IMG/VR virus record: IMGVR_UViG_3300020172_001413
Coordinates: 1-30,958 of that record
Direction: 5' to 3' (one strand)
Source of the DNA: a virus
Length of the DNA: 30,958 nt
The position numbers were made by a program, and so were the translations under genes. The notes beneath the pieces were generated by a model. That model made no database searches and had not been told where the DNA came from. It saw nothing but the letters and a program-made list of their open reading frames with translations. This document shows positions 1 to 30,958 of this stretch, in pieces. The first letter of the stretch is position 1. The number at the start of each line of letters is the position of its first letter.

Positions 1-3000
1 ATACGGTAATCTTACCTATACTGCTGGAACAACAGCATCTGCAGGAGTTTACACATTTGCTGGATCTAGCGGAACGCAAACAATCAATACTAATAACAAT
101 AGCACCGCATTTAATGATTTTATTATAAACAGTACCAATACTGTTCAACTTTCTAGCGCCCTAACATTAACTGGTACTCTTACACTAACAACTGGTGTGT
201 TTGAATCTGGTTCGTATAATGTTACTTGTTTTTCGTTTGATTCAAATAACAGCAACGTTAGAACACTTAATATGGGTTCTGGGACATGGACGCTTACAGG
301 TTATACAGATATTTGGGATATATCAACTACAACAAATTTTACTTTCATAAAAGGCACAGCTAATATTGTATCTTCCTATAACTCGACTTCTGTCGTTCAA
401 TTTTATGGTGGTGGATTAACATATAATAATTTTACAGGAACTTCTACAACTACTAGATTTGACATATATGGAAGTAATACATTTGCTACATTTACTATTC
501 CAGCTGGTGGTAATTTAAGATTTGAAGCTGGAACAACAAATACATTCAGTACGTTTTCTTTCGGAAACAACTCAGGCGACATTTCTACATTAGATACTAC
601 AACTGCTGGTGTTGCAGCAACGTTAGTTTATGCTGGATCATCTAAAGTTCGTACGAACTATGCGACTGTAAGAGATATCACAGGTAGTCCAGTCGATGTT
701 TGGTACATGGGCGGTAATTCTACAAATACTAGCAACAATACTAATCTGTATTTCTATAATCCACCATTGTATTGGATAGGTGGTGGTGGTACTTGGGATA
801 ACACGAGCACCACAAATTGGTCTTTCTTCTCTGGAGGAAGCAGCGCAGGATACTATCCAGATCAATACACTGATGTTATTTTTGATTCAGGTTCAGATAG
901 CGGTTCAACATTTGCTATTGTTACTGGAACTGGTTTGACAGTAAACTGCCGAAACTTTACAGCATCTGCTTTAGATTATGCTATGACATTAAGAATAGTT
1001 GGATCTGCTGGTGTATTAAATGTTTATGGCGATTTTTCTACACCAAGCACTAACTTTTCTTTCACAGATGCAGGAGCTCCTGGCTCTTCTGGTGAACTAG
1101 TATTTGCTAGCACATCCACAGGAAAAACAATCACTACAAATGGCACTTCGTTATTAGAAGTTGAATTTAATGGTGTTGGTGGTGGTTGGACGTTGCAAGA
1201 TAATTTTACAGCTTCCGAATACACTATTTTAACAGCAGGAACTATAACGCTCAATGATAAAATATTAACAACAGCGTCCTTTACATTTAGTGGTTCAACA
1301 GCTAGAAGTATTGCCTTTGGTACGAGCGGAAAAATTGTTCTTACTGGCAGTACAGGCAGTCCATCAAATAGAGAATGGGATGGTTCAACATTAACAAACT
1401 TTACCGTGTCTGGTAGCAGAAGAGTAGAATATACTGGTACTGGCTTGGGTAATATGTATTTCTTTCATGGCGATACTGCTGGTGGTGTTGAAACAAATGC
1501 TGTAGATTTATACATTACTTCTGCATCACTGGCTTCCAATCTTCTTTATGGGCGTGTTAGAAATTTAATTTGCACAGGAAGTACTAATACTATAGGCTGG
1601 ACTTCTGGTTTAATCGTACATGGCGATTTTACGCTAGGTTCTGGTATGAATGTAGACACCAGTTCAACGACAGTAACATTTTCAGGTACAACAGCAAATG
1701 GTCAAACAACTCAAAACATAACGACTAATGGAGTTGCCATTCTTGCTGATGCTACATTCAGCGGCACAGCATCATACGTTCTAAATGGAAACATACAGTT
1801 TGGTAATACTACTACTGCCAACTATTCAATAGTAACTCTTACCACTGGCACACTAGTGTTGGGTAACTATGATGTAACTCATTACGGCACATTCAGTAGT
1901 ACAGGTTCTGGTGTTCGAGGAATATCAACTACGGGTGGTGTTTGGAGAGTAACAAATAACAATGGTACTGCGACTATTTGGAATACGACAACCATGACAA
2001 ACTTTACTAACACTGGTGGATTAACTGCAGAAATAATCAGTGTAGATGCATCAAATATCACAAAAACTATATCACCTGGTTCAACTGGGGTAACAGAGTC
2101 TAACGCTATCAGTTTTATTATTGATATAACAACTTGTGTTATAGCTATTTCTTCAGGTCATAGTGTTAAAAACATAACTTTTAAAAATAACACCTTCACA
2201 TATACAGGTGCTACATCAACTCTAACGGTTTATGGAAATCTTACTTTTGAAGGAACCAGTATTACTTATACTGGTGGCTCAGGAACGATCACTTTTGCTG
2301 GTAGCGGAACACAAACGATTACCACGAATGGTGTAACTATCGATAAACCTATTACATTCAATGGAGCAGCTTATTCTTTAGGTAGTGCAGTTACTGTCGG
2401 ATCTTCCCGTTTAACAACGTATACTTCTGGTAATGTTGTATTGAATGGCTATACATTTACCACAGGAACGTTGACAGCTTCTGGAACAAATTCCAGAACT
2501 ATTGACCATGGTAGCAACGGACAGATAACAGTTTCTGGAAACGGTTCGATAGCTTTTAATGCTAACGGCAGCAATATTACATATGCTGGTCTTGGTACGA
2601 TTAATATGACCGCTGCAACTGCAAAAACCTTTGTAGCTAATGATAATATTTTTGCTATTTTAAATCAAGGTGGAGTTGGAACTTTGACAGTAGCAAATAG
2701 TGCTACTTTTTACAATATAACAAGTACAGCGACTGCAAACACCACAGTTAATTTTTACTGGTATGAAAGAATCAGAATATCTCAAGGCGGTGATGCAAAC
2801 ACGCTTTCTGGCAGTAATTCTTCTGTAATTGTTACTGCAAGTGGTATTACAAATCCTGGTGGTATTGCACTAGGCGAGTTAGCAACTACTTACATCATAG
2901 GTTCGAATAATTACTTAAACTTTAGTTATTTTGTACCATCTCTTGTATTAGCAGCACAAAATAACTTCAGCCTTGGTAACAATCAAACTTATGGTGCAAA

Positions 3001-3118
3001 TTCAAAAGCTAGCTATTGCATTCGAAATTGGCCAGTTGCTAGTTTGACAACAAATACAAAAGACTATGGTTTCACATATCTCAAAGAAAACTTTATCCCA
3101 TTTATGTTGACGACATAA
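1..3118 (+). CDS. Giant repetitive adhesin / tail-fibre-like protein, 5' end missing
   Basis: The reading frame is already open at base 2, so the gene starts outside the window; a GTG at 197 is only an internal codon. About 1,038 codons are visible, ending at TAA 3116-3118. The product is rich in Thr, Ser, Gly and Asn with many short beta-strand-like runs, as in beta-helical phage fibres and bacterial adhesins. A motif with ITTNG recurs at bases 1130, 1718 and 2318, that is every 196-200 residues, with a weaker copy near base 83. At about 765-890 lies a YWIGGGGTW...NW...DVIFDS pattern of a kind common in secreted adhesin repeats. No enzyme motif is seen. Position beside a tail-fibre gene and the neck genes suggests a virion surface protein that contacts the host; that role is inferred. 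The last 17 bases overlap the opposite-strand cupin gene. Confidence 0.75.
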   Translation, partial: YGNLTYTAGTTASAGVYTFAGSSGTQTINTNNNSTAFNDFIINSTNTVQLSSALTLTGTLTLTTGVFESGSYNVTCFSFDSNNSNVRTLNMGSGTWTLTGYTDIWDISTTTNFTFIKGTANIVSSYNSTSVVQFYGGGLTYNNFTGTSTTTRFDIYGSNTFATFTIPAGGNLRFEAGTTNTFSTFSFGNNSGDISTLDTTTAGVAATLVYAGSSKVRTNYATVRDITGSPVDVWYMGGNSTNTSNNTNLYFYNPPLYWIGGGGTWDNTSTTNWSFFSGGSSAGYYPDQYTDVIFDSGSDSGSTFAIVTGTGLTVNCRNFTASALDYAMTLRIVGSAGVLNVYGDFSTPSTNFSFTDAGAPGSSGELVFASTSTGKTITTNGTSLLEVEFNGVGGGWTLQDNFTASEYTILTAGTITLNDKILTTASFTFSGSTARSIAFGTSGKIVLTGSTGSPSNREWDGSTLTNFTVSGSRRVEYTGTGLGNMYFFHGDTAGGVETNAVDLYITSASLASNLLYGRVRNLICTGSTNTIGWTSGLIVHGDFTLGSGMNVDTSSTTVTFSGTTANGQTTQNITTNGVAILADATFSGTASYVLNGNIQFGNTTTANYSIVTLTTGTLVLGNYDVTHYGTFSSTGSGVRGISTTGGVWRVTNNNGTATIWNTTTMTNFTNTGGLTAEIISVDASNITKTISPGSTGVTESNAISFIIDITTCVIAISSGHSVKNITFKNNTFTYTGATSTLTVYGNLTFEGTSITYTGGSGTITFAGSGTQTITTNGVTIDKPITFNGAAYSLGSAVTVGSSRLTTYTSGNVVLNGYTFTTGTLTASGTNSRTIDHGSNGQITVSGNGSIAFNANGSNITYAGLGTINMTAATAKTFVANDNIFAILNQGGVGTLTVANSATFYNITSTATANTTVNFYWYERIRISQGGDANTLSGSNSSVIVTASGITNPGGIALGELATTYIIGSNNYLNFSYFVPSLVLAAQNNFSLGNNQTYGANSKASYCIRNWPVASLTTNTKDYGFTYLKENFIPFMLTT
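1130..2332 (+). repeat. Long-period protein repeat (ITTNG modules) in adhesin gene
   Basis: Three copies of an Ile-Thr-Thr-Asn-Gly core begin at bases 1130, 1718 and 2318, spaced 588 and 600 bases in the same frame. Each is preceded by an F-A/S-x-x-G-T type strand and followed by a strand containing FNG or FSG. The DNA of the copies has diverged, so this is an old protein-level repeat and not a recent duplication. Confidence 0.6.
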
Positions 3119-3449
3119 TATTGTAAATGTCAGACACGTCTTCTACTGTCGAAACTTCAGCTATCGAGGATTGATCCTCTAATGCTTCGAGCTGAGTAGG
3201 TAGCAGAGGTCCACTTCTCCATGTATCGCCGAGATTAAGTATTATTTCTTTGATCTCGGCATTCGATGTATCGATGACCTTCAGCATGAATTTGCCGCTA
3301 AGGACCACCCATGTCTTGTCTTTGTTTTTGTGAAAATGCATGGTGGTTTTCGATCCAGCCTTATCGAACTGAAGAAATTTACCAGTGTAATGCTCGGTGG
3401 CTGCGAAAATGATTTCCTTACCCCATTCACGTTCTGATTCGATGCTCAT
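3102..3449 (-). CDS. Small cupin-fold protein, antisense between fibre genes
   Basis: This is the only convincing minus-strand gene in the window. The start at 3449 is preferred over an ATG at 3461 because GGAGG sits five bases before it; this gives 115 residues. A single cupin domain is visible: the metal-site pair His38-x-His40 after a TTM strand, then VVLSGKF, and a second half with LGDTWRSGP. The usual Glu of cupin motif 1 is not obvious, so metal binding may differ. Related stand-alone cupins bind or isomerise sugars, but no substrate can be read here. The gene converges on the adhesin gene with a 17-base overlap and diverges from the tail fibre at 3541. Its base composition looks richer in G+C than the adhesin gene, which may mean separate acquisition. 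A role in virion surface sugars or fibre function is a guess from context. Confidence 0.72.
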   Translation of the reverse strand: MSIESEREWGKEIIFAATEHYTGKFLQFDKAGSKTTMHFHKNKDKTWVVLSGKFMLKVIDTSNAEIKEIILNLGDTWRSGPLLPTQLEALEDQSSIAEVSTVEDVSDIYNIMSST

Positions 3450-3480
3450 ATTAACCTCCATTATGAACGAACACTCTTTT

Positions 3481-3488
3481 TATATATA
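3481..3488 (-). promoter_or_regulatory. Possible minus-strand late promoter for the cupin gene
   Basis: TATATATA reads the same on both strands and differs at one position from the T4 late box TATAAATA. It lies about 31 bases before the cupin ATG at 3449, which matches the spacing of late boxes to start codons elsewhere in the window. It is AT-rich sequence, so chance is a real alternative. Confidence 0.3.
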
Positions 3489-3501
3489 GACCCTCGAAAA
3501 G

Positions 3502-3509
3502 TATAAATA
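3502..3509 (+). promoter_or_regulatory. T4-type late promoter before tail-fibre gene
   Basis: A perfect TATAAATA late -10 octamer stands 31 bases before the ATG at 3541. This class of promoter is recognised by phage sigma factor gp55, which is encoded at 23591-24157. GGGGAAAGGGAA just before the ATG supplies a purine-rich ribosome site. Confidence 0.8.
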
Positions 3510-3540
3510 GAAAAAATAACACCATTGGGGAAAGGGAACC

Positions 3541-5613
3541 ATGGCTGATAGAGATTTCGTCGTTAAGAACGGCTTACGCACAGTTGGTAACACGATCGTG
3601 GCCAACTCTTCACAAATTTCTTTAAATTCTAACGTCGTTATAGACTCAGCTGCATCTTTGTCAGCTAATGGTTCTGTAGGTGCTGCTGGGCAGTATCTCC
3701 TTTCCAACGGTAGTGGCGTTTACTGGGCTACTGTAGCAGCTGGCGTTAATACTGCAGCACAATACGCGTGGACCAACACCCACTCTTTCAGCAATGTCGT
3801 AACTTTCAACGCTAACCTTGTTGTCAACAATAGTTTGGTAGCTAATGGTGGCGTAGGAACATCTGGTCAAGTATTGACCTCGAATGGTTCGACTGGTTCG
3901 CCATATTGGTCGACAGTTGTAGGTGTAAACACTGCAGCTTCGTATACTTTTACAAATACAATTATTTTTACTAACACTATTACAACAAATGGCAGACTAA
4001 TTCTTGATAACATTGTTACAGCAAACGGTAGCAATGGTACTCCAGGTCAAGTATTGACCAGTAATTCTCTTGGTGTTTATTGGTCATCAGCAGCCACTGG
4101 TACAGTGACATCTGTTGATTCTGGTTCTGGTCTTGGTGGTGGTCCTGTTAACACTACAGGAACATTGTTTGTTGTTGCAAACACTGGTATCGTAGCAAAC
4201 TCTACTGGTGTATTTGTTTCTAACACATACGTAAATACTAGCGCTAATTTTACAGTAAATGGTTCGCTTACATTTTCTAATGTATCTACATTCAATTCTA
4301 ACGTCGTATTTGGTAGAGCAATTTCAGCTAATGGTGGTTATGGTACTGCTGGTCAAGCACTTATAAGCGGTGGTGGCACTACTAACAATTATTGGAGTAG
4401 TGTTGTTACTTCCGTTTCTATTACAGCAAACCAGCTTTCTGCTACTTTCAGTGGTGCCAATCCTACTCTTGGTCTTGTATCATTAGCCAACGTTGTTGCT
4501 GGTGCGTATACACTTGCAACAGTCACGGTCGATTCATTCGGTCGTATTGCTGGTATTGCTAACGGTTCTGGTGGCGCGTCTGGCGTGACATCAGTAGCAA
4601 ATGGCGTTAATATGATAGTTTCAGGAACTGGTACTGGTCCTTATACGGGAGCAGTTACAGTCAGTATGGCAACTGGCGGTGCTGGTGCGTGCACATATGG
4701 TGGATCTGGTGTTTCGGGATTTACTCTTGACGCCTATGGTCGTGTAACTGGTGTTACAACTGCAACTTATTTGACTTCAGCTGTAACTTCTGTTGCGGCA
4801 GGAAACGGTATTACAAAATCTGGTACAACTTCAGTAACAATATCGGCTAATGTCGGTAATGGTATCAATGCTGCATCGGGCGCTTTAGTTGTACAACCTG
4901 CAAACGGAATATCTGTAGGCAGTGGTGGTGTTGCAGTTACAGCTGCTAATGGTATTGCTGTATCATCTGGTGGTGTAAGAGTTGTGAATGCCGACAACAC
5001 TCTCGCTGTTACTTCTTCTGGTGTTTTTGTTAACACTTCTTCTCTATTAGCTACAACTGGCGACTTCAGTAAATCTTCTGGTACTACAACTTTTGCAAAC
5101 ACTGTAACTTTTGCAAGAGGATCTGGTGGTAGCGGAGGAATTGAAGGTGGTCAAATTCACTTAGAAAAACCTGCAAGTTCTACTAGTTTATCCTCTAACG
5201 TTGCTATCGATGTTTATGGAAACTTGGTAAGATTTTTCGAAGAACAAGTCAGCGCTACAGGGCGTGGCTACTATCTTGATCTGACATACGCTGCTTCATC
5301 ATCATGTTCGGCAATCGTAGTTACACCAACGGCTACTAGTTCAACAACTACAAATTATCCTATCGGTACAATACTTTGTGTTGGTGGAGCTGATGGTTAT
5401 AACGCCGCCTCATCTACCTTTGCCATGAATAATGATGTTGGCACGGTTTATACTGGTACTAGTGGTCCTCTCGGTCCTACTCTTAATTCCTATGCCTCAG
5501 GAAGCGCGCTTTCTGGAACTTGGAGATCTAGAGGTGTTGCTGGGAAAGAAGTTGCTGGCACTGGTTGTTGCAGTACAACTTATTACTGGTATTTAATTCA
5601 AAGAACTGCTTGA
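3541..5613 (+). CDS. Tail fibre protein with tandem repeats
   Basis: The 690-residue product opens with MADRDFVVKNGL, an opening I recognise from fibre proteins of marine T4-like phages. A module of the form ANG..G..GQ.L.S.G..YW occurs four times, near residues 41, 100, 160 and 263, with strands such as NTAASYTFTN between copies. The middle is a Gly/Ser/Val/Thr-rich repeat region typical of beta-helical shafts. The last hundred or so residues are different, with YPIGTILCVGG, GTW and a Cys-Cys pair near the C terminus, and look like a globular tip. Such tips usually bind the host receptor. The gene has its own late promoter and is followed directly by three small genes. It could be the main long fibre or an accessory one; the sequence does not decide. 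Confidence 0.82.
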   Translation: MADRDFVVKNGLRTVGNTIVANSSQISLNSNVVIDSAASLSANGSVGAAGQYLLSNGSGVYWATVAAGVNTAAQYAWTNTHSFSNVVTFNANLVVNNSLVANGGVGTSGQVLTSNGSTGSPYWSTVVGVNTAASYTFTNTIIFTNTITTNGRLILDNIVTANGSNGTPGQVLTSNSLGVYWSSAATGTVTSVDSGSGLGGGPVNTTGTLFVVANTGIVANSTGVFVSNTYVNTSANFTVNGSLTFSNVSTFNSNVVFGRAISANGGYGTAGQALISGGGTTNNYWSSVVTSVSITANQLSATFSGANPTLGLVSLANVVAGAYTLATVTVDSFGRIAGIANGSGGASGVTSVANGVNMIVSGTGTGPYTGAVTVSMATGGAGACTYGGSGVSGFTLDAYGRVTGVTTATYLTSAVTSVAAGNGITKSGTTSVTISANVGNGINAASGALVVQPANGISVGSGGVAVTAANGIAVSSGGVRVVNADNTLAVTSSGVFVNTSSLLATTGDFSKSSGTTTFANTVTFARGSGGSGGIEGGQIHLEKPASSTSLSSNVAIDVYGNLVRFFEEQVSATGRGYYLDLTYAASSSCSAIVVTPTATSSTTTNYPIGTILCVGGADGYNAASSTFAMNNDVGTVYTGTSGPLGPTLNSYASGSALSGTWRSRGVAGKEVAGTGCCSTTYYWYLIQRTA
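3661..4410 (+). repeat. Tandem shaft repeats in tail-fibre gene
   Basis: Four in-frame copies of a repeat begin near bases 3661, 3838, 4018 and 4327, each starting with codons for (S/V/T)-A-N-G and ending in Y-W. The first three are spaced 59 and 60 residues apart, the fourth 103. The DNA similarity, for example the shared CTGGTCAAG(T/C) strings, could allow recombination that changes fibre length. Confidence 0.6.
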
Positions 5614-5624
5614 GGAGAATGATT

Positions 5625-5903
5625 ATGGAAAATTTTAGAAATCTATCAAAATTAGAATTAATGGAAGATGGCGCTATGATTTGTAAACTTGAAATGTATG
5701 ACGATTGGAATGATAAATGGGAGACAGTAAACTTCGTTTATAGAAGCACAGATAAAGCACCAACTAGTAAGTGGGTGGAAAAACAAATTGAAGAAGGTAA
5801 TGCGCCCGAGATAACTATTTTTGTGCGTCCACCTCCTACACCAATTCCAGGTGTTGATACAGGAACTAGTTCGAATACATCACCAGGACCGACTGTGGCG
5901 TAA
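5625..5903 (+). CDS. Small hypothetical protein downstream of tail fibre
   Basis: I do not recognise this 92-residue protein. GGAG at 5614-5617 is seven bases before the ATG at 5625, whereas an in-frame ATG at 5619 would be too close, so the later start is used. The N-terminal half is a charged mixed region with several Trp residues (DDWNDKWETVNFVYRS). The C-terminal 25 residues are rich in Pro, Ser and Thr and look unstructured. It follows the tail fibre by eleven bases and its stop codon overlaps the ATG of the next gene (TAATG), so the genes are probably cotranslated. Its position would suit a fibre chaperone or tip attachment protein, but nothing in the sequence shows that. Confidence 0.65.
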   Translation: MENFRNLSKLELMEDGAMICKLEMYDDWNDKWETVNFVYRSTDKAPTSKWVEKQIEEGNAPEITIFVRPPPTPIPGVDTGTSSNTSPGPTVA

Positions 5904-6169
5904 TGTTACAAAATAAATTATTTGAATATGGAAAATTGAAGGGTACGATATACGATTTCGAATATGAAAACGATATATTACCGATGCATAACCATGATAT
6001 TGATACAGTACACATAACTGTAGTTGCTCGTGGTTCTTTTAAAACGAGTGGTAATGGGTGGGAGTTGATTGTGAAGTCTGGTGACGTTTTAGACTGGAAG
6101 GTAAATGACCCACACGAATTTGTAGCATTAGAGCCAAATTCTAGAATCGTAAATATACAAAAAGGTTGA
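5903..6169 (+). CDS. Very small cupin-fold protein
   Basis: This 88-residue protein is close to the minimum for one cupin barrel. His29-x-His31 follows a Pro-Met turn, then ITVVARGSF, then SGDVLDWKVNDPHEF, where the late His would complete a three-histidine metal site. The start overlaps the previous stop by one base (TAATG). It differs in sequence from the antisense cupin at 3102-3449, so the two are not recent copies. Single-domain cupins serve as dioxygenases, sugar isomerases or plain binding proteins; which applies here cannot be told. The gene ends three bases before gp13 and is probably in the same late transcript. Confidence 0.7.
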   Translation: MLQNKLFEYGKLKGTIYDFEYENDILPMHNHDIDTVHITVVARGSFKTSGNGWELIVKSGDVLDWKVNDPHEFVALEPNSRIVNIQKG

Positions 6170-6172
6170 TAG

Positions 6173-6913
6173 ATGTCAGTACCAACAACAAGAGCTGAGT
6201 TTAAAGAATACGTTCTTCGTAGACTTGGTAAGCCAGTTATCGAAATTAACGTCGATGATGATCAAGTTGATGATCGTATCGACGAAGCACTCAAGTATTA
6301 CTATGACTATCATTTCGATGGCACAGAAAAAATTTACTACAAGCATGTAGTAACACAAACTGATATCAACAACAAGTATATCACATTACCAGAAAACGTA
6401 ATTGGTGCTGTTAACCTATTTCCAATCGGTCAGGGTTTGAACACTAACAACCTGTTCAACATTCGCTATCAGATCGCGTTGAATGATCTTTATACACTGA
6501 CATCTGTTTCCATGGTGCCATACTACATGGCGCTTACTCATGTGCAGTTTCTAGAACAGATGCTTGTTGGCCAGCAGCCATTCCGCTATAATCGACATGT
6601 AAATAAATTATATATCGACACTGATTGGAATTTGTTTAGCATTGGCGATAGTATTCTTGTTGAGGCGTATCAGGTTGTCGACCCTACTACATATGCTGAT
6701 GTTTGGAGTGATCGTTGGTTGATGCGTTATTGTTATTGTCTTATCAAAATGCAGTGGGGCAACAACCTGAAGAAGTATCAGGGAATGCAACTTCCTGGTG
6801 GTCTTACTTTCAATGGTCAGCAGATCTATGATGAAGCTAATGAAGAAAAAGAAGAACTCGAAAGAGAAATGATTTACTCATACTCATTACCTGCCACGGA
6901 TATGATCGGGTAG
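6173..6913 (+). CDS. gp13: Neck protein gp13 (head completion)
   Basis: The 246-residue product matches my recollection of gp13-like neck proteins of marine T4-like phages: an N-terminal RAEFKEYVLRRLG helix, then INVDDDQVDDRIDEAL and YYYDYHFDGTEK. In T4 gp13 joins gp14 and closes the packaged head so that the tail can attach; T4 gp13 is longer, about 309 residues. AAAGG lies eight bases before the ATG. The gene begins the neck and packaging block that continues with gp14, gp15, gp16 and gp17, which supports the assignment. Assignment rests on family memory and gene order, not on a catalytic motif. Confidence 0.82.
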   Translation: MSVPTTRAEFKEYVLRRLGKPVIEINVDDDQVDDRIDEALKYYYDYHFDGTEKIYYKHVVTQTDINNKYITLPENVIGAVNLFPIGQGLNTNNLFNIRYQIALNDLYTLTSVSMVPYYMALTHVQFLEQMLVGQQPFRYNRHVNKLYIDTDWNLFSIGDSILVEAYQVVDPTTYADVWSDRWLMRYCYCLIKMQWGNNLKKYQGMQLPGGLTFNGQQIYDEANEEKEELEREMIYSYSLPATDMIG

Positions 6914-6934
6914 AAATACGTTTTACTAAACTAT

Positions 6935-6942
6935 ACTAAATA
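6935..6942 (+). promoter_or_regulatory. Weak late-promoter-like box before nuclease gene
   Basis: ACTAAATA differs at one position from NATAAATA and stands 30 bases before the ATG at 6973, in the 59-base gap after gp13. The spacing fits the other late boxes, but the match is imperfect in an AT-rich gap. Confidence 0.25.
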
Positions 6943-6972
6943 TCTTTATCAAAACATAAAAGTTGAATCATA

Positions 6973-7398
6973 ATGTATGAATATTCATGTAAAATTAATA
7001 AAGTGTTAGATGGCGACACTGTTGATATAAATTTAGATCTGGGGTTTAACATAGTGCTAGCTAACCAACGTGTTAGAATGGCAGGTGTTGACACGCCAGA
7101 ATCAAGAACAACTAATACTGAAGAAAAAGTAAGAGGTCTTTTATCAAAAAAGAAATTAACAGAAAAACTTGCTTCTTCAAAATGGTGTAAGATTAGAACT
7201 TTAAAATCTGATAATAATGATGATAAGTTTGGTAGAATTCTTGGTGAATTTATATTAGATGATGGAACTAATGTTAATCAGTGGTTAATAGAAAATAATT
7301 ATGCCGTAACTTATCAGGGCGAAAATAAAGATTTGGTTCAAGAACAACATCAAAAAAATAAAGCAATCTTAATTTCTAGAAATGAGTTAAAAGGTTAA
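6973..7398 (+). CDS. Staphylococcal-nuclease-like (thermonuclease) protein
   Basis: The 141-residue protein is an SNase-fold nuclease. DGDTVDINLDLGF near residue 14 is the Ca-binding DGDT motif, RVRMAGVDTPES near residue 34 carries the catalytic Arg and the DTPE loop, and DKFGRILGE near residue 82 supplies the second catalytic Arg region; ALI...NE closes the fold. No signal peptide is seen, so it should act in the infected cell, cutting DNA or RNA. It lies between gp13 and gp14, genes adjacent in T4. It is visibly more AT-rich than its neighbours, with many TTA and AGA codons, which suggests later insertion. It might degrade host DNA, process phage DNA or be a stray insertion; the sequence does not choose. 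T4 has no counterpart here. Confidence 0.85.
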   Translation: MYEYSCKINKVLDGDTVDINLDLGFNIVLANQRVRMAGVDTPESRTTNTEEKVRGLLSKKKLTEKLASSKWCKIRTLKSDNNDDKFGRILGEFILDDGTNVNQWLIENNYAVTYQGENKDLVQEQHQKNKAILISRNELKG

Positions 7399-7400
7399 GA

Positions 7401-8123
7401 ATGGCCACAAATTTTTTCTTCAATAATTTTTCTAGTTTTCAAGAGCAATCGCTTTTAGAAAGTTTAATTATTGAAGCAATCAAGATTTATGGTGAAGATA
7501 TGTTTTATCTTCCTCGTAACATCAATAATTTGGATAAAGTTTATACTGCTGACGACCAGTCATCGTATACACTTGCATTGCCTGTTGAAATGTATATCAA
7601 GTCAGTTGATGGGTTTTCTGGCGATGGTAACTTTATGTCCAAGTTTGGTCTTGAAATTCGTGATCAAGTTATATTCTCAGTCGCCCAAAGAGTGTTCAAT
7701 GAAGAGATCGGTAATGGTCTCTCGCTCGCTCGCCCGCGCGAAGGAGATCTTGTTTACTTTCCACTCAATAGAAAATGCTTTCAAATTAAGTATGTTAACA
7801 AGCAAGAGATGTTTTACCAGCTTGGTGCACTACAAACCTGGGAGCTTACTTGCGAACTATTCGAGTACAGCAACGAAGATATGGACACTGGCATTGCTGA
7901 AATCGATATTATGCAAACTCGTCTCAGCACTAACATACTCGACCGTGCAATTATGGATGAATACAATTTCTATCTTATGGACGAAAATGAAGACTACTTG
8001 GTGCAAGAAGCATACAACTTAGAAACTATTATAGGCACTGGTGGTAATGACGCGATACAAAACGAAACAGATAATTTTGTTGACTTCTCTGTTTATGATC
8101 CATTTAGTGAAGGTAGAATTTAA
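7401..8123 (+). CDS. gp14: Neck protein gp14
   Basis: The 240-residue protein starts MATNFFFNNF and contains SLLESLIIEAIKIYGEDMFYLPR, which matches the N-terminal region of gp14 neck proteins; T4 gp14 has 256 residues. In T4 gp14 binds gp13 to form the neck joining head and tail. The middle has IFSVAQRVF and a PREGDLVYFPL stretch, and the C terminus is acidic, ending VYDPFSEGRI. AAAGG from the end of the nuclease gene provides the ribosome site. The stop overlaps the gp15 ATG (TAATG). A short GC-rich stretch of CTCG repeats lies at 7722-7740 inside the gene. Confidence 0.82.
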   Translation: MATNFFFNNFSSFQEQSLLESLIIEAIKIYGEDMFYLPRNINNLDKVYTADDQSSYTLALPVEMYIKSVDGFSGDGNFMSKFGLEIRDQVIFSVAQRVFNEEIGNGLSLARPREGDLVYFPLNRKCFQIKYVNKQEMFYQLGALQTWELTCELFEYSNEDMDTGIAEIDIMQTRLSTNILDRAIMDEYNFYLMDENEDYLVQEAYNLETIIGTGGNDAIQNETDNFVDFSVYDPFSEGRI

Positions 8124-8959
8124 TGTTTAATCAACTTTTCTATTTCCAAACAATACGAAAGTACGTTACGCTTTTTGGGACTTTGTTTAATGAAATTTCT
8201 ATTACTAAAGAGAATCCAACAACTGGTCGTTTGGAGCAGCTGATTAAAGTTCCTATTACCTATGCGCCAAAAGAAAAGATGTTGGCTCGTGTACAAATGG
8301 ACCCAGATATCGATCGTCCATCGGCTACTGTAACACTTCCTTACATGTCATTTGAGATGACAAATGTTGCTTATGATAACGATCGCAAACTAAGAACTAT
8401 TGGTAGAATAGCAGCTAAAGATGCCGACAACCCAAACAAATTAAAATATCAGTATAATCCTGTACCATACAACTTTGGTTTCAGGCTTTACATATATGTC
8501 AAAAATGCTGAAGATGGTACAAAAATTGTTGAACAGATACTTCCATACTTCACACCAGATTTCACGGTGTCAGTAAATCTGATTCCTGAAATGAATGTGA
8601 CGATGGAAATTCCTGTTGTTATGAACAGCATTTACCAAGAAGATACATATGAAGGCGACTTCAGAGAACGTCGCGCTATCATTTGGACCATAGATTTCAC
8701 CCTCAAAGGTTATATCTATGGACCCATTAAGAAAACTGCGATTATTAAATATGCTAATACAGCATTCTATGTTCCAGGTGCAACTGTGAATATTGAAGAT
8801 GCTCCTGGTGAAACACCATACCATCATTATACTGTAATTACTCCAGGTTTAACTGCAAATGGATTACCTACTTCAAACAGCGCAGCCTCTATTAGTCCAC
8901 TATTGATCGAGGTCGATGACGATTTCGGATATGTAATTGATACAACTTATGGCGTATGA
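8123..8959 (+). CDS. gp15: Tail sheath stabiliser / tail completion protein gp15
   Basis: The 278-residue product opens with MFNQLFYFQTIRKYVTLFGTLFNEISI, the expected opening of gp15-like proteins, and includes the conserved-looking RVQMDPD, TLPYMSFEM and RAIIWTIDFTLKGYIYGP segments. T4 gp15 (272 residues) forms the terminal hexameric ring on the contracted tail sheath and tube and makes the joint with the neck. Length and position between gp14 and the terminase genes agree. The start overlaps the gp14 stop by one base. The stop TGA overlaps the start of gp16. Confidence 0.85.
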   Translation: MFNQLFYFQTIRKYVTLFGTLFNEISITKENPTTGRLEQLIKVPITYAPKEKMLARVQMDPDIDRPSATVTLPYMSFEMTNVAYDNDRKLRTIGRIAAKDADNPNKLKYQYNPVPYNFGFRLYIYVKNAEDGTKIVEQILPYFTPDFTVSVNLIPEMNVTMEIPVVMNSIYQEDTYEGDFRERRAIIWTIDFTLKGYIYGPIKKTAIIKYANTAFYVPGATVNIEDAPGETPYHHYTVITPGLTANGLPTSNSAASISPLLIEVDDDFGYVIDTTYGV

Positions 8960-9387
8960 TGGAAAAAAAGAAACCTGATCCTATTAGTGATGCATTAAAT
9001 CTCAGCCCACTTGCAACAACTGATTCAGTAAAAGCAATTGTAGCCCAAGCTCACGATAATAGCGCAAAAAACGATTTTGAATTGGCTCGTTCAAATATAC
9101 ACGAAGTTATACAAAACGGTGTATATGCTATGGAAAAGTTGTCGCAGATAGCAGACAGCAGCCAGCACCCAAGAGCTTTCGAAGTTTTAGCTAAACTTAT
9201 GGATACGATGCTTCAAGCTAATAAAGATCTGATGGCTTTGCAAAAAGACATTCGAGAAATTGACGCTAAAGATACGCCTACAGATGAAAATGCTAAAACA
9301 GTGACAAATAATTTGTTCGTCGGTTCAACTACCGATTTGCAAAAAGTAATAGAGCAAATGAAAAATGGTGGACCTAGCCAATCTTAA
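8956..9387 (+). CDS. gp16: Small terminase subunit gp16
   Basis: A 143-residue, mainly helical and polar protein directly before the large terminase. T4 gp16 has 164 residues and forms rings that recognise DNA and stimulate gp17. The N terminus is MMEKKKPDPISDALNL; the middle carries a helix with FEVLAKLMDTMLQANKDLMALQKDIREID that could form the coiled-coil ring core. Start is ATG 8956 or the adjacent ATG 8959; both overlap the gp15 stop and neither has a strong ribosome site, so translation is probably coupled. No motif proves the function; it is called from position, size and helical character. Confidence 0.78.
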   Translation: MMEKKKPDPISDALNLSPLATTDSVKAIVAQAHDNSAKNDFELARSNIHEVIQNGVYAMEKLSQIADSSQHPRAFEVLAKLMDTMLQANKDLMALQKDIREIDAKDTPTDENAKTVTNNLFVGSTTDLQKVIEQMKNGGPSQS

Positions 9388-11002
9388 AGGATATAATGGT
9401 AATTTAAATCTCAAACGTTCGAACCAGAACATTGAGTGGACTCCAGAGCTTGTTCAAGAATACATTAAGTGTTCACAAGACCCTGTATATTTTACCGAAA
9501 CCTATATGAAGATCATCAACATCGATCGTGGATTGGTGAGCTTCAAGCTATACGACTATCAAAAAGATATGTTGCGATCGATGCAAGACAATCGATTCAA
9601 TATTATCGCAACTGCACGTCAGGCGGGTAAATCCACTGTTACCTGTGCATTCGTGCTTTGGTATATTATTTTCCATGGCGAAAAGACCGTAGCTCTTTTA
9701 GCGAACAAAGGCGAAACGGCTCGTGAAATCCTTGGTCGTATTCAGCTGGCGTACCAGCATCTACCTCGTTGGCTACAGCAGGGTGTCAAGGAATGGAACA
9801 AAGGCTCTATGGAGCTTGAGAACAACAGCCGTGTTATCGCAGCTGCTACTAGCTCTGATGCTATCCGTGGTTACTCTATCAACCTGCTGTTTATCGACGA
9901 AGCTGCGTTTATTGAGAACTGGGACACATTCTTTACTTCGGTTTATCCTACCATTTCGTCAGGTAAAGAGTCAAAGATCGTACTGGTTTCAACGCCGAAT
10001 GGCTTAAACCACTTCTATGCTATTTGGCAAAATGCGCAGGAAAATCGTAACGGCTATGCACCCATCAAGGTTATGTGGCAAGACGTTCCAGGTCGAGATG
10101 AAAAGTGGAGGCAAGACACTCTTTCCTCTATGAATTTCGATAACGAAAAGTTTGAGCAAGAATATTGCGTAGAGTTTCTCGGTAGCTCTGGCACGCTGAT
10201 CGCTGGTTGGAAGTTGAAGGAGCTGGTTCACACTATTCCGATAGCTCAGAAAGATGGGCTTTTACAATATCAGCAATCAATTACAGGTCACAGTTATGCA
10301 TGTATCGTCGATGTTTCACGAGGTAAGGGGCTAGATTACTCAGCTTTCCAAATTATCGATGTGACCAAGATGCCTTACCTGCAGGTGTGTGTTTACCGAA
10401 ATAATATGATAACACCTATTGACTACGCTGATGTTATTTTCAGAGTATGTAAAGCATATAACAACTGTTCTGTGTTAGTGGAAATCAACGATATCGGTGA
10501 ACAGGTTGGGCATGCTCTGCATTACGACTTCGAATACGACAATGTGTTGTTTACAGAAAGTGCTGGTCGCTCTGGCAAACGAATTACCTCTGGTTTCGGA
10601 ACAAATATTGACAAGGGTATTCGAACTACCAAAACTGTAAAATCGGTCGGATGCTCGATATTGAAACTTCTTATCGAGCAGAACCAGCTAGTAGTGAACG
10701 ATTTCAATACGATTCAGGAGCTGTCAACCTTTTCTAGGAAAGGTCAGAGCTATGAAGCTGAGGAAGGCAAACATGACGACTTGGTCATGGGTCTTGTACT
10801 GTTCGCTTGGCTTTCCGATCAGCAATATTTCAAGGATTACACGAACATAAATACACTGATGAAATTACGAGAAAAAACTGAAGAAGAGATTATGCACGAC
10901 CTTACGCCTTTTGGATTTGTCGATAGCGGCGACGAAATGGCAGACATGATGGTGAACGAACCACAACAGGTTGGTAGTTGGATGTTTGATGAAAAGTTCT
11001 AG
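9365..11002 (+). CDS. gp17: Large terminase subunit gp17 (packaging ATPase-nuclease)
   Basis: A 545-residue DNA-packaging motor (T4 gp17 has 610). The N-terminal ATPase shows the Walker A variant ARQAGKS with Lys89-Ser90 and Walker B LLFIDEA with Asp178-Glu179, followed by the VSTPNG coupling motif. The C-terminal RNase-H-like nuclease shows Asp316 in IVDVSRGKGLDYSA, an acidic LVEINDIG strand, and Asp471-Asp472 in KHDDLVMG. It pumps DNA into the prohead through portal gp20 and cuts it. The start ATG lies 23 bases inside gp16, an overlap also typical of this gene pair; an ATG at 9396 is out of frame. A late promoter follows the stop. Confidence 0.97.
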   Translation: MVDLANLKGYNGNLNLKRSNQNIEWTPELVQEYIKCSQDPVYFTETYMKIINIDRGLVSFKLYDYQKDMLRSMQDNRFNIIATARQAGKSTVTCAFVLWYIIFHGEKTVALLANKGETAREILGRIQLAYQHLPRWLQQGVKEWNKGSMELENNSRVIAAATSSDAIRGYSINLLFIDEAAFIENWDTFFTSVYPTISSGKESKIVLVSTPNGLNHFYAIWQNAQENRNGYAPIKVMWQDVPGRDEKWRQDTLSSMNFDNEKFEQEYCVEFLGSSGTLIAGWKLKELVHTIPIAQKDGLLQYQQSITGHSYACIVDVSRGKGLDYSAFQIIDVTKMPYLQVCVYRNNMITPIDYADVIFRVCKAYNNCSVLVEINDIGEQVGHALHYDFEYDNVLFTESAGRSGKRITSGFGTNIDKGIRTTKTVKSVGCSILKLLIEQNQLVVNDFNTIQELSTFSRKGQSYEAEEGKHDDLVMGLVLFAWLSDQQYFKDYTNINTLMKLREKTEEEIMHDLTPFGFVDSGDEMADMMVNEPQQVGSWMFDEKF

Positions 11003-11015
11003 AAAAACAATAATT

Positions 11016-11023
11016 TATAAATA
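11016..11023 (+). promoter_or_regulatory. T4-type late promoter before gp18
   Basis: Perfect TATAAATA in the 61-base gap between gp17 and gp18, 41 bases before the ATG at 11064. The strong GGAGGGAG at 11050-11057 lies between it and the start, as expected for a highly expressed late gene. Confidence 0.85.
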
Positions 11024-11063
11024 ATTTCATGAAATTATCTTTTTTCCATGGAGGGAGAAACCA

Positions 11064-13097
11064 ATGCCATTCCAAGTTAGTCCAGGTGTAAACGTATCCG
11101 AAATTGACCTAACTACGGTTGTCCCTGCAGTTGCCACCACCGACGGTGCGCTTGCGGGTATTTTCAACTGGGGTCCAGTCAAAGAGCGTATACTCGTCGA
11201 TAGCGAAAATTTACTCGTAAGTCGCTTCGGTAAGCCAACAAATGATAATGCAGAGACTTGGTTCACTGCTGCTAGTTTCCTTTCATACGGAAATAAGCTA
11301 CATGTAGTTCGCGCTGCTGACGCCAACGTTGTTTCTGCTTTTGCAAATAGTGGTACAGCCTCAGCCAACACACTCAACACAGTTCTTAATTCTACTGATT
11401 ACCTTAATAAGGATGGCAATTTTGATACTGATATTCAGTGGATTGCAAAGTATCCAGGTTCATTCGGTAACTCGCTCCGCATTTCTGTTTGCGACACTGC
11501 CAATGGTTTCAATTCAACTATTAATATTGTTGCTAATGCTAACGTAACTGGTAATGTTGCTATTAGTGTGAATACTAATACAGCTCTTGTTACTGTTTCA
11601 AACACTGCAACTGGTACTCTTGCTGAAGCTAATACAGTAGCTGAGTCGGCTGTTGCGAGTTTGGCAGAAGGCGATCTTATCCAAGTTGGTAACAGTGATG
11701 TTGGTGTCCAGTATCTTAAAGTTACAGGCATCGGCGCTGTTACTTCTAACTCTACTGCTCGCTACTTCAACATCAATTTTGAAGACACCTTGCAGATCGC
11801 AACCAACGTTTCTCAAAACACTATCCCACGTTCTTGGGAATATTTTAATGTTGTTGATCTTGCTCCAGGCACTTCTGAATATGTTACTCAGTTCGGTAAC
11901 TCAGCCGCTAAGGACGAGATCCACGTAGTTGTAGTTGACCAAGGCGGTAAATTCACTGGCGCCCCTGGCACTATCCTCGAAACTTTCCGCGCTATGTCTC
12001 GTGCAACAGATTCTAAAACAATCGATGGTAGCACAAACTACTATAAAACTATAATTAATGAGCAGTCAAAGTATGTTTGGTTCGCTAATGATCGTTCTTC
12101 AGCGGTATCAAACACTGCTGCTAACATCATTAACGCAAGTAACGTTGCCATTTATAACGAGCGTTTCAATAGTGGTGCTGAACTTGCTGGCGAAGCAAAC
12201 TGCTCTATCGCAACTCTTGCCAACGGTTATGATTACTTCGCTTCAGCTGAAGATGTAGACATTTCTCTCGTTCTTACTGGTAAATCTCGCGGCGGCACCA
12301 ATGGCGAACAGCTCAGCAACTATCTAATTGATAATATTGCAGAAACTCGCAAAGACTGCGTTGTGTTCATCTCACCAGATAAGGCTGACGTAGTTAACAA
12401 CGTTGGTGGCGAAGCATCGGCTATTGTAACATTCCGTAACAGCTGCCGCGACACTTCTTATGCCTTCCTTGACTCTGGTTATAAGTACATGTACGATCGT
12501 TACAACGATGTATATCGTTGGATTCCATTGAACGGCGACATCGCTGGTCTCTGCGTACGCACTGACAACATCAACGATCCATGGTGGTCACCAGCTGGCT
12601 TCAACCGTGGTCAAATCAAGAATATCGTAAAACTTGCATACAACCCACGCAAGGCGGACCGCGATACTCTTTACAAGTCAGGCATCAATCCAGTTGTAAC
12701 ATTCCCAGGTCAGGGAACTGTACTATTTGGCGATAAGACTCTTCAGTCTAAGCCATCTGCATTCGATCGCATCAACGTTCGTCGTCTGTTTATTGTTCTT
12801 GAAAAGGCAATCTCTACAGCTTCGAAGTATACTCTGTTCGAGTTCAACGATGCGTTTACTCGTGCACAGTTCAAGAACCTAGTAACTCCATACCTACGCG
12901 ACATTAAGGGTCGTCGTGGTATTTATGACTTCCTTGTTGTTTGCGATGAAACAAATAACACTGGAGAGGTTATTGATCGTAACGAGTTTATCGGTGACAT
13001 TTATATCAAGCCAGCTCGCTCTATCAACTTCATCCAGCTTAACTTCGTTGCTGTTCGCACTGGTGTTCAGTTCTCTGAAGTTGTTGGACAGTTCTAA
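11064..13097 (+). CDS. gp18: Contractile tail sheath protein gp18
   Basis: The 677-residue product opens MPFQVSPGVNVSEIDLTT, the classic sheath opening in which the N-terminal arm links neighbouring subunits, and contains IFNWGPV. The conserved C-terminal half has NDPWWSPAGFNRG, NPRKADRDTLYKSGINPV and GDKTL, then a final strand pair ending GVQFSEVVGQF that exchanges with neighbours. T4 gp18 has 659 residues. The middle, from about residue 90 to 350, is Asn/Ala/Thr-rich and variable, as in the surface-exposed sheath domains. GGAGGGAG provides a very strong ribosome site, and the gene has its own late promoter. gp18 polymerises around the gp19 tube and contracts during injection. Confidence 0.97.
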   Translation: MPFQVSPGVNVSEIDLTTVVPAVATTDGALAGIFNWGPVKERILVDSENLLVSRFGKPTNDNAETWFTAASFLSYGNKLHVVRAADANVVSAFANSGTASANTLNTVLNSTDYLNKDGNFDTDIQWIAKYPGSFGNSLRISVCDTANGFNSTINIVANANVTGNVAISVNTNTALVTVSNTATGTLAEANTVAESAVASLAEGDLIQVGNSDVGVQYLKVTGIGAVTSNSTARYFNINFEDTLQIATNVSQNTIPRSWEYFNVVDLAPGTSEYVTQFGNSAAKDEIHVVVVDQGGKFTGAPGTILETFRAMSRATDSKTIDGSTNYYKTIINEQSKYVWFANDRSSAVSNTAANIINASNVAIYNERFNSGAELAGEANCSIATLANGYDYFASAEDVDISLVLTGKSRGGTNGEQLSNYLIDNIAETRKDCVVFISPDKADVVNNVGGEASAIVTFRNSCRDTSYAFLDSGYKYMYDRYNDVYRWIPLNGDIAGLCVRTDNINDPWWSPAGFNRGQIKNIVKLAYNPRKADRDTLYKSGINPVVTFPGQGTVLFGDKTLQSKPSAFDRINVRRLFIVLEKAISTASKYTLFEFNDAFTRAQFKNLVTPYLRDIKGRRGIYDFLVVCDETNNTGEVIDRNEFIGDIYIKPARSINFIQLNFVAVRTGVQFSEVVGQF

Positions 13098-13103
13098 TAA
13101 ATA
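13096..13103 (+). promoter_or_regulatory. Variant late promoter (AATAAATA) before gp19
   Basis: AATAAATA, within CTAATAAATAG, overlaps the gp18 stop and lies 31 bases before the gp19 ATG at 13127. It fits NATAAATA, the form I recall for cyanophage late promoters. The same eleven bases recur before the tube-like gene at 21130. Confidence 0.6.
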
Positions 13104-13126
13104 GATGAGCATAAAGGAGCATTCAA

Positions 13127-13696
13127 ATGGCATTTAATGTTAACGAATTTATCTCAAAGGGTCTAGAGTTTGGCGGCGCTCGTCCATCGCTCTTCCAAGT
13201 TGAGCTATCAAACTTAACTGGACTAACGTTTGGCGGTAATAGCGTAGACAAGTTCACTTTTGCGTGTCAGGCAGCGGCTCTTCCAGCCGCTTCCGTTTCT
13301 CAAATCGAAGTACCATATTTTGGTCGTAAGATCAAGGTAGCTGGCGAGCGTTCATTTGATAACTGGACAGTTACAATTATGAACGACGAAGACTTTAAAG
13401 TTCGTTCTCTATTCGAGCTTTGGTCAAACGCTCTTAATTCTCTTGAATCAAACCTCCGTCAAGGTGGTCTTGATTTGGAGAACTATAAGGGCGATCTAGT
13501 TGTGAGACAATACGCAAAGAGTGGCGAAGAAATCAGAGCATACAGAATTATTGGTGCATTTCCAACTGATATTTCTGCCATTGATCTTAACTGGAGTTCT
13601 ACTGGCACTGTTGAGTCGTTTACGGTAACATTCGCATACGACTACTGGGTCCCAGAAAGAGAGATCGGCGTAAATAACTACGGTCTCGCAGTTTAA
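13127..13696 (+). CDS. gp19: Tail tube protein gp19
   Basis: The 189-residue protein has the tube-protein layout: N-terminal SKGLEFGGARPSLFQVEL, then FTFACQAAALPAASVSQIEVPYFGRKIKVAGERSFDNWTVTIMNDEDF and a C-terminal SSTGTVESFTVTFAYDYW strand. These are the two beta-sheets that form the hexameric ring lining the DNA channel. T4 gp19 has 163 residues. Position directly after gp18 is the T4 arrangement. AAAGGAG stands eight bases before the ATG. The gene ends before a rho-independent terminator, so sheath and tube may form their own transcription unit. Confidence 0.95.
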   Translation: MAFNVNEFISKGLEFGGARPSLFQVELSNLTGLTFGGNSVDKFTFACQAAALPAASVSQIEVPYFGRKIKVAGERSFDNWTVTIMNDEDFKVRSLFELWSNALNSLESNLRQGGLDLENYKGDLVVRQYAKSGEEIRAYRIIGAFPTDISAIDLNWSSTGTVESFTVTFAYDYWVPEREIGVNNYGLAV

Positions 13697-13735
13697 TAGA
13701 TATAAGATATATGATGTGCCTCTGTAACAATATAG

Positions 13736-13764
13736 AAGGGGGCTATATTAGTCCCTTTCTTTTT
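13736..13764 (+). terminator. Rho-independent terminator after gp19
   Basis: AAGGG pairs with CCCTT (13736-13740 with 13753-13757), and an inner CTA-TAT-TAG stem stacks above a small internal loop. TTTCTTTTT follows. It sits between gp19 and gp20 and ends just before the gp20 ribosome site at 13765-13770, so some read-through must feed gp20. Confidence 0.75.
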
Positions 13765-13775
13765 AGGAGATTTTG

Positions 13776-15488
13776 ATGGCAGAATTATTCGGCTGGGAAT
13801 TTAAGCGTAAAAAAGAAATAGAACCATTAGCATCGTTTGCTCCAAAAGAGCAAGAAGACGGTGCAGTTATTGTTGCAGCTGGTGGTTCATTTGGTACGTA
13901 TGTTGATCTTGATGGTACTGTTAGAACAGAAGCCGAACTAGTCACAAAATACCGTGAAATGGCATTACAACCAGAGTGTGATGCTGCTGTTGACGAAATT
14001 ATTAACGAAATTATGTCGATTGATGAAACTAAAATTGTTTCAATTATTCTCGACGACATCGAACTATCTGAAAAAGTCAAGAAGGCTATTCGCGAGGAGT
14101 TCGACAATTGCCTAAACATTCTCAACTTCAATCGTCAGGCATATGAGATCGTCCGTCGTTGGTACATTGACGGGCGATTGTATTATCATATTCTTGTTGA
14201 TGAAGCTGATCCAAAGGCAGGTATCAAAGAAGTTCGATACATTGATCCACGTAAGATACGTAAGGTTAGAGAAATCGCCAAAAAGCGTGTCAAGGGTGGT
14301 GAAATGGCTGAGGCAGTCATTCAAAGAACACAGAATGAATACTTCATTTTCAATGATAAGGGTTTCAATTACGGTAACAAGGCAGTAGGTCCAAGCACCA
14401 CTGGCTTGCGTATTGCTAAAGATTCAATCCTTCACATCACTTCTGGTTTGACTGATACACAAGGTACAATGGTGCTTTCGTATCTTCATAAAGCAATCAA
14501 GGCATTGAATCAGTTGCGTACTCTTGAAGATGCGCTCGTAATTTATCGTCTAGCTCGTGCACCAGAACGTCGTATTTGGTACATCGACGTTGGTAATTTG
14601 CCAAAGATGAAGGCGGAGCAGTACGTTCGCGATATTATGGTCAAGCACAAAAACCGTTTGATCTATGATGCTGCTACTGGAGAAATTCGTGACGACCGTA
14701 AGTTCATGACCATGCTTGAAGACTACTGGCTCCCACGTCGCGAAGGTGGTCGTGGTACAGAAGTTACTACACTTGCTGGTGGTCAGACACTTGGTCAAAT
14801 GGATGACGTACTATATTTCCAAAAGAAATTTCTTCAAACACTTAACGTGCCAGTCAATCGTCTCAACTCTGATGCGCTGTTCTCGCTTGGGCGCGCGACA
14901 GAAGTTACCCGTGACGAATTGAAGTTTGCTCGTTTCATTTCACGTTTGCGTGGTCGTTTCTCTGCTATCTTTATCAAAATGCTCGAAAAGCAGTTGGTGT
15001 TGAAGCAAATCATGACTATCGAAGACTTTGCTCTTATTCAGCAGAAGATTCGTTTCGACTTTGCTAAGGACAACTACTTCACTGAGCTCAAGGATGCTGA
15101 AATTCTTGACAATCGTATCAGCCTTGCTCGTAATTTCCAAGATATGACTGGTAAATACTACTCGAATGAGTGGGTGCGTAAAAATGTTCTCAAACAGTCT
15201 GATGATGAAATTGAGGATATGGACAAGGAAATTGCTGAGGAAAAAGATAATCCCCAGTATATGGATCCAATGATGCAACAAGGCATGATGGATCCATCTG
15301 GCGATATGCAGCAGCAAGATTTCCAATCAGACACAACGACTGATCAAATGCCAGCAGATCAAGAAAGTAGCAACAGATTACAAGACGCACAGGCTACCTA
15401 CGAGCTACTGAAGAACAAAAGAAATCGCACGCTAAAAGATGAGGCAGATTTAAAGTCTGCAGCTCAAATAGTGGCAAAAAATAAATAA
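13776..15488 (+). CDS. gp20: Portal vertex protein gp20
   Basis: The 570-residue product (T4: 524) is a clear gp20. It contains IVAAGGSFGTYVDLDG, REMALQPECDAAVDEIINE, the REEFDNCLNILNFNRQAYEIVRRWYIDGRLYYH block, RTLEDALVIYRLARAPERRIWYIDVGNLPK, and WLPRREGGRGTEVTTLAGGQTLGQMDD, all hallmark portal regions. Twelve copies form the ring through which DNA enters the head and on which the prohead assembles. The acidic, Met/Gln-rich C-terminal tail (PQYMDPMMQQGMMDPSGDMQQQD) is longer than in T4. The start is ATG 13776, five bases after AGGAGA; an adjacent TTG is not needed. It opens the prohead gene cluster. Confidence 0.97.
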   Translation: MAELFGWEFKRKKEIEPLASFAPKEQEDGAVIVAAGGSFGTYVDLDGTVRTEAELVTKYREMALQPECDAAVDEIINEIMSIDETKIVSIILDDIELSEKVKKAIREEFDNCLNILNFNRQAYEIVRRWYIDGRLYYHILVDEADPKAGIKEVRYIDPRKIRKVREIAKKRVKGGEMAEAVIQRTQNEYFIFNDKGFNYGNKAVGPSTTGLRIAKDSILHITSGLTDTQGTMVLSYLHKAIKALNQLRTLEDALVIYRLARAPERRIWYIDVGNLPKMKAEQYVRDIMVKHKNRLIYDAATGEIRDDRKFMTMLEDYWLPRREGGRGTEVTTLAGGQTLGQMDDVLYFQKKFLQTLNVPVNRLNSDALFSLGRATEVTRDELKFARFISRLRGRFSAIFIKMLEKQLVLKQIMTIEDFALIQQKIRFDFAKDNYFTELKDAEILDNRISLARNFQDMTGKYYSNEWVRKNVLKQSDDEIEDMDKEIAEEKDNPQYMDPMMQQGMMDPSGDMQQQDFQSDTTTDQMPADQESSNRLQDAQATYELLKNKRNRTLKDEADLKSAAQIVAKNK

Positions 15489-15500
15489 TTGGAGTTGATT

Positions 15501-15773
15501 ATGGATAATGAAACTAATTACACTGTTACTGATTTGCTGAACTTTGCTCATGAACAGAAACCACTAGATTTCGAAAATGCATTCAAAGGCGTAATGGCTG
15601 ATAAAATGATGGCAGCTATTGATGCTAAAAAGTTAGAGATTGCTTCTAGTTTATATTCTTCTACTGAAGAAACCAATGATGAAGAAGAAACTGATGAAGC
15701 CGACGAAATAGAAAACGAATCAGAAGAAGAACAAGAAATACCAGAGGAAGATACAGATGGCGAAACAGCTTAA
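15501..15773 (+). CDS. gp67: Prohead core protein gp67-like
   Basis: A 90-residue protein with an N-terminal helical part containing PLDFENAFKGVMADKMMAAIDAKKLEIASSLY and a very acidic Glu/Asp-rich tail. T4 gp67 (about 80 residues) has the same design, a short helix region with a K-x-x-I-A element and a long acidic tail, and the same position just after gp20. gp67 is part of the scaffolding core and is cut to internal peptides during head maturation. ATG 15501 is preferred because GGAG lies six bases before it. The end overlaps the next gene by 17 bases. Confidence 0.8.
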   Translation: MDNETNYTVTDLLNFAHEQKPLDFENAFKGVMADKMMAAIDAKKLEIASSLYSSTEETNDEEETDEADEIENESEEEQEIPEEDTDGETA

Positions 15774-17484
15774 AGACATTTTGAAACAGGCGCACGACAC
15801 TATTAAAGGTGTGCGTCCTTCAACCACAACTGATCTTTCTCTCGGAAAAGATCCTGGTGTTGACTACGACCCAAAGGCTGGCGACGAACAAGATTTCGTA
15901 GCAAAGCATTCAGTCCAGAAGTTTGACGATCCAAACGGTAATGGCGCCGATGTATTTCAGGCGACTAACGTAAAGCACAGTCAGGTTGCTCACGCTCATG
16001 GTTATAAAGCACCAAAAGACAAAAAGGTAAATGAAGAGTCTTTTGACGAAGCGTGGATTGTTACTCATAAGGATGGCAAAGTGACAACTCACGCAGGACA
16101 AAGAGATGCAATGAAAGCCTCCAAACAATCTCCTGGGTCGAAAGTTTCCGCCACTCATGGCGCCATGGGTCAAAGAGCGTACGATGTTCTTTCGCCGCAT
16201 CAACGTGGTGACATGGGCACTTTCAGTGCAGCTGGTTATACTCCACCTGAAAAGAAAAAGAAAATTAAAGAAGATGCTAACCTAGACAAAGTAAATGCTG
16301 TCGCATCTGATCTTAAAAAAATGTCTCAACAGCCAATTAAGCCTATGGGGCAGAGCAATACTTCAGGTTCCAATTTACCTAATGTGAACGCTCCTGGTGC
16401 GCCAGATATGTTCAAGGAAAAGAAAAAGGTTAAAGAAGAAGCTGAAGAGCTTGATGAACTAAAAGGTAATAAAAGTGGATTAACAAAATTAGGTTACGTA
16501 GGAAAAGCAGGTAAATTTATCAGAAAAACTGATCCTAAAGATATTGCTAATGACCCTGATACTGAACGCAAATTTAAAAATAGAATGACAGGTTTAAAAA
16601 ATCTTCTAAAAAGAACACAAAAAGAAGAAGTTGAAGAGGGTGTTCGTTCTCTATCTAGAGGAAACATTAAAGGTCGCGAATATGATCCAGAAAAACTTTA
16701 CAAGCAAACCCCAGCTTATGTAAAGCCAAAGTCGTATCGTCCAAAACACGAACCATCTAAGGCTGAATTGAAAACTAGTGGCGACAAGGCTATTGCTGAT
16801 TATTTGGCAAAAGGTGGTAGAATTCGTAAAGAAGAAATCGAACAAGTCGATGAAGTTTTGACCAAGAAGGATTCAGCATCAACTTGGATTCGCGATTTCA
16901 TCAAGTCAAAAGATCCAAAGTTTGCTGGCAAGTCAAAGAAGGAGCGTCAGCGTATGGCGCTTGGTGCTTACTATGCCAAACAGCGTAATGAAGAAATTGA
17001 ACAAGTTGATGAGTTAAATAAAACAACTTTGGGTTCTTATATTAAAAAAGCATCAACAGATATGGCAGCGCAACGTGAAAAACGAGTTGATTCCTCACGC
17101 ACAGATGCTGCTAGAGAAAAGGCGCACGGTAAAGAGTATAATAGAAAAAGTGGAATTCACAGAGCGGTTAGTAAATTGACTAAAGAAAGTCTTGCTATGC
17201 CATTGCTCGGTGGTGACATGGATGACGAGTCAGCTGAGATGGCAAAGGCACAACTCAAGGCATTGGCTGCTAAGGCAAATGCTCTTGCTGATCAACTTTC
17301 AGACGATCTTATGATCGAGCCATGGGTCCAGTCAAAGATTGCTATTGCTAAAGACTATGTAACAACAGTACACGATTACATGGTTTATGGTGAGCACGAT
17401 AAGAACGACGAACAAACAGGACCAGACACACCAATGACATTTCCAGGTATGTCGGTAGATGTAAATACAGGAAGAAACGTATGA
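15757..17484 (+). CDS. Large modular prohead-associated protein, probable internal head or core protein
   Basis: A 575-residue, Lys/Glu-rich, mostly disordered or helical protein lying between gp67 and gp21, where T4 has only small core genes. Several modules are separated by acidic linkers of the form (K/N)EE.E..DE: near bases 16435, 16831 and 16990, with weaker forms near 16029, 16268 and 16619. Modules include a WI.DF..SK.PKFAGKSK..R..MAL.AYYAK unit and a TLGSYIKKAS unit, both of which I recall from other marine phage proteins. The C-terminal 100 residues form a separate helical domain (DDESAEMAKAQLKALAAKANALADQL). The linkers resemble sites cut by gp21-type protease, so it may be a polyprotein of internal head peptides. 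That is inference. AGAGGAAG precedes the start, which overlaps gp67. Confidence 0.75.
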   Translation: MAKQLKDILKQAHDTIKGVRPSTTTDLSLGKDPGVDYDPKAGDEQDFVAKHSVQKFDDPNGNGADVFQATNVKHSQVAHAHGYKAPKDKKVNEESFDEAWIVTHKDGKVTTHAGQRDAMKASKQSPGSKVSATHGAMGQRAYDVLSPHQRGDMGTFSAAGYTPPEKKKKIKEDANLDKVNAVASDLKKMSQQPIKPMGQSNTSGSNLPNVNAPGAPDMFKEKKKVKEEAEELDELKGNKSGLTKLGYVGKAGKFIRKTDPKDIANDPDTERKFKNRMTGLKNLLKRTQKEEVEEGVRSLSRGNIKGREYDPEKLYKQTPAYVKPKSYRPKHEPSKAELKTSGDKAIADYLAKGGRIRKEEIEQVDEVLTKKDSASTWIRDFIKSKDPKFAGKSKKERQRMALGAYYAKQRNEEIEQVDELNKTTLGSYIKKASTDMAAQREKRVDSSRTDAAREKAHGKEYNRKSGIHRAVSKLTKESLAMPLLGGDMDDESAEMAKAQLKALAAKANALADQLSDDLMIEPWVQSKIAIAKDYVTTVHDYMVYGEHDKNDEQTGPDTPMTFPGMSVDVNTGRNV

Positions 17485-17747
17485 TTATCAAACCTTTAGG
17501 TATCTCAAATACTTGCAATACTACAACTTCAGATACATATGCTAATGCTAATTTGGTAAGAATATCACATATTGCATTATCAAGCGCTGCTCATATTGTA
17601 ACATGTTATACAAATACTACATTAAAGTATTCAGTAGTTGTACTTGGCGGTGAAAGTGTAATTCTTGAAAAATCACCAACAGATACTATCAATTCTAACA
17701 GTACAGATACTTCACTGCGTATTGTACCTGTTGCGTACAAAAATTAA
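17481..17747 (+). CDS. Small beta-rich protein between core and protease genes
   Basis: An 88-residue protein opening MIIKPLGISNT, followed by Thr/Asn/Ser-rich alternating strands (NANLVRISHIAL, YSVVVLGGESVILEKSPTDTI, LRIVPVAYKN). I recall similar short proteins in the head clusters of marine T4-like phages but know of no established function. The LGGESVILEKSPTDT turn looks like the core of a small beta-sandwich, which would suit a capsid decoration or minor head protein. The ATG overlaps the stop of the preceding gene (ATGA), and nine bases separate it from gp21, so it is cotranslated with head-assembly genes. Confidence 0.7.
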   Translation: MIIKPLGISNTCNTTTSDTYANANLVRISHIALSSAAHIVTCYTNTTLKYSVVVLGGESVILEKSPTDTINSNSTDTSLRIVPVAYKN

Positions 17748-17756
17748 GAGGATAAA

Positions 17757-18428
17757 ATGAAGTTAATAACCGAACTTTTCGAAGATGTACAATACATCTC
17801 CGAAGCAAAAGAATCTGGTGAAAAAGAACACTTCATTGAGGGCATTTTCCTCCAGGCTAACAGAAAAAATAGAAACGGTCGTATTTATCCCATCAACATT
17901 ATGGAGCGCGAAGTTGAACGCTACATGAAAGATGTAGTTTCTAATAACCGCGCATATGGTGAGTTAGGTCATCCAGAGGGACCATCTATTAATTTAGATC
18001 GCGTTTCCCACATCATCACAGAGCTTCGTCGCGATGGCGACAACTTTATCGGTAAAGCAAAACTAACTGATACACCAATGGGAAATATTGCCAGAGGTTT
18101 GTTGAAGTCTGGTGCTAATCTTGGTGTTTCTTCACGTGGTATGGGTTCACTTGTACCACGCAAAGATGGCATCATGGAAGTGCAAGATGACTTCCGTTTA
18201 GCAACTGCTGCCGATATCGTTGCTGACCCATCTGCCCCAGACGCATTTGTCAAGGGTATCATGGAAGGCGTTGAGTGGGTTTACGATCCAGTAAAAGATA
18301 CATGGCACGAACAAAAACTTGAGGAAATCAAGAAGTCTGTTCACAAAATGTCGAAGTCAAAACTCGAAGAACAGAAACTATCCATTTTCGAGAACTATAT
18401 CAGTTCTTTAATGTTTAGAAACAAATAA
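17757..18428 (+). CDS. gp21: Prohead core protease gp21
   Basis: A 223-residue serine protease of the T4 gp21 type (T4: 212). The catalytic His lies in GELGHPEGPSINLDRVSH near residue 70, and the Ser in LGVSSRGMGSL near residue 130; QANRKNRNGRIYP marks the conserved N-terminal strand. The enzyme is packaged in the scaffold core and, after assembly, cuts scaffold, capsid and internal proteins. A likely self-cleavage site is Ile14-Ser-Glu16 before Ala17. AAGAGGAT stands just before the ATG. A late promoter overlaps or follows the stop codon and drives gp22. Confidence 0.95.
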   Translation: MKLITELFEDVQYISEAKESGEKEHFIEGIFLQANRKNRNGRIYPINIMEREVERYMKDVVSNNRAYGELGHPEGPSINLDRVSHIITELRRDGDNFIGKAKLTDTPMGNIARGLLKSGANLGVSSRGMGSLVPRKDGIMEVQDDFRLATAADIVADPSAPDAFVKGIMEGVEWVYDPVKDTWHEQKLEEIKKSVHKMSKSKLEEQKLSIFENYISSLMFRNK

Positions 18429-18429
18429 A

Positions 18430-18437
18430 TATAAATA
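18430..18437 (+). promoter_or_regulatory. T4-type late promoter before gp22
   Basis: Perfect TATAAATA two bases after the gp21 stop and 35 bases before the gp22 ATG. It is preceded by an overlapping AATAAATA, so either register could serve. AAGGGAGA follows as ribosome site. Confidence 0.85.
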
Positions 18438-18464
18438 ATTGAAAATTCCAAAGGGAGACCTTAA

Positions 18465-19514
18465 ATGACAGACCAAGTAGAAAACATTGAAACTGTAGAA
18501 GAGGAAGTTCTTGATGAGGCTTCCATGGCTGCAGATTCGCTCAAGCCAAACTCACGTTCTGGCGGCTCAGACCCAAAGTCAAAGGTTGGTTATCTAACAG
18601 CAATCATTGGCACACTTGCTTCCGCTAAAAAGGAAGATCTTGTAAAGTGGTTTGATCAGACACAGGCACAGTTCGGTCCAGGCAAGGATTATGGAGTTGG
18701 CGATAAGTCAGCTGCTAATCAGGCAACTGTTGACATGAAGGGTGGTAAGGGTCCAAAGACTAAGGACGCTATGCCAAAGCTCAGTGTTCGTGAAGACGTT
18801 GAAGAAATGTTCAACGGTCAGGATCTTTCCGAAGAGTTCAAAGATAGCGCAGCAACTCTATTTGAAGCCGCTATCAATGCTCGCCTTGTACTTGAGACTG
18901 CACGTCTTGAGGAAGAGTTCGACAATAAACTAACTGAAGCTGTTGCTACTATTGAGGAAGAGCTTTCATCTAAGGTTGACTCATACCTCGAGTATGTTGT
19001 TGAGTCATGGATGACTGAAAACGAAGTAGCAATCGAGGCTTCTATCCGTAATGAGCTTGCTGAAGAGTTCATTGAGGGTCTCAAGAATCTATTCGCCGAA
19101 CATTATATTGACGTCCCACAAGAAAAAATGGATGTCATTGAAGGACTCGCAGAGAAAGTCGAAGAGCTTGAGAAAAAGCTCGACGAAGCTATCGAAGAGA
19201 ATGTTGCTATGAATGAAGCTCTTGTTGAAGCAGAAAAGAAAGAAATTTTCGGAGCAATGCTTGAAGATCTAACTCTTTCACAGCAAGATAAGTTCAAGGC
19301 TCTCGCAGAGGGTGTTGAGTTTGATGGCGACTTAGAAGTTTATTCAAAGAAACTTTCAATCGTTAAGGAAAACTATTTCAGTGAGAAGAAGCCAGCGGCT
19401 ACTTCTACAATTGAAGAAGAGACCTTTGAGGGTGAGGCTGCGCCAAATACAGTAGCAGTTGATCCTGTAGTCAACCGTTACGTTCAGGCGATCGCAAGAT
19501 CCGTCAAGAAGTAA
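18465..19514 (+). CDS. gp22: Prohead scaffolding core protein gp22
   Basis: A 349-residue acidic protein (T4 gp22: 269). The central and C-terminal parts, from about residue 110 to 280, are long Glu-rich helices (LVLETARLEEEFDNKLTEAVATIEEEL; VIEGLAEKVEELEKKLDEAIEENVAMNEALVEAEKKEIF), as expected for the coiled-coil core on which the gp23 shell assembles. The C terminus is VVNRYVQAIARSVKK, a conserved end that should contact the shell. An N-terminal segment with KVGYLTAIIGTLASAKKEDLVKWFDQTQ looks like an extra domain. Leu16-Asp-Glu18 before Ala19 fits a gp21 cleavage site. It lies between protease and capsid genes and has its own late promoter. Confidence 0.92.
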   Translation: MTDQVENIETVEEEVLDEASMAADSLKPNSRSGGSDPKSKVGYLTAIIGTLASAKKEDLVKWFDQTQAQFGPGKDYGVGDKSAANQATVDMKGGKGPKTKDAMPKLSVREDVEEMFNGQDLSEEFKDSAATLFEAAINARLVLETARLEEEFDNKLTEAVATIEEELSSKVDSYLEYVVESWMTENEVAIEASIRNELAEEFIEGLKNLFAEHYIDVPQEKMDVIEGLAEKVEELEKKLDEAIEENVAMNEALVEAEKKEIFGAMLEDLTLSQQDKFKALAEGVEFDGDLEVYSKKLSIVKENYFSEKKPAATSTIEEETFEGEAAPNTVAVDPVVNRYVQAIARSVKK

Positions 19515-19518
19515 TAAT

Positions 19519-19526
19519 TATAAATA
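19519..19526 (+). promoter_or_regulatory. T4-type late promoter before gp23
   Basis: Perfect TATAAATA five bases after the gp22 stop and 33 bases before the gp23 ATG. AAAGGAGA at 19546-19553 is a strong ribosome site. This should be one of the most active late promoters of the phage. Confidence 0.87.
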
Positions 19527-19558
19527 AAATATATCCTAGCTTAATAAAGGAGACACAA

Positions 19559-20959
19559 ATGTATCTAGCTGAGGAAATTCAAAAGAAGTGGGCACCAGTT
19601 CTTGATCACAACGCTCTTGGAGCGATCAAGGATTCCCACCGTCGTTCGGTAACAGCTATCGTTCTCGAGAACACTGAGCGTGCTCTCACCGAGTCAGCTG
19701 CTCATGGTCAGTATCAGACTCTTACAGAAGCACCAACTGCTGGTAACCTTACACCAGTTAACCAGATGGGCGCTTCAAGCTCTTCAGGCGGTGGTGGTAT
19801 CGACACTTTCGATCCAGTATTGATCTCGCTCGTACGTCGTGCAATGCCTAACCTCATTGCTTATGACATCTGCGGCGTTCAGCCAATGACTGGTCCAACT
19901 GGTCTTATCTTCGCAATGCGTTCGAAGTATAACAACCAGGGTAACGGTACTGCCAATGGTTCGTACGGTGGTATCCAGGCAAACGAAACATTCTACAACG
20001 AAGTTAACACTGCGTTCTCGACTGTTGTTGCTGGTAACTCAACCTTCGGTCAGGGCTTCTCTGGAACTATCCCAGGTCAGACCAACACCACTCCACTCGT
20101 AAATACTGCGAACTATAACACAGGTTTCGGTATGTCAACTGCTCAGGCTGAAGCTCTTGGTACTTACCAGAATTCGGACTTCAATCAGATGGCTTTTAGC
20201 ATCGAGAAAGTAGTAGTAGAAGCCAAGTCACGTGCCCTCAAGGCAGAATACACAATGGAACTGGCACAGGATCTCAAGGCCATTCACGGTCTAGATGCTG
20301 AGACTGAGCTTTCAAACATCCTCTCTGCTGAAATCCTTGCGGAAATCAACCGTGAAGTTGTTCGCGAAATCAACATCACTGCTGAGACTGGTGCTCAGGA
20401 CAACACAACTACTACTGGTGTGTTCGACCTCGACACTGACTCAAACGGTCGTTGGTCAGTTGAAAAGTTCAAGGGTCTTATGTTCCAGCTCGAGCGCGAA
20501 GCAAATCAGATTGCCAAGCAGACTCGTCGCGGTAAGGGTAACATCGTCCTCTGCTCGTCAGACGTTGCGTCTGCTCTTCAGATGGCTGGTGTTCTTGACT
20601 ACACCCCTGCTCTTAACAGCAACAACCTCCAGGTAGACGACACTGGTAACACTTTCGCTGGTGTTCTCAACGGTCGCCTCCGTGTTTACATCGACCCATA
20701 TGCTCTCGGTGGTAACTACCTCACTGTTGGCTATAAGGGTTCTTCAGCGTTCGACGCTGGTCTCTTCTACTGCCCATACGTACCACTTCAGATGGTTCGT
20801 GCAGTTGACCCATCGAGCTTCCAGCCAAAGATCGGCTTTAAGACTCGTTACGGAATGGTAGCCAACCCATTCGCACAGGGTCTAACTAAGGGCGCTGGCG
20901 CACTTAGCACTTCAACTAACAAGTACTATCGTCGCGTTATCGTTAACAACCTCATGTAA
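19559..20959 (+). CDS. gp23: Major capsid protein gp23
   Basis: A 466-residue T4-type major capsid protein (T4: 521). Hallmarks include FDPVLISLVRRAMPNLIAYDICGVQPMTGPTGLIFAMRSKY, KVVVEAKSRALKAEYTMELAQDLKAIHGLDAETELSNILSAEILAEINREVVR, and the C-terminal YVPLQMVRAVDPSSFQPKIGFKTRYGMVANPFA. The N-terminal delta peptide should be removed by gp21 at Leu55-Thr-Glu57 before Ala58, matching the L-x-E rule for T4 gp23. The protein forms the hexamers of the prolate head. Codons here are more C-ending than in neighbouring genes, as expected for a highly expressed gene. Two terminators follow the stop. Confidence 0.98.
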   Translation: MYLAEEIQKKWAPVLDHNALGAIKDSHRRSVTAIVLENTERALTESAAHGQYQTLTEAPTAGNLTPVNQMGASSSSGGGGIDTFDPVLISLVRRAMPNLIAYDICGVQPMTGPTGLIFAMRSKYNNQGNGTANGSYGGIQANETFYNEVNTAFSTVVAGNSTFGQGFSGTIPGQTNTTPLVNTANYNTGFGMSTAQAEALGTYQNSDFNQMAFSIEKVVVEAKSRALKAEYTMELAQDLKAIHGLDAETELSNILSAEILAEINREVVREINITAETGAQDNTTTTGVFDLDTDSNGRWSVEKFKGLMFQLEREANQIAKQTRRGKGNIVLCSSDVASALQMAGVLDYTPALNSNNLQVDDTGNTFAGVLNGRLRVYIDPYALGGNYLTVGYKGSSAFDAGLFYCPYVPLQMVRAVDPSSFQPKIGFKTRYGMVANPFAQGLTKGAGALSTSTNKYYRRVIVNNLM

Positions 20960-20964
20960 TAGAT

Positions 20965-20991
20965 ACCCCGCTGATTCAATGGCGGGGGTTT
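20965..20991 (+). terminator. Terminator hairpin just after gp23
   Basis: CCCCGC at 20966-20971 pairs with GCGGGG at 20982-20987, with a ten-base loop, followed by a short GTTT run. The short T tract makes it weaker than the next hairpin. Confidence 0.65.
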
Positions 20992-21017
20992 ACAAGACGG
21001 TTTCAAGCCGCAAACTT

Positions 21018-21046
21018 AAAGAGGGGTCTTCGGATCCCTCTTTTTT
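21018..21046 (+). terminator. Strong terminator with TTCG tetraloop
   Basis: AAAGAGGGGTC pairs with GATCCCTCTTT around a TTCG loop at 21029-21032, with only a G-T pair out of Watson-Crick form, and six T residues close it. It separates the very active capsid transcript from the replication and recombination genes. Confidence 0.9.
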
Positions 21047-21047
21047 G

Positions 21048-21075
21048 TTGACTTTTTCTCGAAAGCTAGTATAAT
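21048..21075 (+). promoter_or_regulatory. Host-type sigma70 promoter after the terminators
   Basis: TTGACT at 21048-21053 and TATAAT at 21070-21075 are separated by 16 bases. The -35 directly abuts the terminator T run. The spacer holds TTTTCTCGAAA, nearly repeated in the promoter before uvsY. It should drive the gene at 21130 before late sigma is made. Confidence 0.75.
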
Positions 21076-21092
21076 CACATATGTGCGCCACT

Positions 21093-21100
21093 AATAAATA
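21093..21100 (+). promoter_or_regulatory. Variant late promoter (AATAAATA) before gp3-like gene
   Basis: The eleven bases CTAATAAATAG at 21091-21101 are identical to those before gp19 and lie 29 bases before the ATG at 21130. With the upstream sigma70 promoter, the gene would have both an early and a late start. Confidence 0.55.
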
Positions 21101-21129
21101 GTAGTATTACAGTAACATTGGATTCATAG

Positions 21130-21651
21130 ATGAGCGCAATCGACAACACACCAACAAATAAAAACTTTCTCAGTCCACTTAATTTTATTTTTGTGCTGAA
21201 AAGATCGCCAAATCTTAATTTCTTTGTTCAAAAGATTAACCTTCCTGGTTTATCACTAACACCAATAGAAACACCGTCTCCAAATTTGTTTATTCCATAT
21301 AGTGGCGATCACATAACATATGAAAAATTGCGCCTAACATTTAAGGTTGATGAAGATTTTCAAAATTATTTGGAATTGCATAATTGGCTCAGAGGTTTAG
21401 GATATCCTGTCAAACAGTCAGAATATGCAACATTAAAAAATGCAGACATTGGCACTGGCGAAAACGTAAAGTCTGATATTTCACTAGTGATCACTGACGG
21501 TCTTAAAAATCCAAATATTGAAATAACTTTTAAAGACGCATTTCCTATCGACTTATCAGAATTGCTTTTTGAAACTACAGATACAGACGTAAATTACGTA
21601 ACTGCGACTGCTACTTTTTCTTACGTTTATTTCGATATTCTTAAATTATAA
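21130..21651 (+). CDS. Tail-tube-fold virion protein, probable tail completion protein gp3
   Basis: A 173-residue protein with a tube-like layout: NFLSPLNFIFVLKRSPNLNFFVQKINLPGLSL, then YEKLRLTFKVDEDFQNYLELHNWLRGLGYP and a final strand VTATATFSYVYFDIL. This resembles gp19, gp54 and gp3 of T4, all of which sit on or end the tail tube. T4 gp3 has 176 residues, and marine T4-like genomes place gp3 between gp23 and uvsY, so gp3, which caps the tube and sets tail length, is my favoured call. It is distinctly more AT-rich than gp19. A paralogous tube or baseplate protein is the alternative. No strong ribosome site is seen. Confidence 0.7.
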   Translation: MSAIDNTPTNKNFLSPLNFIFVLKRSPNLNFFVQKINLPGLSLTPIETPSPNLFIPYSGDHITYEKLRLTFKVDEDFQNYLELHNWLRGLGYPVKQSEYATLKNADIGTGENVKSDISLVITDGLKNPNIEITFKDAFPIDLSELLFETTDTDVNYVTATATFSYVYFDILKL

Positions 21652-21652
21652 C

Positions 21653-21681
21653 TTTACTTTTTCCTCGAAATAGAGTATGAT
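21653..21681 (+). promoter_or_regulatory. Host-type sigma70 promoter before uvsY
   Basis: TTTACT at 21653-21658 and TATGAT at 21676-21681 with a 17-base spacer, lying immediately after the preceding stop codon. GTGGAG and the uvsY ATG follow at 21705. The spacer shares TTTTTCCTCGAAA with the promoter at 21048. It probably starts the recombination and replication operon. Confidence 0.7.
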
Positions 21682-21704
21682 AATCTATTGTTGTGGAGAT
21701 TGTG

Positions 21705-22139
21705 ATGAAACTTGAAGAAATTTTTGAAGAGTGGAAAAAAGACAGTCAGATAGATCGCACTGAGCTCGGCGAAGAGTCTTTAAAGATACCAAAACTCCAT
21801 CATAAATATCATCAGGTATACTCTAGCGAAAAACTTCTATTACGTAAGTTGGAAGCTGAGTATAAAAAATTAAAACTAGAAAAGTATGAATTTCTAACTC
21901 AAGGACCAAGCGAGGAAACTCGTGAAAAAGGTTGGGAGTTACCAGCAAAGGGATTAATCCTTAAAGCAGATATTCCTATGTATCTAGAGGCTGACACTGA
22001 TATTATTAATTTATCTTTGAAAATCGGATACCAGCAAGAAAAGATTGAACTGCTCGAATCAATTATTAAAAGTTTTGGCAATCGTGGCTATAATATCAAA
22101 ACTGCAGTTGATTGGGCTAGGTTTATGATGGGAGGATGA
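21705..22139 (+). CDS. uvsY: Recombination mediator UvsY
   Basis: A 144-residue, highly charged helical protein (T4 UvsY: 137). It opens MKLEEIFEEWKKDSQIDRTEL, comparable with the T4 opening in which a Leu-Glu-Asp helix is followed by a D-x-T/L segment, has KLHHKYHQVYSSEKLLLRKLEAEYKKLK, and ends with a helix LLESIIKSFGNRGYNIKTAVDWARFM like the T4 end. UvsY loads UvsX recombinase on single-stranded DNA coated with gp32. ATG 21705 is chosen because GTGGAG ends six bases earlier; an upstream GTG at 21693 is part of that site. The stop overlaps uvsW, the usual neighbour in marine T4-likes. Confidence 0.88.
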   Translation: MKLEEIFEEWKKDSQIDRTELGEESLKIPKLHHKYHQVYSSEKLLLRKLEAEYKKLKLEKYEFLTQGPSEETREKGWELPAKGLILKADIPMYLEADTDIINLSLKIGYQQEKIELLESIIKSFGNRGYNIKTAVDWARFMMGG

Positions 22140-23584
22140 TGGAAACTGTTCGTGTAGAAAAATACGATGATGTGTACATAAAAGTGTACTGTGAACCTGG
22201 AACAGCATATGAAGTCAGTGAGTATTTCACCTTCGATGTTCCTGGCGCAAAGTTTATGCCCGCATATCGAAATAAAGTTTGGGATGGTAAAGTACGATTG
22301 TACAACCCGATGTCTCAAACTTTGTATTATGGTTTATTGCCATACGTTGAGAGATTCTGTCGCGAACGTCAGTACGAGATAGAGTACCTCAGCGATTTTT
22401 CGCATGAAGAATTTTCAGTTGTTGAAGCAAAACAATTTATTGACACTCTTGGTTTGACTTTAGAGCCTCGCGATTATCAAATCAAAGCATTTGTTCATGC
22501 TGTTCGTAATCGCAGAACGCTGTTGTTATCACCAACAGCATCAGGTAAATCGTTAATCATTTATCTTCTAACGAGGTATTACGATGCCCGCACTCTTATT
22601 ATTGTTCCAACTACTTCTCTTGTTAGTCAGCTTGCTTCTGATTTTGCCGACTATGGTTTTCAATCTGATCAGTATGTACATAGAGTATATTCAGGGCAAG
22701 ATAAATCATCGAATAAACCAATTACCATCACAACCTGGCAGTCGGTATACAAACTTCCTAAAGACTATTTCGAACAGTTTGATGTGGTCATAGGCGACGA
22801 AGCCCATTTGTTTAAAGCAAAGTCTTTGACATCGATCATGGGTAAGTTGAAAGATTGCAAATATAGATTTGGTTTTACTGGCACGTTAGACGGCACACAA
22901 ACAAATAAGCTAGTGCTTGAAGGTTTGTTTGGTGCTGCTAAACGTGTTATTACAACATCTGAATTGATTGAGCAAAAACATCTTGCTGACTTTAAGATCA
23001 AATGTTTGTTGTTAAAATATCCTGATGATATACGTAAATTAATTAAGAGCTACGATTATCAAGGTGAAATGGATTGGATTGTTCGTTGCCCGCAACGTAA
23101 CAATTTCATTAAAAACCTCGCGCTCTCGCTCGAGGGAAACACTCTATTACTTTTCCAATTTGTTGACAAACACGGAAAAGTATTATATGATTTGATTCGT
23201 AATGCTACGGATCGAAAAGTGTTTTATGTTTCTGGATCTGTCGATGGAGAAGAACGTGAGCAAATTCGAAAAATTGTTGAGAAAGAACAGAACGCAATTA
23301 TCGTCGCTAGCTATGGAACTTTTTCCACTGGTGTTAATATACGCAATCTGCACAACATTATATTTTCTAGTCCTTCAAAATCGAGGATAAGAAATTTGCA
23401 GTCTATTGGTCGTGGGCTGCGTAAATCTGAAACTAAGACCGAATCTACACTTTACGACATTGCTGATGACTTTAGTATTAAAGCATGGCGTAATCATACA
23501 TTAAACCACTTTATTGAGAGAACAAAAATCTACAATGAAGAAAAGTTTCAATTTAAAGTATATCCTGTCAACTTGAAGGTGTGA
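22139..23584 (+). CDS. uvsW: DNA/RNA helicase UvsW
   Basis: A superfamily 2 helicase of about 481 residues (T4 UvsW: 503). Motif I is SPTASGKS near residue 131, motif II is GDEAHLF with Asp220-Glu-Ala-His, motif III is FTGTLDG, and motif VI is LQSIGRGLRKSET. An N-terminal DNA-binding part with FMPAYRNKVWDGKVRLY precedes the core. UvsW unwinds branched DNA and R-loops, turning origin-dependent replication into recombination-dependent replication. GGGAGG lies three bases before ATG 22139; the adjoining ATG 22136 has no room for a ribosome site. The gene overlaps uvsY and is followed six bases later by gp55. Confidence 0.95.
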   Translation: METVRVEKYDDVYIKVYCEPGTAYEVSEYFTFDVPGAKFMPAYRNKVWDGKVRLYNPMSQTLYYGLLPYVERFCRERQYEIEYLSDFSHEEFSVVEAKQFIDTLGLTLEPRDYQIKAFVHAVRNRRTLLLSPTASGKSLIIYLLTRYYDARTLIIVPTTSLVSQLASDFADYGFQSDQYVHRVYSGQDKSSNKPITITTWQSVYKLPKDYFEQFDVVIGDEAHLFKAKSLTSIMGKLKDCKYRFGFTGTLDGTQTNKLVLEGLFGAAKRVITTSELIEQKHLADFKIKCLLLKYPDDIRKLIKSYDYQGEMDWIVRCPQRNNFIKNLALSLEGNTLLLFQFVDKHGKVLYDLIRNATDRKVFYVSGSVDGEEREQIRKIVEKEQNAIIVASYGTFSTGVNIRNLHNIIFSSPSKSRIRNLQSIGRGLRKSETKTESTLYDIADDFSIKAWRNHTLNHFIERTKIYNEEKFQFKVYPVNLKV

Positions 23585-23590
23585 TACAAT

Positions 23591-24157
23591 ATGGTTCGTG
23601 TAAAGAAAAAACATTATGTCAATAATAAAACTCTTTATGAAGAGATGGTGAAGTATAAACAAGCAGTGAAAGATGCTGAAGCTGCTGGTAAAGAAAAACC
23701 TAGAATCCCGAACTATATTGGTGAATGCTTTATGATGATTTGTAATAAGTTGTCAACCAAACCAAACTTTATGAATTATTCATATCGCGATGACATGGTT
23801 GCTGATGGAATTGAAAATTGTATTTACTCGATCGATAACTTTGATCCTGAAAAGTCAAATAATCCATTTGCCTATTTTACACAGATCGCGTGGAATGCAT
23901 TTATTAGACGTATTCAAAAAGAAAAGAAACAATCTTACATCAAGCATAAAAATTATGAAAACAATTTTATGATGGAAGAGATGGAAGATTATTCTGACAC
24001 GACTACTAAGCATAAGATAAATGAGATTTCTTCTGAAATTATTAGATCGTTTGAAGAAAAATTAGAGTTGACTAAAAACATAAAAAAGAGTAAGATTGGA
24101 TTAGAGAAATTTGTAGAGGATGATGCTGATGAAAAATCTACACTTAGTACCAGTTAA
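23591..24157 (+). CDS. gp55: Late transcription sigma factor gp55
   Basis: A 188-residue divergent sigma factor (T4 gp55: 185). Key segments are PRIPNYIGECFMMICNKLSTKPNF, SYRDDMVADGIENCIYSIDNFDP, and NPFAYFTQIAWNAFIRRIQKEKKQSY, which correspond to sigma region 2, the part that binds core polymerase and the -10 box. No region 4 for -35 contact is present, which fits the -10-only TATAAATA promoters found before gp18, gp22, gp23 and the tail fibre. T4 gp55 works with gp33 and the gp45 clamp; neither gene was seen here. The end overlaps the next small gene. Confidence 0.95.
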   Translation: MVRVKKKHYVNNKTLYEEMVKYKQAVKDAEAAGKEKPRIPNYIGECFMMICNKLSTKPNFMNYSYRDDMVADGIENCIYSIDNFDPEKSNNPFAYFTQIAWNAFIRRIQKEKKQSYIKHKNYENNFMMEEMEDYSDTTTKHKINEISSEIIRSFEEKLELTKNIKKSKIGLEKFVEDDADEKSTLSTS

Positions 24158-24317
24158 TGTAGTTGATATAGTTGAAAAGATGAATGATAAAACCATTCGT
24201 GAGAACGAACATAACAACTATGTTCTTCGCATTGAAGCTATTCGTGATTATTGTGCAGCCGCTCTCGTTAAGCAACTTTCGCAGAAGCCACCTGCAGTAG
24301 TATATAAGAAGAAGTAA
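24129..24317 (+). CDS. Small hypothetical protein between gp55 and gp47
   Basis: An unrecognised 62-residue protein. AGAGG at 24115-24119 points to the third of three nearby ATG codons, at 24129, nine bases away. The start lies inside gp55 in another frame and the stop overlaps the gp47 ATG (TAATG). The sequence is charged and mainly helical (VVDIVEKMNDKTIRENEHNN; VLRIEAIRDYCAAALVKQL) with a basic C-terminal tail ending KKK. Tight coupling between real genes on both sides is the main reason to accept it. A role in transcription or recombination would be a guess. Confidence 0.65.
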   Translation: MKNLHLVPVNVVDIVEKMNDKTIRENEHNNYVLRIEAIRDYCAAALVKQLSQKPPAVVYKKK

Positions 24318-25393
24318 TGAAAATTGCACTTATAACTGACACTCATTGGGGTGTGCGTAATGACAACGTTGCATTTCTTGATAATAGCAAGAAGTTTCTT
24401 GACAGTGTTTTCTTTCCGTACATTGACATAAACCGTATTCACACTGTCGTTCATCTTGGCGATCTTGTAGATCGTCGCAAGTACATAAACATTAACACTG
24501 CAAAAAGATTGCGTGAAGATTTCCTACAACCACTGAAAGATCGTGGTGTAAGAGTTCATTTGATTGCAGGTAATCACGACACTTATTATAAAAATACTAA
24601 CAGTGTAAATGCATTGCGCGAGATTGTTCGTGGTTACGGCGATCTTATGAATTGGCATATTCACGATCAAATACCGAGAGAAGTAGATTTCAACGGCACA
24701 ATTGTTTTGATGCTCCCGTGGATTTGTGATGAAAATAGAACAGTTTGTATGGACAAATTGAGGATGACAAATGCGCAAATCATTATGGGGCATCTTGAAC
24801 TCGCTGGGTTCGAAATGTATCGAGGCTCTATCGTATCTCACGGTGACGATCGTAAGTTGTTTGATCGTTTTGATATGGTTCTTAGCGGTCATTATCATCA
24901 TCGTTCCAGTGATGGTAGCATATATTACTTGGGTAGCCATGGCGAATTTACTTGGAGCGATTATGATGATCCGAGAGGGTTTCATATCTTGGATACAGAA
25001 ACGAGAGAGTTGACTTTTATACAAAACACCTTTACAATGTTTGAGAAGGTTTGGTATAACGATCAAGATAAGTTGATGCATGAAATTATGGATCATGACT
25101 TCAGCAAGTATAAAGGTAAGATCGTCAAGGTTATTGTTACAAACAAAACCAACCCATACTGGTTCGACAACTTTATCGAAGCTATTGAGAAAGCTGGCGT
25201 TATTGAAATGCAGGTTGTTGAAGATCATCTCAACTTGAATCTTGAAGAGGACACTGATATTGTAAACGAAGCTGAGAGCACTCTCGATATCTTCAGGAAG
25301 TTTATTGATCAAGTTCCTGCGCAAAACCTAGATAAGAAAAGGCTCGAACGTACTATCGTAGAACTTTACAATGAGGCATTGACTGTAGAATGA
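24317..25393 (+). CDS. gp47: Recombination endonuclease subunit gp47 (SbcD/Mre11-type)
   Basis: A 358-residue metallophosphoesterase (T4 gp47: 339). The five motifs of the Mre11 nuclease are visible: ITDTHWG at residue 6, VHLGDLVDRR near residue 45, AGNHDTYY near residue 84, IMGHLEL near residue 155, and SGHYHHRSS near residue 193. With gp46 it forms the exonuclease complex that resects double-strand ends to start recombination-dependent replication. The start overlaps the preceding small gene and the stop overlaps gp46, so the two subunits are translated together. Confidence 0.96.
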   Translation: MKIALITDTHWGVRNDNVAFLDNSKKFLDSVFFPYIDINRIHTVVHLGDLVDRRKYININTAKRLREDFLQPLKDRGVRVHLIAGNHDTYYKNTNSVNALREIVRGYGDLMNWHIHDQIPREVDFNGTIVLMLPWICDENRTVCMDKLRMTNAQIIMGHLELAGFEMYRGSIVSHGDDRKLFDRFDMVLSGHYHHRSSDGSIYYLGSHGEFTWSDYDDPRGFHILDTETRELTFIQNTFTMFEKVWYNDQDKLMHEIMDHDFSKYKGKIVKVIVTNKTNPYWFDNFIEAIEKAGVIEMQVVEDHLNLNLEEDTDIVNEAESTLDIFRKFIDQVPAQNLDKKRLERTIVELYNEALTVE

Positions 25394-27099
25394 TTTTGTT
25401 TCGCAAACTACGCTGGAAAAATTTTCTGTCAACTGGAAACTTTTTCACAGAGCTAGATTTAAACAAGCACAACACTACACTGATCATTGGAGAGAATGGT
25501 GCTGGTAAGTCTACTATTCTCGACGCATTGTCGTTTGCTTTGTTTGGTAAGGCATTTCGTAATGTCAACAAGCCACAGCTGATCAATTCTATCACACAGA
25601 AGGGTCTTGTTGTTGAAGTTGAATTTGATATTGGCAGCAACAAATTTAAAATTTCTCGTGGTTTGAAACCAGCATTGTTCGAAGTATATATGAACGGTGC
25701 GTTGCTGAATCAGTCTGCTGAGATGAAAGATTATCAGGAGATACTCGAGAAAAGTATCCTCAAAATCAATCACAAATCTTTTTGTCAGGTTGTTGTGCTT
25801 GGCAGCGCTACGTTCCAACCATTTATGCAGTTACCAGCTGGTCGTCGGCGTGAGATTATTGAAGACTTGCTCGACCTGCAAATTTTTACAACGATGAACG
25901 GTTTGCTGAAAGAAAAGGTGGCAACTAATAACGAAAAAACTGCTGATATTCTTTCAGATCAGAAAGTTATTAACGAAAAAATTAAGTTGATTCGCGAGCA
26001 CATACTCGAGAAGCAGAATAACAACGATCAGATCCTAGAAGAAAAACTGAATCGTATCGAAGAAACATCAACTCTAATTGAAGAAACAGCTAAACAAGTT
26101 AAAGACATTAATGATCGTATCGTCCAGTTAACAAAAGATACTAAGAAGATGGATTGTTTAAGTCGCAAAATTGAAAAGATTAAGAAGCTACGTATTCAAC
26201 TCGATCATAAAATTGAAGCAATGAAGGGCGATATTGACTTCCTCAAAGAACATGAGAACTGCCCTACATGTAAACAAAACATTGAAGATCAATTTCGCAG
26301 CACTACAATTACTGAAAAAGAAACACAGATCAAAACTATTGAAGATAACTATCCTGATCTGATTAATCAGTTTAATGAAACAAATGAACAAATCAAACAA
26401 ATTATGGAGTTACAGTCTCAAATCACTGATAACAAAATGGAGCAGCATCAGCTAAAAACACGCATTAACTCTTGGATGCAATATATTGAAACTCTTGAAA
26501 CTGAAATCAAAAGTATCACCAAGAAAACTCAAGAGGAAGATGATACTAAAGTAGCTGATCTAGAAAAAGAACTTGAAGAGTTTCAAGTCAAGTTCAACGA
26601 GTTGGTTGAAGAGAAAAATATTCTCTCTGCTGCTTCTGCTTTGTTGAAGGATGGAGGCATCAAAGCGAGGATTATCAAGCAATATGTCCCTGTTATTAAT
26701 CGCCTTATCAACAAATATTTGTCAGCTATGGATTTTTTTGTACAGTTTGAACTTGACGAGGAATTTAACGAAACAATTAAATCGCGTTTTAGGGATGAAT
26801 TCAGTTACGCGTCGTTTTCTGAAGGAGAAAAGATGCGAATTAATTTGGCTGTGCTTTTTACTTGGAGGGCTGTTGCTAAACTCCGTAATTCTATCAGTAC
26901 TAATCTTCTTATCATGGACGAGGTTTTCGATAGTTCCTTAGACTCGAATGGTACTGAAGAGTTTATGAAGATATTAAATCAGTTGACTCAAGACACAAAC
27001 ACGTTTATAATTAGCCATAAGGGTGATCAGCTCGTAGATAAATTTGCAAACGTCATCCGTTTCGAAAAGAAACAAAATTTTTCTAAGATTGCAGCGTGA
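25390..27099 (+). CDS. gp46: Recombination endonuclease subunit gp46 (SbcC/Rad50-type)
   Basis: A 569-residue SMC-like ATPase (T4 gp46: 560). Walker A is GENGAGKST at residues 34-42. Coiled-coil arms span roughly residues 180-410 and are bent by a zinc hook Cys291-Pro-Thr-Cys294. The C-terminal half has the ABC signature SFSEGEKMR near residue 476, Walker B LLIMDEVFDSSLD near residue 508, and the switch IISHKG. Partner of gp47. The ATG overlaps the gp47 stop (ATGA). The next gene follows seven bases after the stop. Confidence 0.97.
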   Translation: MILFRKLRWKNFLSTGNFFTELDLNKHNTTLIIGENGAGKSTILDALSFALFGKAFRNVNKPQLINSITQKGLVVEVEFDIGSNKFKISRGLKPALFEVYMNGALLNQSAEMKDYQEILEKSILKINHKSFCQVVVLGSATFQPFMQLPAGRRREIIEDLLDLQIFTTMNGLLKEKVATNNEKTADILSDQKVINEKIKLIREHILEKQNNNDQILEEKLNRIEETSTLIEETAKQVKDINDRIVQLTKDTKKMDCLSRKIEKIKKLRIQLDHKIEAMKGDIDFLKEHENCPTCKQNIEDQFRSTTITEKETQIKTIEDNYPDLINQFNETNEQIKQIMELQSQITDNKMEQHQLKTRINSWMQYIETLETEIKSITKKTQEEDDTKVADLEKELEEFQVKFNELVEEKNILSAASALLKDGGIKARIIKQYVPVINRLINKYLSAMDFFVQFELDEEFNETIKSRFRDEFSYASFSEGEKMRINLAVLFTWRAVAKLRNSISTNLLIMDEVFDSSLDSNGTEEFMKILNQLTQDTNTFIISHKGDQLVDKFANVIRFEKKQNFSKIAA

Positions 27100-27106
27100 G
27101 GACAAT

Positions 27107-27589
27107 ATGAAGTTAGTGAGTGGCGATGATCCTATCCTACGTCAACCGTGCGAAGATTTTGATTTTATCCGTCCTCCATTCGATCCTATCGAATATGCGA
27201 AGGAACTGGTTAAATTTATGTATGATAACAATGGTTATGGTATTGCTGCCAGTCAGGTCGGAGATCCATACCGCATTTTTGCTATGCGCGGTCATCCTGA
27301 AAATTTTGTTTGTATCAATCCCAAAATTATTGATACAAGCAACGAAACGATTGTTCTCGAGGAAGGATGCCTCTCGTTTCCAAATTTGATTGTAAAAGTC
27401 AAACGTCCTCGTCATATCCGTGTTCGTTTCTATACTCCTAACGGAGATGTTAAGACAGAGAAGTTCACGGGCATGAGCGCGAGAGTGTTTCAGCACGAGA
27501 TGGATCATCTTGACGGGATGCTTTACTTTAATCGGGCTTCGAGGTATCATAGAGATATAGCAATGCGTAAGTGGAGAAACGTGGCGTGA
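27107..27589 (+). CDS. def: Peptide deformylase
   Basis: A compact 160-residue peptide deformylase with all three family motifs: GYGIAASQ at residues 43-50, EEGCLS at 85-90 with metal ligand Cys88, and QHEMDHLDG with His130, Glu131 and His134. It removes the formyl group from the N-terminal Met of new proteins. It is shorter than bacterial enzymes and lacks the long C-terminal helix, as in deformylases of marine phages. GTGAGGAC before the ATG gives a ribosome site. It lies in the replication operon directly after gp46. An ATG-less extension upstream inside gp46 is not needed. In cyanophages this gene is thought to help process phage or photosystem proteins; no photosystem gene is present here. 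Confidence 0.95.
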   Translation: MKLVSGDDPILRQPCEDFDFIRPPFDPIEYAKELVKFMYDNNGYGIAASQVGDPYRIFAMRGHPENFVCINPKIIDTSNETIVLEEGCLSFPNLIVKVKRPRHIRVRFYTPNGDVKTEKFTGMSARVFQHEMDHLDGMLYFNRASRYHRDIAMRKWRNVA

Positions 27590-28125
27590 ATATCTTCTAT
27601 ATCGACAAAGATCCTGTGCAAGCTGCGCAGTGGATGGTCGACAAACATGTTGTTAAAATGATTCTCGAGTCAGCGCAGCTGCTTTCTACTGCACATCGTT
27701 TGCTCGATGGTCGTGAAGTCGAAGGCAAGTCAAAAACTGGTCGCAAAGCGCGTCGTTGGGTGCTTGACGACGATCGCGAACCTATCATTTATCAGGCAAC
27801 GCATATCAATCATCCATCAGCTGTGTGGTGTCGGCAGTCAGTAGAAAACTACAACTGGCTCGTCGATCACTTCTTTGCTTTGATGAACGAATACACTCAT
27901 CGCTACGGCAGAAAGCACAAATGCTTTGGCGATCTTTCGTACATGCTTGCATCGCCACCGAAGAATCTCGAGGAATGGTTCTGGACGTCGATGCCTTCTG
28001 CCATGGCTGACGAATATATCATCTCAGATGATTCTTTGACAAATTACCGTAACTACTATAAACTTGGCAAAATTAAAATGCACAAATGGACTAATCGCCA
28101 ACCACCAGAATGGATCAATCTATGA
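27586..28125 (+). CDS. Conserved phage protein, possibly pyrimidine-dimer-glycosylase-like
   Basis: A 179-residue protein. The start is GTG 27586, giving MNIFYIDKDP; GGAG lies nine bases before it and the codon overlaps the deformylase stop. Conserved-looking parts are AAQWMVDKHVVKMILESAQLLSTAH, THINHPSAVWCRQSVENYNWLVDHFFALMNEYTHRYGRKHKC and a final YRNYYKLGKIKMHKWT. I recall homologues in many phages without a proven role. The helix-Asp-x-His-Val-Val pattern near the N terminus and the Y-x-x-Y-Y-x-x-G-K ending loosely resemble T4 DenV, which cuts at UV-induced pyrimidine dimers, but this is a weak visual likeness. Stop and start of the next gene overlap (ATGA). Confidence 0.75.
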   Translation: MNIFYIDKDPVQAAQWMVDKHVVKMILESAQLLSTAHRLLDGREVEGKSKTGRKARRWVLDDDREPIIYQATHINHPSAVWCRQSVENYNWLVDHFFALMNEYTHRYGRKHKCFGDLSYMLASPPKNLEEWFWTSMPSAMADEYIISDDSLTNYRNYYKLGKIKMHKWTNRQPPEWINL

Positions 28126-28505
28126 GTAACTTTTATACTGACGTTCGTGACTTTCATATTGCATTTTCTCAGCCAGTAGGTGAGAAGCCACATCTTCCCG
28201 AAGAAAACGAAAGACATCTTCGCAAGACATTGCTTCAGGAAGAATTTAATGAGTACGTTGCAGCTGAGACTGATAACGATCTTGTAGAAATTGCTGATGC
28301 TCTTGCTGACATTATTTACATTGCATGCGGTACTGCAGTTTCCTACGGTATTCCTCTTGATAAAGTATTTGAAGAAGTACATCGTTCCAACATGGCAAAG
28401 CTGGTTAATGGCAAGCCACTCAAGCGCGAAGATGGTAAAGTCATCAAGCCAGAAGGTTGGAAGCCTCCTGATATTGCGGGCGTATTAGAAAAGTCACACT
28501 CATAA
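28122..28505 (+). CDS. MazG-like NTP pyrophosphohydrolase
   Basis: A 127-residue all-alpha NTP pyrophosphohydrolase of the MazG / phosphoribosyl-ATP diphosphatase type. The metal-binding helices show LLQEEFNEY (Glu-Glu-x-x-Glu) and LVEIADALADIIYI (Glu...Asp-x-x-Asp); RSNMAKLVNGKPLKREDGKVIKP is the usual C-terminal segment of phage members. Such enzymes cleave nucleoside triphosphates to monophosphates. Phage versions are thought either to alter alarmone signalling or to remove particular nucleotides from the pool. ATG 28122 overlaps the previous stop; an in-frame ATG at 28110 is the alternative. The consensus promoter of the next operon starts six bases after the stop. A link to removal of an unmodified nucleotide for the downstream dioxygenase pathway is speculative. 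Confidence 0.85.
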   Translation: MSNFYTDVRDFHIAFSQPVGEKPHLPEENERHLRKTLLQEEFNEYVAAETDNDLVEIADALADIIYIACGTAVSYGIPLDKVFEEVHRSNMAKLVNGKPLKREDGKVIKPEGWKPPDIAGVLEKSHS

Positions 28506-28510
28506 TATAT

Positions 28511-28539
28511 TTGACAAAATACGCAAAATCAACTATAAT
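28511..28539 (+). promoter_or_regulatory. Perfect-consensus sigma70 promoter for dioxygenase operon
   Basis: TTGACA at 28511-28516 and TATAAT at 28534-28539 with a 17-base spacer match the bacterial consensus exactly. The start site should fall near 28546, giving a leader of about 37 bases to the ATG at 28583, with AGAGG six bases before it. This predicts strong early transcription by host polymerase. Confidence 0.85.
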
Positions 28540-28547
28540 TTTCGTAT
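28519..28547 (+). promoter_or_regulatory. Operator-like dyad over the -10 region
   Basis: ATACGCAAAAT at 28519-28529 and ATTTTCGTAT at 28538-28547 form an inverted repeat with one unpaired base and an eight-base centre. It spans the spacer and the -10 box, where a bound repressor would block polymerase. A second small dyad, CGTTA / TAACG at 28554-28569, lies in the leader. No regulator gene is visible nearby. Confidence 0.4.
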
Positions 28548-28582
28548 ATATAACGTTATAGTGTTAACGCAAGAGGCTAAAG

Positions 28583-29884
28583 ATGGTAAAATTACTCATC
28601 CGCAAGAAACATGACTCAGAAGAAACACTTGGTACATTTATTACATGCGCCGAGTATACTGATCTTATTGTCACTGAAGATTGCGACTTGTATGCTGAGG
28701 ATCCCGTTGATCCAACGCATATTTCCGAAGAAAATATCATTTTCAAATTTCGTAAAAATACCTTCACGAAAGAAGAACTTGATCGTTGTTATGCAGGTTT
28801 GCGTGCAGCTGCTACTGAATCACAAAATCGTGGTATGGCTGCTGGACCACGTGGTGATCAGCTCGGTCAAGAAGGACGAGGCAACCGCGATTGGGTAACA
28901 GCTGAACATCTTGAAATTCTTTCATTCCTTGCTCGACCACTCAATACTATTGAAGATGGTACTACGCTGGAAAGTATTCGCGAAAGTCATAAGAACTTTT
29001 CTAAAGAAGAAACACGTGGTCAGGTTTGGCTCCGATCAGCAGTAACCAAAAAGTATCCTGAGTATCATGGTTGGTTTGATAAGTGGCTTGCTGGCTTACA
29101 TAATATGTCTCGCGAAGAACAGCGTCAGGAAGCGCAGTACGTCATTGATAATTACATCAGCGACACCAACTATGCTCAATCTGTAATGTCTGGTATTGCT
29201 GGATACTTTGATCGTTATCCTCGCATTCCTTTTGGCAGGGCGTGCGCTTATAATGAAAAAAACCCAGAAGCATTTGCTGAATCGTATCCATTTCTAAACA
29301 AACTAAATGATCAGTTTCGTGAACTTCTTCCTATTCGTTGGGGTAATCAGCGAGCAGAAGCTGACAAATGCGATCCTCGGTTTTTGATTGACAAAACAGT
29401 ATTCACAACTCTAACCGTCAATCATAACTGGCGTACTGCATGTCATCGCGATGCTGGTGATTTGCATGAAGGATTCTCAAACATCTGCGCGCTCGGCAAG
29501 GGTTGGGAAGGTGCGGAATTTATTCTTCCCGAGTACCGCATTGCTGTCAAATTATATCCAGGCGACATGTTGCTCGTCAATAATCATGGCGGTATTCACG
29601 GCAATGATGCGCTGATTGGCGATGATAATGATCGTATGACAATTGTTGCATATTTCCGCGAGAAAATGGTCGAACTCAAGTCGTGGGATTATGAACAGCT
29701 TCGTAAAAGTTACATTGAAGAGCGTCGTCAAAACAAAGAGCACAAATACTGGCGTCCGCTTTGGAATGGCGTCAGCCCCGACATGTGGAATGAACAAGAG
29801 TGGTTTGATTACATGAAGAAGCACAATATGGAAGATCCATACGCGAAAGAAAAGAATGCCAGCTTGGAGGATTTTTTCACCTAA
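28583..29884 (+). CDS. TET/JBP-like 2-oxoglutarate and Fe(II)-dependent dioxygenase
   Basis: A 433-residue protein whose second half is a double-stranded beta-helix dioxygenase. FTTLTVNHNWRTACHRDAGD gives the iron ligands His288-x-Asp290; ALGKGWEGAEFILPEYRIAVKLYPGDMLL follows; the distal ligand is His339 in GGIHGN, and Arg351 in DRMTIVAYFR is placed to hold 2-oxoglutarate. The VN.N..T..H.D.GD string and the G.EF..P.Y..AV block resemble TET/JBP enzymes, which oxidise the methyl group of thymine or 5-methylcytosine in DNA. The first 210 or so residues carry no domain I recognise. It leads an operon with an amidotransferase and amidoligase-like gene. A substrate other than DNA, such as a free nucleotide or protein side chain, cannot be excluded. 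Confidence 0.85.
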   Translation: MVKLLIRKKHDSEETLGTFITCAEYTDLIVTEDCDLYAEDPVDPTHISEENIIFKFRKNTFTKEELDRCYAGLRAAATESQNRGMAAGPRGDQLGQEGRGNRDWVTAEHLEILSFLARPLNTIEDGTTLESIRESHKNFSKEETRGQVWLRSAVTKKYPEYHGWFDKWLAGLHNMSREEQRQEAQYVIDNYISDTNYAQSVMSGIAGYFDRYPRIPFGRACAYNEKNPEAFAESYPFLNKLNDQFRELLPIRWGNQRAEADKCDPRFLIDKTVFTTLTVNHNWRTACHRDAGDLHEGFSNICALGKGWEGAEFILPEYRIAVKLYPGDMLLVNNHGGIHGNDALIGDDNDRMTIVAYFREKMVELKSWDYEQLRKSYIEERRQNKEHKYWRPLWNGVSPDMWNEQEWFDYMKKHNMEDPYAKEKNASLEDFFT

Positions 29885-30561
29885 TGTGTGGTGTTCTTGG
29901 CATTGCCATTAAGAACTTCAATGAGGGAGACTACGATTTAGTTCGTAGTCTCTTCATTCAATCCATGATTCGTGGTAAACATGCGACTGGTGTTTCCTAT
30001 GTTAAACATGGTAAAATTATAACTAATAAAGACCCCATTCCTGCGAATGAATGGATTCAGGAACAAAATTTAGAAGATTGGAAAAACGAAGATGGTAACT
30101 TATATTGTGTTGGTCATGTCCGTTACAGTACCAGCGATCTTAGCTTTAATCAGCCTATGGCGAATGATAAAATTGGAATCGTACACAACGGAGTTATCTC
30201 ACAAGAATCACCAGATACCTGGGAAAAACTATACGAGCTCAAAACAGAAACATCCAATGACTCAGAACTTATTTTGCGAGCAATGGAAAAACAAAAACCA
30301 GTATTGACATATTTTCACCCAGCATCAATGGCTGTTTGTGCTGTTCGTGCTGATAAAAAACTTGTAGCTTTTCGGAATGAAGAAAGACCATTATACTATA
30401 ATTGCTCACATAACACTATAGTGTTTGCTTCTACTTCTGATATTTTGAAAAAATCAGGTTTAAATAATCCAGTAAAAACACCGATGTATGAAGTTTTTAC
30501 TGTTGACAATTTTAATATTTTCAGTTATAATGTGTCTGTTAATGTAGAGGATTTGCAATGA
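29884..30561 (+). CDS. Class II glutamine amidotransferase
   Basis: A 225-residue stand-alone N-terminal-nucleophile glutaminase domain. Cys2 of MCGVLGIA is the nucleophile exposed when Met is removed. RGKHATG at residue 30, GHVRYST at 77-83, NQPM at 89, VHNGVI at 100-105 and NDSE at 125-128 match the glutamine-binding and catalytic elements of PurF, GlmS and AsnB. It should release ammonia from glutamine, but no synthetase domain is attached, so a partner protein must use it. The start overlaps the dioxygenase stop (TAATG) and the stop overlaps the next gene (ATGA). The adjacent amidoligase-like protein is the obvious partner. The phage deformylase at 27107 could help expose Cys2, a speculative link. 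Confidence 0.92.
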   Translation: MCGVLGIAIKNFNEGDYDLVRSLFIQSMIRGKHATGVSYVKHGKIITNKDPIPANEWIQEQNLEDWKNEDGNLYCVGHVRYSTSDLSFNQPMANDKIGIVHNGVISQESPDTWEKLYELKTETSNDSELILRAMEKQKPVLTYFHPASMAVCAVRADKKLVAFRNEERPLYYNCSHNTIVFASTSDILKKSGLNNPVKTPMYEVFTVDNFNIFSYNVSVNVEDLQ

Positions 30562-30958
30562 AATATGACAGAAATACTTTCACCTATGGTTTCGAGATTG
30601 AGTGGGGCGACATTGATCGTACAATGCCAATCCCACCAGAACTTGGTGCTTGGGAATACTGCGAAACTGACATCATCAATCTTCGCGATCCCTACCGTGG
30701 TCTTGGTTCTGATCCAAAGGGTATAAATCCTCCTGTTGGTGGCGAAATTAATACAAAGCCAACTAAGACAATTGATGAACAAGTTGATAATATCATGAAG
30801 TTGCATGATATGTTTGTTGCTCATGGCACACCACCGACTGCTGGTATTGTTAATCATGGTCATCTTCATATTCATGTTCCTGGCTTGACTGAAGATATCG
30901 ATGCTCTCAAACGACTCTCGAAATATCTTCGTGACAATCAGCATATGACTATTGATCG
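30558..30958 (+). CDS. Amidoligase-like (COOH-NH2 ligase) enzyme, 3' end missing
   Basis: An ATG at 30558, overlapping the amidotransferase stop, opens a frame that stays open for 133 codons to the window end. The visible part fits the amidoligase_2 family of the glutamine-synthetase-like COOH-NH2 ligase fold: YGFEIEWGD at residues 10-18, VGGEINTKPTKT at 60-71, and the histidine-rich strand HGHLHIHVPG at 100-109. These are the Glu and His positions used for ATP, metal and carboxylate binding. Such enzymes join an amine to a carboxylate. Known operons of this family often carry a class II glutamine amidotransferase, exactly as here. The catalytic C-terminal part lies outside the window, so the assignment is good but incomplete. 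Confidence 0.78.
   Translation, partial: MKYDRNTFTYGFEIEWGDIDRTMPIPPELGAWEYCETDIINLRDPYRGLGSDPKGINPPVGGEINTKPTKTIDEQVDNIMKLHDMFVAHGTPPTAGIVNHGHLHIHVPGLTEDIDALKRLSKYLRDNQHMTID

Follow-up and report, generated by a model that had tools for sequence, protein, structure and literature searches.

The window analysed here is an entire virus record of 30,958 bases (IMGVR_UViG_3300020172_001413) with T4-like gene content, including genes for a terminase, tail sheath, scaffold, major head protein, UvsW-type helicase, late sigma factor and SbcD-like nuclease. At its right end a promoter is followed, on the plus strand, by genes for a TET/JBP dioxygenase, a class II glutamine amidotransferase and a partial amidoligase. 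The promoter is a perfect sigma70-type match (TTGACA-17-TATAAT, 28511-28539) that is conserved 5′ of TET in most relatives: of 81 relatives, 52 have a site scoring at least 10 of 12 in front of TET, compared with 40 of 600 random pieces. The gene for the Fe(II)/2-oxoglutarate dioxygenase (433 aa; 28583-29884) is joined by TAATG to that of the stand-alone amidotransferase (225 aa; 29884-30561), which in turn meets the amidoligase gene (30558-30958) at ATGA; the promoter and both joints are as the first-pass annotation had described. That annotation had counted a single promoter, but a second perfect TTGACA-17-TATAAT site, promoter-like by its consensus match, lies in the 3′ end of the amidotransferase gene (30503-30531, plus strand), 26 bases 5′ of the amidoligase start. 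It had also presented the trio as an operon; all three genes are present, but they form just the start of one, cut off at the record end (30958) with 133 of about 305 amidoligase codons in place.

The dioxygenase is confirmed as a predicted member of the TET/JBP family by Pfam, catalytic residues and nearest fold. It scores 63 bits against Tet_JBP (PF12851; E 2.5e-17), for which the curated cut-off is 34.9. The four residues singled out at first reading, His288, Asp290, His339 and Arg351, correspond to the HxD...H iron triad and the 2OG-binding Arg and are identical in 86 of 86 aligned rows. Its structural model (pLDDT 76.5, with lower confidence around the HxD loop) has only TET enzymes or CMD1 among its 26 best PDB matches (CcTet, NgTet1, TET2, CMD1). 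A profile search, the check proposed for this protein, thus placed it in PF12851. Cultured carriers of TET include Stenotrophomonas phage DLP6 and Caulobacter phage Cr30, the latter with ADDT and kinase as well. In public records the relatives of this TET protein in DLP6, Cr30 and S-CBWM1 bear the label SNF2 DNA repair protein, which looks like a misnomer.

The second protein matches GATase_6 (PF13522) over the cut-off (E 6.5e-13), and its glutaminase-site residues Cys2, R80, N102, G103 and D126 are identical in 37 of 37 amidotransferase rows, which bears out its description as a class II enzyme with a catalytic Cys2. A search of NCBIfam with this protein returned nothing beyond distant glutaminase-domain matches, and a defence-system library gave no informative match to any of the trio. 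The partial amidoligase of the window has no Pfam match; the complete homolog in the relative L006 (305 aa) reaches 11.6 bits against Amidoligase_2 (PF12224) and that of phage Simon 16.5 bits, both below the cut-off of 22. The best PDB matches of an AF2 model of the L006 protein (pLDDT 86.4) are the glutathione synthetase GshF, GmaS, glutamine synthetases, PafA, gamma-glutamylcysteine ligase and YbdK; the best E is 1.9e-3, none passes E 0.001, and all the top matches belong to one superfamily (GS/GCS). Acidic and basic active-site positions (E13, E15, E63, H102, E213 and R215) are conserved. The predicted amidoligase identity is thereby supported at the level of the fold, outside any curated sequence model. 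A pattern search of genome contigs found no cellular amidoligase homologs, and no cultured phage with both TET and amidoligase was found.

The first-pass annotation had called for the sequence to the right of 30958. The record itself stops there, but the remaining genes can be listed from L006, the nearest relative, whose TET is 95% identical to that of the window and whose DNA matches at 86.7% identity through the window's last base. Behind the amidoligase, the L006 operon encodes a GNAT, a GIY-YIG/ParB-like protein, ADDT, the amino acid:DNA transferase of Pfam (PF18724; E 2.8e-23), and a P-loop kinase (PF18751; E 3.6e-11). None of the L006 operon proteins matches the 5-hmdU DNA kinase helical domain (PF18723/PF18747), the kinase there being of PF18751. 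By this comparison the window phage probably carries ADDT and kinase beyond 30958 as well.

The linkage of these genes extends well beyond L006. A collection seeded with the amidoligase added 68 further loci, some overlapping contigs already in the set. Of the 42 distinct amidoligase loci followed by 4.5 kb or more of sequence, all carry both ADDT and kinase and 39 carry GNAT; where there is room, the amidotransferase is found in 68 of 68 and TET in 57 of 58. The amidoligase set is kept even when TET has been relocated, to a position 3′ of the kinase (L116-118) or between ADDT and kinase (L148). In L147 TET lies elsewhere in the contig, outside the amidoligase cassette, and it is also not in the cassette of L126.

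Comparison of close relatives indicates that exchangeable cassettes adjoin a TET gene that stays in place on their left. The DNA homology of the window stops at 29851 with L008 and at 29877 with L007 and runs on with L006 and L012, placing the left boundary of the exchangeable cassette in the 3′ end of the TET gene (29851-29884, plus strand). L006, L007 and L008, the nearest relatives, represent three different cassettes, and relatives with TET 88-92% identical carry either a glycosyltransferase or ADDT and kinase without amidoligase. Of 58 TET loci in which both cassette ends are visible, 24 have neither ADDT nor kinase, 22 have the amidotransferase set together with ADDT and kinase, 11 have ADDT and kinase without the amidotransferase/amidoligase pair, usually after a methyltransferase-like gene, and one has the kinase alone. 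ADDT is found in 22 of the 22 cassettes having the amidotransferase versus 11 of the 36 lacking it. A glycosyltransferase recurs in the class free of ADDT and kinase; its L055 copy matches PF20691 (TAGT, TET-Associated Glycosyltransferase), and L039 has a different glycosyltransferase with a weak PF20691 match. Mapped on the TET tree, cassette type shows a minimum of 20 switches, and the well-supported branches require each type to change no fewer than 6-7 times. The association itself is phylogenetically clumped: a phylogenetic pair test gave five independent pairs on well-supported branches, none contrary, and did not reach significance (median p 0.25).

Taken as a whole, the operon probably directs hypermodification of phage DNA, in which TET, kinase, ADDT and then the amidotransferase/amidoligase pair act on thymine. 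The TET/JBP enzyme would act on phage DNA once it has been replicated, hydroxylating thymine at its methyl group to give 5-hydroxymethyluracil, and the downstream P-loop kinase would phosphorylate the new hydroxyl. ADDT would then exchange the phosphate for an amino acid, joined through its amino group. With ammonia from the class II amidotransferase, the amidoligase could convert the carboxylate of that amino acid to an amide or join another amine to it, and GNAT may acylate the product. Such a bulky base would block host nucleases. Base hypermodification with a TET start is strongly supported because of the fold, the ADDT/kinase linkage and the replacement of the cassette by TAGT; we infer the identity of the base, the amino acid, the order of the steps and the protective effect. 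The first-pass annotation had reached a similar conclusion from the trio, and its TET start holds on these grounds, but the three genes do not make up a pathway on their own. The route it sketched, in which a carboxyl group is formed by oxidation and then converted directly to an amide, is not the best one, since relatives carry kinase/ADDT machinery of the 5-hydroxymethyl-dU type, and the amino acid is therefore probably joined via a phosphorylated hydroxymethyl, with the amidotransferase/amidoligase pair working close to that step.

A different order of steps is possible though rather doubtful: the pair could work in solution, making a small amide or peptide-like product that ADDT would then attach to the phosphorylated base. 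In known families the usual substrates of GS-fold ligases are small amino acids, gamma-glutamylcysteine ligase and GmaS are among the top fold matches, and the strict linkage to ADDT is compatible with either order. However, CmoY of phage S-B43, described in 2025, is an ATP-dependent ligase that forms an amide on the DNA base itself (PMC12783734), and 11 of 33 ADDT cassettes lack the pair, which indicates that ADDT can use another donor. Amidation or extension on the DNA remains the preferred sequence of events.

The target had been given as thymine or 5-methylcytosine, and gene content favours the former. No C5-cytosine methyltransferase (PF00145) was found in any of 34 TET-bearing records, which are mostly fragments and include contigs of 99-174 kb and four complete phages; the sole C5-methyltransferase of two scans lies on an amidoligase contig without TET. 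Thymidylate-synthase-type enzymes include dUMP and dCMP hydroxymethylases, and a hydroxymethylase of this type is absent from the same 34 records, a Cr30 homolog excepted. ThyX, whose product is ordinary thymidylate, is present in four TET-bearing contigs. In phage Simon, which has no TET, the amidoligase adjoins a 5-hmdU-kinase helical domain and a thymidylate synthase homolog, as if the two routes to a hydroxymethyl group were interchangeable. The lack of a C5-methyltransferase and, outside Cr30, of thymidylate-synthase-type enzymes, the presence of ThyX and the Simon arrangement together favour thymine. The kinase alone is not a marker of thymine, because in phage Melnitz TET and a kinase from this family neighbour a C5-methyltransferase, and ADDT is missing.

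Melnitz is also the counter-case that keeps cytosine in consideration as an unlikely target, whereby 5-methylcytosine made by the host or the phage would be oxidized to 5hmC, phosphorylated and decorated. Solved TET enzymes use 5mC, which could come from the host, and some cassettes with ADDT only encode a DNA methyltransferase-like protein with an SPPC motif. Set against this are the lack of PF00145 enzymes in the TET-bearing records, the TET-free setting of the single C5-methyltransferase found, and the known occurrence of ADDT in thymine systems. The SPPC protein belongs to PF01555 and is encoded between TET and ADDT, with SPPC replacing the usual D/S-PPY motif (L037:2538-3197 and L081:9895-10554).

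Modification of a protein, cell-wall peptide or small metabolite, originally named as the main alternative, is now put low, given the 42 of 42 ADDT and kinase linkage and the exclusively TET-type best folds. It is very unlikely that the pair modifies the host cell wall or a protein and neighbours TET by chance: such a role has been proposed for phage GATase/amidoligase pairs of phiEco32 and LUZ24-like phages (PMC10580990, PMC11945000), but the linkage to ADDT and kinase persists where TET has moved (L116-118, L148) or sits outside the cassette (L126, L147), and the LUZ24-type companions ATP-grasp and GGCT are missing from the L006 operon. That the dioxygenase and its partners target RNA, a free nucleotide or a metabolite is highly improbable; 2OG dioxygenases are versatile, but the best folds are all DNA-base TET enzymes and the alternative cassettes (glycosyltransferase, kinase/ADDT) are of types known from DNA modification. 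Carboxymethyl chemistry of the CmoX type was rejected, as no C5-type carboxymethyltransferase was found beside the ligase.

Several known systems share parts of the proposed thymine pathway. Phages M6, ViI and W-14 follow a route from 5hmdU through a kinase to amine transfer, with 5hmdU entering with the nucleotide pool (PMC6449724). They share the ADDT family, seen in L006 and other cassettes, a P-loop kinase and the hydroxymethyl-phosphate-amine logic, whereas here TET would make 5hmdU in DNA, the kinase is of a separate family (PF18751), and amidotransferase, amidoligase and GNAT are added. The dUMP hydroxymethylase of M6 and ViI, a thymidylate synthase homolog, is absent here except in Cr30 and phage Simon. 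Another example is Rhodococcus phage Tonitrus, for which a "five-gene thymine hypermodification system" with TET, aGPT-Pplase2 (ADDT) and kinase has been described by annotation only (PMC11955845). Tonitrus likewise gathers a TET-like protein, ADDT, a PF18751 kinase and ParB in one cluster, but lacks amidotransferase, amidoligase and GNAT, and its TET and ADDT sequences are distant. The systems that combine TET with TAGT have the same TET in the same place and phage group; there the hydroxymethyl is glycosylated, in contrast to the kinase/ADDT chemistry here. Other phage TETs are accompanied by C5-methyltransferases, of which none were found here. The CmoX/CmoY system, which yields carboxymethylcytosine-glycine, resembles this one in its ATP-dependent amide formation as a late step and in nearby ParB proteins, but it starts with a carboxymethyl-SAM methyltransferase and uses an asparagine-synthetase-type ligase, where TET and a GS-fold ligase are predicted here. 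The phiEco32/LUZ24 modules similarly pair a phage class II amidotransferase with an amidoligase; they differ in their proposed cell-wall function, their ligase families and their lack of TET, ADDT and kinase.

The statement that no pathway with this trio had been described thus holds in part. A core of TET, an ADDT-type enzyme and kinase is already known in outline, as annotation in Tonitrus, but two features appear to be new, the extension by amidotransferase, amidoligase and GNAT and the replacement of entire decoration cassettes next to an unchanging TET; literature coverage was partial, and a prior prediction is possible. The full proposal is advanced tentatively, at a little under even likelihood: a new hypermodified thymine that is hydroxymethylated in DNA by TET, receives an amino acid via a phosphate, is amidated or extended on DNA by a GS-fold ligase with a separate amidotransferase and is further acylated, with the cassette exchanged for glycosylation while TET stays constant. 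If true, oxidation by TET within DNA and phosphate-activated amino acid transfer would be united with amide chemistry on the base, and a swap of decoration cassettes would change the chemical identity of the DNA while TET persists. Since these naturally occurring phages are nearly the same apart, in the main, from the decorating cassette, they allow direct tests of how far each chemistry protects, and the enzymes would be candidate tools for writing amides on DNA.

Further variation was observed around these genes. Cr30 has an annotated myo-inositol-1-phosphate synthase gene 3′ of ADDT, and L056 and L059 encode similar-looking proteins, recognized by eye, between ADDT and kinase, hinting at inositol as a decoration. 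Relatives of the kinase are annotated as terminase small subunit or adenylate kinase in public records. A cassette without TET in L165 (7841-13272) combines ParB, amidotransferase, ADDT, amidoligase, GNAT, kinase and a radical SAM protein, on a contig that also has a C5-methyltransferase match. In Vibrio phage 2.275.O (L088:7890-12147), which lacks TET, an amidoligase homolog and GATase lie amid 7-deazaguanine genes. A glycosyltransferase-like protein, again by eye, is encoded between the amidotransferase and a divergent amidoligase in L072 (2658-3746; no Pfam match) and L076 (11979-13064). A low-molecular-weight phosphatase adjoins the amidoligase in L087 (8872-9390; PF01451), as does a similar-looking sequence in L076 (13993-14424).
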